64,000 bases of DNA. Origin: Bdellovibrionales bacterium (lineage in GTDB: Bacteria; Bdellovibrionota; Bdellovibrionia; Bdellovibrionales; UBA1609). This document shows positions 1-64,000 of this stretch, piece by piece (position 1 is the first letter of the stretch; every line of letters starts with the position of its first letter). The stretch covers positions 1-64,000 of the forward strand of contig DAIDIG010000006.1 in NCBI GenBank assembly GCA_027459485.1. The letters are read 5' to 3'. The translations under genes and the position numbers were made by a program. The notes under the pieces are model-generated. The model did not search any database and was not told the DNA's origin. It saw nothing but the letters and a program-made list of their open reading frames with translations.

Positions 1-462
1 GACGCGAAAAAAGGCAGCCGCTCGACTCAACTGAAGGTCGCCCGCCGCAGTTTTCCGTTTTATACGTCTGGGGGCGTGAGCGTCGTCCACGTCGAAGATA
101 TAGTTCAAGCCACCATCCGCGCGAGCGAAGTCGGCCGGTCGGGTGAGCGCTACATTTTGTCGGGAGAAAACCTCACGATCAAAAAGGCTTTTAGTGAAAT
201 TGCCGAGGCCGCGCACGTGAAACCGCCGTCGATTTATTTGCCGAATCTGGCCGTGAAATTTCTCGCTCGGATGGGCGCCGCGCTTGAAGCGTTCGGCAAA
301 AAAGGCCCGGTGAGTTCCGAGTCGGCGACGGCGTCACTGCTCTATCACTGGTTCGATCATTCGAAGGCGACCCGCGAACTCAATTACCACCCGCGACCCG
401 CGCGCGAGGCGATTCGTGACAGCGTCGAGTGGATGCGCGAAAATGGGTTGTTGCAAAAATAA
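1..462 (+). CDS. NAD-dependent epimerase/dehydratase (extended SDR), 3' part only
   Basis: The frame is open from the first base, so this is the C-terminal ~153 residues of a gene that begins before the window; the ORF-track start at base 76 is only the first internal GTG. The motif VVHVEDIV, followed by a line resembling 'G.rYil.ge.lt..e....ia', is typical of the substrate-side half of atypical extended SDRs (dihydroflavonol reductase / HpnA-like nucleoside-sugar epimerases). The Rossmann GxxGxxG and the YxxxK catalytic pair would lie upstream and cannot be checked. The C-terminus (REAIRDSVEWMRENG) matches the usual final helix of this family. Substrate cannot be assigned. Confidence 0.8.
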   Translation, partial: DAKKGSRSTQLKVARRSFPFYTSGGVSVVHVEDIVQATIRASEVGRSGERYILSGENLTIKKAFSEIAEAAHVKPPSIYLPNLAVKFLARMGAALEAFGKKGPVSSESATASLLYHWFDHSKATRELNYHPRPAREAIRDSVEWMRENGLLQK

Positions 463-497
463 CCCTGACCAAATTTCGATGGTAGTGAAAAAAAGTC

Positions 498-531
498 TTG
501 ACCAAATTAAGACAAATCGTAAAATGGTCAA
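498..531 (+). promoter_or_regulatory. Promoter and operator-like repeats of the AAA/DUF4143 gene
   Basis: TTGACC (498-503) and TAAAAT (520-525) are spaced by 16 nt, and the ATG follows 6 nt after the -10, with no Shine-Dalgarno; transcription would start at or next to the A of ATG. TTGACCA (498-504) and TGGTCAA (525-531) form a perfect 7-bp inverted repeat over the promoter. A third half-site TGACCAAATT lies at 466-475, 33 bp upstream of the same decamer at 499. This looks like a repressed, leaderless promoter; the repressor is unknown. Confidence 0.5.
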
Positions 532-1728
532 ATGGCTCTACACGACCGCGACTTATTAAAGCCGATTCAATCTTTGGCTCTTGATGACGGCAAAATGGCG
601 TTTATTAGCGGGCCGCGCCAAGTGGGCAAGACGACACTTGCCCGCCAGCTGATGGGTCGTTACCCGCAATCGCACTATTTCAATTGGGATCAGCTTGAAT
701 TCCGCCGAGTATGGGCAAAGAGCCCATCCGAAGTTATACAGTTCAACGATGAAAGGCGTAAAAGCCTTGTTGTATTAGACGAAATTCATAAGGCCACGGG
801 TTGGAAGAGTCGGTTAAAAGGCATCTACGACACACGGCCTGCCGGCACCCAGATCGTGGTCACGGGCAGCGCGCGGTTGAACTATTTCAGAAAGGGCGGC
901 GATAGTTTAATGGGGCGCTACCTTCATTTCAGGCTGAACCCGTTTACCCTTGGTGAGCTTGAAGGGCGAAAAATACCTTCACCCGACGAATTTCGAAATC
1001 ACCTGGGCGGCAGTGAAGGCACGCAAGAGGGGCTTGAATTGCTCCTTCGCCTAAGCGGGTTCCCTGACCCTTTGTTTAAAGGTTCAGCGCAGAAACATTT
1101 GCTGTGGCAGCGCAATCGCGTCGATCAAGTGGTTCGCGAGGATCTCAGAGATTTCAGCCGCATTTTAGATCTTGGCAAGGTCGAGCTGCTCGCAAGCTTA
1201 CTACCCGAGAAAGTCGGCTCACCGCTGAGCGTACAGTCGCTTCGCGAAGATCTCGAGACGTCCCATGAAACGGTCACCCGATGGCTAAATTCTCTAACCG
1301 AACTTTATTATTTTTTTTCGTTGCGGCCTTACTCGAGAAAGATTGCGCGCTCCCTAAAAAAGGAGCAAAAAATTTACTTATACGACTGGACTGAGGTGAA
1401 AAAATCGGGGCCGCAATTTGAAAACTTCGTTGCGCTTCACCTGCAGAAACTTTGCCAGTTTTGGACGGACACCGGACAAGGAACGTTTGAGTTGTTTTAC
1501 CTACGCGACAAAGAGAAAAAAGAGGTGGACTTTTTAATTTGCGAGAATCGGCAGCCGTGGCTGACAGTGGAGTCTAAACTTTCGGCGGGCCTTGACCCTA
1601 CATTTAAGAAATTTCAGCCCGCGTTAGGATGTCCTCATCTGCAAATCACGCGTCAATCGGGGGTCTTCAAACGCATAAAAGATACGATCGCGCCGGCTTA
1701 CGAAGTGAGCGCAAATCGGGTTTTTTAG
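532..1728 (+). CDS. AAA ATPase with C-terminal DUF4143 domain
   Basis: 398 residues, the usual length of the AAA_14/DUF4143 family. Walker A is GPRQVGKTT (27-35), Walker B is VVLDEIHK (80-87), and VTGSARLNYF is the sensor strand. The C-terminal half is DUF4143, with a PD-(D/E)xK-like arrangement (FENFVALHL, then EVDFLI, then VESK). These proteins are widespread and patchily distributed in bacteria and archaea; their cellular role is not established. The gene stands alone between an SDR gene and mtgA and has its own promoter, so it may be an acquired accessory gene. The ATG at 532 has no Shine-Dalgarno and directly follows the promoter. Confidence 0.85.
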   Translation: MALHDRDLLKPIQSLALDDGKMAFISGPRQVGKTTLARQLMGRYPQSHYFNWDQLEFRRVWAKSPSEVIQFNDERRKSLVVLDEIHKATGWKSRLKGIYDTRPAGTQIVVTGSARLNYFRKGGDSLMGRYLHFRLNPFTLGELEGRKIPSPDEFRNHLGGSEGTQEGLELLLRLSGFPDPLFKGSAQKHLLWQRNRVDQVVREDLRDFSRILDLGKVELLASLLPEKVGSPLSVQSLREDLETSHETVTRWLNSLTELYYFFSLRPYSRKIARSLKKEQKIYLYDWTEVKKSGPQFENFVALHLQKLCQFWTDTGQGTFELFYLRDKEKKEVDFLICENRQPWLTVESKLSAGLDPTFKKFQPALGCPHLQITRQSGVFKRIKDTIAPAYEVSANRVF

Positions 1729-1732
1729 GGTC

Positions 1733-2689
1733 ATGAGTAACAACACTGGCAAACTTAACTTAATCACCGGCATCATCACCGCACTCACGGCTCTCGTCGT
1801 TTGGTTCATCGCGACGACGCCGAACGTGACCGTGATCAACCGCTGTCTGCATACGTCGCTCTATCACGTCTGGCTCTGCGACCGAAACCCCGATTACGTG
1901 CCGCTTCGTCAAATCAGCCCGATTTTTCGCGCGATCGTGGTTGAGTCTGAAGATGGCAACTTTTATCGTCATCACGGTTTTGACTGGTCGCAAATTCACG
2001 ACAGTTTCGATAAAGATCTCGAATCGCACCGGATCGTGCGCGGCGGTTCGACCATCACCCAGCAGCTCGCAAAAAACGTATTTTTGACGAAAGATCGCAC
2101 CATTATTCGCAAGCTGCGCGAGGCGTACATAACGGTGCAGCTCGAGGCGATGCTCACAAAAAGTAAAATTTTAGAGAAATATCTAAACGTGATTGAACTT
2201 GGGCCCGGCATCTACGGCGTGAAAGCGGCCGCGCGACACTACTTCAACAAATCGCCGGCCGATCTCAACGTGCTTGAAGCGGCTTATCTCGCTTACCTGA
2301 TACCGAACCCGCGCGTGTACTCGCGTACCTTCGAGCGCAAAACTCTCACGCCCTTTGCGAAATTTCGCATGACCGAACTCATGGACGACATGGACCGCAT
2401 GGGTAAAATTTCGGATGCCGAGTACGCACTTGCGAAAAACGATCTGGATTTGTTCCCCTGGCAAAATGTGTCGCTCACGCCCGCGCCGGCCCCGGCGACC
2501 GCTGCAGCACCGCCCGCGCCGGGCGTAGTGCCGCAGGCAGCACAAGCGGCGCAAACGCCGACCGCTGCAGCACCGCCGATTGCCGTCGCGCCACAGTCAA
2601 TGCCACAGCCTATGCCGCAGTCAACGACGCTGCCAACTCCACAGGCAACGTCACCGTCAACGCCGAGCGGGGCCAAGAGCGTTCGATAG
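1733..2689 (+). CDS. mtgA: Monofunctional biosynthetic peptidoglycan transglycosylase
   Basis: GT51 glycosyltransferase that polymerises lipid II into glycan strands at the periplasmic face of the inner membrane. A single N-terminal membrane segment (about residues 9-27) precedes the GT51 domain. The first catalytic Glu is E73 in VVESEDGNFYRHHGFD; GGSTITQQLAKNVFL and EKYLNVIELGPGIYG are the other hallmark blocks. No transpeptidase domain follows. Unlike typical MtgA proteins it ends in a ~70-residue Pro/Ala/Gln-rich low-complexity tail (from about 245), possibly a wall-spanning or interaction segment. It starts 4 nt after the upstream stop, and its last 33 bp overlap the convergent gene. Confidence 0.88.
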   Translation: MSNNTGKLNLITGIITALTALVVWFIATTPNVTVINRCLHTSLYHVWLCDRNPDYVPLRQISPIFRAIVVESEDGNFYRHHGFDWSQIHDSFDKDLESHRIVRGGSTITQQLAKNVFLTKDRTIIRKLREAYITVQLEAMLTKSKILEKYLNVIELGPGIYGVKAAARHYFNKSPADLNVLEAAYLAYLIPNPRVYSRTFERKTLTPFAKFRMTELMDDMDRMGKISDAEYALAKNDLDLFPWQNVSLTPAPAPATAAAPPAPGVVPQAAQAAQTPTAAAPPIAVAPQSMPQPMPQSTTLPTPQATSPSTPSGAKSVR

Positions 2690-3850
2690 TTCGGCAAGTC
2701 GCTCGTCGAGACCTTTTATAAATTCGCGAGCATGCTCCGTCGGTGTTTTGCTGGTGTCATAAAGCTTAAAGTTCGGGGAATTCGTGTAAGCCTCCAAGAA
2801 ATCAGAAATCGTCTCGTTGAGTGTGGCTCTTTGCGCAGCACTCAAGAGAAAGCGCTTGCTGCTTTCTTCGGCAGGCAGGTGGGGGCGAAAATGTGCAGCC
2901 GCTGTTTTAGTAATCAAAAGATCATCGACTTCAACCCCAGTTAAATAGTGAAGCTGCATAAGTAAGACATCGACGGGCTGCATTTGAAACCAGGCGAAGA
3001 GATCAAGAAACGAGCCGAGCCTACGTTCATCAGCGGGGTCTTCGTCGAAAACTTTCTGATAGCTTTGCATATTATAGGCGAGGCGCGTTTTGCCAAGTAG
3101 CATGGCCACATTGCCTTGCCCGGCATCGAGCCAGAGCGCGCGATTAGTTTCAATCTGCTTGCCGACCGTTGAGCCCAACTCGGGGTCGCGTTGAGATAAA
3201 AGCTCGGCAAAGTCGTGAGTGATCTTCGTCACTTCGACAGCGCGTTTGACGAGTCGCTTTGGGTAGACGACGACGCCCAGGTGATAGGCTTCTTCGTGTG
3301 GCGTGAGGCTCGGGTTGTGGTCATCGTACGGCACTTTCATCAGAATCGGGCCGTCGCGCGAAATTGCAAGCTGCAGGAGTTGCGCATTGGTCACGTAATC
3401 GGCCGCCACCGGTAAAACCGTGATCGGCTCGAGATGTTCACGAATTAGATTTTGATTCATCAAGCGAACCAAACGGCCGAATTTCTCGGCTCCGGGCGCG
3501 CGCAATGTGTAACTTCTGCGCGTGAGCGATCGATGAATACGAAACCCCATTTGTGCGGCGAGCTTTCGCCCAAAAAGTGCGATGGGCCAGCGAGGGTCCC
3601 CCTGCGGGCTGTAGGGGTGAGCATCCGGGCGGTAATGACTGTTCCATGAAGGAGTGTTCAACAGTCTACACCCCGTTTTAAGTACCACGTCGCCATTAGA
3701 ATCAAGGCCTTCAAAGGTCACGGTTTTGGCGTCGCTTGATTCGGATTGTTTGAGGTGCCTGACAAGAATTGTACGACAGCTGCCAAGTCCGTAGACACTG
3801 GCGGGGAAAATGGCGAGGCAAAGAGCGAAAAGTAACAGAGCCTTTTTCAT
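2657..3850 (-). CDS. Exported protein of unknown function (~397 aa)
   Basis: I chose the internal ATG, giving MKKALLLFALCLAIFPASVYG, a clean signal peptide; the track's longer version begins at a TTG 18 nt upstream and only adds six residues before the signal. The mature part is predicted soluble. It contains a His/Pro-rich stretch (HYRPDAHPYSPQGDPRW) and two Cys near the N-terminus (GSC and GC), which could form a disulfide. I recognise no family. Expression is monocistronic on the minus strand, and its 3' end overlaps the convergent mtgA tail by 33 bp. Confidence 0.7.
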   Translation of the reverse strand: MKKALLLFALCLAIFPASVYGLGSCRTILVRHLKQSESSDAKTVTFEGLDSNGDVVLKTGCRLLNTPSWNSHYRPDAHPYSPQGDPRWPIALFGRKLAAQMGFRIHRSLTRRSYTLRAPGAEKFGRLVRLMNQNLIREHLEPITVLPVAADYVTNAQLLQLAISRDGPILMKVPYDDHNPSLTPHEEAYHLGVVVYPKRLVKRAVEVTKITHDFAELLSQRDPELGSTVGKQIETNRALWLDAGQGNVAMLLGKTRLAYNMQSYQKVFDEDPADERRLGSFLDLFAWFQMQPVDVLLMQLHYLTGVEVDDLLITKTAAAHFRPHLPAEESSKRFLLSAAQRATLNETISDFLEAYTNSPNFKLYDTSKTPTEHAREFIKGLDERLAELSNALGPARR

Positions 3851-3895
3851 GCTGACGTTTATACGCAAAGGTCATGCCTAAAGTCGATAGGCAGA

Positions 3896-3970
3896 TTATA
3901 CAACCAAGCGCCGGTTGAAACGGGCGGCGGCGAGGCGGGTGTAGGCGACTCCTAGAAGCAAGGCGCTATA
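3896..3970 (-). pseudogene. Detached C-terminal remnant of the ABC-2 permease gene
   Basis: On the minus strand, the 24 codons before a TAA encode YSALLLGVAYTRLAAARFNR followed by RLVV. This aligns residue for residue with the end of the intact permease at 4601-5425 (MYLVFLGVVFTNLAAARFNR, RLVV). Part of the DNA is identical (32 bp) and part is divergent at homologous positions. It has no start codon or upstream domain, and it sits on the opposite side of the higBA pair from the intact gene. It is best read as the original gene end, displaced when the toxin-antitoxin cassette arrived with a replacement end. Confidence 0.8.
3900..3931 (+). repeat. Direct repeat, left copy, flanking higBA (32 bp)
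   Basis: ACAACCAAGCGCCGGTTGAA and the following 12 bases recur exactly at 4605-4636, 705 bp away in the same orientation. Both copies are the 3' coding end of an ABC-2 permease read on the minus strand. Confidence 0.9.
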
Positions 3971-3971
3971 A

Positions 3972-4009
3972 TTAATACCTTTACGCGGTATACCCGAATA
4001 AGGTATAAT
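3972..4009 (+). promoter_or_regulatory. higBA promoter and symmetric operator
   Basis: -35-like TTTACG (3980-3985), 18-nt spacer, perfect -10 TATAAT (4004-4009). A dyad centred between 3990 and 3991 has an inner palindrome GGTATACC (3987-3994) and outer arms ATACCTT (3975-3981) / AAGGTAT (4000-4006), all sharing one centre. It covers both promoter hexamers, as expected for autorepression by a HigA-type antitoxin. The GTG start lies 6 nt after the -10 with no Shine-Dalgarno, so the transcript is probably leaderless. Confidence 0.65.
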
Positions 4010-4015
4010 GATTTT

Positions 4016-4309
4016 GTGGCTATTCGATCTTTCGGCGATAAAGTAACTCAAGATTTTTATGAGACCGGAAGACTAAAGAAAGCCGTCGGATGGCGCACTA
4101 TCTCGAGAGTCGCTTTGCGAAAATTGGATATGCTTCAGTACGCGTCGGAGCTTAGTGATTTGAAGGCGCCACCGAATAACAGACTCGAAGCGCTCAAGGG
4201 CAGCCTCGCGGGATTTTACAGCATTCGAGTCAACGATCAGTGGCGAGTGGTTTTTAGGTGGACGTCTCAAGGCGCAGAAGAGGTAAAAATTACGGATTAT
4301 CACAAATGA
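4016..4309 (+). CDS. higB: HigB/RelE-type toxin (ribosome-dependent mRNA interferase)
   Basis: 97 residues, the normal size. Sequence features of the HigB subgroup of RelE toxins include MAIRSFGDKVTQDFYETG, LDMLQYASELSDLKAPPNNR, LEALKGSLAGFYSIRVNDQW and RVVFRW before a C-terminal VKITDYHK with the conserved DYH. Members cleave mRNA in the ribosomal A site. The GTG start sits 6 nt behind a TATAAT box. The antitoxin follows after 7 nt. The toxin-first order is characteristic of higBA. The pair is flanked by a 32-bp direct repeat and has a low-GC promoter unlike its surroundings, which supports recent acquisition. Confidence 0.9.
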   Translation: MAIRSFGDKVTQDFYETGRLKKAVGWRTISRVALRKLDMLQYASELSDLKAPPNNRLEALKGSLAGFYSIRVNDQWRVVFRWTSQGAEEVKITDYHK

Positions 4310-4316
4310 GGTTACG

Positions 4317-4604
4317 ATGATTTCGAAAAGACAGCCCACAACGCCAGGCGAGATTCTCCAAGAGGAATTTCTAACGCCGTTAGAAATGACACAAAAGGAG
4401 TTCGCTGACCACATTGGTTGCGATGTTAAAGTTATTAACCGCATCGTGAATGGGCGAAGTGCAGTGACCGCAGAAATGGCTCTTAAGCTTGGCGCTGCCC
4501 TTAAGACCACACCTGATTTTTGGCTCAACGCCCAAAAGGCGATCGATATATTTGAGGCATCCAGACATTTAGGGGCTCTGCCGAAACCATTAAAAGTGAG
4601 TTAA
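4317..4604 (+). CDS. higA: HigA-type antitoxin, XRE-family DNA-binding protein
   Basis: 95 residues. TPGEILQEEFLTPLEMTQKE is the standard HigA opening, followed by a helix-turn-helix (FADHIGCDVKVINRIVNGRS) and AEMALKLGAALKTTPDFWLN, which defines the HigA clade of XRE regulators. It should neutralise the upstream toxin and repress the operon through the dyad at 3975-4006. Its TAA (4602-4604) overlaps the stop of the convergent ABC permease by 3-4 nt, so the cassette ends exactly where the permease gene ends. Confidence 0.92.
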   Translation: MISKRQPTTPGEILQEEFLTPLEMTQKEFADHIGCDVKVINRIVNGRSAVTAEMALKLGAALKTTPDFWLNAQKAIDIFEASRHLGALPKPLKVS

Positions 4605-5425
4605 ACAACCAAGCGCCGGTTGAAACGGGCGGCGGCCAAGTTGGTGAAAACCACGCCCAAGAAAACGAGATACATCATGTTGATGAAAAACTGCGCATTG
4701 AAGTCGCCGGCGAGAAACATGCGCGAACTTTGCATGGCATGTGTGAGCGGCAAAAACATTGCAAAAACGTATATGGGATGGGGCAACCGCGACAGCGGAA
4801 AATAGGTGCCGCAAAATAGCGACATCGGCAAAATAAAACCCGACTGAAAATACGTGAACCACTCAAACGACCGCGCGATGCTTGCGAGCCAGACCCCGAA
4901 CGCCGCGAACACCCAGCACGTGAGAAACATGACGCCAAGAACCGGTGCCATGTTTGCGGTCGGCATGAGGCCGAGCAACACGAGCACAATCGCGACCGAA
5001 ATCACGCTCAGGCAGGCCTTTGTCGTGCACCAGAGGATTTCGCCGATCGCGACTTCGTCCGTCCCGACAGGGGTGAGAATGATCGTCGAAAACGTATTTT
5101 GGCGCGCGAGTTTTATAAATGTGCCGTAGGTGCCTTCAAAAAAACCGACGAACATTCCCGACGTCGCCATGATCGCCGGCGCGATGTACCGTATGTAACT
5201 CATGCCGTTGATGTGTTCGACGAAATGCCCGAGCCCGTAACCGAAAGCGAATACATAGAGAAGCGGCTCGACGAATATCCACGCGAGCGTTGTTAAGATC
5301 GTGTAGCGAAAATACAAAAAATCGCGTCGCCACACCGATAAAATGCCGCGACCGAATTGCGGAAAGTAAAAAATATCAGCGAGCGTTTGCCCGATAAATT
5401 CGGCCGTTTTAGTCATTGAGTTCAT
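4601..5425 (-). CDS. ABC-2 type transporter permease (NodJ-like)
   Basis: 274 residues with about six hydrophobic segments. It is the inner-membrane half of an ABC exporter whose ATPase lies immediately upstream. FVEPLLYVFAFGYGLG, GTYGTFIKLARQNTF and PMSLFCGTYFPLSRLP are typical of the ABC-2/NodJ group, which export polysaccharides, lipids or drugs; substrate unknown. The start codon overlaps the ATPase gene by 17 nt, implying translational coupling. The last ~24 codons are duplicated in divergent form at 3896-3970 beyond higBA, so the present C-terminus may have been supplied by recombination with the incoming cassette. Confidence 0.88.
   Translation of the reverse strand: MNSMTKTAEFIGQTLADIFYFPQFGRGILSVWRRDFLYFRYTILTTLAWIFVEPLLYVFAFGYGLGHFVEHINGMSYIRYIAPAIMATSGMFVGFFEGTYGTFIKLARQNTFSTIILTPVGTDEVAIGEILWCTTKACLSVISVAIVLVLLGLMPTANMAPVLGVMFLTCWVFAAFGVWLASIARSFEWFTYFQSGFILPMSLFCGTYFPLSRLPHPIYVFAMFLPLTHAMQSSRMFLAGDFNAQFFINMMYLVFLGVVFTNLAAARFNRRLVV
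4605..4636 (+). repeat. Direct repeat, right copy, flanking higBA (32 bp)
   Basis: Identical to 3900-3931. This copy is the live 3' end of the permease gene (codons for AAARFNRRLVV). The similarity continues at the protein level, but not the DNA level, beyond the 32 bp. Confidence 0.9.
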
Positions 5426-6323
5426 ACCCCGAAATTTTTAAAAACACATCGTTCAAAGAAGCTTTTCGTAAGGTGATGTTCGGGCTCGACACTTCACTCA
5501 GCGCATCGGCGGCCGTTTGGTTGTCGCGCAAGAAAAGTTTGAGCCGGTTTCTCATGACCTGATACGCGAATTTATTTTTGATTTGCCCGATATATTGGTC
5601 GATTTTCGCGGGGTCGATATCAAACTCCACTACTTCATGACCGACGTAAGATTTGATCAAGTCGCGCGGGGCACCCTCCGCCACCGACCGGCCTTTGTTC
5701 ATGATGAGAATGCGGCTACAGAGTTCTTCGGCTTCTTCCATATAGTGAGTGGTGAGAAACAAAGTCGTGCCTTGTTTTTGCAGACTTCTAAGCTCGTTCC
5801 AAAACCAAGCGCGCGCTTGCGGGTCGAGCCCCGTCGTCGGCTCGTCGAGAAATAAAATTTTCGGACGCGTGAGGAGTGCGCGCGCCAAAACAAGCCGCCT
5901 CTTCATGCCGCCGCTTAAGGTGTCGATGTCTTTTTGCGAATAATCTTCGAGCTGCATCATCGCGAGCAGTTCAATCGCCCGCGCTTTTGCTGCCGAACCG
6001 CTCATGCCGAAATAGCTCGCATATATAAGGAGGTTTTCAAGCACGCTGAAATCAGGGTCGAGCCCGTTTTCTTGCGGCACGACTCCGATCGCCGCTTTGA
6101 TCTGCCGCATGTGTTCGCGCGCGTTCATGCCCAGCACGAAAAGTTCACCCGCCGTGATTCGGCAACTGCCGTAGAACATTTTAAATGTCGTGGTTTTACC
6201 GGCTCCGTTCGGGCCGAGGAGACCGAAGCATTCGCCCGCGCCCACTTGAAACGTGATGCCGTCGACGGCGCGGTGGTCGCCGTAAGTTTTGACGAGTTGA
6301 TTCGCTTCGATGACGCTTTTCAT
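5409..6323 (-). CDS. ABC transporter ATP-binding protein (NodI-like)
   Basis: 304 residues. Walker A is GPNGAGKTT, the Q-loop lies in GVVPQENGLDPDFSV, the signature is LSGGMKRRLVLARALL, Walker B is KILFLDEPTTGLD and the H-loop is LTTHYMEEAEELC. After the nucleotide-binding domain comes a ~80-residue C-terminal region as in NodI/DrrA. It energises the ABC-2 permease encoded just downstream (17-nt overlap). The gene begins 17 nt after the tRNA-dihydrouridine synthase gene, so the three probably form one transcript. Confidence 0.92.
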   Translation of the reverse strand: MKSVIEANQLVKTYGDHRAVDGITFQVGAGECFGLLGPNGAGKTTTFKMFYGSCRITAGELFVLGMNAREHMRQIKAAIGVVPQENGLDPDFSVLENLLIYASYFGMSGSAAKARAIELLAMMQLEDYSQKDIDTLSGGMKRRLVLARALLTRPKILFLDEPTTGLDPQARAWFWNELRSLQKQGTTLFLTTHYMEEAEELCSRILIMNKGRSVAEGAPRDLIKSYVGHEVVEFDIDPAKIDQYIGQIKNKFAYQVMRNRLKLFLRDNQTAADALSEVSSPNITLRKASLNDVFLKISGYELND

Positions 6324-6340
6324 CCGTGTCTTTCGTATTT

Positions 6341-7393
6341 TTAGCCGTGCCCGCTCATGAGAAATCGCTCTGTACTTGTATCAGCCTGCGGTTGTTCGAC
6401 CATGGATGTAAAGAATTTTTCTATGTAATCGAAGACTTCAACTTTGGTCGTGATCTGAAAAACACTTTTACGAAACTGCGCAGCGCCCGGGTAACCGGTC
6501 GAAAACCACGCCGCGAGTTTTTTTGCTTGCAGCGCGATCATGCGGTCATCTGAGCATGTTCGGCCCCAAAAACTCTCGAGGTGAAAACGAAGCCGCTCCA
6601 TCATCCGGCTAAAATCGCGCGGGTGTGAGTCGCGAAAACCCTCGTGCCCACGGCGCAGTTCCTGTTGGCTCCAAAGTGCGCGCGCTTCTTGAAAGATCCA
6701 TGGGTTTTTTAAGCAACCGCGGCCGATCATAACGCCGTCGCATCGGCTTTCGGCTAGACGGCGGCAGGCTTTTTCGGCGCTCGTAAGATCGCCGTTACCG
6801 ATGATCGGGAGTGGCGCGCGAGCTTTGACTTCGGCGATGTAATTCCAATCCGCTTCGCCTTCGTAGGCCTGCGCGCGCGTGCGGCCGTGAATTGCAACCC
6901 ACGTGATGCCTTCGTCGTAGGCGATTTGTGCCACTTCATTCGTGTTTCTTGAGGAGTGCTCCCAACCCGTACGCACTTTGATCGTGACCGGCAGTTGGGT
7001 GGCCGATTTGACCGCGCGCAAAACGTCGCGCAGATAAACGAGATCTTTGAGCACGGCCGAGCCCGCGCCTTTTTTGACGACCTTCGGAACCGGGCAGCCG
7101 AAATTGAGATCGACAAAATCCGCCCCCATTTGCTCGACTTCTTTGGCGGCGATTTGCAAATCGTTCAGGTCTTCGCCGAAAAGTTGAATGCCGATCGGGT
7201 GCTGGTCGGGCGTGAATTGCATGATACGGCGGGTTTTCTCGCTCGAGTGCCTGAGCCCTGTCGCCGACACCAGCTCGGTCGTCACGATGCCCGCGCCCAT
7301 TTCGCGCATGAACGAACGAAACGCGCAATCGGTAATGGCCGCCATCGGCGCCAAAACAAACGGGTTTTTTTTGAGCTCTTCGAGTAGGTTCAT
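6341..7393 (-). CDS. tRNA-dihydrouridine synthase (Dus family, DusB-like)
   Basis: 350 residues, FMN-dependent reduction of uridine to dihydrouridine in the tRNA D-loop. VLAPMAAITDCAFRSFMREM is the N-terminal phosphate-binding barrel start. DLNFGCPVPKVVKKGAGSAV carries the catalytic Cys of the Dus signature (N-x-GCP). WVAIHGRTRAQ and IIGNGDLTSAE, then CDGVMIGRGCLKNPWIF, complete the TIM-barrel FMN site. The C-terminal helical domain is present. The overall pattern best fits DusB, but I do not distinguish it firmly from DusA/C. It is first in a three-gene run with the ABC exporter. Confidence 0.9.
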   Translation of the reverse strand: MNLLEELKKNPFVLAPMAAITDCAFRSFMREMGAGIVTTELVSATGLRHSSEKTRRIMQFTPDQHPIGIQLFGEDLNDLQIAAKEVEQMGADFVDLNFGCPVPKVVKKGAGSAVLKDLVYLRDVLRAVKSATQLPVTIKVRTGWEHSSRNTNEVAQIAYDEGITWVAIHGRTRAQAYEGEADWNYIAEVKARAPLPIIGNGDLTSAEKACRRLAESRCDGVMIGRGCLKNPWIFQEARALWSQQELRRGHEGFRDSHPRDFSRMMERLRFHLESFWGRTCSDDRMIALQAKKLAAWFSTGYPGAAQFRKSVFQITTKVEVFDYIEKFFTSMVEQPQADTSTERFLMSGHG

Positions 7394-7525
7394 CTGCCGT
7401 ATTTATACGCAGATTTCATAAAAACCGCCAATAACCTGCGCCAAATAAACCTATGTCCGACGAGTTATCGGACCCACGGACGCAAATGGATGTCTTTTCT
7501 ACATCTTTTGTCGCCTTTTGCTTAT

Positions 7526-7559
7526 GGCCGCTGGCCCATTATTTGAAAGGCCATCGGCC
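7526..7559 (+). repeat. Inverted repeat (hairpin) upstream of the decayed gene
   Basis: GGCCGCTGGCC (7526-7536) and GGCCATCGGCC (7549-7559) can pair over 11 bp with one mismatch around a 12-nt loop. It lies before the Shine-Dalgarno of the pseudogene at 7579. No T-run follows, so it is not a standard terminator. Confidence 0.45.
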
Positions 7560-7578
7560 TACAACAAAAGGAGCAAAA

Positions 7579-7814
7579 ATGGAAAAGTTTAGAGCGTTAG
7601 ATTTAGCGATAGGGTTTAGCAAAAAGGCTTGTCAGTTGGAGCTCAAAGGCCATCTTAAAGATCAGCGTCGCTACGCGAATGTCAGGCGATTTTTAAACTT
7701 ATGAATATAACCGATCATCTAATTCTGGCAGAGGCCGATAAATTGGCGGCATGTCTTTACAAATTAATCAATTCTGACCTTAAGGATTCACCAAACTGGA
7801 ATAAGGCTCACTGA
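7579..7814 (+). pseudogene. Decayed four-helix-bundle protein gene (23S rRNA intervening-sequence protein family)
   Basis: AAAGGAG six nt before ATG (7579) opens a 41-codon frame, MEKFRALDLAIGFSKKACQL then LKGHLKDQ. This resembles helix 1 of the 'four helix bundle protein' family, up to its usual HLKDQ(L/I)LRAS block. The middle ~25 residues (LRASSSIALNLAEG-type) are absent and RRYANVRRFLNL follows directly. The frame stops at 7704, and an overlapping ATGA continues in another frame to 7814 with AEADKLAACLYKLINS, the expected last helix. I read this as one ancestral gene broken by an internal deletion and a frameshift. The track's longer frame from 7453 has no support. Confidence 0.6.
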
Positions 7815-7861
7815 TATCTGATATCGGAAATCTGATATCGGATATCAGATATCGGATATCA
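7813..7861. repeat. Tandem heptamer array (GATATCN)7
   Basis: Seven consecutive 7-bp units: GATATCT, GATATCG, GAAATCT (one substitution), GATATCG, GATATCA, GATATCG, GATATCA. Each unit contains the self-complementary GATATC, so the array is both directly repeated and palindromic. It starts on the stop codon of the decayed gene and ends 11 bp before tRNA-Phe. Confidence 0.9.
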
Positions 7862-7871
7862 GAATGATTCA

Positions 7872-7947
<76 letters not shown>

Positions 7948-7976
7948 GATTCGATCAAAGTTCGATCAAGGGATAA

Positions 7977-8005
7977 GTGGTACTGGCCAGGCGAAAAAGA
8001 GTCAA
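7977..8005 (-). promoter_or_regulatory. Possible tRNA-Phe promoter
   Basis: On the minus strand, TTGACT (8005-8000) is followed after 17 nt by TACCAC (7982-7977), about 30 nt upstream of the tRNA. The -35 is good and the -10 weak. A short direct repeat TTCGATCAA (x2) lies between promoter and tRNA. Confidence 0.35.
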
Positions 8006-8038
8006 CCGGCCCGTCGTTTTTTGGGCGGGTGAACCGCC

Positions 8039-9211
8039 CTAGCCCAAGGCGTTATCGAGGTCGCGAATCAGGTCATCGACATTTTCTATGCCGATACTCA
8101 ACCGCACAAGCGAGTCGTCGATGCCGAGCTGCTGACGCCGTTCGATCGGCACACTGGCATGGGTCATGATGGCCGGGTGATCGACGAGGGATTCAACTCC
8201 CCCCAAACTCTCAGCCAGCGAAAACACTCGCAGCCGTTCAACAAATCGCTTCGTTTGGCTGAGATCGCCGTTCACGTACACGGTCATCATCCCACCAAAG
8301 CCACTCATCTGCCGGCGCGCGAGTTCGTGCTGCGGGTGACTGGCTAGGCCTGGATAAATCACTTTTTTGATTTGCGGGTGTCGCCCCAGGTGATCGGCGA
8401 CCTTCTTCGCGTTTTCTTCGTGCGCGCGCATTCGAATGCCCAGAGTTTTGAGACTGCGTAAACACAAAAACGAATCAAACGGAGAAGCGATCGCGCCCAT
8501 CGAGTTACTTAAAAACGCGACTTTTTCGGCAAGCGCCGGGTTTGAAGTCACAATCGCACCACCGACGACGTCGCTGTGACCGCCGATGTATTTGGTGGTT
8601 GAGTGTACGACGATATCGGCCCCGAGGCTGAGCGGTTTTTGAAAGTAAGGGCTCATAAATGTGTTATCGACCGCAACCAACGCTCCAGCCGCGTGTGCTT
8701 TTTTTGCGACCGCCGCAATATCGATCAACTTGAGCAGCGGATTGGTCGGCGTCTCAATCCAGACCAATTTCGTATTCGGCTTTTTATGCTTATCGAAGTT
8801 ATCGGCATTCAAGAGGTCAACGTACGTCACTTCAATGTTCATCTGCGAAAAGACGCGATCAAACAGGCGAACGGTGCCGCCATAAAGATCATCGCCCGCA
8901 ATGACATGGTCGCCCGCTTTCAACATATGAAGAACCGTTGTCGTCGCGGCACAACCCGAAGCCATGGCAAAACCGAATTTGCCGCCTTCGAGATTCGCCA
9001 GACACGCTTCGTAAACGGCGCGCGTGGGGTTTTTCGTGCGGCTATACTCGTAACCTTTGTGCTGGCCGGGCGATTCTTGCACGTACGTACTCGTCAGATA
9101 GACGGGTGTCATGATCGCTCCCGTCGTTGGGTCGGGCTCTTGGCCGGCGTGAATGGCGCGCGTGTCGAAGCCGAGTTCGTTGTTTACAGTGTCGCTAGTT
9201 TTGGGGGTCAT
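8039..9211 (-). CDS. Trans-sulfuration PLP enzyme (cystathionine gamma-synthase / gamma-lyase type)
   Basis: About 390 residues of the Cys/Met metabolism PLP family. GFDTRAIHAGQEPDPTTGAI, YEYSRTKNPTR, FAMASGCAATTTVL and HVIAGDDLYGGT are conserved blocks; the PLP-binding Lys lies in VVHSTTKYIGGHSDVVGG. It makes or cleaves cystathionine in the cytoplasm. Synthase (metB) and lyase (mccB) activities cannot be separated by eye. I start at ATG 9211, which has GAGGG 9 nt upstream; the track's TTG at 9226 lies inside the preceding small gene. That 65-codon gene overlaps this start by 17 nt, suggesting translational coupling. Confidence 0.88.
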   Translation of the reverse strand: MTPKTSDTVNNELGFDTRAIHAGQEPDPTTGAIMTPVYLTSTYVQESPGQHKGYEYSRTKNPTRAVYEACLANLEGGKFGFAMASGCAATTTVLHMLKAGDHVIAGDDLYGGTVRLFDRVFSQMNIEVTYVDLLNADNFDKHKKPNTKLVWIETPTNPLLKLIDIAAVAKKAHAAGALVAVDNTFMSPYFQKPLSLGADIVVHSTTKYIGGHSDVVGGAIVTSNPALAEKVAFLSNSMGAIASPFDSFLCLRSLKTLGIRMRAHEENAKKVADHLGRHPQIKKVIYPGLASHPQHELARRQMSGFGGMMTVYVNGDLSQTKRFVERLRVFSLAESLGGVESLVDHPAIMTHASVPIERRQQLGIDDSLVRLSIGIENVDDLIRDLDNALG

Positions 9212-9392
9212 GTTGCGGTCCCTCAATAATGTGAATGCCTTTTAGTACATTATTGAGGAGTTGCAAAGGATCGTCGCAGTAGGGGATGTTGAGCTGCTCC
9301 ATAAGCCGGCGCACAAGATCGGTGTCGTAGGTATCTTTCGTCACTTCGTCGACGAGCGTGCTGATTGTCGAGATCCGATCTTCTTTGGTCAT
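9195..9392 (-). CDS. Small hypothetical protein (65 aa) coupled to the trans-sulfuration gene
   Basis: Reads MTKEDRISTISTLVDEVTKD and continues with acidic/amphipathic helices (DLVRRLMEQLNIP, LQLLNNVLKGI); no membrane segment or signal. AAGGAGG lies 12 nt before the ATG, slightly far but strong. Its end overlaps the next gene's ATG by 17 nt, which favours a real coupled gene. No family recognised. Confidence 0.55.
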   Translation of the reverse strand: MTKEDRISTISTLVDEVTKDTYDTDLVRRLMEQLNIPYCDDPLQLLNNVLKGIHIIEGPQHDPQN

Positions 9393-9452
9393 TGGCGCCG
9401 AGGGCCTCCTTACAAAAAATTTGACCCCAAAAAACCAAAATCGGGAAGTAAA

Positions 9453-10517
9453 TTATGTGGAATTTGGACTAAAAAATCGATCGGTTAAGATCTCGGTTTT
9501 ACCGGGAGTCAGAAGAACGGTTCGTTCGCCGGAGCCGTTCGCACCCAGCCAGTGAATGTGCGCAGGTCGCGACGCTGAAACAGAAACGTCTACCGGAGCG
9601 AAACCTAAATCTCTGTTATCAATACTGATTTTCACCCAGTGCGCGGTTCGAATGACGATTCGGGCCGGCGCTCGCGGGGGTTCGTGGCCGGAATCACCGC
9701 GCGATAAGAGTGAAAAAAACAAAAAGGCCGCGCAGATCGCCGTCCAAGTCGAGCCGGCCGCTGTGAAAAACCGCCGCGGCTTTTTGATTGCATAAACATT
9801 TGTTTTAACCCTTTGAGACTCGCGCATGCGAATGATTTTCTGAACTTTTTCGGCGAGATCCGAAACGGATGACTCATCATCGTGCGGGGTTTCGACGGTG
9901 GCGGATACCGCCCGGTTGGGCCGCAGGTGTTTCGGTTCTATCTCGGCACAGATCGCTTTGAGGCTAAAAATATCCGTTTCAAGCGTTGGGGTACCGCCCA
10001 TCAATAAAGCCGGTGCCGCATATTTGGGAGTGATAAAGCGGTCTCGGCGGCCGTTCGTGAAGCCAAAGTCCACAAGCTTTACCGTTCCCGTTACGTCGAC
10101 CATTATATTTTCTAGATTCAAATCACCGTGGTAGAGGTCCACTCGCGCGATATCTTGAAGACCTCTATACGCTTGCGAATAAATACACTCGATATTCTCT
10201 CGACTGAGCGACCCGGATCGCACGAGCTCATCGAGCGTGACGCCGCGAACGTACTCAAGCACAAGCGCCGGCGCGCCCTCGATGACTTCCCAACCATGAA
10301 GAATCACGCAATGGCGCGATTTGACCCGCATGAGTCGCTCGAGTTCGTTTCTCCAGAGTGAGTCCAGATTCGCTGACTTGAGAATTTTAAGCGCGACTTC
10401 AAACTTAACGTCCGCCGCACTTGACTCTTTAAAAGCACGGTAAACACAGCTGTTTAGACCTTCGCCGAGGCATTCGACCATGCGGTAATGATAGGGTTGA
10501 GCGGCGATCGACTCCAT
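9453..10517 (-). CDS. Membrane-anchored serine/threonine protein kinase with C-terminal PEGA-like domain
   Basis: 354 residues. Hanks-type kinase domain with glycine loop LGEGLNSCVYRA, ATP-binding Lys K44 (VALKIL), catalytic loop YHGDLNLENIMV (HGD in place of HRD, with the catalytic Asp and metal-binding Asn kept) and DFGFTNG. The kinase lobe appears short after the DFG segment. A membrane helix (about 256-272) puts the final ~80 residues outside; ARIVIRTAHWVKISIDNRDLG resembles a PEGA domain, often wall- or surface-associated. It is last in a minus-strand run with two TadB/TadC-like membrane proteins and an exported protein (3-nt gap), so it may signal to or from that assembly. Confidence 0.82.
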   Translation of the reverse strand: MESIAAQPYHYRMVECLGEGLNSCVYRAFKESSAADVKFEVALKILKSANLDSLWRNELERLMRVKSRHCVILHGWEVIEGAPALVLEYVRGVTLDELVRSGSLSRENIECIYSQAYRGLQDIARVDLYHGDLNLENIMVDVTGTVKLVDFGFTNGRRDRFITPKYAAPALLMGGTPTLETDIFSLKAICAEIEPKHLRPNRAVSATVETPHDDESSVSDLAEKVQKIIRMRESQRVKTNVYAIKKPRRFFTAAGSTWTAICAAFLFFSLLSRGDSGHEPPRAPARIVIRTAHWVKISIDNRDLGFAPVDVSVSASRPAHIHWLGANGSGERTVLLTPGKTEILTDRFFSPNST

Positions 10518-10520
10518 TCA

Positions 10521-10952
10521 TCACTGAAATTTTTCAAAATCCATGCCAGCTTTGTAGCGATTGATCCGGATTTTTTCTTTCACTGTAGCAAGACACGCCT
10601 TAGGCAAATGATTTTCTGAAGGGATGTCGAGTTCGCGTGTCGCGGCGGCGATTCGCTTACACCTACTATCAAGGCCTTGGTAAAACGCCGATTCAGCAGG
10701 TAAATGATTTCGAGCTCGAAGAGCAACCGCGTCATAACAGCTAAACGGGATCTGCTGATGATCGAGTTGCAGCTGGCAAGCAAGCTCGAGAGTCGCGAGT
10801 TTTTCAAAAGTCGACATTTCTCGTCGCAGTTGCCCGATCGTTTGTGCCGAGGTCAGCGCTTGAAGCTCGAGCGCATCGACGTTGGGGCGAGCTTCGGCGT
10901 GTGCAAGTGAGCAGCCAAAAACAAAGAGTGCTGTTAACATGAATTTTTTCAT
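10521..10952 (-). CDS. Small exported protein of unknown function
   Basis: 143 residues starting MKKFMLTALFVFGCSLAHAE, a signal peptide with an AHA cleavage site; a Cys at 15 lies too early in the signal for a standard lipobox. The mature part is helical, with four Cys spaced as two possible disulfides (ELACQLQLDHQQIPFSCYD; SRCKRI; KACLA). The start overlaps the TadC-like gene by 4 nt (ATGA) and the stop is 3 nt before the kinase gene, so it belongs to that operon. Family not recognised. Confidence 0.72.
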   Translation of the reverse strand: MKKFMLTALFVFGCSLAHAEARPNVDALELQALTSAQTIGQLRREMSTFEKLATLELACQLQLDHQQIPFSCYDAVALRARNHLPAESAFYQGLDSRCKRIAAATRELDIPSENHLPKACLATVKEKIRINRYKAGMDFEKFQ

Positions 10953-11383
10953 CCGTTTAAACCTTTAAGGAGTTCACTCACGAGCGGGCCCAACAGCAGA
11001 AGTAAAAATGCGGGGAATTGTATCAGCATGAGCGGGATCATCGTTCGAATCGGCAGCCCGGCCACAAATTTTTCAATGTCGGCGTCGCAGGCCTTCAAGA
11101 TTTCGCTTTCAAGCTCTTTTAATTGATTCAAAACAGGCTCACCTTTAAGACCGGCCTCGATGAGCTCAAGTAGCGCCTTTCTATATATTAGGTTTTCGGT
11201 TTCGGGCGGCAGCTCAACCGGCTCGCCGCGTTCATACGCGGTCACGACGATTGCCAGATCGCGTGTCATCTGGTGACGTTCGCGGGCTTGAATGCCCTTT
11301 ATAATGCGAGAGACGGATTGGCCGCTTTCAAGACCGAGCCGTAAGCTGACGCTGAGGTCGAGCGGTGGGGCTAAATACTCCAT
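10949..11383 (-). CDS. TadC-like type II secretion F-domain protein (short)
   Basis: 144 residues corresponding only to the C-terminal half of TadC proteins. It has a helical T2SF core (SVSLRLGLESGQSVSRIIKG, EAGLKGEPVLNQLKELESEI) ending in LPIRTMIPLMLIQFPAFLLL and LGPLVSELLKG, the TadC-type terminal membrane hairpin. The N-terminal membrane segments of full-length TadC (~300 aa) are missing. It overlaps the TadB-like gene by 13 nt. TadB/TadC form the inner-membrane platform of Tad pili; the main Tad locus 20 kb away has a tadB but no tadC. Confidence 0.7.
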   Translation of the reverse strand: MEYLAPPLDLSVSLRLGLESGQSVSRIIKGIQARERHQMTRDLAIVVTAYERGEPVELPPETENLIYRKALLELIEAGLKGEPVLNQLKELESEILKACDADIEKFVAGLPIRTMIPLMLIQFPAFLLLLLGPLVSELLKGLNG

Positions 11384-12150
11384 TTTATTTTTCGTCCTTG
11401 TCTCAGAGTTACGACAATCCCGAGGGTGAATAGCAGCATTGAGAGAACGATGATTCGTTCATGCCCGGTAAAACCAAAATGCCAAATCACGAAGCTCACG
11501 AGCCCGCCATACAGCGCCGTCAATACGTAAGCCTGGGCGCGCAGCTGTTGAACCGCTCGATCCGATTTCCTTCGAAATGTCTCGCGAATTTCGATGGCCT
11601 GGCGAAAGCTGACGAGACGCTGAATGGTCAAATGCGGCTCCACTTCGCACAAACGAAGAGTGTCATACAAATCGCGCAGGAGCGGATCGATCAGCGCGGT
11701 CTCGCTCGAATGGCTCGTTGTCGTGATGAGGCGATCGAGAAGCTGTCTCAAGCGTGTTTTGATGTAGAAATCGGCTCGTTCACTCGTGAGCGAAATCGCC
11801 TGACGTATGCCGCGACCCAGGCGTGCATGCAAAATGAGAGAGTTGAGGATCCAAATTCGCTGATTGAGAAAATGAAGGCGGCGCTTACGGCGGATAAACA
11901 GCGGCAGAAAGTGCGCGACAACGATCGGTACAGACCAACAGACAGTGAATTCGGTCAGCGAAAAGGCGGGTACAAACATTAAAAGGATCTCGGTCAGTGC
12001 AAATGCGGCGACAATTTTTGTCATCGTTGATGATGTGACCAGCGAATTTTTCCGAATTTGCCCCAAATTCCGGACCAAAATGAATGAACCAATCAACATT
12101 TCGGAAAAAACAATCGTGTGCTGCACGTTTTGCTCCTCGAGAAAAATCAT
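11371..12150 (-). CDS. TadB-like type II secretion F-domain membrane protein
   Basis: 259 residues: two or three N-terminal membrane segments (about 35-80), a helical cytoplasmic domain (WILNSLILHARLGRGIRQAI; RLVSFRQAIEIRETFRRKSD, then RAVQQLRAQAYVLTALYGG) and a C-terminal membrane pair. This matches the architecture of TadB/T2SF platform proteins, though similarity is weak. It is first of four overlapping minus-strand genes (TadB-like, TadC-like, exported protein, kinase). No ATPase, secretin or pilin accompanies them. Confidence 0.6.
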   Translation of the reverse strand: MIFLEEQNVQHTIVFSEMLIGSFILVRNLGQIRKNSLVTSSTMTKIVAAFALTEILLMFVPAFSLTEFTVCWSVPIVVAHFLPLFIRRKRRLHFLNQRIWILNSLILHARLGRGIRQAISLTSERADFYIKTRLRQLLDRLITTTSHSSETALIDPLLRDLYDTLRLCEVEPHLTIQRLVSFRQAIEIRETFRRKSDRAVQQLRAQAYVLTALYGGLVSFVIWHFGFTGHERIIVLSMLLFTLGIVVTLRQGRKIKWSI

Positions 12151-12217
12151 TTTGCAATAAACGTGCGAAAAGAACGCAACATCGCGAAAAATAAATCGGC
12201 GCGAGCGAAAAAAATAT

Positions 12218-12247
12218 TTGACGAAAAAATTTTTACGTATCTATAGT
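12218..12247 (+). promoter_or_regulatory. Promoter of the Lys/Arg-rich peptide
   Basis: TTGACG (12218-12223), 18-nt A/T-rich spacer, TATAGT (12242-12247), each 5/6 to consensus. This leaves a ~18-nt leader with GAGGGG 5-6 nt before the ATG at 12272. It is one of the strongest-looking promoters in the window. Confidence 0.65.
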
Positions 12248-12271
12248 TAAAGAAGAAAGTGAGGGGTACAC

Positions 12272-12352
12272 ATGGCAAGAAAAAAGAAAAAGGCCACTAA
12301 GAAAAAAGCGACGAAAAAAACAACGCGCAAAACGACTCGCAAAAAGAAATAG
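12272..12352 (+). CDS. 26-residue Lys/Arg/Thr-rich basic peptide
   Basis: The frame encodes MARKKKKATKKKATKKTTRK and ends TTRKKK: 17 of 26 residues are Lys/Arg, the rest mainly Thr/Ala. It was too short for the ORF track. It has its own promoter, a good Shine-Dalgarno (GAGGGG) and an intrinsic terminator 30 nt after the stop, so it is a complete monocistronic unit. The AT/K repeats resemble tails of histone H1-like or AlgP-type proteins and basic ribosomal extensions. DNA or RNA binding is inferred from charge only. The region from 12151 to 12557 holds nothing else except the mdh promoter. Confidence 0.75.
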   Translation: MARKKKKATKKKATKKTTRKTTRKKK

Positions 12353-12381
12353 CGATTTGTTTTTCGAATCGTACGTTAACG

Positions 12382-12412
12382 ACCCCTTGGCAATTGCCTG
12401 GGGGTTTTTTTT
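12382..12412 (+). terminator. Intrinsic terminator after the basic peptide
   Basis: CCCC-TT-GGCAATTGCC-T-GGGG forms a G/C-rich hairpin directly followed by eight T. It separates the peptide gene from mdh. Confidence 0.85.
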
Positions 12413-12490
12413 ATTCTTTGGTTTACAGAATCGTTAGGGTGCCGTATCAGCCTCGCGCTCACCTGTCGTTTTCGCGCAATGCGCTCATGG

Positions 12491-13502
<1,012 letters not shown>

Positions 13503-13511
13503 GGAGCGCGC

Positions 13512-14681
13512 GTGAACATACACGAATATCAAGCCAAAGAAGTTCTAAGAAAACATGGCGTGCCGACGCTGAAGAGCGTCGTCGTAGAAAAGGCCGATGA
13601 TGCCGCGAGTGCCGCGCAAAAACTCGGCGGCTCCGTTTGGGTTGTGAAGGCTCAGATACACGCCGGTGGTCGCGGTAAAGGCGGCGGCGTGAAACTCGCG
13701 CGCTCAGTCGACGAGGTGAAAGAGCACGCCAAAAAAATAATTGGCATGACTCTTGTCACACACCAAACCGGGCCCGAGGGCAAAAAAGTTTTGAAGGCGC
13801 TTATCGAGCAAGGCTGCAACATCCAAAAAGAATATTACGTTGCGGCTCTTGTCGATCGGCAATTTGGTCGTGTCACGATGATGGCGAGCTCCGAAGGTGG
13901 AATGGAGATCGAAGAAGTCGCCGCCAAAACGCCCGAGAAAATTCATCGAGTTGTGGTCGACCCGACGGTCGGGCTTCAACCGTTTCAAGCGCGGCAATTG
14001 GCGTTCAAGATCGGCATCCCCGCGGCGTCGGTGAATAAAGCGGTGAAAGCGCTCATGGGTCTTTATCAGGCGTTTCTTGCCGCTGACTGCAGTTTGGCCG
14101 AGATCAATCCGCTTGTCTTAACAAAAGAGGGCGACATCGTCGCGCTCGATGCGAAAATGAACCTCGACGACAACGCGCTTTTTCGTCACCCCGACCTGCA
14201 AGAATATCGCGATCTTTCAGAAGAAGACCCGACTGAGACCGAAGCGAAAGACCACGAGCTTGCGTACATTAAACTCGACGGGCACATCGGGTGCATGGTG
14301 AATGGCGCCGGGCTCGCGATGGCGACGATGGATATCATTAAGCTCAACGGTGAAACTCCCGCGAACTTTTTGGATGTAGGCGGCGGCGCCAATAAAGAGC
14401 GCGTGACTGCTGCGTTCAAAATCATTCTCAAAGACCCGAATGTGAAGGGCATTCTCGTCAATATTTTTGGCGGGATCATGAAGTGTGACGTGATCGCCGA
14501 GGGGATTATCGCCGCGACGAAAGAAATCGGGCTTAAACACCCGCTCGTTGTGCGACTTCAAGGCACGAACGTCGATCTCGGTAAGAGAATTCTCAAAGAA
14601 AGCGGGCTCAATATAACGCCGGCGGATGATTTGAGCGATGCGGCTCAAAAGATTGTTTCGGCCGTTCGAGCGGTGAGGTGA
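13512..14681 (+). CDS. sucC: Succinyl-CoA synthetase beta subunit (ADP/GDP-forming)
   Basis: 389 residues with the usual [20 protein letters not shown] opening, an ATP-grasp domain ([47 protein letters not shown]) and a CoA-ligase-like C-terminal domain ([33 protein letters not shown]). With SucD it catalyses the substrate-level phosphorylation step of the TCA cycle. GTG start with AAGGAG 6-7 nt upstream, 9 nt after mdh. Confidence 0.96.
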
Positions 14682-14736
14682 CGAGCGGGGCCGCGCGCAT
14701 GGGGCCCGCCGTCAGTGACGACTGAAAGGAGTCATT

Positions 14737-15606
14737 ATGTCGATATTAGTAGGTAAAAACACAAAAGTGATGTGCCAAGGTTTCACCGGGCAAAACGGTA
14801 CGTTTCACTCTGAACAAGCGATCAAATACGGCACGAAAATGGTCGGGGGAGTGACTCCTGGCAAGGGCGGCCAATCGCACTTGGGGCTTCCGGTTTTCAA
14901 TACGGTTGAAGAGTGCGTGCGCGCAACAGGTGCCAACGCGTCTGTGATTTATGTGCCGCCGCCGTTCGCGGCTGATTCAATCATGGAGGCCGTCGATGCC
15001 GGCCTCGAACTCATCGTTTGCATAACCGAAGGGATTCCCGTTCTCGATATGGTGCAAGTGAAACGCTATATGCAGGGTTCAAAATCGCGCCTCATCGGCC
15101 CGAACTGCCCCGGCGTGATCACGCCCGGCGAATGTAAAATCGGCATTATGCCGGGTCATATTCACAAGGCCGGTCGCATCGGTGTTGTCTCGCGATCGGG
15201 CACACTCACGTACGAAGCGGTCTGGCAACTGTCAAACCTCGGTCTCGGTCAATCGACTTGCGTCGGCATTGGCGGTGACCCGGTGAATGGTACGAACTTC
15301 ATCGATGTTCTTGAAATGTTTAACCGCGATTCGGGTACTGACGCTGTCATCATGATTGGCGAAATCGGCGGCACGGCCGAAGAAGAAGCGGCGGACTACA
15401 TCAAACGCGAATTTAAAAAACCGGTCGCGGCTTTTATCGCGGGCACGACCGCTCCCCCAGGTAAGCGCATGGGTCATGCTGGAGCGATCATCAGCGGCGG
15501 CAAAGGCACGGCAGCGGCAAAATTCGAAGCCCTTGAATCAGCTGGATGTCGAATTGCTAAAAGCCCCGCCAAGTTGGGTATGACATTGAAAGAGGCGCTC
15601 GGCTAG
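14737..15606 (+). CDS. sucD: Succinyl-CoA synthetase alpha subunit
   Basis: 289 residues. The CoA-binding Rossmann domain contains [31 protein letters not shown] and [20 protein letters not shown]. The ligase domain contains [18 protein letters not shown] and the phospho-histidine loop [15 protein letters not shown]. It starts behind GAAAGGAG, 55 nt after sucC; the gap includes short G/C-rich sequence but no convincing terminator. Confidence 0.96.
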
Positions 15607-15635
15607 AGCGCCTTCGGCAATAAGCCGGCGTTTAA

Positions 15636-16526
15636 TTAAAGCCCTATAGGGAAAAGCTCTGTTCCGTAGAATAAGTTCGCTGCCGAGCCGTTGCTTTGTT
15701 GTTGGAGACCGGTCGCAGCGTTCATGAAATCATTGGCCATTTGCGCATAATTCGAAAGCGCATTAATGGCATCCGGATTATTTTTTTGCAGCTCTTCAAG
15801 ATATTCTTTGAGGCCGTTTTGATTTTCTTTGAAATCCGAATAGCCGGGGTTGAGAGCGACCTTTGCCGATAGTTGTGCGCCGTTGGTGAGATTAATCGAA
15901 AAGTGAGCCTGAACGTCGGTCAAAATGACTTGGTCAGGCTTTATGTTCGCCGGCAATTTCGTAAGATCGACCGAGGCCCGAATCGACAGGTTCTCAGCGA
16001 TATAATTGTTCAACTTATCTTTTCGAACGCTATCAACTAGCGCTTTTACAGTCACAGCGTTGCCATACTGGTGGAGTAAACTCTGAGTGATCTGCTGAAG
16101 TTGCGTTTGCGAGTCAGTAAAAAATCTGTTTATTTTTGATTGTTGAATGCCGAAATTGACAAGAATCTGCTTCATCCCGCCGTTTGGTGCGGCTAAGTTG
16201 GCGTCGAAACCCAAAACCGGCTGCGTTGCACCTTCTAAATACGAATAATCAAACGAGGCGATGAGCTTCGCTTTGACCTGCCCATCTTTAACTGCCACAG
16301 CATAGCCGCCCAAACTCGTCGCACGGGTGGTATCAACTGAAGCTGCAGTTAAAACGCCTTTTAGAATCGATTTTTTGTTGTTGTATTGCTGAAGAACTTG
16401 CGTGAGCTCTTGATTTATAACTTTCACATTTATCGCTGGGCTCGAGGTTGTTCGTGGTGCCGCCCAAGCGTTTAGTGAAAGCAAGGTGCCGGTCAATGCG
16501 ATCGAAAAAAGTTGGAACGATTTCAT
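15636..16526 (-). CDS. Exported protein of unknown function (296 aa)
   Basis: Begins MKSFQLFSIALTGTLLSLNA with an AWAAP cleavage region, a clear signal peptide. The mature protein is polar, Gln/Asn-rich and mostly helical with alternating beta stretches (ASVDLTKLPANIKPDQVIL, AHFSINLTNGAQLSAKVALN); no Cys and no further membrane segment. I recognise no family; a periplasmic or surface role is all that can be inferred. It is monocistronic, convergent with sucD (29-bp gap) and divergent from ndk. Confidence 0.75.
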   Translation of the reverse strand: MKSFQLFSIALTGTLLSLNAWAAPRTTSSPAINVKVINQELTQVLQQYNNKKSILKGVLTAASVDTTRATSLGGYAVAVKDGQVKAKLIASFDYSYLEGATQPVLGFDANLAAPNGGMKQILVNFGIQQSKINRFFTDSQTQLQQITQSLLHQYGNAVTVKALVDSVRKDKLNNYIAENLSIRASVDLTKLPANIKPDQVILTDVQAHFSINLTNGAQLSAKVALNPGYSDFKENQNGLKEYLEELQKNNPDAINALSNYAQMANDFMNAATGLQQQSNGSAANLFYGTELFPIGL

Positions 16527-16658
16527 GTCTCCCCCTGAAATTTTGATGGACGGCCGATTCAGTGTCGTTGTGGCGCACTTGAATGGCCATTGTCAAACAT
16601 TTCTGAGGTGACGCGGTTACCGTCATTTGATAACCAATTGGCCAAAAAGGAGCACGAA

Positions 16659-17084
16659 ATGTCAATTGAAACGACTTTTAGCATTATCAAGCCAAACGCC
16701 GTCAAAAAGAACGCGATAGGCGCCATTATCAGCAAATTCGAAAAAAACGGTCTTAAAGTGGCCGCCGCAAAACTTGTGCGGTTATCAAAAGCACAGTGCG
16801 AGGAGTTCTATGCTGAGCACAAAGCGCGTCCGTTTTTCGGTGAACTCGTCTCATTCATGACGTCAGGCCCAGTTTTACTAATGGCGCTCGCCGGTGAAAA
16901 TGCCGTCACCCGAAATCGTGAAATCATGGGCGCGACCGACCCGAAAAAAGCGGCGCCGGGCACAATTCGCGCCGAGTGGGGCGACAACGTCGGTGAAAAC
17001 GCCGTTCACGGCAGCGATAGCGCCGCGAGTGCTGAGCGCGAGCTGAAACTATTTTTCAAATCTGACGAATTTGTAAATCGCTAA
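16659..17084 (+). CDS. ndk: Nucleoside diphosphate kinase
   Basis: The ATG at 16659, behind AAAAAGGAG, gives 141 residues, the family standard; the track's start at 16590 adds an unsupported 23-residue leader. [15 protein letters not shown] is the N-terminal block, and the phospho-accepting His lies in [17 protein letters not shown]. It equilibrates NTP/NDP pools. It lies just before the rRNA methyltransferase gene (16-nt gap), probably co-transcribed. Confidence 0.95.
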
Positions 17085-17100
17085 CGGCAATTCGTAAACG

Positions 17101-18249
17101 ATGCTATCCGGCGATGTCATCACACTCCGAATGGAGCGGCTTTCGTACAACGGAGGCCGTGGCATCGGTCGGTTCGAGGGTTTGGTCGTATTCGTCGCCG
17201 AGACCGCGCCTGATGAGCTTATCGAAGCTAAAGTGACGGCAGTTAAAAAGAATTTTGCCGAGGCGGAGCTTATTCGCGTTCTTGAACCCTCGACCGCGAG
17301 GCGGTTGCCACCCTGCCCGGTGTTTAGCCGGTGTGGAGGCTGTTGCTGGCAACACATTACATACCCTGAACAATTGAACCAAAAAGAAGCTTTTTTGCGT
17401 CATTCACTCACGCGCGCTCTACGCACCCGTGTTGGCGATGTGACCAATATAACCGTGCAAATGGTGGCTGCCCCCGATGAGTTTCGTTATCGTAATCGCG
17501 TTCAAGTCCATATCGAAGGCGAACAATTCGGGTTTTACGCCAAACGCTCGCGAGAGCTTGTGCCCATAACAGATTGCTTGATCACTGAGGCGGCGTTGCT
17601 TGAAAATTTTCATCCCGCACCGGCCGCGAGCCATGTCGAATTGTCATTCGATGAGGCGGGTAAGCCGGTCGCGCGCGAGCTCGATGATGAGGGGCCTTCG
17701 TTTGCCCAGGTGAACACAAAACAAAATGCAGTTTTGCAAAAGGCGGTCACGGAATATGTCAGGCAAATTCACCGCGAACCGTCTCGTGTCTTCGATTTCT
17801 ACTGCGGCGACGGAAACCTCAGCCGGCCGCTTCTCAAACAGTTTCATTCGCTGCGCCTGACAGGCGTGGAATTATCAAAATCAGCCGTGCATCGTGCCGT
17901 CGAGCTTGCTAATCGAAACGGTTTTGCCGCGAAATCGGAATTCAAAGCGGCCGACGTCGGCAAATATTTGGCGAAATTGGGGCCAAGTGATGTTGAAGGG
18001 GCAATTTTGATTTTTGACCCGCCCCGCGCGGGGCTTGGTCGTGCCTTGGTTGCTGAGGCGATGCGCTTATCGTCTCATCTTCTCGGGTTGATCCTCGTGT
18101 CATGTGACCTGGCCTCGTTCGAACGAGACGTTGGCCTACTCAGTGACGCTTTTGAACTAAAAAGCGTTACGGGGATTGATATGTTCCCGCAATCGGATTA
18201 CGTCGAAGCGGTCGCTCTATTTCTGTCACGCGCGGCGCACAAAGCGTAA
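17101..18249 (+). CDS. 23S rRNA (uracil-5-)-methyltransferase, RlmD/RumA type
   Basis: 382 residues. N-terminal TRAM domain (LRMERLSYNGGRGIGRFEG), then a 4Fe-4S Cys set CPVFSRCGGC plus a fourth Cys in VPITDCLI. The SAM-binding methyltransferase domain has DFYCGDGNLSRPLL, IFDPPRAGLG and the catalytic Cys in LVSCDLASFERD. These features define the RumA/TrmA group; the Fe-S Cys cluster excludes TrmA proper. RlmD (U1939) is the likeliest assignment, although RlmC or a dual-specific relative is possible. Confidence 0.88.
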   Translation: MLSGDVITLRMERLSYNGGRGIGRFEGLVVFVAETAPDELIEAKVTAVKKNFAEAELIRVLEPSTARRLPPCPVFSRCGGCCWQHITYPEQLNQKEAFLRHSLTRALRTRVGDVTNITVQMVAAPDEFRYRNRVQVHIEGEQFGFYAKRSRELVPITDCLITEAALLENFHPAPAASHVELSFDEAGKPVARELDDEGPSFAQVNTKQNAVLQKAVTEYVRQIHREPSRVFDFYCGDGNLSRPLLKQFHSLRLTGVELSKSAVHRAVELANRNGFAAKSEFKAADVGKYLAKLGPSDVEGAILIFDPPRAGLGRALVAEAMRLSSHLLGLILVSCDLASFERDVGLLSDAFELKSVTGIDMFPQSDYVEAVALFLSRAAHKA

Positions 18250-18253
18250 ATTT

Positions 18254-18282
18254 TTGATCGCCTGTGATTTATTTGCTATTTT
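18254..18282 (+). promoter_or_regulatory. Promoter of the TPR lipoprotein gene (probably leaderless)
   Basis: TTGATC (18254-18259), 17-nt spacer, TATTTT (18277-18282); the ATG follows 7 nt later with no Shine-Dalgarno. Confidence 0.45.
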
Positions 18283-18289
18283 TTTAGAC

Positions 18290-19066
18290 ATGCCTTTTCG
18301 TGGACGTGAGCCCTTTGTTTTGCCGATTGCCATTTTATTCGTTGCGCTTGCGTCAGTGAGCGGTTGTACAACCGTAAGCCCGGCCAATCGAAAAAAGGCC
18401 AATCTTTATCTCGAACTCGGCACATCGTATCTGATTCATGGCAATGACCCTTTAGCGCTTCAGGCTCTTTTAAAGAGCGAGCAACTGAACCCGAAAAACG
18501 AAGCGACTGAAAATAATCTCGGGCTAGTTTACTACGTGATGCAACAGTTTGATCAGGCCGAGCTGCATTTTAAAAGGGCGCTCAACATCAACCCGAGTTT
18601 TACCGAAGCTGAAAATAACCTCGGCCGGCTTTATATCGACGTCGGGCTTTATAAGAAGGCCATACGGCAACTGAAAATAGCGACGTCTGATTTGACCTAC
18701 ACACAACCGGCAAAGGCATGGTCGAACCTCGGCCAAGCGTATTTTTTATCAGGTGAACTTAATAAGGCCAAACTCGCGCTTCGACGAAGTCTTGCAACCC
18801 GTCACGACAGTTGCCCAACTCTTGATTTTTATGGGCGAACATTATTTGCACTGCACGATTACCAACCGGCGGCCGAGAGTCTCGATCAGGCGATTGCGGT
18901 TTGTGGTAAAACTAAATTTGATGAGCCGCATTTTTACAGCGGCATGAGTTTTTATAAACTTGGTAATATGGATAAAGCTCGCGCTCGGTTCAATGAAGTT
19001 GTAAGCCTATTCCCCTCAAGCCAATACGCCCCGCAGGCACAAAAAATGTTGGAGATTTTAAAATGA
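18290..19066 (+). CDS. TPR lipoprotein, PilF/PilW-like
   Basis: From ATG 18290 the product is 258 residues: a signal peptide ending in lipobox LASVSGC (lipidated Cys about residue 25), then about five TPR units (e.g. ATENNLGLVYYVMQQFDQAE, AENNLGRLYIDVGLYKKAIR). PilF/PilW lipoproteins are pilotins that help assemble type IV pilus secretins in the outer membrane. The similarity here is architectural, so another TPR lipoprotein role remains possible. The track's earlier start runs through the methyltransferase gene and would bury the signal peptide. It overlaps the RodZ-like gene by 4 nt (ATGA). Confidence 0.8.
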   Translation: MPFRGREPFVLPIAILFVALASVSGCTTVSPANRKKANLYLELGTSYLIHGNDPLALQALLKSEQLNPKNEATENNLGLVYYVMQQFDQAELHFKRALNINPSFTEAENNLGRLYIDVGLYKKAIRQLKIATSDLTYTQPAKAWSNLGQAYFLSGELNKAKLALRRSLATRHDSCPTLDFYGRTLFALHDYQPAAESLDQAIAVCGKTKFDEPHFYSGMSFYKLGNMDKARARFNEVVSLFPSSQYAPQAQKMLEILK

Positions 19067-20058
19067 CCGAAGCCGAACCCAAAAGCCCGGGGCACGAACT
19101 GCGTGCGGCACGCGAGCGACTTGGTCTTTCTGTTCAAGACGTGTCGATCGCGACCAAAATTAATGCGAAGGTTCTCAAGGCGCTTGAAGAAGGTGATCGC
19201 GACGTATTACCCGCAAAGTCATTCGCGCGCGGGTTCATTCGTTCGTACGCGGCGTATTTGAAAATCGACGCCGAGCCCATTCTCACTGCATATAACGATT
19301 TGCGGACGGACTCCGGCCGTGAACGACAAGAATCTGAAGTCACCGCTGGTGGCGAGGCGACACAGGCAGCGGCTTTACCAGCAAAAGCGGCAAAATCGCT
19401 CAGTTCATCTTACGGGGAGCCGTCGATCGCATCGCGAGTCGCGATTTTCGCCGTTATTTTCGTTTTAGTAGGCCTCATCATTTTCGTAAAAAAATTAAAA
19501 GACAAATATGAGCGCGAAAAAATTGCGCCCGCTGTGCCCATTTCGACGACAACCGCGCCACAGAACAGCCCGACGTCACTTGTCGAAACGACTTTGCAAC
19601 ATGGGCCGGTTGCGACGCTCCAACAAGAGCCGATGCCCGATTCGAAACTTGCGGCTAAACCCGAAACGGGTCACGGTGACAAGGTCGCGGTGAAACCAGC
19701 AATTCCGCCAAAGCTAGGGGCCGGGGTAACACCGACAGAGCCGAACAAGAACGTGACACAGAATGCAAAAGCAGTTACGAAACCGACCGCGAAAGTGGTC
19801 GCGAAGCCACCGGTAAAGCCGCATGCCGAACAAAATATCATTATTGAAGCGCTCGATAACGTGGATGTCACGATTCGCGTCGGGCACGAGCCACCACAAA
19901 CGGTTCATCTTGTGCCGCAGGCCGTGCATACGATTAAAGCGAATGACTCGATTGCGCTCGACGTCTCAGACGGCGGGATGGTGAACATCATTCAAAATGG
20001 CCGCGATCGAGGCGTGCCTGGTCAGTTGGGCAAGGCGATTAAGTTAAAGTACCCCTAG
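19063..20058 (+). CDS. RodZ-like membrane HTH protein
   Basis: 331 residues. An N-terminal XRE-like helix-turn-helix (PGHELRAARERLGLSVQDVS, then KVLKALEEGDRDVLPA and FARGFIRSYAAYL) is exactly the RodZ/HTH_25 pattern. One membrane helix (about 125-146) follows, then a long Pro/Thr/Lys-rich linker and a C-terminal beta domain (IIEALDNVDVTIRVG) resembling DUF4115. RodZ links MreB filaments to the wall-elongation machinery and helps keep rod or vibrioid shape. Its coupling to a PilF-like lipoprotein gene is a recurring arrangement near pilus/shape genes. Confidence 0.85.
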   Translation: MTEAEPKSPGHELRAARERLGLSVQDVSIATKINAKVLKALEEGDRDVLPAKSFARGFIRSYAAYLKIDAEPILTAYNDLRTDSGRERQESEVTAGGEATQAAALPAKAAKSLSSSYGEPSIASRVAIFAVIFVLVGLIIFVKKLKDKYEREKIAPAVPISTTTAPQNSPTSLVETTLQHGPVATLQQEPMPDSKLAAKPETGHGDKVAVKPAIPPKLGAGVTPTEPNKNVTQNAKAVTKPTAKVVAKPPVKPHAEQNIIIEALDNVDVTIRVGHEPPQTVHLVPQAVHTIKANDSIALDVSDGGMVNIIQNGRDRGVPGQLGKAIKLKYP

Positions 20059-20087
20059 TGCACAGCTCTTAGGTGGAGCGAGGGTCG

Positions 20088-21317
20088 GTGCGAAAAGTTA
20101 TCTACGCATTTTTGTTTCTCGGGTTTCTTCACGTCGCCTACGGTATATTTGTAAGCCAATGGATATTTGAAGCGTTTGCCCCCGAATCGCCGTCTCACGC
20201 GACCGAACAGAAATTGTTTTACGACTACGCCGGTGTTATGGATGTCCACACCAAAAAAAGCACGGGTAGCGGCGACATCGCGACAATTGTGCAGGCGGCA
20301 TCCGCCGATCACCTCGATTATTTGATCCTCAATGACATGAACGACTTTAAGCCCGATATGACGCTCAATCGGTATTTCGATCGCGTTCTGGTTTTTGTCG
20401 GAGGAGAATACGACTACCTCGATTCCGAACTTCTCAATTTTGATTTTAAAACACTTGACCATCTCGAGGGGCCCGGCCGTTCTCAAACGGCATTTGCCGA
20501 TTTACTTTCGACCGCTGATCGGGATCGAAGCGCTGGATTGCTGATCTTAGCCCATCCGTTGAAGCGCGGCGATCACTGGGACGGCGATTACCCACCGGGT
20601 CTCGACGGTATAGAGGTCTACAATTTGAAGCAGCTTTGGCAGGAGCATTGGCTGCGATCAAAAAGCGCCTTTTTCTGGAGCCTTGCGGATTACCCGTACA
20701 ATTCGATGCTCGCGTATATACGCCTTTTCATTCGCTCAGGCGCTGACCAAGAAATCGCGTTATGGGACCGCATGAATTCAAAACACCCGACGCTCGGGTT
20801 TGCGGGCGCTGATGCCGACGCGAAAATTCGTTTGCCGGGCAATCGGTATTGGGCGATCCCAAGTTATGAAACACTTTTTTCAATCGTAAAAAATCACGTG
20901 TTGATTCGCTCCGAGTTGACCGGTCAGGCAAGCGAAGACCGACAAAAAATTTCCAGGGCGCTCAGACACGGGCAATTCTATTTCAGCCTAGATATTTTGG
21001 CGAATCCGCGCGGGTTCGCGGCCTACGCATTAGATTCGAAAAAAAATGTGATCCCGATGGGGGGAGAGGCGAAAATCACTTCGAGTATGCATTACGTGGT
21101 GAATTTGCCGGATGCGCCGCTCGTGCCATTTCAGACCGTCCTTTATAAGGATGGCCAACCCATTGCCACTTCGAACGATGTTCATACCAGCTATTCAATT
21201 ACAGCGCCGGGCGTTTACCGTTCGCTGGTCCGATTACGAGTGTCGCTACCGTGGCCGGACGGCAATAAATGGATCGACTGGATTTTGACGAACCCTATAT
21301 ATATTCGGGCACGGTGA
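20088..21317 (+). CDS. Membrane-anchored PHP-like protein, metal site probably degenerate
   Basis: I start at GTG 20088, with GAGGG just upstream, so the product opens MRKVIYAFLFLGFLHVAYG, a membrane anchor; GTG 20073 is the alternative. The next ~200 residues follow the PHP phosphoesterase pattern: YAGVMDVHTKKSTGSG, DHLDYLILNDMNDF, LILAHPLKRGDHW, GLDGIEVYN, LGFAGADADAK. Several metal ligands are altered: the first His of HxH is Asp, the TDH motif reads NDM, and ADAH is ADAD. The last ~120 residues look like a beta-domain. Function unknown; hydrolase activity is doubtful. Confidence 0.65.
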   Translation: MRKVIYAFLFLGFLHVAYGIFVSQWIFEAFAPESPSHATEQKLFYDYAGVMDVHTKKSTGSGDIATIVQAASADHLDYLILNDMNDFKPDMTLNRYFDRVLVFVGGEYDYLDSELLNFDFKTLDHLEGPGRSQTAFADLLSTADRDRSAGLLILAHPLKRGDHWDGDYPPGLDGIEVYNLKQLWQEHWLRSKSAFFWSLADYPYNSMLAYIRLFIRSGADQEIALWDRMNSKHPTLGFAGADADAKIRLPGNRYWAIPSYETLFSIVKNHVLIRSELTGQASEDRQKISRALRHGQFYFSLDILANPRGFAAYALDSKKNVIPMGGEAKITSSMHYVVNLPDAPLVPFQTVLYKDGQPIATSNDVHTSYSITAPGVYRSLVRLRVSLPWPDGNKWIDWILTNPIYIRAR

Positions 21318-21600
21318 TAATCATGCCGTCGACCGGTTCAATTTGACAAGCGAGCCGTTCGTGCGGTTCGAAACTTCGATCCTCGGCCATGGCAGCCTCG
21401 ACATCGCCTCGAGGCGGATCAACCGGTTGTGCACCGGCAATTTTTCGCCAGCTTAAGAAGACGCGGCACGTGCCGCAACTGCCCGAGCCGCCACACGAGT
21501 GGTCAAGATCTATTTTATGTTTGAGCGCCAATTCCAAAACGGACTGTTCATTTTTTATGGTGCACTCGATTTCGGACGGCAAGAAATATACGCAACCCAT
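21295..21600 (-). CDS. 2Fe-2S plant-type ferredoxin
   Basis: 101 residues. The cluster ligands are C-x5-C-x2-C in SCGGSGSCGTC and a fourth Cys in ERLACQIEPVDG, the standard [2Fe-2S] ferredoxin fold. It begins MGCVYFLPSEIECTIKNEQS. A ~15-residue insertion rich in Pro/Asp (AQPVDPPRGDVEAAM) is common in adrenodoxin-like bacterial forms. It is a small soluble electron carrier; the partner is unknown. Its 3' end overlaps the convergent PHP-like gene by 23 bp. Confidence 0.88.
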   Translation of the reverse strand: MGCVYFLPSEIECTIKNEQSVLELALKHKIDLDHSCGGSGSCGTCRVFLSWRKIAGAQPVDPPRGDVEAAMAEDRSFEPHERLACQIEPVDGMIITVPEYI

Positions 21601-21653
21601 CAGCTCTAAATTTTATTTGAAAACCGCGAATTTTGATACTTTACTGAAATTGT

Positions 21654-22274
21654 ATGAGATTTGTTAGCTTCGATCTAGAAACGACCGGGTTTATCGCGGG
21701 CGTCGACCGTATCGTCGAAGTAGGCGCTGTACGGTTTGTGAATGGCCAGCCTGAAGCCACCTTTTGCACGCTTGTCGACCCGGGTGTTGAGATGCCCGAA
21801 GCGGCGACTGCCGTAAACGGTATTTCTAGCGACATGGTTCGCGGCAAGCCGACGATCGAGCGCTTGCTGCCGTCATTTGCCGAGTTTTGCGGCGATGATA
21901 TTTTAGTCGCGCACAATGCGAATTTCGATTTTCAATTTTTGCTTTCTGACATTGTAAAGCTTGAAGCGCCGGCTCCTAAAGGAGTGGTGCTCGACTCATG
22001 CAATATGGCGAGAAAGATTTTGCCGGGACTGCCGAATTACAAGCTTGGCACGCTGGTGAGTCATCTCGAAATACCGTCGAGCAATTTTCACCGCGCCGAA
22101 GAAGACGCGACCTATTGCGGCCATCTCTTCATTCGTCTCATCGAAAAAATGTCAGGCGGATGGAACTTGCCGCCGATCGAAAACTTGATCGCTCTGTCGG
22201 GCAAATCCGAATTGCGCTTTCCGCAAATCACGCCCAAGCCAAAACAACTCGCGCTCGATCTGACCCTTCTTTAA
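21654..22274 (+). CDS. DEDDh 3'-5' exonuclease (DnaQ/PolC epsilon-like)
   Basis: 206 residues. The DEDDh active site is complete: FDLETTG (Asp, Glu), VAHNANFDFQFL (Asp), and HRAEEDA (His, Asp). It resembles stand-alone DNA polymerase III epsilon-like exonucleases used in proofreading or repair. The last ~40 residues, ending QLALDLTLL, resemble a short beta-clamp-binding peptide (QLALDL fits QL(S/D)LF-type), which would tether it to the replisome; that is inference. Confidence 0.85.
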   Translation: MRFVSFDLETTGFIAGVDRIVEVGAVRFVNGQPEATFCTLVDPGVEMPEAATAVNGISSDMVRGKPTIERLLPSFAEFCGDDILVAHNANFDFQFLLSDIVKLEAPAPKGVVLDSCNMARKILPGLPNYKLGTLVSHLEIPSSNFHRAEEDATYCGHLFIRLIEKMSGGWNLPPIENLIALSGKSELRFPQITPKPKQLALDLTLL

Positions 22275-22344
22275 TTTCGTCGTAGGTGTACGGATCGCGA
22301 TTGTGCGCGCACCGCGCGCGCACCGCGGTCTCTAGTATTTGCAT
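22228..22344 (-). CDS. Possible small ORF (38 aa) after the CofE-like gene
   Basis: AGGAGC five nt before ATG (22344) opens a 38-codon frame: MQILETAVRARCAHNRDPYT then YDEIKEGSDRARVVLAWA. It follows the CofE-like gene by 61 nt on the same strand, but its last 47 bp are antisense to the exonuclease coding end. The good Shine-Dalgarno is the only positive evidence; it may be spurious. Confidence 0.25.
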   Translation of the reverse strand: MQILETAVRARCAHNRDPYTYDEIKEGSDRARVVLAWA

Positions 22345-22405
22345 TTTTGCTCCTGTTTGCCAGAGCGGCGGGCCGGCTTCGCGGTCGATCCAAACCAGGC
22401 CGCGA

Positions 22406-23116
22406 TTATTTATACAAAGAATAGTAGAGATCGTCTGCGGGGGCGATCTGCCCTTCTTTCGGGTCGATGTCGTCGCAGAACCCGACATCTGCGCCGCGCA
22501 CCAGAGCCAAACATTTCGATTCGTTGGCTTCGCCCATTTCGAAAACAGCCGACGTTGCGAGAGCGTCGGCCGCGTGGACGGCGGTGAACTTCAGTTGACG
22601 GCCGAACAGGTCGGGTTGGCCGACAAAGCTTTTAACTCCGCGAAAACCCCAGTACGACAGGGCAATGCCGGTTACTCCACGGCGAAGTGGCGTTGTGTGT
22701 GAATCGGTCAGTATCACGCCTAACTGCTCAACGCGGAAGTGAGCTTTTAACTCACGCCATATTTGCGCCGCCGATTGAAACGGATCTTTCGGATATAAGA
22801 TAAAAAAATCACCGTCGGCATTCGATTCGTCGATGCCGGCCGAGGGGATCATAAGCCCGTGCTTGATCGTGAGCGACACGCCGTAGGGCCCGTCGGCCAA
22901 ATAAACATCGGCTTCTTTTTTGACTAGCGACTTTTTATCGTTCTCAGATTTTGCAACGAGGCGATTCTCAGAGAGAGAAACAATCTTTGAGGTAATGCAA
23001 AGAATATCCCGATTGCGAAGTTCGATCTGACTGGCACGAAGCGAATCGACGATAAAGGGCGCGAGTGACTCCCCAGTTTTGAAAATGCGGGTCTTCAAAC
23101 CTTCAATGGTCAGCAT
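22406..23116 (-). CDS. CofE-like gamma-glutamyl ligase (coenzyme F420-0 ligase family)
   Basis: 236 residues. IELRNRDILCITSKIVSLSE, KHGLMIPSAGIDESNADGDF, LGVILTDSHTTPLRRGVTGI and YWGFRGVKSFVGQPDLFGR match the F420:gamma-glutamyl ligase fold. ITSKIVS and AGIDESN are the metal/GTP-site blocks. No other F420 biosynthesis gene is visible, so in this genome it may glutamylate another compound (a folate-type role has been proposed for non-F420 bacteria). It is fourth in an overlapping operon after DUF2203, nadE and yhhQ. Confidence 0.78.
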   Translation of the reverse strand: MLTIEGLKTRIFKTGESLAPFIVDSLRASQIELRNRDILCITSKIVSLSENRLVAKSENDKKSLVKKEADVYLADGPYGVSLTIKHGLMIPSAGIDESNADGDFFILYPKDPFQSAAQIWRELKAHFRVEQLGVILTDSHTTPLRRGVTGIALSYWGFRGVKSFVGQPDLFGRQLKFTAVHAADALATSAVFEMGEANESKCLALVRGADVGFCDDIDPKEGQIAPADDLYYSLYK

Positions 23117-23759
23117 TTTTACCTCGTATCAGATAGCGCCCAAGATAAACAAACGGCGTGTTGACAAACCCTAGCGCCACTTTTGCGCAATAAACTGTGG
23201 CGCCGGCTTTGACAATTTCAAAAACGGGGATGACTCCGCCTAAAAATACAGCCGAAAAAGCGGCTGTGTCGATCAATTGCGAAAGCAGTGTTGCGACGTT
23301 GGTGCGGAGCCATAGCCGCTTACCTTGCGTTCTCTCTTTAACCGACAAGAAAATCGAGACGTCAAAAAGTTGCGACACGAAAAACGCGATGACCGAGGCG
23401 AGAACCATTCGCGGGGCAAGTGAAAACATTTTGGCATAAGCGCTACCGAGTGGCCGATATGGCGACTGCGGCAAAACTCCCCCGAGCCAAACGAAAAATA
23501 TAACAAAAAGTTGCACGGGTATGCTGATTTGAACAGTTTTGTTGGCGGTCGCTCGACCGAAGCAATCGGCAATGACGTCGAGACTTAAAAAAGTGAACGG
23601 AAATACAACAATGCCGGCCGACAAAGTGAGCGGGCCGATCACAACAAGTTTCGAGCCGATCAAGGTGGACGTGATCAGAGCCGCAATGAAAATCGCGGTT
23701 AATGCAATGAGACCTGTCTGCGCGCGAGTGGCGGGCGGGATTTCGTTTGTCATCTTCAA
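23103..23759 (-). CDS. yhhQ: Queuosine precursor transporter (YhhQ family)
   Basis: 218 residues with six hydrophobic helices. The family hallmarks GIVVFPFTFLSLDVIADCFG and VSQLFDVSIFLSVKERTQGK, then LWLRTNVATLLSQLIDTAAF and CAKVALGFVNTPFVYLGRYL are present. YhhQ/QPTR proteins import preQ0/preQ1 or queuine for tRNA queuosine modification. For a bacterium that grows on prey or host material this would be salvage. It overlaps nadE by 4 nt and the CofE-like gene by 14 nt. Confidence 0.9.
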   Translation of the reverse strand: MKMTNEIPPATRAQTGLIALTAIFIAALITSTLIGSKLVVIGPLTLSAGIVVFPFTFLSLDVIADCFGRATANKTVQISIPVQLFVIFFVWLGGVLPQSPYRPLGSAYAKMFSLAPRMVLASVIAFFVSQLFDVSIFLSVKERTQGKRLWLRTNVATLLSQLIDTAAFSAVFLGGVIPVFEIVKAGATVYCAKVALGFVNTPFVYLGRYLIRGKNADH

Positions 23760-25384
23760 AAAACGGCCGCGTTGGCGATCGGCATACGTCGGCCCTGCCC
23801 GAACGAGTGCGCACGAACCTTCAATATGGGCGGTGACTGCCAGCGTTTGAATTCGCTTTTGACCAAAGCACTAATAAGAAACTTGTCTGATGAGGATTTT
23901 GCGGCCAGCGAATTTTCTACAAGTCGTACGACGCTCTCGTCGAGTTGGTCGTACGGCGGAAGTGTATCGGTGTCGCGCTGATTCGGGCGAAGCTCGGCTG
24001 TCGGTGCTCTTTCGATGATCCCGGTTGGGATCACTTCACGCTCGCAATTTAGATATTTTGCGAGTTGATAAACATCCCGCTTGAGTAGATCACCGATGAC
24101 CGAAAGCCCGCCGCACAAATCCCCGTAAAGAGTGCCATATCCCGCGGCCAATTCAGATTTGTTTGTTGTATTGAGTAAAAGCGAGCTTTTCGCATTGGCA
24201 TACGCCATAAGTAGCGTGCCGCGAATACGGGCTTGAAGGTTTTCGTGCACAAGGCCGAACTGTTCGATGCCGAGTTGTTTTTTTAAAGCATCTGCGAAGG
24301 CGGCGTATTCCGACTCAATTGTCATCGTTTTCAGTTCAATACCGAGGTTTTTTGCAAGCTTTGTCGCATAATCAAAACTCTCAGCCGAGCTGAACGGGCC
24401 GGGCAAGGCGAGCGCCGTTACATTTTTTGCCCCCAGTGCCTCGACGGCAATGCACGCGACGACGGCCGAATCGATACCGCCGCTTAAACCGAAATGGGCG
24501 CGCTCTAGCCCCGTCTTGCGAAGAAAGTCTCGGACACCTAAAACAAGCGCATTGTTTAAACTTTCAATACCTTGTTTGGCAATTTTCACCTTTTTCTGAC
24601 GGTCCGACTTCAAATCCACGATCTGAAGATCTTCACGAAAGTGTGGGCAATGGGCTATCACCGTGCCCTTTTCGTTTATAGCAAAACTGCCGCCGTCGAA
24701 GATGAGCTCGTCCTGACCGCCGACCATGTTCACGTAAACCATCGGCGATTTGAAGTATCGAGCTGTCGCGCGAGTCATCGCCAACCTGTGCGGCCACTTG
24801 TTTTGAAAAAACGGTGAAGCGCTCAAATTCAAAATTAAATCGACAGCACCTCGGTGAATGCGCCGAAGGGGATTTTCGTCGTAATATGACGATCGCTTTT
24901 GGCCAACCATTGGCCACGCCCAAATGTCTTCACAAATTGTGATGAGGATCTTTTGGCCTTTAAACGAAATAATATTACGTGTGACATCGCCGGGCTCTAT
25001 ATGTCGAGCGTCGTCAAATACATCGTACGTCGGCAATAGGGTTTTATTGAAGAACCGCATTCGCCCGTTGTGAAATGCGACGGCCGAATTGAAATACGGT
25101 TTGCCGACACGCCGCCTATTTAGAGTAAATGCACCGAACAAAACCAGAATATTCTTCGGCAATTTTCGGCAAATTTTGCGAAGAGCTATAAGTTCGGCTT
25201 GTACAACAGTTGGGCGCCCAAGAAGGTCCATCGGATGATAACCGAAAAGCGTTGCTTCGGGGAAGACGACGATGTCGGCGCCCTGTTCTTTCGCCTGTTT
25301 GCTAAAAACTAAAATTTTTTCGGCGTTAGCTTCAAAGTGTCCGACGTGAGAGTTGATCTGGGCTAGCGCTATTTTCATTGTCAT
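23756..25384 (-). CDS. nadE: Glutamine-dependent NAD+ synthetase
   Basis: About 542 residues from ATG 25384 (ATG 25378 is equally possible; the track's 25411 start lies deeper in the upstream gene). The N-terminal nitrilase-type glutaminase has MKIALAQINSHVGHFEANAE, Glu in VVFPEATLFGYHP, Lys in NKTLLPTYDVFDD and Cys in ITICEDIWAWP. The C-terminal synthetase has the PP-loop HFGLSGGIDSAVVA and TTNKSELAAGYGTLYGDLCG. It amidates nicotinic acid adenine dinucleotide. Its start overlaps the DUF2203 gene by ~53 nt and its stop overlaps yhhQ (ATGA). Confidence 0.95.
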   Translation of the reverse strand: MTMKIALAQINSHVGHFEANAEKILVFSKQAKEQGADIVVFPEATLFGYHPMDLLGRPTVVQAELIALRKICRKLPKNILVLFGAFTLNRRRVGKPYFNSAVAFHNGRMRFFNKTLLPTYDVFDDARHIEPGDVTRNIISFKGQKILITICEDIWAWPMVGQKRSSYYDENPLRRIHRGAVDLILNLSASPFFQNKWPHRLAMTRATARYFKSPMVYVNMVGGQDELIFDGGSFAINEKGTVIAHCPHFREDLQIVDLKSDRQKKVKIAKQGIESLNNALVLGVRDFLRKTGLERAHFGLSGGIDSAVVACIAVEALGAKNVTALALPGPFSSAESFDYATKLAKNLGIELKTMTIESEYAAFADALKKQLGIEQFGLVHENLQARIRGTLLMAYANAKSSLLLNTTNKSELAAGYGTLYGDLCGGLSVIGDLLKRDVYQLAKYLNCEREVIPTGIIERAPTAELRPNQRDTDTLPPYDQLDESVVRLVENSLAAKSSSDKFLISALVKSEFKRWQSPPILKVRAHSFGQGRRMPIANAAVF

Positions 25385-25739
25385 GAATGGGGATCCTGCC
25401 CGCGTACCCACTGTTATAATCGTGCCAATACTCGACGCGAGTTTCGGGATACTTCCAGCAGTAATACCCCTGGCCGTTATCGATGTCCACTAGCCATAAG
25501 CCCTTGGGTATACCGCCGAGTTTGCGAATCTTGCCGTTCCACTCATCGATCAGTTTTTGTATCTGACTTTCGATATCGTTAGCTGCTTGCCGGTCGTTCG
25601 GTGGCAGACTTTCAAGTTGCTCGACCAAGGCGTTCACTTGTTGGCTGTATTTATGGGTGACTTGATTGAGTATGCGAACGAGATCCGTGGCCTCGTCTAA
25701 ACCAAACGGCCCTTGCCTTGAGAAATTAAATACATCCAC
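25332..25739 (-). CDS. DUF2203 family protein
   Basis: 135 residues. The opening FGLDEATDLVRILNQVTHKY, a central helical hairpin and KLGGIPKGLWLVDIDNGQGY followed by YCWKYPETRVEYWHDYNSGY and AGRIPI are the diagnostic line of DUF2203, a small uncharacterised family. About 20 extra residues after AGRIPI read through the start of nadE. First gene of the DUF2203-nadE-yhhQ-CofE operon. Confidence 0.85.
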   Translation of the reverse strand: MDVFNFSRQGPFGLDEATDLVRILNQVTHKYSQQVNALVEQLESLPPNDRQAANDIESQIQKLIDEWNGKIRKLGGIPKGLWLVDIDNGQGYYCWKYPETRVEYWHDYNSGYAGRIPIHDNENSASPDQLSRRTL

Positions 25740-25814
25740 CCGATGCCCCCCTACCAGTTTTGGCTTAAACCGATTGCTACGTGCGGTTCAACTAATTAAA
25801 GGTACACCTATAAA

Positions 25815-26630
25815 TTATTCAAGGGACTTTGTGACCTGCAAGATTTGCCCGCCGATAAAAATAACAATCGCGATCAGCATAACGGCGATAATTATATAAC
25901 GAATAAATTTTGTAAAACTTAACCCTCCAGTATTTGTGCTTTTTTGCACAGAAGCAATTGTGCGCGTGGCTTTGATAAGCGGCGGAGCGCCTGATTTATT
26001 TTTCGCCTTAGATAAAGCGCTATGCGCAATGGGAATTTTGGTCTTCTTTGGCCTGTCGGTGAGGCCACCGTCGTCGTAAATGCCTTCGCTTTCGGCGAGC
26101 GGGATGCGAATGACCCGCCCATTGTCGCCCCCTTCGAGGTCGGTAAGCGCATCGCCGCCCAATTGATCTTGGCTAGATGACCCCTTGCCGTTTTGATTGT
26201 TCGGCGGAGTGGCGGGCACAAGGCTCGGGGATTGCCCAAACGTGATACTTGTGCCGTTTGCGGGCAGCATTGTGAGATTTCCGTTGCCGTTCGGCGGGCC
26301 GACCGGAGCCGCATTGCTTTGCGACGTCGATGACGCGGCAGCTGGCCCCGTGTTTGGCCCTGTCGCGTTGCCGGCTACTGGCGGCCGACCGTTGGCGAGC
26401 GAGAAAGATTGAAATTGGCTGTTGCAGCTGCCAGGGTCGTAATTTTGTTGAGCGTCGAGGCTCGGCAGTTCACCTGTTTCGATTAAGCAGGCGAGGTATT
26501 GACCGAAGTAGCCTTGGGCAAAATTTTGAAAGGCCGAGTCGAACTGATAAATAACGCCCAGGATGATCGCGATCACCACCACAAGTAAAAGAATATACTC
26601 AATTGTCGCCTGGCCTTTTTGCCCTCTCAC
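25815..26630 (-). CDS. Flp/TadE-like prepilin-type protein with a second, C-terminal membrane anchor
   Basis: 271 residues. The N-terminus MRGQKGQATIEYILLLVVVI has the class III prepilin site (KGQ|ATIEY) and hydrophobic stem of Flp/TadE pilins, so TadV should cleave it. Unlike a pilin, this is followed by ~190 residues of Pro/Asn/Gly/Ser-rich, low-complexity sequence and a second membrane helix near the C-terminus (FIRYIIIAVMLIAIVIFIGG). One Cys pair (LACLIETGEL, GSCNS) is in the periplasmic part. It is divergent from flp (201-bp shared upstream region), probably part of the Tad system; a tether or minor pilin are guesses. Confidence 0.72.
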   Translation of the reverse strand: MRGQKGQATIEYILLLVVVIAIILGVIYQFDSAFQNFAQGYFGQYLACLIETGELPSLDAQQNYDPGSCNSQFQSFSLANGRPPVAGNATGPNTGPAAASSTSQSNAAPVGPPNGNGNLTMLPANGTSITFGQSPSLVPATPPNNQNGKGSSSQDQLGGDALTDLEGGDNGRVIRIPLAESEGIYDDGGLTDRPKKTKIPIAHSALSKAKNKSGAPPLIKATRTIASVQKSTNTGGLSFTKFIRYIIIAVMLIAIVIFIGGQILQVTKSLE

Positions 26631-26679
26631 TTGAACACTCCTTCAGTTTAGCTCTTCGGCCGAAGAAATTAGAAAAGTT

Positions 26680-26706
26680 AAATGCGTCTCATTCTGAGAC
26701 GCATTT
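26680..26706. repeat. Perfect 12-bp inverted repeat between divergent pilin genes
   Basis: AAATGCGTCTCA - TTC - TGAGACGCATTT. It lies upstream of both divergent genes, so it cannot terminate either. It could be an operator, or could stop transcription running across the divergent region. Confidence 0.85.
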
Positions 26707-26760
26707 TCATGAAAATTTGCGAATTTATTGGCCGAGTCTCATAATGAAATAGGCGCAATT

Positions 26761-26789
26761 TTTTCCCGTCACCGCAAAACGCTTATAGT
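26761..26789 (+). promoter_or_regulatory. Possible flp promoter
   Basis: TATAGT (26784-26789) is a good -10, 43 nt before the ATG; the -35 at 17-nt spacing (TTTTCC) is weak, so an activator may be needed. Confidence 0.3.
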
Positions 26790-26831
26790 TTTTATTGGTT
26801 TTGCCGATGGATTTTAGAGGGGGAAAACACC

Positions 26832-27038
26832 ATGAGAAATCTCAAAACGATATTCGATTTCATCATCGAGGATGAATCCGGCCAAGGCGCGACTGAATAT
26901 ATTCTTCTTGTTGTCGTAGTCGTTGCGATTGTGTTCGTTTTCAAGCAGCAGATTATGGGATTTATCAATCAGAAGATGCAAGATATCCAGAACGGCATGG
27001 GCCAAATCACAACTGGGGCTGGCGGCTCGGGCGGATAA
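26832..27038 (+). CDS. flp: Flp-type IVb major pilin
   Basis: 68 residues, the normal Flp size. DESGQGATEYILLVVVVVAI contains the class III signal (cleavage after Gly or Gln before A-T-E-Y, with the essential Glu+5 and Tyr+6). A ~40-residue tail follows, ending TTGAGGSGG, giving a very short mature pilin. AGAGGGGG lies before the ATG. It is followed by a GCGCAAA/TTTGCGC hairpin before the rest of the Tad operon, a typical way to make pilin more abundant than the machinery. Confidence 0.93.
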   Translation: MRNLKTIFDFIIEDESGQGATEYILLVVVVVAIVFVFKQQIMGFINQKMQDIQNGMGQITTGAGGSGG

Positions 27039-27103
27039 ATTGAGTTTGGTCGCATCGGCCAGGCTGACGAGTCCGAAAAGTTGCGCATCCTCCTCTAACG
27101 AAA

Positions 27104-27120
27104 GCGCAAACAATTTGCGC
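27104..27120 (+). other. Intercistronic hairpin after flp
   Basis: GCGCAAA-CAA-TTTGCGC, a perfect 7-bp stem with 3-nt loop, not followed by a T-run (GGGGG follows). More likely an mRNA-stabilising or attenuating stem than a terminator; it lies just before the next start codon (27132). Confidence 0.5.
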
Positions 27121-27131
27121 GGGGGTGCCGA

Positions 27132-27350
27132 ATGACAACTGAATACGTACTCATCTTGGCGCTGTACGCCTTTATTTTACTTGGGGCTTTTATACCGGGC
27201 CCCATTCAAACCTTTCAAACTTCCGGACCGCGACTGACCGGTCAGATTGAAAAAGAAATTTCAGTTGGGGGAGCGCCACTCCCGCAAGGCCAGACATTTT
27301 GGAACGCGCTTCAGGTCCAATGGCAAGACCCATCTCAAGGGGGCCCATAA
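27132..27350 (+). CDS. Small Tad-locus protein, single membrane helix
   Basis: 72 residues beginning MTTEYVLILALYAFILLGAF. The TTEY followed by a hydrophobic helix mimics the post-cleavage N-terminus of a class III pilin, but without the basic leader. The remainder is a soluble 45-residue tail (FWNALQVQWQDPSQGGP). It may be a pilin-like subunit that needs no processing. Its stop overlaps the prepilin peptidase start by 1 nt (TAATG). Family not recognised. Confidence 0.65.
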   Translation: MTTEYVLILALYAFILLGAFIPGPIQTFQTSGPRLTGQIEKEISVGGAPLPQGQTFWNALQVQWQDPSQGGP

Positions 27351-27868
27351 TGGGGTTTTTCGCAAACGGCGCACTCGCCACAATCGTGCCGAGCATTATT
27401 CTACTCGGCGGCCTCGTCACGGATTTGCGCATGCATAAGATCATGAACCGCTGGGTGGCGGTGTCGATCATTCTTGCACTCGTCAACGCGTACTTGTTTT
27501 ACAGTTGGTCGGGCCTCGAACAAGGTGCCATTGCCGGTGCCATCGTGCTCGTGGTGATGGTGCCGCTCGTTTTGATCGGCGCCCTGGGCGCGGGCGACAT
27601 GAAGCTCTTGTTCGCATTTGCGCTCACGTCGACCTATCAAGAGGTTTTCTCGGTTTTCGTTTTTTCTATTATTTGGGGAGGGCTCATCGGTCTCGGCATG
27701 GCCATTTACCGAGGGCAAGCGAAGCGCCTGCTCGGCAATACTATGAGAATTTTAACTGCCAAACCGCGAGACCCGACGACGTACCACCGCATCCCCTATA
27801 CCGTCGCGCTCGTATTAGGATGGGCGACGTTTTTACTTTTTGGAGTGAGGCAAGGAGGGCTGTTTTGA
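27350..27868 (+). CDS. tadV: Prepilin peptidase TadV/CpaA
   Basis: 172 residues from ATG 27350; the track's 27299 start overlaps the upstream gene without support. Six hydrophobic helices. The two catalytic Asp of A24 aspartyl prepilin peptidases are in VTDLRMHKI and GALGAGDMKLL (GxGD motif). The methylase domain of PilD is absent, as in TadV. It should process Flp and the TadE/F-like proteins. Overlaps the next gene's TTG start. Confidence 0.92.
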   Translation: MGFFANGALATIVPSIILLGGLVTDLRMHKIMNRWVAVSIILALVNAYLFYSWSGLEQGAIAGAIVLVVMVPLVLIGALGAGDMKLLFAFALTSTYQEVFSVFVFSIIWGGLIGLGMAIYRGQAKRLLGNTMRILTAKPRDPTTYHRIPYTVALVLGWATFLLFGVRQGGLF

Positions 27869-28161
27869 CGCGGCGTTGTTACCAAAAAGCGTCTGGCACC
27901 ATCAGCAGCACCAGCGGGCAGGTGAGCGTTGAAGCTGTGTTGATGTTGACCGTGGTGGTCGCGATCGCGCTCGCCGTATCGAATTACGTGAGTAGCAACG
28001 AGTGGTTTGCAAATCTGGTGAGCGGGCCATGGCAAAGTCTCGCGTCCACTATTCAAAACGGCGTGCCCGACGCGAAAGGCGCCGCGGATTCAGCCGCCAT
28101 GCACCCAAACAGTTATTCACGAGTCGTCACGCCGAAACCGGCGAATTGGCAGATCCAATGA
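27865..28161 (+). CDS. TadE-like pseudopilin (98 aa)
   Basis: TTG start at 27865, chosen because AGGAGG lies 7 nt upstream and the stop of tadV overlaps; the track frame extends antisense of this into tadV. SGQVSVEAVLMLTVVVAIAL is a class III prepilin signal (GQ|VSVEA, Glu+5) with its hydrophobic stem; ~60 soluble residues follow, with WFANLVSGPWQSLASTIQNG. Probably a minor pilin of the Tad machine. It overlaps the next gene by 4 nt. Confidence 0.75.
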   Translation: MTRRCYQKASGTISSTSGQVSVEAVLMLTVVVAIALAVSNYVSSNEWFANLVSGPWQSLASTIQNGVPDAKGAADSAAMHPNSYSRVVTPKPANWQIQ

Positions 28162-28850
28162 AAACAATCACGCGTACTCTTAACAACAATCGCGGTTCAC
28201 TCACGGTCGACTACATGTTCGCGCTTGTTCTTGTGATCGGGTTTTGTCTCGTCATCATGGCGTTTTCGACAACACTCGTGACAGTTGAAGTCGTTCAGTA
28301 CGCGGCTTATGCGGGGGCGCGCCGATATTTTGCCGGTAACTTGTGCGACGGAGAGCAAACACGGTGCGCGGATTCACAGCAAGCGGCCGGCCAAGCGGCC
28401 ATTCAATCGGTTCTATCAAACTCTGTCATCGCGCCGCTCGTGCAAAACGGCTGGTTTACAATCGGCGATAACAGTGGGCCCTTTTACGTGGGTCAAAACG
28501 TGGCGAGCGCTTACCCCTCCTTCGGCCAAGCGGCGTCTCTGTCGCAACCGTATCATGATACGTTCGATGGCGCGGTCATTCCGTTTCAGGCTAATATTTT
28601 GGCATTTCAAATCCCGGGGTTTGGTCAAACCATAAAAGCCAACTACGCGGGCAACAAGGGCGGCGGCTTTACCGTCGACATCAATTCGTTTCTTGGCCGC
28701 GAGCCGACATTCGATGAGTGCAAATCATTTTGGGATAATCGCTGGCAACAGATCCAAAAACTGAATTCCAGTTATGGCCAGGCCGGTTCTACAGGAGTGC
28801 TGGGGGGCAGTACGACCCAAGCCGTCGAGGTGATCGACAATGGCTGCTAA
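28158..28850 (+). CDS. TadE/TadF-like pseudopilin (230 aa)
   Basis: ATG 28158 overlaps the previous stop (ATGA). NNRGSLTVDYMFALVLVIGF is a variant prepilin signal (G|SLTVDY, Asp in place of Glu+5) followed by a membrane stem. VEVVQYAAYAGARRYFAG is the conserved TadE motif (YAAYAGAR). The mature domain has four Cys (NLCDGEQTRCAD; FDECKS; DNGC at the terminus), probably disulfide-bonded. The track start at 28002 has no support. Confidence 0.8.
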   Translation: MKTITRTLNNNRGSLTVDYMFALVLVIGFCLVIMAFSTTLVTVEVVQYAAYAGARRYFAGNLCDGEQTRCADSQQAAGQAAIQSVLSNSVIAPLVQNGWFTIGDNSGPFYVGQNVASAYPSFGQAASLSQPYHDTFDGAVIPFQANILAFQIPGFGQTIKANYAGNKGGGFTVDINSFLGREPTFDECKSFWDNRWQQIQKLNSSYGQAGSTGVLGGSTTQAVEVIDNGC

Positions 28851-29373
28851 GACGAATCGCGCAAAACGCATAAAAAATGATCGCGGCTCGGTGATGGTCG
28901 AAACCATACCGCTTCTTGCCATTTTTGTTGTTCTCCTTGGCTTTGGTATTGGATTTTTCGGCGTCATCCACACCGCGATAATGAATTCGATGGCGAGTCG
29001 AACGTACGCATTTGAGACATTTCGCAATCGCTCTGACCTTACAATTTTTCGTGATGCTGACATTTCAGTCTCAGACAATGTTCAATATCAGCCGCAGGTT
29101 GGCGCGCGGTTTCACACTGTTGACGATGAACGTGTGGACCCTAGCTCCAGCCCCGGCGAATTCGGCACCGCACGCGACATCACGTTCTTCCCGCTAGCGG
29201 GGGCGCCTCAGGCTTCGGGGTCTGGCGGATCTTCGTCGAGTCAAGTCGTCGCTCACAACTCAGGAATTTTTTCTGATTCGCCGACAAATCATACGTTAGC
29301 AGTTTCACCTGCCTGGGTCATGGTCGGCTATGGAATTTGCCTCAATGCCACGTGTGGCGATGGGGGGCCGTAA
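28840..29373 (+). CDS. TadE/TadF-like pseudopilin (177 aa)
   Basis: A basic leader MAAKTNRAKRIKNDRGSVMV then ETIPLLAIFVVLLGFGIGFF: a class III-type signal (RGSVMVET) and stem. MNSMASRTYAFETFRNR resembles the TadF region after the stem. The rest is soluble, Ser/Gly/Pro-rich, ending in a Cys pair (GICLNATCGDGGP). It overlaps the preceding gene by 11 nt. Confidence 0.75.
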   Translation: MAAKTNRAKRIKNDRGSVMVETIPLLAIFVVLLGFGIGFFGVIHTAIMNSMASRTYAFETFRNRSDLTIFRDADISVSDNVQYQPQVGARFHTVDDERVDPSSSPGEFGTARDITFFPLAGAPQASGSGGSSSSQVVAHNSGIFSDSPTNHTLAVSPAWVMVGYGICLNATCGDGGP

Positions 29374-29400
29374 GGTGAACACGCTTTCGGGGGCGAGAAC

Positions 29401-30291
29401 ATGAACCACAACGAAACGCGCACACTTTGGATATCCGTGGCGGCGGCACTCTTTGCCGTGTTCCTGCTTTACAGTTACACGAACGAGCGCAACACCGAGC
29501 TCGCGCAAAAATTCGCCGCCAGCCGAAGCGTCGTGGTCGCGAAAGCCAATATCGACCAAATGGAAACGATCGACGCGAGTAAACTCGAGGTCAAAGCGAT
29601 CCCGATGGATTTCATTCAACCCGATGCTTTGTCACAACCCGAGCAAGCCGTCGGGATGGTCGCTCTCGCGCCGATAAAGGCCGGCGAGCAGATTCTGCAG
29701 ACTAAAATTTTAGAGCCGGGCCCGGTGACCGGTCTGTCTCTGCAAGTGACGCCGCAAAAAAGAGCCGTGAGCATCCCGATCGACGCGGTTCACGGCGTTT
29801 CGAAACTGCTCAAACCGGGTGATCGTATCGATGTTATCGCAGCCGTCGATGTCGGGCACGGCGCGCAGGCGCACAAAGAAGTGCGCACGATCTTGCAAGA
29901 TGTGCCGGTGCTTGCGACCGGTCTTCGCATCATCAACGAACTCCCGCGATTGTTTGAACAAATCGGCAAGCAAGGTTTTTTTCGCAACGTTCAAGGCGAC
30001 ACGAAATTCAGCACGATTACGGTTGAGGTGACTCCGCAAGACGCGCAAAAGCTCATTTACATTTTGGCCACTTCGCCGGGCTCTTTGTTTTTAACACTGA
30101 GGCACCCCACCGACACGACAGAAGCTGTTTTGACTAACACAACAGTTGACGCGGTTCTCGATCGGGTGGACCCGTCTCTCTTATCGAACACGGTGCGTAC
30201 GCCAGCATCGATTCCGCAAATGGCACCGCCGCCTCAAAAGCCGGTGCCCAGACGTAAGCGGCGTCGCCACGGAGGGTTTGTTAACTTATGA
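29401..30291 (+). CDS. cpaB: Flp pilus assembly protein CpaB/RcpC
   Basis: 296 residues: an N-terminal membrane helix (about 10-26), an SAF domain (VVVAKANIDQMETIDASKLE, GMVALAPIKAGEQILQTKI) and the RcpC domain (KRAVSIPIDAVHGVSKLLKP, GDRIDVIAAVDVG). The C-terminus is basic (PRRKRRRHGG). CpaB is a periplasmic partner of the Tad secretin. It overlaps cpaC by 4 nt. Confidence 0.9.
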   Translation: MNHNETRTLWISVAAALFAVFLLYSYTNERNTELAQKFAASRSVVVAKANIDQMETIDASKLEVKAIPMDFIQPDALSQPEQAVGMVALAPIKAGEQILQTKILEPGPVTGLSLQVTPQKRAVSIPIDAVHGVSKLLKPGDRIDVIAAVDVGHGAQAHKEVRTILQDVPVLATGLRIINELPRLFEQIGKQGFFRNVQGDTKFSTITVEVTPQDAQKLIYILATSPGSLFLTLRHPTDTTEAVLTNTTVDAVLDRVDPSLLSNTVRTPASIPQMAPPPQKPVPRRKRRRHGGFVNL

Positions 30292-31745
30292 AAAAATTGA
30301 TTTTTCTCGGATTAGCATTTTTACTTGCTGTGCCGGCACGGGCGCATCAGCTTAAGAACATTCCGCTTTCGGTCGGGATTATTCACGACGAGACGCTCCC
30401 CGATATGCCCGACAAATTTAAGATCACCGGGACGTACAAGCCGTATGTGCGGCTCGAGTACAATGGTATTACCAAAACCCTTCGGTTTATACCGAAACGG
30501 CCGGGCTTCGGCACACTCGAGATTTTAGACCGAAAAACGCGATTGCCGGCTTATCGTTTTACCGTCGATGTTCGGCAAACCGATCTCAAACGAGTCGCCC
30601 GTGAAATAAAAGGTCTGCTCAATCAAATTGAAGGCATCACGATCACAGTCATCAACCACAAAGTGGTTGTGGATGGGCAAATTCTCTTGCCGGCGGATAT
30701 GGAGCGCATTCACGACGTCGTCAAACAATACGGTGGCCTGGCGACATCGCTTGTGCGATTAAGCCCCGAAGCGCAAGTGAAAATCGCGCAGTTCATCGAG
30801 CGCGCGATCAACGACCCCGAGATTCACGTGAAGGCCGTTAACGGCAAATACCTTCTCGAGGGTGTGGCGCAAGATCAAAAAGAGAAGGACCGGGCTGAAA
30901 TCTTGGCCAAGACCTACGTGCCCGACGTGATTGTGGATGAAGCGGTTGCCGACAAAAAAGTTCAACAGCGGGTGAGTGAAGTTGTCATCAATCTCATAAC
31001 AGTAAAACCGCCACCTACGCCGGAGCCGGCTAAAACGATTCAAATTGTTGTTCACTATGTCGAGCTGCAAAAAGATTACACAAAAGGTTTTCGCTTTCAG
31101 TGGACACCTAACATTGGCGATAACTCCGGCATTAATTTTACGACGGGTCAAGGTACACCGTCGGGTATGGGCACGGTGATTTCAGGCACAATTACAAATT
31201 TAATTCCGAAGCTCAACTGGGCGAAAGAGCACGGTCACGCGCGCGTGCTCGAATCAACGAGTGTCATTGTTGAGGATGGTCGCCCGGGCACATTGAACTC
31301 CATCGAGAACGTGCCGTATCAAGTGGTCACAGCCGAAGGTTTACCGTCGACAAGCTTCGTGCCGGTCGGCATCAATACGACCGTAACCCCATCGGTGATC
31401 GGCCCGGAGTCTGATAGCGTGAATCTCAAGCTTAAGTTTTCAGTCTCGGCGCTCGTGAGTAACACGGCGGCGGGGCCGATGACGTCGCAGAATGAAGTGG
31501 ATACAGTTGTCGTGGTCAGAAGTGGGCAGAGTGCTGCAATCGGCGGTCTTATCACCTCGCATTCGGATACGGCCTACAACCGCGAGCCGGCGGACGCGAG
31601 CACGAACCCGATACTTTCGCTTTATGCCTCGAAAGATTTTAATAAAAACCAAAGTCAGTTCGTTGTCTTTGTCACGCCGGTCATTAAGACGTCGGCGAGT
31701 GCAGGCGCGAGCGCGATCAAACGCAAATTTCGATTGCGAGAATAG
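30288..31745 (+). CDS. cpaC: Tad outer-membrane secretin CpaC/RcpA
   Basis: 485 residues: signal peptide MKKLIFLGLAFLLAVPARAH, an N-terminal beta domain, BON-type repeats (IEGITITVINHKVVVDGQIL; IHVKAVNGKYLLEGVAQDQK) and the secretin barrel (VHYVELQKDYTKGFRFQWTP; ARVLESTSVIVEDGRPGTLN; VVVRSGQSAAIGGLITS), ending in VVFVTPVI. It forms the ring through which the Flp pilus leaves the cell. No lipobox. Confidence 0.92.
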   Translation: MKKLIFLGLAFLLAVPARAHQLKNIPLSVGIIHDETLPDMPDKFKITGTYKPYVRLEYNGITKTLRFIPKRPGFGTLEILDRKTRLPAYRFTVDVRQTDLKRVAREIKGLLNQIEGITITVINHKVVVDGQILLPADMERIHDVVKQYGGLATSLVRLSPEAQVKIAQFIERAINDPEIHVKAVNGKYLLEGVAQDQKEKDRAEILAKTYVPDVIVDEAVADKKVQQRVSEVVINLITVKPPPTPEPAKTIQIVVHYVELQKDYTKGFRFQWTPNIGDNSGINFTTGQGTPSGMGTVISGTITNLIPKLNWAKEHGHARVLESTSVIVEDGRPGTLNSIENVPYQVVTAEGLPSTSFVPVGINTTVTPSVIGPESDSVNLKLKFSVSALVSNTAAGPMTSQNEVDTVVVVRSGQSAAIGGLITSHSDTAYNREPADASTNPILSLYASKDFNKNQSQFVVFVTPVIKTSASAGASAIKRKFRLRE

Positions 31746-31754
31746 GCACGCACC

Positions 31755-34037
31755 ATGTCTATTCATGCCAATTGCCACTTTATCACGGTTATCGGCGGCA
31801 AGGGCGGTGTGGGCAAAAGTGTCTTCGCAGCGAACTTGGCGTTTGCGCTTTTCGGCGAACTCCGCGCCAAGGTTTTACTTGTTGATCTCGACGCGCGTTC
31901 GTGCGGCGATCAAAACATCATCACGGGGCTGCGGCCGAAAAAGACTATTGCCGAGGTGGCTAACTTTACGGGAGTGATCTCGCAGCAATCAATCGAAACC
32001 CTGGTCACGCAACACCCGACGGGGCTTCATTATATCGGCGCCGTCATGAGTGCCGATCAAACTCTGAACGTGTCGCCGGCGCTTTTTAAAAAACAAATGG
32101 GTACACTCAGCCAGTATTACAATTTCATCGTTGCGGATCTCGGTAACGACATCGGCGATTTACAAACCGCGGCGCTTGAAGACGCCAGTGCAATTCTTAC
32201 GCTCACCACTCCTGAAGTCCTAGCTGTCAATCAAACGAAACGTCTTATGCATGATTTGACCGCAAAAACCGTACCGCAAGAATTTTTTCAGCTCGTCGTG
32301 AATAACGTCGGTCGCACCGGGCTTGATCCGCGTCTCATTTCGCAATCGCTCAATCGTCCTGTGCAGGCGCTCATCCCGCAAGACGATGTCACAGTCTATG
32401 CGTCGGTTCAGCGGTCGACTCCATTCGTAGTGTCGTCGCCGCAAACGCCTGTGGCGCAGGCGTACTTTGACCTCGTTCGTCGTTTGACGGGCGGCATTTT
32501 ACAAAAGCTCAAAACTCTTTCAAAGCCGAAGAGCATTCATTCAACGAGCAGTGGCTCGACCGCGGCAGTCACCCCGGCCGTAGACATGTCGAAAGTTCGC
32601 GCCCTGAAATCGAAGCAACGCGAGATATCGCCGCTTGGCCATTTAAAGTTACAAGTTCACTCGGCCCTTATTCGCGAAATGGATCTCAAAAAAGATTTAA
32701 GCGGAACTCAAGGCGACCCCGTTAAAGAACAAGAGCTTCGAAGCAAAACTCAAAAAGCGATTTCACAAATCGTCGATCGTATCGGCGGTTCGCTCAGCCG
32801 TGACGAACGGGGTGCGGTGATCAAACAGGTGCTCGATGAGGCGCTCGGCCTTGGCCCTCTCGAGGAGTTACTGGCTGACCCGACCGTGACGGAAATCATG
32901 GTGAACGGCTCGGAGCGAATTTATATAGAAAAAAGCGGGCGCCTTCAAATTTCACCGGTCACGTTTACTTCAAACTTGCAGCTGAGAAACGTCATCGAGC
33001 GAATTGTCACCCCTCTCGGTCGGCGTATCGATGAGAAAACACCTTACTGCGACGCACGTTTGCAAGACGGTAGCCGCGTGAACGCCGTGATCGAGCCGCT
33101 GTCGATCGACGGGCCGGCGCTGACGATTCGTAAATTCCCGAGCGAGCGCATCACAATGGAAGACTACGTTCAAAGATTTCAATCGCTCACGCAACCAATG
33201 GCCGACTTCTTGAAAGTCTGCGTTGAAGAAGGTCTCAATATCATCATATCGGGCGGGACGGGCACCGGTAAAACTACTCTGCTCAATGTGCTCTCGGGTT
33301 TCATCCCGACGACAGAGCGAATTGTCACAATCGAAGACGCGGCCGAACTTCAACTCAAGCAAGATCACGTTGTGAGACTCGAAACCCGCCCCGCCAATAT
33401 GGAAGGCTCGGGCGAAATCACAATTCGGGACCTTGTGCGAAACTCGCTTCGTATGCGACCCGATCGCATCGTTGTTGGCGAGTGCCGCGACGGCGCCGCG
33501 CTCGACATGCTGCAGGCGATGAATACTGGTCACGATGGGTCGATGACGACGGTGCACGCCAATACTCCTCGTGAAGCGACCTCTCGCCTCGAAACATTGT
33601 GCCTGATGGCGGGGATGGATCTGCCCGCCAAAGCGATTCGCGATCAAATCGGCTCAGCAATAAATCTGATTGTGCAAATCACGCGCTATTCGGACGGCAG
33701 CCGTAAAATTTCGAGCATCACTGAAGTGGTGGGCATGATGGGTGAAGCGATGACCCTGCAAGAAATCTTCCGTTTTAAAGATGAAGGCTTTGACAAAAAC
33801 CGCCGTGTCGTCGGGCAATTTCAAGCGATGGGTCTCATCCCGACCTTTATTGAAAAATTTGAAAGCCGTGGCATTACAATCCCGCGCAATTTATTTACGA
33901 CGAGCGGATCGGCACCGGCCAAGCCAGCCACTGTCAAGACCGCCGCTGCACCGATCGGCAGCTCGAAACCGGCTGCCACCGCGAAGCCTGCCGCTGCGGC
34001 GCCTGTCAAAAAAGCGAGCGGAGGCGATAACCGATGA
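31755..34037 (+). CDS. Fused TadZ (CpaE, ParA-like) and TadA (CpaF, secretion ATPase)
   Basis: 760 residues. Residues 1 to ~265 are a ParA/MinD-type ATPase with deviant Walker [24 protein letters not shown] and [12 protein letters not shown]; no receiver domain precedes it. Then comes a ~40-residue linker ([15 protein letters not shown]) and a complete CpaF domain: [20 protein letters not shown], Walker [13 protein letters not shown] (about residue 500), Asp box [12 protein letters not shown], Walker [16 protein letters not shown], His box [18 protein letters not shown]. It ends in an Ala/Pro/Lys tail. TadZ positions the pilus and TadA powers it; normally they are separate genes. No stop or frameshift lies between the parts. 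Confidence 0.93.
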
Positions 34038-34921
34038 GCATCATGCAGTTACTGTTCGGCAATCAAGTCGCCGTTATCATCTGGGTAGGGGCAATCGTAT
34101 TCTTTCTTTCATATCTTTATTCAGAAAAGATAATTCGTTTTTTTTATGCGCGCACGCTCGGCCAACGTGAAGAGCTTTTTCTAATACTCGATAAAATGTA
34201 CGTCGACACCGACCGCCGAAAGCTCATGATATCAATCGTATTGATTAGTTTTGGCGCTGGGCTCGTATTTTTTCTCGCATTTTGGCCCAACGTCATCCCC
34301 GGCCTATTGTTTGGCACAGTCGCGACGCTCGCGGGTTGGTCTGCTCCGAAATTGATATTAAAAGGGATGTGGGAGAAGCGCTGCAACCGCATCGTCGATC
34401 AGATGGTCGACGGCATGACCATTATGGCCAACAGCATCGGCGCGGGCTTGAGTGTGCCACAAGCGATGGAGCGGGTGACCGAAAATATGTCGGGTCCGCT
34501 CACGCAAGAGTTCACGCTCGCTCTCAATCAGATGCGCCTCGGCCGGTCGGTCGAAGAAGCGCTCAATGAATTCGGCGATCGCATCCCGCGGCCGGATGTG
34601 CAAATGTTTGTGTCGGGTGTAAATATCCTGAAAGAAACCGGCGGTAATTTGGCCGAGACCTTCGCCACCATAACTGTGACGATCCGCGAGCGTCAAAAAA
34701 TCGAGCGCCGAATCGAAGCCATGACCTCGCAGAGTATCTGGCAGGCGATTATTGTGACGTGCGTGCCGTTCGGGTTGCTTCTTATGTTTTTGATGGGTGA
34801 CCCGACCTTTGTCATGCCGCTCTTCACCCGGCCTTTGGGCTGGCTGGCCCTGTTCTTTATGCTTGGTCTGCAAGCGATGGGTGGCCTCCTCATGAAAAAG
34901 ATTGTTACAATCAAAGTGTAG
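34034..34921 (+). CDS. tadB: Tad inner-membrane platform protein TadB
   Basis: 295 residues: two N-terminal membrane segments, the T2SF domain (VDQMVDGMTIMANSIGAGLS, VPQAMERVTENMSGPLTQEF, LNQMRLGRSVEEALNEFG) and terminal membrane helices. It should interact with the TadA half of the upstream fusion (4-nt overlap). No tadC or tadD follows; the next gene is the RHS-like protein. Confidence 0.9.
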   Translation: MSIMQLLFGNQVAVIIWVGAIVFFLSYLYSEKIIRFFYARTLGQREELFLILDKMYVDTDRRKLMISIVLISFGAGLVFFLAFWPNVIPGLLFGTVATLAGWSAPKLILKGMWEKRCNRIVDQMVDGMTIMANSIGAGLSVPQAMERVTENMSGPLTQEFTLALNQMRLGRSVEEALNEFGDRIPRPDVQMFVSGVNILKETGGNLAETFATITVTIRERQKIERRIEAMTSQSIWQAIIVTCVPFGLLLMFLMGDPTFVMPLFTRPLGWLALFFMLGLQAMGGLLMKKIVTIKV

Positions 34922-34980
34922 CGGGGCGAACGTTCGACGCCACGCAAGTTTGGTACGTAATTGCCGCAAGGGAGTGCGCA

Positions 34981-36666
34981 ATGAGAATTTGCCGTTTTCT
35001 TTGTCTCGCGTTGGGTCTGACCTTTCTCGCGTTGCCCGCGTATTCGCTCATCGATATGCGAAACGCCAACTTTTCTGAATCGTGGCAGACGATGGAGTCA
35101 CCTTCAACTGGCTTTGATCTTCGTATTTACCTCACATACAACAGCCGTGCTCTCTATAACGGTATTTTCGGTATGGGTTGGTGTACGGATTACGAGACCA
35201 CCCTGCGAGTGTCCGTCGACAACACCCTTCGCGTCACAGATTGCGGCGCGGGCAGCGAGACAAAATTCATTAATGCGCACGACGTGAATTCTAAATCGAA
35301 CAACAGCGTCGAATCAATCATGGCCGCCGTACGGCGCCGCAACCGCGACAAAGACGAAAGTTATTTTGAAGGGATCGAAAAGCAACTTCGTCTCGATCCG
35401 GATTTACGCGACGAAATGGCCAAACAACTGCACATGGCGCTGAAAATCGATCGCGGCGTGAGATATTTAGCCGAGGGCCGGGCTGATGATTCGATTGTTT
35501 TCAACGGCCACGAGTACGTGCGCACGCTCGCCGACGGCGGCACACAAACTTTTGATAATGACGGGCACCTCATTCGATTGGGCGACCGCAACGGCAATTT
35601 CGTAAAAATAAATCGCCAGCGAAACAGAATCGTCAATGTGATAGACAACACGGGGAATTCACTTCAGTTTCATTACTGGCCCAATTCGCAGTACGTCAGT
35701 ATGGTCACGGGCCCGCATGGGATGCGCTCGAGCTATAAAATGAAAGGTGAAGATCTGATCGAAGCGATCGATAGCCACGGCAAAGCCTATCACTTCGAGT
35801 ACAACAATTATTACAATATGACGAAGGCGACTTATCCCGACGGGACTTACACCGAGATGTCTTACAACAACGACAAAGATTGGATCATGAGTTTTCGTGA
35901 CCGCCGCGGTTGCTTAGAAAAATATGCTTATGATGTGAACCCTGCAAATGTCGACCACTACGGTTCAAGTGTTGTAAAAACCTGCCATGGCGTCGTCACG
36001 AATCGAAGTAAATTCGAATTCTGGTACGCAAAATCTCAAAACGGCGGCCGATACTTGGCGCAAACATTAGCCGTCGTGAACGGGCATTCGACGCTGACCA
36101 AATATCACGAACTGTTCGGGCGACCGACTGAAATTAAACAAGATGGTCAAGTGACTCAGTTCGCCTATTTCTCTGACGGCCAACTTAAATCCAAGTCGAC
36201 GGGCAACATTGTTCAGTCCTACCTGTACGCTGACAGTTGCCACAAATTGTCAGAAACAGTCGCGCGAATAAATGAACGTGAACCGAGCAGCGGGCGCACG
36301 CAAACCAAAGTCATCACTACGAAGTTTTTCTATGATTCGCACCGATGCAATTTGAACATCGTGAAAAACTCCGAAGGGCAATATGCCAAATTGACTTGGG
36401 ATTTCATGGGCCGAATTAAAACAATTGAAGATCAGTCGAGAAAAAAATTGATCTTAACTTACGACAGTCGCTTTCCGGGCAAACCATCCGTCATCACACG
36501 CCCTGGTCTCGGCAGTGTTCGATTTAAGTACAACAACGACGGCTCCATCGATCGGTTAGAGGCCGGTAAGACTGCCGATCCGCTTGCTGAATATCAAGTC
36601 GCCAATATGTTCAGCAATCTCATGCAGCTCATTCAACCGGCGACAGCGGATATTACAAGTATATGA
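34981..36666 (+). CDS. RHS/YD-repeat exported protein (Bdellovibrio Bd0109-like, hit locus)
   Basis: 561 residues with signal peptide MRICRFLCLALGLTFLALPA. ESPSTGFDLRIYLTYNSRAL then FGMGWCTDYETTL is the RHS N-terminal signature; YD-type repeats follow (GHLIRLGDRNGNFVKINRQR; YHFEYNNYYNMTKATYPDGT; YNNDGSIDRLEAG). There is no C-terminal toxin domain, so this is a short RHS shell. Position at the end of a Tad operon and 4-nt overlap with a ~105-residue secreted protein match the Bdellovibrio host-interaction locus as I remember it (Bd0109, wall-associated). Identity is by architecture and context only. Confidence 0.8.
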   Translation: MRICRFLCLALGLTFLALPAYSLIDMRNANFSESWQTMESPSTGFDLRIYLTYNSRALYNGIFGMGWCTDYETTLRVSVDNTLRVTDCGAGSETKFINAHDVNSKSNNSVESIMAAVRRRNRDKDESYFEGIEKQLRLDPDLRDEMAKQLHMALKIDRGVRYLAEGRADDSIVFNGHEYVRTLADGGTQTFDNDGHLIRLGDRNGNFVKINRQRNRIVNVIDNTGNSLQFHYWPNSQYVSMVTGPHGMRSSYKMKGEDLIEAIDSHGKAYHFEYNNYYNMTKATYPDGTYTEMSYNNDKDWIMSFRDRRGCLEKYAYDVNPANVDHYGSSVVKTCHGVVTNRSKFEFWYAKSQNGGRYLAQTLAVVNGHSTLTKYHELFGRPTEIKQDGQVTQFAYFSDGQLKSKSTGNIVQSYLYADSCHKLSETVARINEREPSSGRTQTKVITTKFFYDSHRCNLNIVKNSEGQYAKLTWDFMGRIKTIEDQSRKKLILTYDSRFPGKPSVITRPGLGSVRFKYNNDGSIDRLEAGKTADPLAEYQVANMFSNLMQLIQPATADITSI

Positions 36667-36980
36667 TCCGCTTAAAGCGCAGTTTAATTCTAACGAGCTT
36701 CATCGCCTGCAGCCTCTTGCCGGTCGCTGTGCAGGCCGGCTCAACCCAGTCTCAAAATGAGACACATAAAGCTTCGCCGACAGAAGCGGCCACTTCAGCC
36801 AAGATGGTCGACGGCTGCGTATCGGGCTGCCAGGCGGCTATAGCGCCTCGCGGGAGCCTATTTAAACAGTCAACAGTACCAGTCGTAGTACTGGCGCGAG
36901 AATACCTCGGTGGCCGGGCCGATTTGTGTTCGACAGCTGTCAAAGGTTTAGCTAAAGGCCCAGTCGGGCAGTGCCGATAA
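36663..36980 (+). CDS. Small secreted hit-locus-like protein (Bd0108-type)
   Basis: 105 residues. MIRLKRSLILTSFIACSLLP VAVQAG is a signal peptide; the mature ~80 residues are hydrophilic with four Cys (DGCVSGCQAA; DLCSTAV; GQCR), likely two disulfides. It overlaps the RHS-like gene by 4 nt, so the two are co-translated. In B. bacteriovorus the corresponding small exported protein (about 100 aa, Bd0108) modulates pili, and its mutations permit prey-independent growth. I infer orthology from size, signal peptide, order and overlap; sequence identity could not be tested. Confidence 0.7.
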   Translation: MIRLKRSLILTSFIACSLLPVAVQAGSTQSQNETHKASPTEAATSAKMVDGCVSGCQAAIAPRGSLFKQSTVPVVVLAREYLGGRADLCSTAVKGLAKGPVGQCR

Positions 36981-37074
36981 GTAATTGAAATCACTCGATC
37001 ATGCGGCTGAGCCATAGGTCGTTTGATTGGCACCGGGTTCGCATTAAAGAATGGTTGTAAGGAGAAACGATATT

Positions 37075-37227
37075 ATGAAAACACTAGCTATGTTCTTTGC
37101 ATTTGCAGTTCTGGCATTGGCGGCGGCACAGGCGAGCGCTTGCCCGAATAGTAGTTCGAGCATTTTCGCGAACACGACACCTGTCAGCGGTCAAACGACA
37201 ACCGGTGGCCGTTCGATAACACGATAA
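37075..37227 (+). CDS. 50-residue secreted peptide downstream of the hit-like pair
   Basis: Too short for the ORF track. AAGGAG 8-9 nt before ATG 37075. The product starts MKTLAMFFAFAVLALAAAQA with ASA as cleavage site, leaving about 27 residues (CPNSSSSIFANTTPVSGQTT, then a basic end GGRSITR). If lipidated, the Cys right after ASA would be the site, but ASAC is an imperfect lipobox. It lies 94 nt after the Bd0108-like gene on the same strand. Confidence 0.7.
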   Translation: MKTLAMFFAFAVLALAAAQASACPNSSSSIFANTTPVSGQTTTGGRSITR

Positions 37228-37236
37228 ATAGTCGGG

Positions 37237-37470
37237 TTATTGCTCGCGGGCCCGACGGGCTGAGCGAGACGTCCAAAGATTGCCCCAGACGTTACGAAGC
37301 AAATGGGCGGCACCGCGAGCTGTTTCGTTGAGTGGTTTGACTAAAGACGCCGATGTCAATGCACGCATCGTGTGTCGCTCGATTGTTTGATCACCCCATT
37401 TTATTTGCATAACTAAAATCACGGCGATCGTGACAAGCGTTGTCTTGATAACAAAGCTGATAGCTTCCAT
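37237..37470 (-). CDS. Small membrane protein (77 aa)
   Basis: MEAISFVIKTTLVTIAVILV forms one N-terminal membrane helix; the rest is a basic, probably cytoplasmic or periplasmic amphipathic tail (HLLRNVWGNLWTSRSARRAR). GGAGGG 8 nt before the ATG supports translation. It follows the response regulator by 3 nt and is probably co-transcribed with it. No family recognised. Confidence 0.6.
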   Translation of the reverse strand: MEAISFVIKTTLVTIAVILVMQIKWGDQTIERHTMRALTSASLVKPLNETARGAAHLLRNVWGNLWTSRSARRAREQ

Positions 37471-37473
37471 TTT

Positions 37474-37866
37474 TCATGCCCTCCTTTGGCGCAATTCTTG
37501 TGGTTTGGCTACAGCCGCTCGAAGTACTTTCTTCAGTGACTCGGCGGTAAATGGTTTAGTTAAAAAATTACAGCAACCGGCATCGATGGCCTGAATCATA
37601 AGGCCCTCGTGGCCTTCAGTTGAACATGCGATAATTTGTGCGGGCGAATTTTTATTCGAGAGTTCCATTGCCACATCGATACCGTTTTTCTTCGGTAACA
37701 CGAGATCCAAAATCACGACATCTGGTTCGCAGCGCGAGATGACCTGAAGGGCTTCTTCACCGTCAGCCGCCTCGCCGACACATTCGAAATCGGTGTCTTT
37801 CAAGAGCGATTTTATCGCCTCACGGATAAACGCTGCATCATCAACGATAACGAGTTTGAATCTCAT
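37474..37866 (-). CDS. Single-domain (CheY-like) response regulator
   Basis: 130 residues from ATG 37866; the track's upstream start is inside the divergent gene. Receiver residues are all present: acidic pair in VIVDDAAF, phospho-acceptor D54 in VVILDLVLPKKNG, Ser in IACSTEG, Lys in FLTKPF. No output domain, so it acts by protein contact, as CheY or in a phosphorelay. A TATAAT box lies 7 nt before the ATG with no Shine-Dalgarno. The cognate kinase is unknown. Confidence 0.88.
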   Translation of the reverse strand: MRFKLVIVDDAAFIREAIKSLLKDTDFECVGEAADGEEALQVISRCEPDVVILDLVLPKKNGIDVAMELSNKNSPAQIIACSTEGHEGLMIQAIDAGCCNFLTKPFTAESLKKVLRAAVAKPQELRQRRA

Positions 37867-37872
37867 AATATG

Positions 37873-37881
37873 TATTATACT
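37873..37881. promoter_or_regulatory. Overlapping divergent -10 elements (response regulator / DedA gene)
   Basis: TATTATACT reads TATACT (37876-37881) on the plus strand for the DedA gene and TATAAT (37879-37874) on the minus strand for the regulator. The two start codons are only 28 bp apart, so the two transcription complexes should exclude each other. -35 elements are weak on both strands. Confidence 0.45.
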
Positions 37882-37894
37882 CTGGGCACTCGCT

Positions 37895-38575
37895 GTGGAG
37901 CACGCCAAATTCACCATCAAACTCATTACCTTTCTTTCAGGCCTGTCGGGGTTCAGGGCCTACGTCTTGATTTTCGGCGTGCTTGCATCGTGTGGTCTGG
38001 GTGTGCCCATACCTGAAGACGTCACTCTTATCTCGGCTGGGGTCCTGGCTGCGCTCGGGAGCATTCACCTGCCCGGCGCCATTCTAGTTTGCGTGGTCGG
38101 GGTCATGATTGGTGACGCGTTCTTATTTTTTCTCGGCCGCAGGTTCGGCTATCGCGTATTTAAATTGCCGATCTTTCGATCGATCTTTACCGAAAGTCGA
38201 ATTCAAATTGCGCGACAGAAAGTTTTGCACAATTCAAAGTTCATTTGTTTTACAACGCGATTTTTACCGGGCCTGCGAGCCCCGATTTTTCTCACGGCCG
38301 GCATCATGGGCGTCCGCCCTCGATCTTTTTTACTTCTCGATGGCAGCGCCGCGCTCATCAGCGTGCCGATTTGGCTCTATGTAGGCTGGTTTTTCGGCAG
38401 CAATTTAGATCAAGCCCTGAACATCGCCATCCGTATGCAACGTTACTTGGTTGCCGGCGTGTTGGTGTTGTTTGCGCTTTACGTGTGGTTCAAGTCGTGG
38501 GAGGCCAAACGAGAGCGCAAGATTTTGGAGCAATCAGATAAGCCGCCGATCCCGAGTGAAATCGAAGGCGAGTAG
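37895..38575 (+). CDS. DedA-family (SNARE-associated/VTT domain) membrane protein
   Basis: GTG 37895 gives ~226 residues; the track start at 37793 lies within the divergent regulator gene. FGVLASCGLGVPIPEDVTLI, GDAFLFFLGRRFGYRVF and RFLPGLRAPIFLTAGIMG are core DedA/VTT motifs, including the re-entrant loop Glu and the Arg-x-x-Pro-G-x-R block. DedA proteins are implicated in lipid-carrier (undecaprenyl phosphate) or phospholipid flipping. About five membrane segments; a charged C-terminal tail. Confidence 0.88.
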   Translation: MEHAKFTIKLITFLSGLSGFRAYVLIFGVLASCGLGVPIPEDVTLISAGVLAALGSIHLPGAILVCVVGVMIGDAFLFFLGRRFGYRVFKLPIFRSIFTESRIQIARQKVLHNSKFICFTTRFLPGLRAPIFLTAGIMGVRPRSFLLLDGSAALISVPIWLYVGWFFGSNLDQALNIAIRMQRYLVAGVLVLFALYVWFKSWEAKRERKILEQSDKPPIPSEIEGE

Positions 38576-38597
38576 ATAACGTTCCGCTCACTTAAGC

Positions 38598-39716
38598 TTA
38601 ACCGCCCCACGTAAAGCCAATCGAAAAGATCGTCGTACTCGTCGATACGTCGACGCCGGTTGGCGTGGCGCCGGTGACTGGATCCAACGCGCTGGCCGTT
38701 CCTGCGTAGATAGACTTATCGTAGCGCTCGGTGAGCTTCCAAAAAACTTCGTAACTTCGGTCGAGCATGAATTCCTGACCGAAGCCGAATTTCACGGCGT
38801 AGGCCGAGGGACTGCTGCCGCTTGAAACGGAGACACCTGTTGTGTGCTCGGAGACATTGAGCTTCGGTAATATGTCCGAGCTTAAAATCCAGGCGCGCGT
38901 CGGGGTAATCGGATATTTCATCAGAATGCCAAGATCAATACCCGACATTTCGATACCAATTCGATTGGGGTCACTTTTTGCAACGTTCATCTGATAATCG
39001 TTGTAACCCAAACTGAAAGTTAAGCTCGGCGATTTGCGCGAATCAGACATGTAGGCGCGATAACTAAGGGCGGCGTTAAATATTTGGGTCGTCGCTTCAG
39101 TCGGTTGACTGCCTGATGGTGAATCTTCGATATCGCCGCCAAGTGAAGTGAAGTAGTTGAAGTTTAGCCCCAAGTTTGGGTTGAACCAGAAGTCAGCTTT
39201 GGCGTCGATCGATGGCCCGCTTGAAAAGTAGCGGCGGTACCAGTAATTACTGGCGGCGCCGGCGTAGAAAACTCCGGGGGCAATCGTTAAATCGGCAATG
39301 TTGTAGCGCGAGTCTTCGGGATACACACCGGGCGGCAACGGCGAATACCAATGAGGGGGCGTCAGCTGGGGTGATGCCGGTTGTGCGACGACGGATGCTG
39401 CGGCCTGTGACTGGGCTGCAGCGACTGGCGGTGTAGGCGCCGGTGCAGTTACAGTTTTGGCCGGTGCCTTCGCCTGTGCTTGCGCCTGCGCAGCCGCTGA
39501 CGCTGCTGGGGCCTGCTGTGCCGCCTCAACGCGCCGACGTGTTTGAGCTTGAGGCCGAGTCACATACCGACTTGAGTCGAGGCCTGAGTCTTCAGATTCG
39601 CTAGAGTGAAGAAGTAACGACGTGGCCGGATCTATTTGGGCAGCGGCTTTCAACGAATAACTCGCAAGTCCGCAAATAATGGCGATTAGGAAATACCGGG
39701 CAAAGTGACTTTTCAC
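38598..39716 (-). CDS. Predicted outer-membrane beta-barrel protein with Ala/Gln-rich N-terminal linker
   Basis: 372 residues, GTG start. MKSHFARYFLIAIICGLASY is a signal peptide, followed by a ~80-residue Ala/Gln/Pro-rich low-complexity stretch. Residues ~150-372 are alternating amphipathic strands (FYAGAASNYWYRRYFSSGPS; ADFWFNPNLGLNFNYF; LTFSLGYNDYQMNVAKSD), closing with IFSIGFTWGG, which places a Phe/Trp near the terminus as expected of barrels. It is related to the barrel of the divergent gene at 39778 (GIDLGILMKYPI versus EIGVSGWYPI). Confidence 0.7.
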   Translation of the reverse strand: MKSHFARYFLIAIICGLASYSLKAAAQIDPATSLLLHSSESEDSGLDSSRYVTRPQAQTRRRVEAAQQAPAASAAAQAQAQAKAPAKTVTAPAPTPPVAAAQSQAAASVVAQPASPQLTPPHWYSPLPPGVYPEDSRYNIADLTIAPGVFYAGAASNYWYRRYFSSGPSIDAKADFWFNPNLGLNFNYFTSLGGDIEDSPSGSQPTEATTQIFNAALSYRAYMSDSRKSPSLTFSLGYNDYQMNVAKSDPNRIGIEMSGIDLGILMKYPITPTRAWILSSDILPKLNVSEHTTGVSVSSGSSPSAYAVKFGFGQEFMLDRSYEVFWKLTERYDKSIYAGTASALDPVTGATPTGVDVSTSTTIFSIGFTWGG

Positions 39717-39777
39717 GAAAGCCGTTTCGGAATTTTTGCCGCTTGTCTTGACCGCGATTGATCGCGAGAATCAAATT

Positions 39778-41340
39778 ATGCGAGCAATTTCGCTTACGAC
39801 CATCGTCTTGGTAGCCCTGGCAGGTATTTCAGTCAGAGCGTGGGCGCAAGATCAATCGAACTATCGCAGCGACGTCGACTCGGCGCTCACAGTTCGCTCT
39901 ATCGCGCTTTTGCCCGTATTCGACAACTTGCAGGGTGTTTACTCTCGCCCAGTTGAAAAAGACCTGACAAAAATTCTTCAGAATTCTCATCACTTCAATT
40001 ACATCGATGCGAATTATGCCGGGCCCATCACGACTCCCGACGAACTTGAAGAAGATTCTTCATCGGTGCAAAAAATATTTTCGAATTTCTCGGCCGACGC
40101 ATTCGTCGCAGTCAGTATTTCAAAAGGCCCTGCTGGCATCAGTATGAAGATGGATATGTTCCTTAAAAGCGACCAGAGCTTGATCGCTCAAGTCGCGGAC
40201 TCGAACATACAAGCATTTGACACGGTTTCAATCGAGCATAGGGCCGAGAAAATGTTGCGCGAGCTGCTCAAGAAGCTCCCATACAGCGGGCTCATATTGA
40301 GTCGCGAGGGCACGCGCGTCACCGTCAATCTCGGCAGCCTTGATGGAGTAAAACCGAACGAAGTGCTTTCGGTGATCGAAATCATCAAAGTGAAGCGGCA
40401 CCCGAAATTTGGGTTTCTTGTCGGCTCAGACAAAGAAATCATCGGGCAAGTCCGCCTTTTAAAAGTTGATCAAACTTTGAGCTTCGGTCGCATTGCGGAT
40501 GAAGTCGAAGCCGGCGCCATTCAGGTCAATTCTAAAATCGCCCCGATTGAGGCCGTCGTTTATACCAACACCAATTCACTTTCAAATCTTCAAACACCCG
40601 AAGATCTGCTGATGTCTGAACCAGGCGCCAAAGCTAATTACGGCAAGAATCCGTCGGCGTGGGTGCCGACGCGTGTGCCGACCTTCGGCATGGTGGGCGC
40701 GCGCATCGGCGTCGGCAAGTTCACTGAAAACGCGCCCAATTCACTGAATGATTCCGACTCGTTTTACCCATCGATTTATTTAGACGGGGAACTCTGGCTC
40801 ACGTCGGTATGGAGTGCGCACGCGCACATTGAACAAGGCATCATTTCAACGAGTAACCCCGTATCGGGCGGGTCACCTTCGACTTTGTCACACCGGCTTT
40901 CAATGTACGATTTTTTGTTGGGTTATAATGTGCGATTGGCCGATGTGACCAATGCGCCGAAATTTGAATTTTTATTTGGTTACAGCTCGTACGATATGTT
41001 CGTCGATCAATCGACTCCGGCGGGTATCACTTCGAAAACCTATTCAGGCCCGGAGATCGGCGTTTCGGGCTGGTACCCCATTGCGCCGAGTTCGCCGTAT
41101 GGTCTTGGCGCCAATTTTTACTACATGATTTCGCCGAATTTGAGCGAGACGCCGTCATCGTCGGGTTCATCAAGTAACCGCGCCACACAGTTTGGCGTAT
41201 TTTTAGATAAGCAACTGCACGTCAATCTGAAGGCCCGCTTCGAACTCGATTTCGACATTTTCGCCAGCAATTTTTCGGGTGGATCAACTTCCAGCCAAGA
41301 ATCCGACGTTTTTTCTGGCGGTCTTTACTACATGTTCTAG
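39778..41340 (+). CDS. Exported two-domain protein: periplasmic domain plus C-terminal outer-membrane barrel
   Basis: From ATG 39778 (520 residues) there is a signal peptide MRAISLTTIVLVALAGISVR then AWAQ; the track's TTG start adds 14 residues. Residues ~30-280 form a soluble domain (VRSIALLPVFDNLQGVYSRP; DAFVAVSISKGPAGISMKMD; NLGSLDGVKPNEVLSVIEII) resembling exported 'LpoB/CsgG-like' nucleotide-free folds, tentatively. Residues ~310-520 are a beta-barrel (MYDFLLGYNVRLAD; FEFLFGYSSYDMFVDQ) ending YYMF, an outer-membrane insertion C-terminus. Divergent from a related barrel gene. Confidence 0.68.
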   Translation: MRAISLTTIVLVALAGISVRAWAQDQSNYRSDVDSALTVRSIALLPVFDNLQGVYSRPVEKDLTKILQNSHHFNYIDANYAGPITTPDELEEDSSSVQKIFSNFSADAFVAVSISKGPAGISMKMDMFLKSDQSLIAQVADSNIQAFDTVSIEHRAEKMLRELLKKLPYSGLILSREGTRVTVNLGSLDGVKPNEVLSVIEIIKVKRHPKFGFLVGSDKEIIGQVRLLKVDQTLSFGRIADEVEAGAIQVNSKIAPIEAVVYTNTNSLSNLQTPEDLLMSEPGAKANYGKNPSAWVPTRVPTFGMVGARIGVGKFTENAPNSLNDSDSFYPSIYLDGELWLTSVWSAHAHIEQGIISTSNPVSGGSPSTLSHRLSMYDFLLGYNVRLADVTNAPKFEFLFGYSSYDMFVDQSTPAGITSKTYSGPEIGVSGWYPIAPSSPYGLGANFYYMISPNLSETPSSSGSSSNRATQFGVFLDKQLHVNLKARFELDFDIFASNFSGGSTSSQESDVFSGGLYYMF

Positions 41341-41371
41341 AGCCCTCTGACCTGTCGGCGGGCATTAGAAA

Positions 41372-41399
41372 TAAAAAGGGCCGCCAAACGGCAGCCCTT
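41372..41399 (-). terminator. groEL intrinsic terminator
   Basis: On the minus strand AAGGGCTGCC-GTTT-GGCGGCCCTT is followed by TTTATTT. It lies 28 bp after the groL stop and could also stop transcripts of the convergent gene. Confidence 0.8.
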
Positions 41400-41426
41400 C
41401 GCTCGAACTTAAATTTTAGTATCTGA

Positions 41427-43389
<1,963 letters not shown>

Positions 43390-43448
43390 AAAATGAACCT
43401 CCTGGGTTTCGTTTATTGGAACCATAAAAATATGTTAAAGCGCCAATC

Positions 43449-43476
43449 AATATGGACTTCGTTCATAGACTGTCAA
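43449..43476 (-). promoter_or_regulatory. groESL promoter
   Basis: On the minus strand TTGACA (43476-43471), 16 nt, CATATT (43454-43449), about 60 nt before the start codon. The same stretch reads CTTGAC-N16-CCATAT, a partial match to a heat-shock (sigma-32) promoter. No CIRCE element (TTAGCACTC-N9-GAGTGCTAA) is present. Confidence 0.45.
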
Positions 43477-43511
43477 GGTATCAGGATGCAATTTTTAATA
43501 ACCGCCCGGCC

Positions 43512-43931
43512 TTATGTGCCGTTTTTAGACTTGAGGTACATGTTGAGAAGGTCGGCCACTTCATCCCGGCTGAGCGAATTCGCGATTTCCTGTAATGCGG
43601 TCGGAGTGGGCGCAAATTGCCGCAGATAAATCGAGATGTAATCGTCTTCAGTCAAGTTATGGACAACGCTTGCATCGGCAATTGCGTTTCGGAGCTGCTC
43701 CCCGAGGTGTTTTATTGCTTCGGATTGATCACCCGGTAGCTGCCTTAACAGCACAACTCTGTTGTTAAGCCGGGCCACGCGGTTGTCGGCAGCTAGAATT
43801 TCACGATCCTTCCATTCGGGAAAGCTCAGAACGCGCACAGGCTTCAGTTTAAGTTGTGCCGCAAATGTAGGGGTTGCAAGACCCAAAGAAGAGAGCGTGA
43901 GTAAAATTGCAATCCAAGTATTGGCGGTCAT
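43512..43931 (-). CDS. Exported protein of unknown function (~139 aa)
   Basis: From ATG 43931, MTANTWIAILLTLSSLGLAT ending in TFAA is a signal peptide; GTG 43946 is an alternative with a five-residue extension. The mature part is helical, with conserved-looking LTEDDYISIYLRQFAPTPTA and LSRDEVADLLNMYLKSK, possibly a regulatory helical domain. No family recognised. Its 3' end lies ~36 bp upstream of the groESL -35 box. The 269-bp gap 43947-44215 shows nothing I can support. Confidence 0.62.
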   Translation of the reverse strand: MTANTWIAILLTLSSLGLATPTFAAQLKLKPVRVLSFPEWKDREILAADNRVARLNNRVVLLRQLPGDQSEAIKHLGEQLRNAIADASVVHNLTEDDYISIYLRQFAPTPTALQEIANSLSRDEVADLLNMYLKSKNGT

Positions 43932-44215
43932 TTGAAATACTTTCACCTTTCTACGGTCGGCAAGGCAGCCAGCGCTCTCGCTAGCCTTGTCTTATAACGC
44001 TTCGCAATATACATGCCGAGCGGCTAGGCAGTGTCTCTTTGTTTAAAACTGCAATTGTACATTTATTAAGCACAAATCTTGGCACCAGGTGACTGATAAT
44101 GACACTGGATTTGAGGTGACATATTGTTCGCGCAATAAATTAGTGTGTAATTCCTTCTTGATTTCGGCTGGAATTGCAATCAAGCCTCCAAGAAAAGATA
44201 TTTTTCACAATGCTT

Positions 44216-44680
44216 CTATTGAGTAGCTGGTTCCTTCAAGGATTGCATAACGAGATGGATCAGTCCGCGGTTTAGGCGTAATATTTTTTGGTTGTCTTCA
44301 GTATCGTTGGCCAAGCATGGCGTGAACTTTCGATCGCTCGCGTAATCACAAGTATAGGAGAGGCGAACCTTCACAGATCCACCCTCTTGTCTGATTTGCA
44401 CGGTCTGCTGAGCCGCGATTCTTTCGCCATTGTGAGTAAATGAAAATTGGCGTGGCTCTGTTACGAGCAATCCAATGCCTTGATCTTCGAGCGCTATTTT
44501 ATATTTATATTTGCCTAATTTCGTGCGCAAATCGCTGAATATTTGAGACGTACTTCGATCCGTCGAGAGTAGCACTTGGGTCGGTTTCAGATAGTCCGAG
44601 TTTGCAGCGCAGCCGGTTAGTCTGCAAAAAATTAACATTAGCAGTACGGGCAAAGCCAAAATTTTGATCTGATGGGGCAT
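44216..44680 (-). CDS. Putative lipoprotein of unknown function
   Basis: 154 residues; MPHQIKILALPVLLMLIFCR then lipobox LTGC (lipidated Cys about residue 24). The mature part has a mixed alpha/beta pattern (TSQIFSDLRTKLGKYKYKIA, GIGLLVTEPRQFSFTHNGER, VKVRLSYTCDYASDRKF) reminiscent of small outer-membrane-associated lipoproteins with a BamC/NlpB-like fold, but this is only a resemblance. Two extra Cys may form a disulfide. No neighbours in operon; the gap to 44856 contains nothing evident. Confidence 0.65.
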   Translation of the reverse strand: MPHQIKILALPVLLMLIFCRLTGCAANSDYLKPTQVLLSTDRSTSQIFSDLRTKLGKYKYKIALEDQGIGLLVTEPRQFSFTHNGERIAAQQTVQIRQEGGSVKVRLSYTCDYASDRKFTPCLANDTEDNQKILRLNRGLIHLVMQSLKEPATQ

Positions 44681-44856
44681 GCGCCTTTATCGGTCCTAAG
44701 GCGTCAGAATTTGAGACAATTTCTAAACCCAATTGTCTTGTCGTCTAGATTTGAGATGCAAAACAAATCAAGTTGAAACACTTTGGCGGCGAAACGCGAC
44801 AAACGGCCGTATAGTCATTACGATGATAATACTGTACGCGTAAACAAAGGGGTACG

Positions 44857-46566
44857 TTGTTGAGCCGATGCGCCAAATTTTATGCTATTTTTAACTTAAT
44901 GCTACTGGCAGCAGGCATGGTTACATGGATCATCTCGCCACCCCAAACCTGGCATTCTTCTACAGTTATTTTATGCGGTATTTTTATGGTCTCTGCCGGA
45001 ATAAATACTTTTGCACTTATTCGGTTTGGAATTGATTCGCTTCAGCTCGCGTGCAAGGCGCATGGATTTGTTGTCGATCGCATAGTCAATCTACGTAGAC
45101 CATTGCAGGGCCTTGTCGGTATACAGGACTTGTTTTCAAGCGATAAATCTCCAGTTGAACCTAAAGAATACCTTGAGATCGCGGATTTCTGTGCGCGCCA
45201 CCTCATTAGACAGCTCGACCGGATGCAATTTTTTTCCGAGTTAGCGCAAGGCCTAATTGGGTCGCGTCCAAGACGGTCAAATCTGCGCGAAATCGTGCGC
45301 AATGCCATAGATGTCGCGCGCGAACAGGCAAATAATCGCGATGTTACGATTACTGAAGAATGGGAATTTTCAGTACCGGATGAAGTTTCGGTGGATGATC
45401 GACTTCTGACGAAGGCATTGACTGAGCTCCTAGACAATGCAGCTCAATACGGGGGAGGTTACCCGGTTGTTCTTCGAATCTCACACCAACCCGGCCAGCT
45501 CACATTTTCAGTCTCCGATCATGGCCCCGGTCTTTCGCGAGAGCAAGACGCAGCTTTAGCGGAGGTTTCAGGCGACCGATCGACCGCATGGGATAAAGTC
45601 CGATCAGGCCTGGGTCTTTTTATAATTCGACAAATAAGTAACGCTCTTAATGCCAGTATCGACATTAAATCGCAAAAAGGTGCAGGTGCAGCCGTCACAC
45701 TCAAATTCCCTTTAAAAACGACGGATCAGCACATCGTATCGTACGAACCGCGACGAGTTTCGAAATCGCATCGGCGGCCACTCCATGCGCTCATTGCAGA
45801 TGACGATGAGATCACTTCAAAAGTGACGCGCGCAATTCTTCAGTCGCTTGATATCACGACAACTGTCGCCAAAGACGGGAAAGAAGCTGTCGCAGCGGCG
45901 CAAAAACATTCTTTTGATATTATTTTCATGGATATTGAAATGCCTGTTTTGGATGGGTGGCAAGCGTCGAGTATTATTCTCAATGATCTCTCGTTGCACA
46001 AACGTCCGCACGTCGTGGCGTTTACGTCGAATTGCCGTCAAGAAGACCGGGACAAAGCACGAAGCCTTGGCCTTTTTGATCTTGTCGCGAAACCTGCCCA
46101 CCTCGAGGAAATTAGAGAGATCGTTCAAAAAGTTCAAGAAACCCGCGAGTCAACTGACAAAATCGGCGACAGCATCAGTGAAAATTTAAAATGTATTGTC
46201 AGTAAAGATTCGGACCCAAACTCACTCGTGAATATAGCTGAGCTAAAAAATCGCTTTGGCGGGAATCAAGCGATGTGCCAGAGTGTTCTTGCAAATGCAG
46301 CCCAAATAATTTCGGTTGAAATCGACCGGATGGCCGATGCTTTGTCTTGCCGCGATGAAGCGAAACTTTCGTCAGCCGTCCACAAAATGCAAGGCGAGTT
46401 CGCGGTCATATTGTGCTCCTGCGGGGTGAGCCTCTGTCAAAAATTCGCCGCCTCGGCCCACATTCAAGATTGGGATATGCTTGAGCGCGATTTTATCGCG
46501 TTAGCTGAAATGGTCGAACAATTACATAGTGAACTCGATACGTCTTCGACCGCGCTCGCCGCCTAA
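44857..46566 (+). CDS. Hybrid sensor kinase with receiver and HPt domains; H-box His absent
   Basis: 569 residues, TTG start with AAAGGGG upstream. Two membrane helices (about 8-27 and 34-55) with almost no periplasmic loop. The dimerisation helix reads FVVDRIVNLRRPLQGLVG where kinases have SHEIRTPLNGIIG, so the phospho-acceptor position is Val77. The HATPase domain is intact: N-box ELLDNAAQYGG, DHGPGL, GLGLFIIRQ. Receiver: IADDDE, D359 in IIFMDIEMPVLDGW, K412. A C-terminal HPt has H509 in AVHKMQGEF. It may act as a phosphatase/relay protein or phosphorylate elsewhere. Its stop overlaps the convergent SDR gene. Confidence 0.82.
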   Translation: MLSRCAKFYAIFNLMLLAAGMVTWIISPPQTWHSSTVILCGIFMVSAGINTFALIRFGIDSLQLACKAHGFVVDRIVNLRRPLQGLVGIQDLFSSDKSPVEPKEYLEIADFCARHLIRQLDRMQFFSELAQGLIGSRPRRSNLREIVRNAIDVAREQANNRDVTITEEWEFSVPDEVSVDDRLLTKALTELLDNAAQYGGGYPVVLRISHQPGQLTFSVSDHGPGLSREQDAALAEVSGDRSTAWDKVRSGLGLFIIRQISNALNASIDIKSQKGAGAAVTLKFPLKTTDQHIVSYEPRRVSKSHRRPLHALIADDDEITSKVTRAILQSLDITTTVAKDGKEAVAAAQKHSFDIIFMDIEMPVLDGWQASSIILNDLSLHKRPHVVAFTSNCRQEDRDKARSLGLFDLVAKPAHLEEIREIVQKVQETRESTDKIGDSISENLKCIVSKDSDPNSLVNIAELKNRFGGNQAMCQSVLANAAQIISVEIDRMADALSCRDEAKLSSAVHKMQGEFAVILCSCGVSLCQKFAASAHIQDWDMLERDFIALAEMVEQLHSELDTSSTALAA

Positions 46567-47300
46567 ATGCCGTGAAGTCGACCGCCGTCGACCGCGATAT
46601 TTTGCCCTGTTATATATGCAGCCTTTTCGGATGCGAGAAACGCCGCGAGCTGGCCGATTTCTTGCGGCTCGCCGAGGCGCCCGGCCGGTACCATTTCGCG
46701 AATTTTTTCAGCCGGCCATTTGTTTTCTTGAATCCGCCGCGTGTTGATGTAGCCAGGTCGTATCGTATTTATGGTTATCCCGAACGGCGCCACTTCGTTG
46801 CTGATCGATTTACAAAGCCCTGTTAGCCCGGCGCGCAGGCCATTTGAGGTCGTAAGGCCCGCGATCGGCTCTTGCGCAGCGAGCGAGGTCACCATTATGA
46901 CACGCCCGTACTTTTGTTCTTTCATCGCCGGAAGTGCTTCATGTAAGGCCTCAACGACGCTCATCCATAGGCTTTGAAAGTCGCGGTGCCATTGTTCGCT
47001 TCGAACATCTAGAAACACGCCGCGAGCCGGTCCGCCAGTATTGGTCACGAGAATGTCGATGCGGCCGAAATCGGAAATAAATTGTTTAACTGCGAGTGCG
47101 GCAGCTCCGGGATTTGTTAAATCAGCGGCATAGGCTTGTGCGGCGCCGATTTCAGTTTTGATGGGCTCTAGAGTATCGAGATTTCGTGCAAGAATGCCCA
47201 CCCGCGCACCCTCCCGTACCAGCACTTCGGCGATGCCGCGGCCAATTCCCATAGAAGAACCGAAAACGAGCGCACATTTGCCTTTTAGGTTGAGATCCAT
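46563..47300 (-). CDS. SDR-family protein, catalytic Tyr and Lys replaced
   Basis: 245 residues. NAD(P)-binding motif GSSMGIGRGIA and VTNTGG are present. The catalytic Ser139 (MVTSLAA) is kept, but the YxxxK pair reads S152-N-G-L-R156 (TTSNGLRAGLTG). This matches a known atypical 'BKR-like' SDR subgroup that lacks the tetrad. It is the last gene of the minus-strand kynurenine arm, 9 nt after the ACMSD gene, so it probably serves that pathway; no pathway step obviously needs it. Confidence 0.75.
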   Translation of the reverse strand: MDLNLKGKCALVFGSSMGIGRGIAEVLVREGARVGILARNLDTLEPIKTEIGAAQAYAADLTNPGAAALAVKQFISDFGRIDILVTNTGGPARGVFLDVRSEQWHRDFQSLWMSVVEALHEALPAMKEQKYGRVIMVTSLAAQEPIAGLTTSNGLRAGLTGLCKSISNEVAPFGITINTIRPGYINTRRIQENKWPAEKIREMVPAGRLGEPQEIGQLAAFLASEKAAYITGQNIAVDGGRLHGI

Positions 47301-47309
47301 GCCGTTCTC

Positions 47310-48326
47310 CTATTTAAAGCGACCTTCTTCGAGTCCAAGCCATTCGAGGGCCGACAGACCGAGTAATTGCCGTTCTACAGATTCTGAAAATTGCGCCGAT
47401 CGAATCAATTCGCCGGGTTTCGATTCGCCGAGCGGAAAAGGATAGTCGCTGCCAAGGCACACTCGATTCGCCCCGAAAAGATCGACAACGTATCTTAAGG
47501 CTGCTGTGTCATGCACGAGACTATCGACATAAAAATGTCCGATGAATTGATCGGGGTTTTCTGCACAATCCACAGCGCATAGATCGGGGCGAGAGCTAAA
47601 TCCGTGCGAAATCCGCCCATGTGTTATGGGAAACGCGCCGCCGCCGTGCGCGAACGCAAACCGAAGTTTCGGAAAGCGGCTCATAACGCCACCGAATATG
47701 AGACTACAAATCGCGCGAGCCACTTCGGCGGGCATGCCAACGAGCCATGGCAGCCAATATTTTTCCATCGATTTTTTGCCCATCATATCCCATGGGTGAA
47801 CAAAAATAGGGGCATTGAGACCTTCGCACGCTTCGTAGAATGGGAATAACTGAGGGTCCGACAAATTTAATTGATTAATGTTCGAGCCTATTTCGAACCC
47901 GGCGAGCCCCAACTTTTCTTTCGCGCGTATTAATTCTTTTACGGCGAGTGCCGGATCTTGTAAGGGGACCGTGCCGAGGCCAACGAGTCGATTCGGGTGT
48001 GCGCTGACGACCGAGGCCAAATGATCGTTTAAGAACTGCGAAACGTAAAGGCCGTCGTGGGGCTTTGCCCAATATGAAAACATGACGGGTACAGTCGAGA
48101 GAACTTGCACGGTTACATTGCTCGCGTCGCACTCCTTTAGGCGTTCGCTTGCATCAAAGGCATTCGGCTCCACTCGGCGAAAAAACTGGCCCTCGTCGTT
48201 GTACATATCGACGTGCCGGCATCCTGGGCTGTGGCGAAATTCCATAAATCCGCCGTAGCCGAATCGATCGCGAAATCTCGGGATTTCAGGCGGCAAAATG
48301 TGGGTGTGGATGTCGATTGTAAGCAT
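47310..48326 (-). CDS. 2-amino-3-carboxymuconate-6-semialdehyde decarboxylase (ACMSD)
   Basis: 338 residues from ATG 48326; the track start adds 10 residues that overlap the upstream gene. Amidohydrolase-2 fold with the metal-binding MLTIDIHTHILP, His in PIFVHPWDMMG, FAHGGGAFP, and Asp in LGSDYPFPLGE. These blocks are those of ACMSD rather than other decarboxylases (WDMMG and GGAFP are typical). It removes CO2 from ACMS, diverting it from quinolinate/NAD synthesis toward 2-aminomuconate semialdehyde. The gene lies 2 nt after the dioxygenase that makes its substrate. Confidence 0.9.
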   Translation of the reverse strand: MLTIDIHTHILPPEIPRFRDRFGYGGFMEFRHSPGCRHVDMYNDEGQFFRRVEPNAFDASERLKECDASNVTVQVLSTVPVMFSYWAKPHDGLYVSQFLNDHLASVVSAHPNRLVGLGTVPLQDPALAVKELIRAKEKLGLAGFEIGSNINQLNLSDPQLFPFYEACEGLNAPIFVHPWDMMGKKSMEKYWLPWLVGMPAEVARAICSLIFGGVMSRFPKLRFAFAHGGGAFPITHGRISHGFSSRPDLCAVDCAENPDQFIGHFYVDSLVHDTAALRYVVDLFGANRVCLGSDYPFPLGESKPGELIRSAQFSESVERQLLGLSALEWLGLEEGRFK

Positions 48327-48328
48327 AA

Positions 48329-48835
48329 CTAGCTTTTGCCGTTGAACTCGCCGCACTCAGGGCAGGTCGTGTGACGGCTACTGTAATACCTCTCAAACAC
48401 GGCGGGGAATTGCGTCTCAATGTCCGTTAATTCGAAATATTCTTCATAGAGTTTATGATGGCAATGCTTGCAAAACCAGAGTAGCCCATCGCGCTCACCT
48501 GCACGACGCTCGCGCTCGACGACAAGGCCAACGCTACCAGCCGGGCGCTGCGGTGAATGGGGCGTTTTCGGCGGCAATAAAAAAATGTCACCGGGGCGGA
48601 TTTCGATATCATGAAATTGACCGTCAGAAACCACTTTCAAAATAATTGTCCCTTCAATCTGAAAAAATAATTCTTCGCCTTCGTTGTAGTGGTAGTCGGT
48701 TCGTGAATTGGGGCCGCCGACAGCCATGACGATGAATTCGTGATCCTTCCAGATGCATTTGTTGCCGACCGGAGGTTTGAGCTCTTCGCGGTTTTCATTG
48801 ATCCATCTTTGTAACGGAACAGCTGACAATTTCAC
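48329..48835 (-). CDS. 3-hydroxyanthranilate 3,4-dioxygenase
   Basis: 168 residues from GTG 48835, which overlaps the RidA stop (GTGA) and has GAGG seven nt upstream. Cupin with the Fe(II) ligands His and Glu in [17 protein letters not shown] and His in [15 protein letters not shown]-terminal rubredoxin-like Cys pair set (CKHC and CPEC) is the extra metal site of bacterial enzymes. It opens 3-hydroxyanthranilate to ACMS with O2. Confidence 0.92.
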
Positions 48836-49242
48836 TCGTTGCCTCTCGCTTTGGCGGCGATACACTTCAGCTCGATGTCGATAGGTGTCGGTAATCTCGT
48901 GACTTCAACCGTCGTTCGGCACGGTTTGTTCGAGGCGAAATGCTCGGCGTAAATTTCGTTATACGTTTTAAAATCGCGCTGCATGTTAGTAAGAAATACC
49001 GTCACATCGACCAAGTCGTTCCAACTAAAGCCGGCATCTTCGAGAATCATTTTGACGTTGCGAAATACACTCTGACATTGGGCCGCTATCCCTTCGGGGA
49101 TGTCACTTGAACCGCGCACCCGCGGGCCCACTCCCGAAAGAAACAGGAAGTCGCCCACGCGTCGCGCGTGCGGGTACACGCCAACCGGCTCGGGCGCGCG
49201 TTTCGAGTTGACGCTGGTATCGTCTCGCGAATTGCGGGTCAT
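48832..49242 (-). CDS. RidA-family 2-aminomuconate deaminase
   Basis: 136 residues from ATG 49242, which overlaps the dehydrogenase stop (ATGA); the track's longer start runs into that gene. [40 protein letters not shown] and [20 protein letters not shown] are RidA-family blocks; the Arg that binds carboxylates (CRTTVEV) is kept. In this cluster it most plausibly deaminates 2-aminomuconate to 4-oxalocrotonate; a general enamine-deaminase role cannot be excluded. Confidence 0.85.
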
Positions 49243-50693
49243 CGATTGCCTCCGGCGGCCGGGCGGCTGATCGTTTTGATATCCGAAAAAAAGCGAAGCC
49301 CGTAATCGCCGCCTTCGCGGCCGACGCCCGATTCTTTGACTCCGCCGAATGGAGTACGCAGATCGCGAACCATCCAGCTGTTCACCCAAACCACGCCGGC
49401 TTGCAGCGCGTTTGCGACGCGGTCACAGCGCGAAACGTCCTGTGACCAAACGCTTGCCGAAAGGCCGTAACGGGTGGAGTTGGCGATTGCGACCGCTTCA
49501 CATTCGTTTTCAAACGGGATCAGTGTCGCAACCGGCCCGAAAATCTCATCCTGATTCACCGAACACTCCGGCGATAGCCCCTCGATCAAAGTCGGCCGAA
49601 TATAATAGCCGTTGGCAATTTCACCTGATAAACGAGCGCGCTCGCCGCCACAAAGAATCACGCCACCATCGTGTCGCGCGCGTTCAACGTAGCCCAAAAC
49701 CTTATTCATGTGTGCCTCAGACACAACTGAACCTTGTTCGGTGCTTTCATCCAGCGGATCGCCCAACCGCAACGAATTGGCGCGGTCGACCAAAGCGTCG
49801 CGAAATTTTTCGTAAAGCGATTTTTCAATGAGAATCCGCGAACCGCAGAGGCAAATCTGACCTTGGTTACTGAATGTCGAGCGCAACGTCGTTTTCAATG
49901 CCAGATCAAAATCGCAATCGGCAAAAATTATATTTGGGTTTTTACCACCCATCTCTAGGGAGTATTTTTTAAACTGAGGCGCGGCGAGCTTGGCAATGAC
50001 CCGGCCGGTAGCGGTACTACCAGTGAATGAAATCGCTTTAATGTCGGGGTGCTCAACGAGCGCTTGCCCCGCTTGCGCCCCGGCACCGTGAACGATGTTT
50101 AAAACTCCCGCCGGCAAACCGATTTTGTCGGCAATCTGCGCGAGCCGAAAGGCGGTGTAAGGCGTGATTTCGGATGGCTTGGCAACAACCGTATTCCCCA
50201 TAGCTAGGGCGGGGGCGATCTTCCATGTCAAGAGGTACAGTGGCAAATTCCATGGTGAAATGACACCGACGACCCCGAGCGGATCATACACGACCGTGTT
50301 GATCGAGTGCGTATCGTTAAAAAATTCGCCGTGAAATTGCGTGACGGCATCGGCAAAAAAACGAAAATTTTTTGCACTTCTCGGAATGTCGAGTTCGCGC
50401 GCCATTGCGATAGGTTTGCCGTTGTCGATCGCTTCAGCTCGGGCCAATTCATCAACGTGATTCATGATCTCGTCGCTCAAGCGGCGAAGATACTGGGCGC
50501 GATCCTCAGCTGCGAGACGCCCCCACGCCGATTGGGCCGATTGGGCCGCCTGGGTGGCACGGTTGATGTCATCTGCAGTTGAATCGGCAACGAGCGAGTA
50601 AACGGCTCCGCGCGACGGATTGTAATTATTTAAATAGCGGCCAGACGTAGGATCGGCGAATTCGCCGCCAATGTAGTTTTTTATTTTCTCCAT
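49239..50693 (-). CDS. 2-aminomuconic 6-semialdehyde dehydrogenase (aldehyde dehydrogenase family)
   Basis: 484 residues from ATG 50693; the track version adds 64 unsupported residues across the divergent gene. VISPWNLPLYLLTWKIAPAL, FTGSTATGRVIA, catalytic Glu in LEMGGKNPNIIF, catalytic Cys in FSNQGQICLCGSRILIE and EIFGPVATLIPFE are ALDH hallmarks. Context (HAAO, ACMSD, RidA) points to AMSDH. First gene of the minus arm; only 35 bp separate it from divergent kynU. Confidence 0.88.
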   Translation of the reverse strand: MEKIKNYIGGEFADPTSGRYLNNYNPSRGAVYSLVADSTADDINRATQAAQSAQSAWGRLAAEDRAQYLRRLSDEIMNHVDELARAEAIDNGKPIAMARELDIPRSAKNFRFFADAVTQFHGEFFNDTHSINTVVYDPLGVVGVISPWNLPLYLLTWKIAPALAMGNTVVAKPSEITPYTAFRLAQIADKIGLPAGVLNIVHGAGAQAGQALVEHPDIKAISFTGSTATGRVIAKLAAPQFKKYSLEMGGKNPNIIFADCDFDLALKTTLRSTFSNQGQICLCGSRILIEKSLYEKFRDALVDRANSLRLGDPLDESTEQGSVVSEAHMNKVLGYVERARHDGGVILCGGERARLSGEIANGYYIRPTLIEGLSPECSVNQDEIFGPVATLIPFENECEAVAIANSTRYGLSASVWSQDVSRCDRVANALQAGVVWVNSWMVRDLRTPFGGVKESGVGREGGDYGLRFFSDIKTISRPAAGGNR

Positions 50694-50728
50694 ATGGGTA
50701 GGCTGGTATGTAACACATTGAGGTGAAG

Positions 50729-52018
50729 ATGCCAGAATTTTCGCATGAACAGGACTCTTTAGAAGCGGCCCGCAGGCTCGATTTGGATGACCCTTTACGG
50801 TCTTACCGTGAAGAGTTTCATATACCGCTGATTGACGGACCAAACGGCGAAAAAAGACCACAGCTATACTTCGCTGGGCACTCACTGGGGCTTATGCCAA
50901 AACGAGCGCGAGAGTATGTCGATTTAGAACTTGAGGAGTGGTCCAAACTGGGGGTGGCGGGGCATTTTTCTGCGAAACACCCGTGGCTACCGTATCACGA
51001 AAATGTCACTGAAAACCTCGCGCACATCGTCGGCGCTCAACCGAATGAAGTTGTCGCCATGAACTCGCTTACGACGAATCTTCATCTCATGATGGTGAGT
51101 TTTTACCGCCCGTCATCCTCGCGTTTTAAAATTTTAATTGAGAACAATACATTTCCGTCCGATCGCTATGCCGTCGATTCGCAAGCGCGCTACCATGGGT
51201 TTGACCCGCTACGAGCAGTTGTCGAACTGAAGCCGCGAGTGGGTGAAAATTCAAACGGTATGACGGTCGATACCGAACAATTATTGAAACAGATACATGC
51301 GCTCGGCGATTCGCTGGCGCTTGTGATGCTCGGTCAATGTAACTATCTTTCGGGTCAAGCTTTTGAAATGGCCGAAATCGTAAAGGCCGCGAAAAAAATC
51401 GGTGCAAGTGTCGGCTTCAATCTTGCGCACGGTGCCGGTAATCTGTTGCTGGCCTTACACGACGCCGGAGCGGATTTCGCTGTTTGGTGCTCGTATAAAT
51501 ACCTCAACAGCGGACCCGGAGGCATTGCGGGGGCTTTCGTTCATGAACGGCATTTAAGAGATAAGTCGATCCCCCGTTTGTCGGGCTGGTGGGGGCATAA
51601 TAAAAAAACTCGTTTTGAAATGGGGCCAACGTTTGAGCCTATCCCGACCGTTGAAGCATGGCAGCTCAGTAATCCACCGATTTTGCAGCTTGCGGCCCTT
51701 CGTGCGTCGACCGAGATTTTCGCACGGGCGAAGATGCCGGCGCTTCGCCAAAAGAGCGAACGTTTGACAAATTATCTTGAATGGCTGCTCAAGCGCCGGC
51801 TGGGTGAAAAGATTCAAATCGTCACACCCGAAACTCGAGGGGCCATGCTCTGTGTGCGCATCCCCGGAGTCGGCAAAGAAATCGAATCGCGTGTCAGACA
51901 AAGAGGCGCCGTGATCGATTTTCGCGAACCCGACATTCTTCGAATGGCACCGGCGCCGCTCTACAATTCGTTCGAAGATGTTTTTCATCTCGTTCAAGCT
52001 CTACAGGATTCTCTATGA
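50729..52018 (+). CDS. kynU: Kynureninase
   Basis: 429 residues from ATG 50729 (GAGGTG upstream; GTG 50723 also possible). YFAGHSLGLMPKRAREYVDL, MNSLTTNLHLMMVSFYRP, GFNLAHGAGNLLLALHDAGA and the PLP Lys in FAVWCSYKYLNSGPGGIAG are diagnostic. It cleaves kynurenine or 3-hydroxykynurenine to (3-hydroxy)anthranilate and alanine. Overlaps kmo by 4 nt. Confidence 0.93.
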   Translation: MPEFSHEQDSLEAARRLDLDDPLRSYREEFHIPLIDGPNGEKRPQLYFAGHSLGLMPKRAREYVDLELEEWSKLGVAGHFSAKHPWLPYHENVTENLAHIVGAQPNEVVAMNSLTTNLHLMMVSFYRPSSSRFKILIENNTFPSDRYAVDSQARYHGFDPLRAVVELKPRVGENSNGMTVDTEQLLKQIHALGDSLALVMLGQCNYLSGQAFEMAEIVKAAKKIGASVGFNLAHGAGNLLLALHDAGADFAVWCSYKYLNSGPGGIAGAFVHERHLRDKSIPRLSGWWGHNKKTRFEMGPTFEPIPTVEAWQLSNPPILQLAALRASTEIFARAKMPALRQKSERLTNYLEWLLKRRLGEKIQIVTPETRGAMLCVRIPGVGKEIESRVRQRGAVIDFREPDILRMAPAPLYNSFEDVFHLVQALQDSL

Positions 52019-53397
52019 AAACCGTGATAGCGGGTGCGGGGCTCGTGGGTCCGCTTCTTGCCATCAACTTGAAACGGCATGGGCATGACGTCACATTGTT
52101 TGAGCGCCGAACGGATCCGCGTAAAAGCGTCGCACGGAATGCGTCTCTCGAGGCCCGTCGCTCCATTAATCTTGTCATTACCTCGCGCGGGATCAACGCA
52201 CTGAACGAACTCGATTTGTGGCGCAAAGTTCGCGACATCACGGTGCCGGTTTACGGTCGCATGATTCATTCTCTTCGCGGTGAAACTTTTTTTCAGCCGT
52301 ACGGTCGCGACGAGCACGAATGTAACTATTCGGTGTCGCGCTCTCATCTTAATCATTTTCTTGTGGAGCAAGCCGAGAACAGCGGCGTTCAGGTCGAATT
52401 TGATGCGCGCCTCGAAGCCGTCGATTTCGCGCAAAGTAAATGTCGATTTGGTTCTCGGGAAATAGGATACGACGTGTTGTTTGGCGCCGACGGTGCGGGA
52501 TCGATCGTTCGTCAGGCTCTCGAAAAGGCCGGCCATATAGACGTGCGAACGGATTGGTTAGATACCGATTATAAAGAACTCGTGATACCAAAGGAGCGGG
52601 GTGGCGAGCTTAGACAAAATGCCTTGCACATTTGGCCGCGTGGTAACCACATGATGATGGCACTACCGAACATCGAGGGTGATTTTACAGTTACGCTTTA
52701 TCTACCGCGAAGCGGTCACGAATATGCATTTGACCAAATGCGCTCCGAAGCAGATGTGTCGCGATTGTTTGAATCGCAATTCTCTGACGCTATTCATTTG
52801 ATACCCGATTATAAAAAAGATTTTTTCGCGAACCCGCAAGGGCAATTGGGAACAATTCGAGCCTCGACTTGGGTATATAAAGATTCGGTGTGCCTCATTG
52901 GTGACGCCGCCCACGCTATTGTCCCGTTTTTCGGTCAGGGTATGAATCTCGGTTTTGAAGACTGCGTTGAACTGATGAATGTTTTGGACGGCGAGCCATC
53001 GATTTCGGCTGCGCTGAAAAAATTCAATTACACCCAACGGCCGAACGCTGAGGCAATTGCCGATATGGCGCTCGAGAATTTTATCGAAATGCGCGATCGT
53101 GTCGGTCAGGCTGACTTTCAGCTAAAGAAGAAGATTGAAGCGCGAATCGAGAGAGAATGGCCGCAGCTTTATCGCTCACGTTACGGCATGATTACTTATA
53201 CTCTGACTCCCTATAAACTGGCGGAGGAGGCAGGGCGAATTCAAAATGAGATTCTAGATGAGTTGGCGCGAACTGCGACGGCGGACGGGGGATTCGATCG
53301 CGCGAAGGCGCACGACCTTTTAGAAAATAGGCTTAAACCATTCTGTCAAAAGAACCAGGTTTCAACAAAACGGTTTGAGCCCGAAAGCCTAAGCTGA
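52015..53397 (+). CDS. kmo: Kynurenine 3-monooxygenase
   Basis: 460 residues. FAD-binding Rossmann motif IAGAGLVGPLLAINLKRHGH, RSINLVITSRGINALNELDL, the KMO-specific PYGRDEHECNYSVSRSHLNH, GADGAGSIVR and the FAD ribityl block IGDAAHAIVPFFGQGMNLGF. The C-terminal helices (YTLTPYKLAEEAGRIQNEIL) lack a long membrane anchor, as in bacterial forms. It makes 3-hydroxykynurenine for KynU. ATGA overlap with kynU; it ends 1 bp before the convergent protease gene. Confidence 0.94.
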   Translation: MKTVIAGAGLVGPLLAINLKRHGHDVTLFERRTDPRKSVARNASLEARRSINLVITSRGINALNELDLWRKVRDITVPVYGRMIHSLRGETFFQPYGRDEHECNYSVSRSHLNHFLVEQAENSGVQVEFDARLEAVDFAQSKCRFGSREIGYDVLFGADGAGSIVRQALEKAGHIDVRTDWLDTDYKELVIPKERGGELRQNALHIWPRGNHMMMALPNIEGDFTVTLYLPRSGHEYAFDQMRSEADVSRLFESQFSDAIHLIPDYKKDFFANPQGQLGTIRASTWVYKDSVCLIGDAAHAIVPFFGQGMNLGFEDCVELMNVLDGEPSISAALKKFNYTQRPNAEAIADMALENFIEMRDRVGQADFQLKKKIEARIEREWPQLYRSRYGMITYTLTPYKLAEEAGRIQNEILDELARTATADGGFDRAKAHDLLENRLKPFCQKNQVSTKRFEPESLS

Positions 53398-53398
53398 A

Positions 53399-54214
53399 TC
53401 AATTTCGAATCGTCCAAAAATCTTGGGCCAGCCGCAAATTGTTCGCGTAGGCAAATGGCAAATAAAAGTACCCGTGATCTCCCCACTCGGCGCCCCAACT
53501 GTTACGTACAATCAGCCATTGTTGCGCTTGATCGTAACCCACGGCCATTACGGCGTGACCGCCGAGCGGTCGATCACCGTCGGTTGGCAGCGGTACAACG
53601 CCAGTTTTCGCGACTTGCGGTGATTCAAAGGATTCAAAAACCGTGAACCCGAAGACGAAAGGTAGCCCGCTTGCCAATGCGCGAAGACCCGCGTCAAGCG
53701 TCGCGATACGCAAGTAAGAGCCGATTCTATGTTGAGCGGCTTCTTCGTATGCGGTCAGCGCCGGCTTTTCGAGCACATGACTGGACGAGTAACCCCAAAC
53801 TCTTTCTCGACAAACGCCCCACTTGGCGATCGACTTCATCCCATTACGTAAAGTCGAGCCTGAATCTGTGCTTGTCGTGCCCGAAAGTTCGCGTTCATTG
53901 TAATAGATAAACAGGCGGCTCACGTTCGAGTATTGGATTTTACTGAACACTTCGGGTTCATTCGAGCGCCCGCCTTTTATATCGGCAAGCTCCATGTATT
54001 CGACAAGGCCGGCGACCGCATTGCCGGTGCAGCTGCCGATTTGGCCTTGATTGGCGACAGGCGGGCAATGGGCGCGCAAATCAACCTGTGTGGGGATCTG
54101 CCCCGGTACGCCCATCCGCTCGATGAACTGAAAATCCCGATGATCGGGCAGATCTGGAATCCAATTGTACCGGTGACGTTTCGCCAAGGTGCTCGTTCGA
54201 TTTTTAACCTTCAT
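53399..54214 (-). CDS. Papain-like (C1 family) cysteine protease, no signal peptide
   Basis: From ATG 54214, ~271 residues (the track's 54256 start adds 14). QVDLRAHCPPVANQGQIGSC TG carries the oxyanion Gln and catalytic Cys. GGHAVMAVGYD has the catalytic His, and VRNSWGAEWGDHGYFYLP has the Asn. No propeptide inhibitor domain or signal peptide is seen, so it is cytoplasmic or exported by another route. Monocistronic. Substrate unknown; turnover of ingested protein would suit a predator, but that is speculation. Confidence 0.88.
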   Translation of the reverse strand: MKVKNRTSTLAKRHRYNWIPDLPDHRDFQFIERMGVPGQIPTQVDLRAHCPPVANQGQIGSCTGNAVAGLVEYMELADIKGGRSNEPEVFSKIQYSNVSRLFIYYNERELSGTTSTDSGSTLRNGMKSIAKWGVCRERVWGYSSSHVLEKPALTAYEEAAQHRIGSYLRIATLDAGLRALASGLPFVFGFTVFESFESPQVAKTGVVPLPTDGDRPLGGHAVMAVGYDQAQQWLIVRNSWGAEWGDHGYFYLPFAYANNLRLAQDFWTIRN

Positions 54215-54364
54215 GTATGCCTCCGCATGAAGGCACAATTGCAATGGCCGCGCCAAGTAAGAAGCCGTCTGGGCAAGGCTCGATTCGAAACTATTGGCTT
54301 GCCATATTGAATCCGTTGTCCTGAGTCGGAGAAAATAGTCTCAGTTAATGGACAAGCGAAAAGA

Positions 54365-54386
54365 TAGCCTCCCATTTGGGAGGCTA
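54365..54386. terminator. Bidirectional-type hairpin between the DUF3332 and protease genes
   Basis: AGCCTCCCA-TT-TGGGAGGCT, a perfect 9-bp stem. On the minus strand it is followed by ATCTTTTC, consistent with termination downstream of the DUF3332 gene. Confidence 0.6.
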
Positions 54387-54421
54387 TTCGTCATGAACGG
54401 CGTAGAAAAAGACGCGAGAAT

Positions 54422-55039
54422 TTATTGCGCCGACTGTGCGATGACCTGATTCTTTTCGAGTAGCTTCTTAACCGCCCGCAATTTTGTAAAATCCAAATTT
54501 TTAAATTGTGACGGGGCCTTGAGAGTGACGATTTGCGGGTCTGTCGGGTTGGCCACTGCAATTTCAGCTAGCCCTGCATGCAGCGACCGGACTCGAGCTT
54601 TGAGTTCCCCGTTGAGGTAGACGGCAATCGACCCATCTTTCATTTCGCGCAATTCACTGATCGACTGTACGCGACCCTCTTTATCATAAACGGTGAAGAT
54701 AGATTTTCGGAGCGGATCACGTGTGTGATTCACCACGACACGGTAGCCATCTTTTGAGAACGTTTTAGTTTGAGCTGTTATGACGGGTGAGTCTGTCCAA
54801 AACTCGACGGTGTTATTGATCAGAAAGTCAAACACCAGAGCCAATTCGTAAACAGGGATAATGACGAACGCGACGTACACGATAATCCGCGGAATTGTCG
54901 AGAACGTCAGGTTCCACTGGGCGAGTTTTCGCGTGAGGCCGAAATTGCCGGCGGCGCACCCCGTAACGGAGGCAACACCGACAGCCGCTGCGACAACACC
55001 ACAGATAGTTCGAGTTGCTTTATTCATTTTGCCAAACAT
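54422..55039 (-). CDS. DUF3332 family lipoprotein
   Basis: 205 residues. A signal with lipobox SVTGC (lipidated Cys about 28), then FGLTRKLAQWNLTF, a second hydrophobic segment (IIVYVAFVIIPVYELALVFD) and EFWTDSP, which together are the DUF3332 pattern. The C-terminal ~100 residues form a beta-rich soluble domain. Function of the family is unknown. AGGGGA supports ATG 55039; ATG 55027 is internal. 20 bp from the cyclophilin gene. Confidence 0.82.
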   Translation of the reverse strand: MFGKMNKATRTICGVVAAAVGVASVTGCAAGNFGLTRKLAQWNLTFSTIPRIIVYVAFVIIPVYELALVFDFLINNTVEFWTDSPVITAQTKTFSKDGYRVVVNHTRDPLRKSIFTVYDKEGRVQSISELREMKDGSIAVYLNGELKARVRSLHAGLAEIAVANPTDPQIVTLKAPSQFKNLDFTKLRAVKKLLEKNQVIAQSAQ

Positions 55040-55059
55040 GTTATTTCCCCTCTAATTTG

Positions 55060-55689
55060 TTAGTATTCTCGAATAATTTTAACAGACTTAATGTAGATCG
55101 GGTGAAGCGGGTGTTCATTGAGAAAATTCACTTTCGCCTCACTGATTCTTTTGACTACGTCGAGGCCAGAGACAACCACGCCGAAAACAGGATAAACGTT
55201 GTCGTAACTTTTTTCGTCTTTGAACGTAATCATAAATTGGCTACCTTCAGTATTGGGGCGCGATCGTAACATAGACACGATGCCCGGGCGATCATGAGTT
55301 AAATCCGGGTGGAACTCGTCATTAATTGTATACCCCGGGCCCCCGCTTCCGTTGTTGAGAGGGTCGCCTGACTGAACGATGAAATCGCGGCGGATGCGAA
55401 AAAACTCAAGACCGTTGTAGAAGGGACGCTTTACTAGCGCTTTGGATTTGGGGTCCGTCCATGTTTTTTTACCTTCGGCGAGATCGACGAAATTAGCGAC
55501 GGTGCGAGGGGCGCGGTGAAAGAAAAGTTGCACTTTGAATTCACCCATCGAGGTGTCAAACAGCGCATAAAGATGACGAAGTTCTTTATGTTCGGCTTGT
55601 GATTGGCCGTGTGCGCGAAGCGAAAAAACAGCGAACGCGAGCGAGTAAACCATTACGAAAAGGCCGAAACGTTTGGCGGAGACGGACAT
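55060..55689 (-). CDS. Periplasmic cyclophilin-type peptidyl-prolyl isomerase
   Basis: 209 residues. MSVSAKRFGLFVMVYSLAFA is a signal peptide (AHGQ cleavage region). The cyclophilin core runs TSMGEFKVQLFFHRAPRTVA, FYNGLEFFRIRRDFIVQSGD (catalytic Arg kept, FHR reads FFR), GSGGPGYTINDEF, GSQFMITF and VFGVVVSGLDVV. AAGGAG precedes the ATG. Assists folding of exported proteins. Follows the tol genes, where pal would often be found. Confidence 0.9.
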   Translation of the reverse strand: MSVSAKRFGLFVMVYSLAFAVFSLRAHGQSQAEHKELRHLYALFDTSMGEFKVQLFFHRAPRTVANFVDLAEGKKTWTDPKSKALVKRPFYNGLEFFRIRRDFIVQSGDPLNNGSGGPGYTINDEFHPDLTHDRPGIVSMLRSRPNTEGSQFMITFKDEKSYDNVYPVFGVVVSGLDVVKRISEAKVNFLNEHPLHPIYIKSVKIIREY

Positions 55690-55794
55690 AGAAGCTCCTT
55701 ATAACGAATCATAAAACGCTATTAAGACCTTTGTCGGGGGTCAATGTTTTTTAAACGCGCGTCGCTTCAGGTCAGGTCTCAGGCGTTTTTCGGA

Positions 55795-57198
55795 TCACTC
55801 CGCGTTTTCGGGGCCCCATTTTGGCTGGTAATACCATAGGTGATCGTGAGTCACGCGCCGTTCGTTATCGCCGGTGGTGTCGATGATGTAAAGCTGACGA
55901 TTGCCGGTTCGATCGCTCACGAATAGGATTTGCCGGCCGTCAGGTGAAAATGCCGGCTCTTCATTGTTGGCCCAGCGCCCATTCGGCTTGTGCGCTGAGG
56001 TGAGGCGTAAAACTTGGCCCGTGCCGTCCGTGTTCATTAAAAAAATATCAAAAGCGTTTTTCCTTTTATCAAGACTTGCAAACGCTAGCTTTTTGCCGTC
56101 AGGCGACCACGAAGGCGTCGCGTTGTACTCACCCAAAAAAGTCCGGCGCTTCACGTGTCGACCATCGGCGTCCATCGTATAAATCATCGGAAAGCTCGTG
56201 CGATCTGATGAAAAGGCAATCTTCTCTCCATCCGGGGATGCAGCCGGCTCGACATTGAGCGCGAGACCCGGGCCGTGAGTGAGCGGTACGATATTTTTAC
56301 CATCGATGGACATTCGATAAATATCGGCTGTTCGGTTGCGGGTGAGGCTCACCAGCAGATGCCGGCTATCCGAGAGAAAGTCGGCCCCCATATTGTTACC
56401 GTCACGGTACGAAACAAGCCAACGGCGATGTGTTTTTAATTCGTACATGAGCATATCGAGGTTTCTACGCATTATACCGCGTCGCCCGATGCGGCGCTTA
56501 ATAAAGCAACTGTATGCGATGTATTTGCCGTTCGGCGACCAGGCTGGAGATACGGCAATCGAGCGGTGGTTTGTGATTTTTTGCATGTTGTGACCGTCCC
56601 AATCCATCGTGTATATCTCACGAAACGTTTTCGGTCCGCGGTCCACTGCGACAACTATAGGATTTAAGAAAAACGACGGTTTGCCGGTAACGGCCTTAAC
56701 AAAATCATCGGCAAATGTGTGGGCGACTTTCCGCACCGATGTCGCGTCCGCCGAATATCGCTTACCAAGCACCAAATTACCTTTAGGAACATAATAGGCA
56801 TAGATTTCAAGGACGATCTGATGGTTGAGAACTTGGTAGCCGCCCCGGATTAGAAACTCCGTGCCAATTGTCTTCCACTTTTGAAAGTCAAACCCGTTCG
56901 CCTCGACACCAGAGGGGCGCAAGCCCGTAATCATCGGGTTTTCTAAAAAAGCGGCTGGTTCGATTTGCTTAAAAAGTCCGGTTGCAAGTAGATCATTATC
57001 AATTGTGGAGTAAAGCTCATCACCCATTCGCTCTTGGGCCGGCGTAACGACGGCGCTCAGACGCTTGAGGCTCGGCATAGCCAGAAGACTTTTTCGCACA
57101 TGAGCTTGCCCGACATCGATCAAAATTTTGTTTTGAGCCTGGGCCGTGATGGGCCCGAGTGCGGCCACAAAAAGCAGCATCGAGATTATGTTTTTCAC
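55795..57198 (-). CDS. tolB: Tol-Pal system periplasmic protein TolB
   Basis: 467 residues: signal peptide MKNIISMLLFVAALGPITAQ, an N-terminal alpha/beta domain (ERMGDELYSTIDNDLLATGL F) and a six-bladed beta-propeller (SPAWSPNGKYIAYS; AASPDGEKIAFSSD; PSWSPDGKKLAFAS; PAFSPDGRQILFVSD). Part of the envelope-constriction machine that links TolA to Pal. 13 bp after the TolA-like gene, in the order Q-R-A-B. Confidence 0.93.
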   Translation of the reverse strand: MKNIISMLLFVAALGPITAQAQNKILIDVGQAHVRKSLLAMPSLKRLSAVVTPAQERMGDELYSTIDNDLLATGLFKQIEPAAFLENPMITGLRPSGVEANGFDFQKWKTIGTEFLIRGGYQVLNHQIVLEIYAYYVPKGNLVLGKRYSADATSVRKVAHTFADDFVKAVTGKPSFFLNPIVVAVDRGPKTFREIYTMDWDGHNMQKITNHRSIAVSPAWSPNGKYIAYSCFIKRRIGRRGIMRRNLDMLMYELKTHRRWLVSYRDGNNMGADFLSDSRHLLVSLTRNRTADIYRMSIDGKNIVPLTHGPGLALNVEPAASPDGEKIAFSSDRTSFPMIYTMDADGRHVKRRTFLGEYNATPSWSPDGKKLAFASLDKRKNAFDIFLMNTDGTGQVLRLTSAHKPNGRWANNEEPAFSPDGRQILFVSDRTGNRQLYIIDTTGDNERRVTHDHLWYYQPKWGPENAE

Positions 57199-57211
57199 GA
57201 AAAGTCCCTCC

Positions 57212-57907
57212 CTAAAACGGAAAGTGAATGAGTAAAATCGAGTTTTTCACTTCGTCCGGCGGCGGTGCGAACGGGCTAGAATTTTGGACAGCCGCCAAGC
57301 ACGAACTATCAAAAATCGCATTGCCTGAAGACACATATATTTGACTGCGCGAAATGGAGCCATCCCCATCTAACTGTACGATCACTTGGGCTTTGAGGTT
57401 AGCATCGCTCAACCACTGCGGCAACGACCAATGGGCTTGAACTTTAGATTTGAGCGCCGACAAATAGTCATTCACGTGTAGGCGCGAAAGCCCGCTAAAA
57501 CTATCGCCCGACGAGATAATATTGCCTTTGTACGACTTTTTTTGATGTTGAGTCGGCTTATTCGATGTCTTCTCGAGTTGTTGCTGCATTTTTTGAATTT
57601 CGTCCATCGCTTTCAGCTCAGCCAGCGCCTCGTTTTGCGAGGCCTTGATATTTTTCGGTATCGCTTGCGGCTTGTGTGGTGGCAGTTTCGCGACGGGCAG
57701 CGGTGCGATTTTCGGCATCGGTTGTATGGGCGGCGCAGTTTGGGGGATTTTGTCGGGCAAGTCGACGACGTCGACGCGAATGGCCTCGGGCACTACAAGA
57801 ATGTCGCCGGGCATGAGCCAATGCTTAATTAACGATCCGGTGATAATTGCAGCGTGAATAATGATTGAAACGTATAAGAACGTCCGAAACGATTCGTCGT
57901 CTTTCAT
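57212..57907 (-). CDS. tolA: TolA/TonB-like periplasmic linker protein
   Basis: 231 residues: cytoplasmic N-tail, one membrane helix (FLYVSIIIHAAIITGSLI), a Pro/Lys/Gln linker with a short coiled coil (NEALAELKAMDEIQKMQQQL) and a TonB/TolA C-terminal domain (YLSALKSKVQAHWSLPQWLS; NLKAQVIVQLDGDGSISRSQ). It couples TolQR to the outer membrane. The linker is much shorter than in E. coli TolA. Overlaps tolR by 4 nt. Assigned tolA by operon position. Confidence 0.85.
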   Translation of the reverse strand: MKDDESFRTFLYVSIIIHAAIITGSLIKHWLMPGDILVVPEAIRVDVVDLPDKIPQTAPPIQPMPKIAPLPVAKLPPHKPQAIPKNIKASQNEALAELKAMDEIQKMQQQLEKTSNKPTQHQKKSYKGNIISSGDSFSGLSRLHVNDYLSALKSKVQAHWSLPQWLSDANLKAQVIVQLDGDGSISRSQIYVSSGNAIFDSSCLAAVQNSSPFAPPPDEVKNSILLIHFPF

Positions 57908-58320
57908 TTCGCCTTCGGCAAAGTGACCAGACTGATGTTGAAAATTCCAGCGCTACGCGCTTCAGCTAACACCGAGGCCACTCGTCCATACTCCGTTCGC
58001 TTATCCGCTTGTATGTAGAGTTGTTTATTACGTCGTGACTTAAAGATCGCCTTGAGCCGCGCGCTGAGGTTATTGAGTTGAAGCGCAACTTTGCCGGATG
58101 AGATGTGTCCCTCGCGATCGATGACCAAAACAAAAGGTTCATCGGTCGCACGTAATCCGCTGGCGGCCGTTTCGGGTAGGTCGACTTCTAGCCCTTGCTG
58201 CATCAGAGGAGTCGTCACCATAAAAATAATGAGAAGAACAAGCATCACGTCGACGAGCGGCGTAATGTTGATTTCATTCATCACGCGGGACTTTTTGGTA
58301 AGCGAATTATTCATCGCCAC
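57904..58320 (-). CDS. tolR: Tol-Pal proton-channel protein TolR (ExbD family)
   Basis: 138 residues. VMNEINITPLVDVMLVLLII carries the membrane helix with the conserved Asp of the proton path; the periplasmic domain follows (YIQADKRTEYGRVASVLAEA). GTG 58320 or ATG 58314 may be the start (GAGGTGA lies just upstream). 48 bp after tolQ. Confidence 0.92.
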   Translation of the reverse strand: MAMNNSLTKKSRVMNEINITPLVDVMLVLLIIFMVTTPLMQQGLEVDLPETAASGLRATDEPFVLVIDREGHISSGKVALQLNNLSARLKAIFKSRRNKQLYIQADKRTEYGRVASVLAEARSAGIFNISLVTLPKAK

Positions 58321-58368
58321 GCGTTCACCTCGGCTTTGTGGCCCGCTGTTGATGGCAAGGCCCCATGG

Positions 58369-59097
58369 CTATTCCTTAAAAAAATTTCTTTTCGCGATGT
58401 TCAGGTAATCGGCAGCGAAACTATTGAGTTCAAGTTCTTCACGTTGTACGAGGCCGATGTAATGGTTGAAAGCGATCGTTGCAGGGATCGCAACGACGAG
58501 GCCGACGGCCGTAGTGATCAACGCTTCTGAAATGCCAGGTGCGACAACGGCGAGACTCGCCATATTTGTTGCCCCGATTCGGTGAAAGGCCTCCATAATC
58601 CCCCAGACTGTGCCGAAAAGACCTATGAATGGAGCTGTGCTGCCGGAGGTTGCCAAAAAATTCAGTCGTGTCGAAATTTTTGTAACTTCCAGATCAATGG
58701 ATTTTCTGAGAGCGCGTTCTAAATTGTCGATACCCGAAAGTGAAGGCGATTTACTCTTTTCAGCGCGGGCCAAATTGGAATCGGCCATCTTGCGGAGCTC
58801 TAAATACCCGGCGCGGAACACGCGCGCGAGGCTGCTGTCGGGGTGCCGCTCGGACTTACTGAAGATATCATCGAGCGACGAGGCCGACCAAAACATTTCG
58901 AGAAAAGGGTGATTGGCGGCTCGAACCAAGTCGATTGCCCGCTTTTTAGTAAAAATAATAGCCCAGCAAATCGCCGACATGCCGACGAGAATCAGTAGAA
59001 CAATTTGCACGATCCAGCTGGCATCGAGAATGGCGGTGAGCGCGTTAAATTGAATTCCGGATGAAATTGATTGGGTGGCTGCGTGGGCTATTTCCAT
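58369..59097 (-). CDS. tolQ: Tol-Pal proton-channel protein TolQ (ExbB family)
   Basis: 242 residues from ATG 59097; the track start adds seven unlikely residues. Three membrane helices; APFIGLFGTVWGIMEAFHRI and ISEALITTAVGLVVAIPATI are the MotA/TolQ/ExbB signature blocks. With TolR it forms the proton-driven motor of the Tol machine. First gene of the tol operon. Confidence 0.93.
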   Translation of the reverse strand: MEIAHAATQSISSGIQFNALTAILDASWIVQIVLLILVGMSAICWAIIFTKKRAIDLVRAANHPFLEMFWSASSLDDIFSKSERHPDSSLARVFRAGYLELRKMADSNLARAEKSKSPSLSGIDNLERALRKSIDLEVTKISTRLNFLATSGSTAPFIGLFGTVWGIMEAFHRIGATNMASLAVVAPGISEALITTAVGLVVAIPATIAFNHYIGLVQREELELNSFAADYLNIAKRNFFKE

Positions 59098-59148
59098 AAT
59101 CGTAAAAGCGTAGCACAAGCGCGGGTTTTGGCAACGTTGGATTTACGG

Positions 59149-60399
59149 TTATGATTTGCGGCGGTACGAATGCCAATCGTCTGCCATAATCAGCCGCGCG
59201 CCTTTTTGAAAAGTTAAATATGACCATGCCCAATCGAGCATCACCATGATGCGATTGCGAAATCCGATCAGGTAATAAATGTGAACGATGAGCCAGGTCA
59301 TCCAAGCGAGAAATCCATCAAACTGAACGGGGCCGGCTTGAAGAACGGCGCGCCGGCGGCCGATTGTCGCCATCTGCCCCTTGTTGACGTATTGAAAAGG
59401 TTCAGTTTGCCGCCCCGCAATTTGGCGCAAAATATTTCGCGCTGCGTGTCGCCCTTGTTGTATGGCCACGGGGGCAAGGCCAGGTAGTGCTTGGCCTGGT
59501 GTCAGTTCAAGGTGAGCTTGATCGCCGATCACATACACGTCTCGGTGTTGTGGGAGTGACAAATCCTTACTTACGATCACGCGCCCCGACGAGTCGCACG
59601 CGGCTCCAAGCTGAGCGTTTAAGCTCGATGGCTGGACGCCCGCTGCCCAAATGACCGTGCGAGCCGCCAGAAATTCATCACCTAACCAAACTCCTGACGA
59701 CGTGACATTCGTCACCCGTGAATTCGTGCGCACCTCAACGCCGAGTCGCCCCAGATCGAGAACGGCACGCGCCGAAAGTTTGGCAGAAAATGACGGCAAT
59801 ATGCGCCCGCCAGCCTCGATCAAGATGACGCGACTCTGATTTGGATGAACTTCACGAAAATCGCGTTCGAGTGTATAGCGGGCGATTTCTCCGATTGCCC
59901 CCGCTAATTCGACGCCGGTCGGGCCGCCACCGACGATGATAAAAGTCAGAAGTTCCATTTTGCTTCGAGTGTCTGCTTCCTTTTCAGCTTGTTCGTAGGC
60001 CAGCAGAATTCGGCGTCTGATTTCAGTCGCTTGTTCAAGAGTCTTAAGCCCGGGTGATGCCTCTTCCCACTCCGCGTGGCCGAAATAGCTGTGTTTAGCG
60101 CCACACGCGAGAATCAGATAATTGTATGAGATTTCGTGCCCGTTTGCCTTAATTTTTTTGGCGCTTAAATTGAGACCATGAACATCCGCAAGCCGCACGT
60201 GTATATTCGGTGCGCGCGAAAAAATGCCGCGGATGGGGGTCGCAATATCGGCTGGTGAGAGGCCGGCCGTAGCAACCTGGTAAAGTAAAGGTTGAAACAA
60301 ATGATAATTACGTCGGTCGATAAGTGTGACAAGGATGCTCGGTTTGTTGGCTAGGATTTTAGCGGCATTGAGGCCGCCGAACCCTCCGCCAATAACCAC
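59149..60399 (-). CDS. ndh: Type II NADH:quinone oxidoreductase (NDH-2)
   Basis: 416 residues. FAD motif VIGGGFGGLNAAKIL, LFQPLLYQVATAGLSPADIA, second (NADH) Rossmann IVGGGPTGVELAGAI, VIWAAGVQPS and DVYVIGDQAHLE, with the membrane-associating C-terminal helix (FLAWMTWLIVHIYYLIGFRN). It feeds electrons from NADH to the quinone pool without pumping protons. Start is unclear: GTG 60399 lies two residues before the glycine motif; the frame is open further upstream but offers no ATG/GTG/TTG. Confidence 0.9.
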   Translation of the reverse strand: MVIGGGFGGLNAAKILANKPSILVTLIDRRNYHLFQPLLYQVATAGLSPADIATPIRGIFSRAPNIHVRLADVHGLNLSAKKIKANGHEISYNYLILACGAKHSYFGHAEWEEASPGLKTLEQATEIRRRILLAYEQAEKEADTRSKMELLTFIIVGGGPTGVELAGAIGEIARYTLERDFREVHPNQSRVILIEAGGRILPSFSAKLSARAVLDLGRLGVEVRTNSRVTNVTSSGVWLGDEFLAARTVIWAAGVQPSSLNAQLGAACDSSGRVIVSKDLSLPQHRDVYVIGDQAHLELTPGQALPGLAPVAIQQGRHAARNILRQIAGRQTEPFQYVNKGQMATIGRRRAVLQAGPVQFDGFLAWMTWLIVHIYYLIGFRNRIMVMLDWAWSYLTFQKGARLIMADDWHSYRRKS

Positions 60400-60445
60400 G
60401 ACGTGTTGATTCTCGATTGGTGACTCCGCGTAAGAGACTTCATCG

Positions 60446-61102
60446 TTACCTTTTGATTAAACAAAGCTCCGGATCAAATGAGGTGGATCCGTCACTGCAT
60501 GTGGTTAGCCGGTGCTTTTGGTAAGCAAGTACTCCCGCGCCGGTTCCGTAGCCGAGCAGGCTGCCTAACAATCCAAGAGCTGTTGCGGCCGATTCGTCAA
60601 CGAAGACACCCATGCCGACGAAGTAAGCGATGACTGCCCCGCCGGCGGCAAATTCAATTTTGAGCAAGCGATCGTGCGCTTTGCCATTTCGTGCCTTTTG
60701 CATACGCTCGTGAGCATCAAACTCAAACTTCTTCGCGCGATTATATTGAGCAATCGTTAAGCGAGTAAAGTGTGTGGCGGCCGGTACGATCTCGGCTTTT
60801 GCCTGCAAAGTGTTCGGTTGATCAAAAAAAGCATGAAGCAGGCTTTGCTCAGGCACAGCCGCCGAACCAAAAATCACGTAAACTTGAAGCTTTTGAGCGA
60901 ACCCTTCGACATCGTAAAACTGTTCGCGGCACGTCTCGCGATTATTATGAGCTAAACAAAGAGCCTTCTGATGGTCGAGTAACGTCGCGAAGTTGACGGA
61001 TCCAATTTGTGAAGGTCCATTGGGTTGTGCCATAACTAGCGAAGAAGTCGCCGTCGTAGTTGCAACCGCGAGAGCAATGAATAAATAAATAGTTTTCTTC
61101 AT
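60446..61102 (-). CDS. Exported protein of unknown function (~218 aa)
   Basis: From ATG 61102 (the track's start adds 16 residues), MKKTIYLFIALAVATTTATS SLVMAQ is a signal peptide. The mature part is helical with four Cys (LCLAHNNRETCRE; LTTCSDG; ELCLIKR). A Gly/Ala-rich hydrophobic hairpin (AAGGAVIAYFVGMGVFV; ALGLLGSLLGYGTGAGVLAY) resembles glycine-zipper segments that insert in membranes. No family recognised. Confidence 0.65.
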   Translation of the reverse strand: MKKTIYLFIALAVATTTATSSLVMAQPNGPSQIGSVNFATLLDHQKALCLAHNNRETCREQFYDVEGFAQKLQVYVIFGSAAVPEQSLLHAFFDQPNTLQAKAEIVPAATHFTRLTIAQYNRAKKFEFDAHERMQKARNGKAHDRLLKIEFAAGGAVIAYFVGMGVFVDESAATALGLLGSLLGYGTGAGVLAYQKHRLTTCSDGSTSFDPELCLIKR

Positions 61103-61193
61103 AAGAGAAAATGCCTCCGTCGTCATTGCAGAGTGCAACCGCTGTGCCATATTTATACAATTGAGAAATGGGCGCCGTGCTTATCGTGCTGAA

Positions 61194-62036
61194 CTATTTA
61201 CAAAGCGAGGCCCCAAATTTAGGCAATTGATTTGAGTCGTAAATCGCGCCCGATATGCGCTTTTGGCTCAAAAGCGTTTGAACATCCTTAGCATACTGAG
61301 CCGTAGGCGTGGCCGAATGGCGCTCGACCAGAGTCAAAATTTGCCGCTTTTTAAGTTCTTTGAGTAGTCGCAAATCGATCGGCTCGATCGGGAGTGTGAA
61401 TTCTTCTGCGTTCAGTGACATAGTCGGTTCAAGATAAATCGAACTCATGACTCGCGATTTTGCGACTTGAGATGTCGTCGCGCCGACAAGCCAATTCGGA
61501 TTTCTCTGGCGAATCATTTTGGCCGCATCAGCAAAAGGTGTGGTAAGCACAAAATGCTCCGCCAAATTTGCCGATTCGATTGCCTTAAAAAATTGCGTCA
61601 GTTTCGGCGTCGCGGGGTTGTCAATTTTCACATAGTAGTTCGCCCGAGGTAGAGCGTGAATGAGATCATTAAAGCGCAAGACCCTAGCTAAACTTGTGGA
61701 CGGGGTTTGAGTGAGAAAACCATGGCCCAAATGAAGCTCCGAGAGTTTGTTGCTCGGGGCCACAAACCATACGCCATCTTGAGACACGTGAACTAGAACG
61801 CCGAGCACATACTGTTCATTGGCCGCTTGCTTGTAAGCCGGCAGCGTGAAAGGGGCCGCGCCCTGCGACGAATCGCCGCCCCAGGCAACGATGAACGGAT
61901 GAATATTCAAAAGCGGGTGGGGCGGGACGGTATACACCTGCTTGGAGCCCATGACTCTGAGGCCAAATATAACAAGTGCCAGGCCGACGATCGACCCAAA
62001 AGCGATTGTAAAGAGTCTAAAAAACGCGAAGATCAT
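61194..62036 (-). CDS. GDPD-like membrane-anchored protein lacking catalytic residues
   Basis: 280 residues: one N-terminal membrane helix (FRLFTIAFGSIVGLALVIFG), then a fold that follows glycerophosphodiester phosphodiesterases position by position: AWGGDSSQGAAPFTLPAYKQ in place of aHRGxxxxPENT; GVLVHVSQDGVWFVAPSNKL in place of E.DV..T.DGv.Vv.HD. The His, Arg, Glu and Asp residues needed for metal binding and catalysis are missing. Later segments (NYYVKIDNP, HFVLTTPFADAAKMIRQRNP) keep the barrel pattern. Probably a pseudoenzyme. Divergent from the Rrf2 gene. Confidence 0.6.
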   Translation of the reverse strand: MIFAFFRLFTIAFGSIVGLALVIFGLRVMGSKQVYTVPPHPLLNIHPFIVAWGGDSSQGAAPFTLPAYKQAANEQYVLGVLVHVSQDGVWFVAPSNKLSELHLGHGFLTQTPSTSLARVLRFNDLIHALPRANYYVKIDNPATPKLTQFFKAIESANLAEHFVLTTPFADAAKMIRQRNPNWLVGATTSQVAKSRVMSSIYLEPTMSLNAEEFTLPIEPIDLRLLKELKKRQILTLVERHSATPTAQYAKDVQTLLSQKRISGAIYDSNQLPKFGASLCK

Positions 62037-62141
62037 TTAAGCCTTTTTTTAGCTTATTTAAATTGCCTTTGTCTGTCTATGCGAGTAGTATTCGGCTCGG
62101 TTGTATCGGGATTTTTTAGGGGTTCCAAGAGGTTAGAAGTT

Positions 62142-62546
62142 GTGAATCGGCTCAACCGTAAAATCGAATACGCGTTTATTGCGCTTAAATACATGCGTGG
62201 TAAGTACGCTGGTCAGATCACGACCGTCAAGGAGATTTGCGAGGCCACCGGGATTCCCTTTGACGCCACCTCAAAAGTCATGCAGCAAATGGCTCAGGCG
62301 AAAATTTTGAAGTCCGAGCAAGGCCCAGCGGGCGGTTATTTGCTCACCAGCGACCTGTCAAAAGTCACTTTACACGAAATTATTGAGCTGACGACGGGCT
62401 CTGTAGACGTCGTTCGCTGCTTGAAAAGTAAGCGCGATTGCGAATTTTTGAGAAACTGTAATGTTGTCAGTCCGATGAAAACTTTGAGCCACAAACTGAA
62501 CGAATTTTATCAAACTCTTTCGGTCGCCGAAATTTTGGGGAGCTGA
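62142..62546 (+). CDS. Rrf2-family transcriptional regulator (IscR/SufR-like)
   Basis: 134 residues from GTG 62142 (GAGG upstream); the track's earlier starts add non-homologous residues. Winged helix: [57 protein letters not shown]-terminal region [18 protein letters not shown] has three Cys (C-x6-C-x5-C), like the [2Fe-2S]-binding C-x5-C-x5-C of IscR. It ends 1 nt before sufB, so it is probably an Fe-S-sensing regulator of the suf operon. Confidence 0.88.
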
Positions 62547-62547
62547 G

Positions 62548-64000
62548 ATGACCGATCGTGAAAACAAGACTTCAAACGTCGAGATGATTCAACCGACCGA
62601 TTACAAATACGGTTTTGTAACGGACATTGATACGGATACAGCTCCGATTGGTCTTGATGAAAAGGTTATTCGCTTTATCTCCGCAAAAAAAAATGAGCCG
62701 GAGTGGATGCTCAATTACCGCCTCAAAGCCTATCGACACTGGCTCAACATGAAAGAGCCGACATGGGCCAATGTACACTATCCAAAAATCGATTTTCAAA
62801 AAATTCGTTACTACTCGGCGCCAAAAGCAGCCGGGGCGAAGAAAAATTTCGAGGATCTCGACCCTGAACTCATTCGCACGTTTGAAAGGTTGGGGATACC
62901 GCTGCTTGAGCAAAAGCGCATTTCAGGTGTTGCGATTGATGCGGTTTTTGATAGCGTATCGGTGGGCACAACGCAGAAAGAAACGCTGGCGAAGTATGGA
63001 GTGATTTTTTGCTCGATATCCGAAGCTATTCAGGAGCATCCGGAGCTCGTTAAAAAATATTTCGGTTCGGTTGTGCCATATGCTGACAACTTCTACGCGG
63101 CTCTCAACGCCGCCGTTTTTACGGATGGCTCTTTTTGTTACATCCCTAAAGGCGTACATTGCCCGCTTGATCTCTCGACCTATTTTCGTATCAACGCTAA
63201 AGACACCGGACAATTCGAGCGCACCCTCCTCATCGCGGATGAAGGCAGTTACGTGAACTACCTTGAAGGTTGCACGGCGCCCATGCGCGACGAAAATCAG
63301 TTGCATGCGGCTGTCGTAGAACTTGTCGCCCTCGAACGAGCCGAGATCAATTATTCGACGGTTCAGAACTGGTACACGGGCGATCAAAACGGCGTCGGCG
63401 GTGTTTACAACTTTGTGACAAAACGAGGTAAGTGCGTTGGCAAGAAATCTAAAATTTCTTGGACGCAAGTGGAATCGGGCTCGGCGATCACTTGGAAGTA
63501 CCCAAGCGTGATTTTACAAGGCGAAGAGTCGGTCGGTGAGTTCTATTCGGTAGCGCTCACGCACGATTACATGCAAGCCGATACTGGCACGAAAATGATT
63601 CACATTGGTAAAAATTCTCGAAGCACAATTCTTTCGAAAGGAATTTCAACCGGCAATTCGGTCAACAGTTATCGAGGGCTTGTAAAATTCATGCCGTCAG
63701 CTGACGGCGCCCGCAATTATTCGCAGTGCGATTCGATGCTGGTCGGCTCGAGTTCGCGTGCCTGCACCTTCCCGTCAATCGAGAGTAAAAACCCCACGGC
63801 GATGGTGGAGCATGAAGCCTCGACGTCGCGGATCGGCGAAGACCAGCTTTTTTACCTTGAATCTCGCGGCATAGGCAAAGAGCAGGCGGTATCACTTCTT
63901 GTGAATGGATTTTGCCGCGACGTTTTTAAACACTTACCTCTCGAGTTTTCGGTCGAGGCGGTGAAGTTAATTGAAATGAAACTTGAAAATAGTATCGGAT
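62548..64000 (+). CDS. sufB: Fe-S cluster assembly scaffold protein SufB (runs to window end)
   Basis: ATG 62548 opens a 484-codon frame not listed in the ORF track because no stop is reached. [71 protein letters not shown] and [18 protein letters not shown] are SufB hallmarks. The last residues MKLENSIG resemble the usual SufB end (LEGSVG), and the next codon begins with T at base 64000, so only the stop codon is probably missing. SufB receives sulfur from SufS/SufE and builds clusters with SufC and SufD. Confidence 0.95.

Follow-up and report, generated by a model that had tools for sequence, protein, structure and literature searches.

Introduction

The closest known counterpart of the locus analysed here is the host-interaction (hit) locus of Bdellovibrio bacteriovorus HD100, in which bd0108 and bd0109 adjoin the Tad-pilus cluster bd0110-bd0119. 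Bd0108 is a disordered protein (PMC4267844) that binds Bd0109; bd0108 mutants grow without prey, loss of Bd0108 leaves the cell with fewer pili, and a 42-bp deletion in its gene leaves it with more (PMC3818213, PMC4267844). Attempts to delete Bd0109 failed in both growth modes, and a 261-bp RNA from the locus (96455-96716), described as a non-coding sRNA, is reported to be raised in bd0108 mutants (PMC3818213). The route from Bd0108/Bd0109 to the predator's growth mode is a long-standing question, and the sRNA was earlier proposed as a possible link between them.

Two further descriptions bear on the locus analysed here. In B. exovorus JSS, A11Q_2375 and A11Q_2207/2208 have been considered as hit candidates, with a published preference for the copy that is not Tad-linked (PMC4267844). 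A 2023 survey, in those sections consulted here, describes short genes for exported proteins, in groups of two or three, next to homologs of Bd0103/Bd0109 in MAGs of the Bdellovibrionales, UBA1609 among them (PMC10469934).

Results and Discussion

A probable hit locus closing a Tad-pilus operon

The window, the whole 64,000-nucleotide stretch of DNA that we analysed, comes from a 2.75-Mb assembly that is 99.8% complete (Table 1). We infer that the genome belongs to the order Bdellovibrionales, the order of B. bacteriovorus, and to the GTDB family UBA1609, which puts it inside Bdellovibrionota, as a hit-locus reading would have it. The MAG UBA1609 is presumably a member of the same family, and we take the MAGs RBG_16_40_8 and VK3_bin-0444 to be the closest relatives with names. 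The comparison genomes from the same order are taken to be B. bacteriovorus HD100, Tiberius and B. exovorus JSS; the identity of HD100 is backed by exact matches of published primers and by a match to the NCBIfam model hit_Bd0108 (E=1.9e-29).

Positions 26832-43425 of the window are collinear with HD100 106344-90797. The shared order runs from the Flp pilins through CpaB, the secretin, TadZ-TadA, TadB and the RHS gene to a small gene and a third gene (these last two by position), and continues with a small membrane protein, a CheY-like protein, two more genes, groEL and groES. The pilins are named from their position and from the published annotation of bd0118/bd0119. The block differs from HD100 in carrying an inserted DedA-like gene (37793-38575), whose best HD100 match lies elsewhere (74102-74776).

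Table 1. Features of the window and of its hit-locus block.
Feature	Position	Strand	Basis or counterpart
Window source: Bdellovibrionales bacterium GCA_027459485.1, contig DAIDIG010000006.1	1-64,000	forward	
Two Flp-type pilin ORFs, start of Tad cluster	26832-27038, 27132-27350	+	BLAST to collinear HD100 106156-106344, 105911-106105
CpaB/RcpC, secretin, fused TadZ-TadA ATPase, TadB	29401-34921	+	Pfam; 47-59% identity to collinear HD100 genes
TadB	34034-34921	+	Directly precedes RHS/YD gene
RHS/YD-repeat exported protein, Bd0109 ortholog	34981-36666	+	Pfam, BLAST
Exported Cys-containing small protein at the bd0108 position, overlapping the RHS ORF by ATGA	36663-36980	+	
Conserved upstream element TAAGTANNTGAAATNAC	36978-36994	+	
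Sigma54-type promoter (predicted) TGGCACCGGGTTCGCA (GG-N10-GC)	37028-37043	+	
Third hit-locus gene, 50-aa exported peptide, one mature Cys	37075-37227	+	Counterpart of HD100 complement(96483..96683)
Small membrane protein	37237-37470	-	Syntenic with HD100 96125-96385; 33% identity, 7e-9
CheY-like receiver protein	37474-37926	-	Syntenic with HD100 95746-96138; 43% identity, 3e-30
groEL, groES	41427-43058, 43081-43425	-	79% and 74% identity to HD100; end of syntenic block

The original prediction, that a Tad operon ends here in an RHS/YD gene with groESL nearby, agrees with this order, and the synteny extends through groESL. Synteny to groESL, Bd0109 orthology and a genome from the same order as B. 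bacteriovorus together make the block very probably the hit locus of this member of the Bdellovibrionales, located where its Tad-pilus operon ends. It contains a Bd0109 ortholog with a small exported gene directly downstream, and it closes a Tad operon in synteny with groESL, as do a Tiberius-like (L165) and a JSS-like (L164) locus. The suggested likeness to bd0109-bd0108 stands for synteny, Bd0109 orthology and placement; for the small gene the match to Bd0108 is only marginal.

A phylum-wide RHS protein of Bd0109 type

The RHS/YD protein has 561 residues and a signal peptide, matches Pfam RHS_repeat (1.1e-6) and DUF6531 (2.3e-6), and is 36.7% identical to Bd0109 over its full length (E=4e-130). 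Four of its cysteines (C68, C88, C311, C335) are invariant. A structural model built with 36 homologs (pLDDT 86) predicts a mainly beta protein with a conserved C-terminal helix. Among PDB entries, those related to it in sequence and fold are T6SS Rhs proteins, teneurins and Tc components. The repeat fold is shared with T6SS Rhs effectors and teneurins, but the window protein is about half as long, is Tad-linked, and has no toxin domain detectable by Pfam, as had been predicted. The description of an "RHS shell" holds for the fold and is generous for the rest, as 561 residues make about half a closed cocoon.

An RHS protein with a small ORF downstream, and many T6SS Rhs effectors among its PDB sequence relatives, could also suggest a toxin-immunity pair for contact-dependent killing. 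We consider this very improbable: besides the lack of a Pfam toxin domain, both proteins have signal peptides, the C-terminal helix is conserved at similar length across the order, and the RHS gene is a core, operon-linked gene in most of the phylum.

RHS homologs occur in 39 of 40 relatives, and Bd0109-type RHS genes in 281 of 290 Bdellovibrionota genomes. Judged by this distribution of sequences, the gene is a core gene of the phylum and not a predator marker, and the locus by itself therefore proves neither predation nor a growth switch. The claims that it makes this genome a predator's, and that it localises a growth-mode switch, do not follow from the locus alone. Bd0109-type RHS genes were also found on contigs titled Streptomyces griseus and Alphaproteobacteria (L110, L159), which are probably mis-titled records.

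The small cysteine protein at the bd0108 position

The small protein is 105 residues long and begins with a signal sequence; of its five cysteines, four (C52, C56, C90, C104) fall in the mature part. Its ORF overlaps the RHS ORF by ATGA; in HD100 a 15-nt gap separates the two genes. The predicted coupling, export, size and four cysteines are all borne out, if the cysteines are counted outside the signal sequence. Of 113 loci that could be assessed, 102 have a small exported ORF immediately after the RHS gene, and the arrangement is therefore not due to chance. The mature cysteine count is even and non-zero in 72 of 80 dereplicated small proteins, and 49 of the 80 have two cysteines separated by no more than three residues, against 17 expected from shuffles. 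In one genome (G006, locus L041) the small Cys protein is present as two tandem, clearly related copies after the RHS gene.

Aligning the pair with HD100 gave a full-length match to Bd0109 and a marginal similarity to Bd0108. BLAST found no match between the window's small protein and Bd0108, and the protein falls below the curated cut-off of the NCBIfam model hit_Bd0108 (NF053838), whose best match in the whole window genome (E=0.14) lies at another place than the locus. Bd0108 proper exceeds that cut-off in 21 of 139 genomes of the order, all in the genus Bdellovibrio. Against a profile made from the small proteins of Bdellovibrio and its relatives the window protein scores 8.3 bits, a score that 9 of 4000 shuffles reach (p about 0.002), and hhalign gives P=0.037. 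The alignment places the window's NE...SPTEAATSA...C-x3-C on the Bd0108 core, so that the two share PTEA...C-x(2,3)-C. HD100 Bd0108 has a CxxC core and two mature cysteines, whereas the window protein has CxxxC and four. AlphaFold predicts the window protein to be mostly unstructured (pLDDT 57.7), with two short helices only, a predicted likeness to the disordered Bd0108.

The best reading of these sequence comparisons is that the small gene is a fast-evolving positional ortholog of bd0108. An unrelated exported gene may have replaced bd0108 in place, as the missing BLAST match, the hhalign value and the unmatched NCBIfam model would allow; this is unlikely, given that 102 of the 113 assessable loci have a small exported ORF in this place, the shared core and the rarity with which shuffles reach the profile score.

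Short direct repeats able to delete within the small gene had been envisaged. In HD100 bd0108, which served as positive control, the same check recovered the 10-bp repeat at 42 bp that flanks the in-frame deletable segment; in the window gene the longest repeat is 7 bp, which is the level of chance, and such a pair is absent. One bd0108 homolog, on a single 3.0-Mb contig of the genus Bdellovibrio (G041, locus L066), carries a frameshift that stops it after 65 codons, its remainder still recognisable in another frame; the strain may be host-independent, or the frameshift may be an error of sequencing.

A third exported gene within the published sRNA

In most loci the small gene is followed by yet another short ORF for an exported product, a third gene that the original prediction had not mentioned. 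It has a Shine-Dalgarno site, a signal peptide and a cysteine that is invariant in the aligned set, and 47 of 54 dereplicated third peptides have exactly one mature cysteine. Against the profile of the Bdellovibrio third gene the window's peptide scores 13.3 bits, which none of 4000 shuffles reaches; in Pfam and NCBIfam it matches no family over the cut-off. Pooled dN/dS is 0.21, from sequence pairs that are not all independent, and four close Bdellovibrio pairs show 45 synonymous and 4 nonsynonymous changes; purifying selection on these codons is seen across the genus Bdellovibrio and in other families. The lone cysteine in an exported peptide suggests, on sequence grounds, that the peptide may form an intermolecular disulfide. 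That the third peptide and the small protein are paralogs was considered as well: the resemblance is suggestive in some species and has no support in the window.

The HD100 counterpart, of 66 aa, lies wholly within the published sRNA, and the RT-PCR primers used for the sRNA map inside it. The published sRNA is therefore probably, at least in part, the mRNA of the third gene. The primer names in the 2013 sRNA paper suggest that its authors read the RNA from the opposite (+) strand. RT-PCR does not usually tell the strand. Among the papers available for searching, none was found to report the HD100 ORF as a gene; new here are the recognition of the third gene as coding, the promoter assigned to it and the clash with its annotation as an sRNA.

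The transcript could instead regulate as an sRNA proper, or have a dual function, and not be a simple mRNA, in keeping with its published description as a non-coding RNA that rises in bd0108 mutants. We think this quite improbable in view of the conserved ORF with its Shine-Dalgarno site, signal peptide, invariant cysteine and codon-level purifying selection across the genus and in other families; a search of Rfam with the window's intergenic region and third-gene copy also returned no family.

A conserved, predicted sigma54-type promoter with an upstream element

About 14-70 bp before the third ORF lies a sigma54-type site, TGGCAY-N5-TYGCW, which takes an N-TGCA variant in the genus Bdellovibrio. 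Sites scoring at least 17 are present in 41 of 54 dereplicated loci, against 0.76 expected by shuffling and none on the reverse strand. The window's site, a predicted promoter, fits the pattern in its GG-N10-GC spacing and its TGGCAY and TYGCW halves, and RpoN is encoded in the same genome and in 19 of the 20 genomes tested. Roughly half of the loci have a second element, TAAGTAnnTGAAATnAC / TAAGTANNTGAAATNAC, 32-33 bp upstream of the site; the window's copy of TAAGTANNTGAAATNAC has no mismatch, and the stop codon of the small gene lies within it. Outside the genus Bdellovibrio (40 loci), all 24 of the upstream elements that score at least 10/14 stand at a gap of 30-34, against 0.15 expected, and within the genus 6 of 23 loci also have the element at this gap. 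Searched as a unit, element and site give 26 matches in 141 genomes of the order and none in the reversed control, and these mostly precede such third-type peptides, some of which are encoded at a distance from the RHS gene. The layout and the sigma54-type site before the third gene also recur, with variation, in several genomes sampled from other classes.

The site of the HD100 third gene, TGGCACACGCGATGCA, has both the GG and the GC. The -12 half of the Bdellovibrio variant (NTGCA) is weaker than the canonical TTGC, the NTGCA-type pattern is not enriched genome-wide in HD100, and a good copy of the upstream element was not found at the HD100 locus. HD100 (G040) also has a perfect palindrome, GTCTCA-N3-TGAGAC, at 25 sites genome-wide (reversed control 0), one of them at 96767-96781, and many Bdellovibrio species (L235-L244) have it a short way upstream of their third-gene promoter; it was dismissed as part of the window promoter, from which it is absent. 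A scan for sigma70-type promoters and terminators gave results near chance.

The two-part promoter also precedes lipoproteins of about 250 aa in a few Bdellovibrio species and one relative (L253, L255, L256, L257, L259), which suggests a shared regulon. Elsewhere in the window, a consensus sigma54-type site, TGGCACAGCGGTTGCA, lies on the minus strand (61134-61149) at the start of the ORF at 60446-61150.

A possible envelope signal

The RHS protein and its small disulfide-bearing partner would most likely act jointly in the envelope beside the Tad machine, where they may govern how pili are assembled or retracted, a role already proposed for Bd0108/Bd0109. A sensor of envelope or pilus state could then act through a sigma54 activator which, from the activator-like site that many genomes, the window's included, have at a fixed distance upstream, would switch on the single-Cys third peptide, presumably transcribed separately. 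The peptide would rise on loss of the Bd0108 partner, and the hit-locus RNA reported in HD100 would be its mRNA. We tentatively propose, on these lines, that the hit locus is a three-protein system, in which the sRNA is the mRNA of a sigma54-driven single-Cys peptide that reports pilus or Bd0108 status and is part of the predation or growth decision across Bdellovibrionota. If the RNA does encode such an exported peptide, an envelope signal replaces RNA signalling in the model, which then has a defined promoter and an activator that can be searched for, and would be directly testable in HD100.

It may also be that the locus is a phylum-wide accessory module for Tad-pilus biogenesis, with a growth switch special to Bdellovibrio and absent in the window organism. 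This seems quite possible given the near-universal RHS gene, a Bd0108 proper confined to the genus Bdellovibrio in the genomes of the order, and a Bd0109 that resists deletion in either growth mode (PMC3818213). However, the genuine HD100 locus has the same anatomy, third gene and promoter included, and the window and HD100 modules are therefore the same; the accessory-module reading departs from the hit-locus reading on physiology only.

Relation to other described loci

The locus itself is of a known type, since the short exported gene arrays near Bd0109 homologs in UBA1609 MAGs, the window's own family, were already noted in the survey sections consulted (PMC10469934). Those sections differ from the present analysis in that they report no promoter and tie no array gene to the published sRNA.

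In B. exovorus JSS, both A11Q_2375 and A11Q_2207/2208 are, as in the window, Bd0109-type RHS genes with small neighbours, but groESL synteny and a sigma54-type third gene are found at the Tad-linked copy only. In the JSS-like genome (L164, L048) the Tad-linked RHS locus combines synteny to groESL with a sigma54-type third gene; in the 13 kb examined around the second RHS locus, none of the window's other genes was found, those for Tad and groESL included. The syntenic hit locus of B. exovorus is the Tad-linked locus, not the copy preferred in print.
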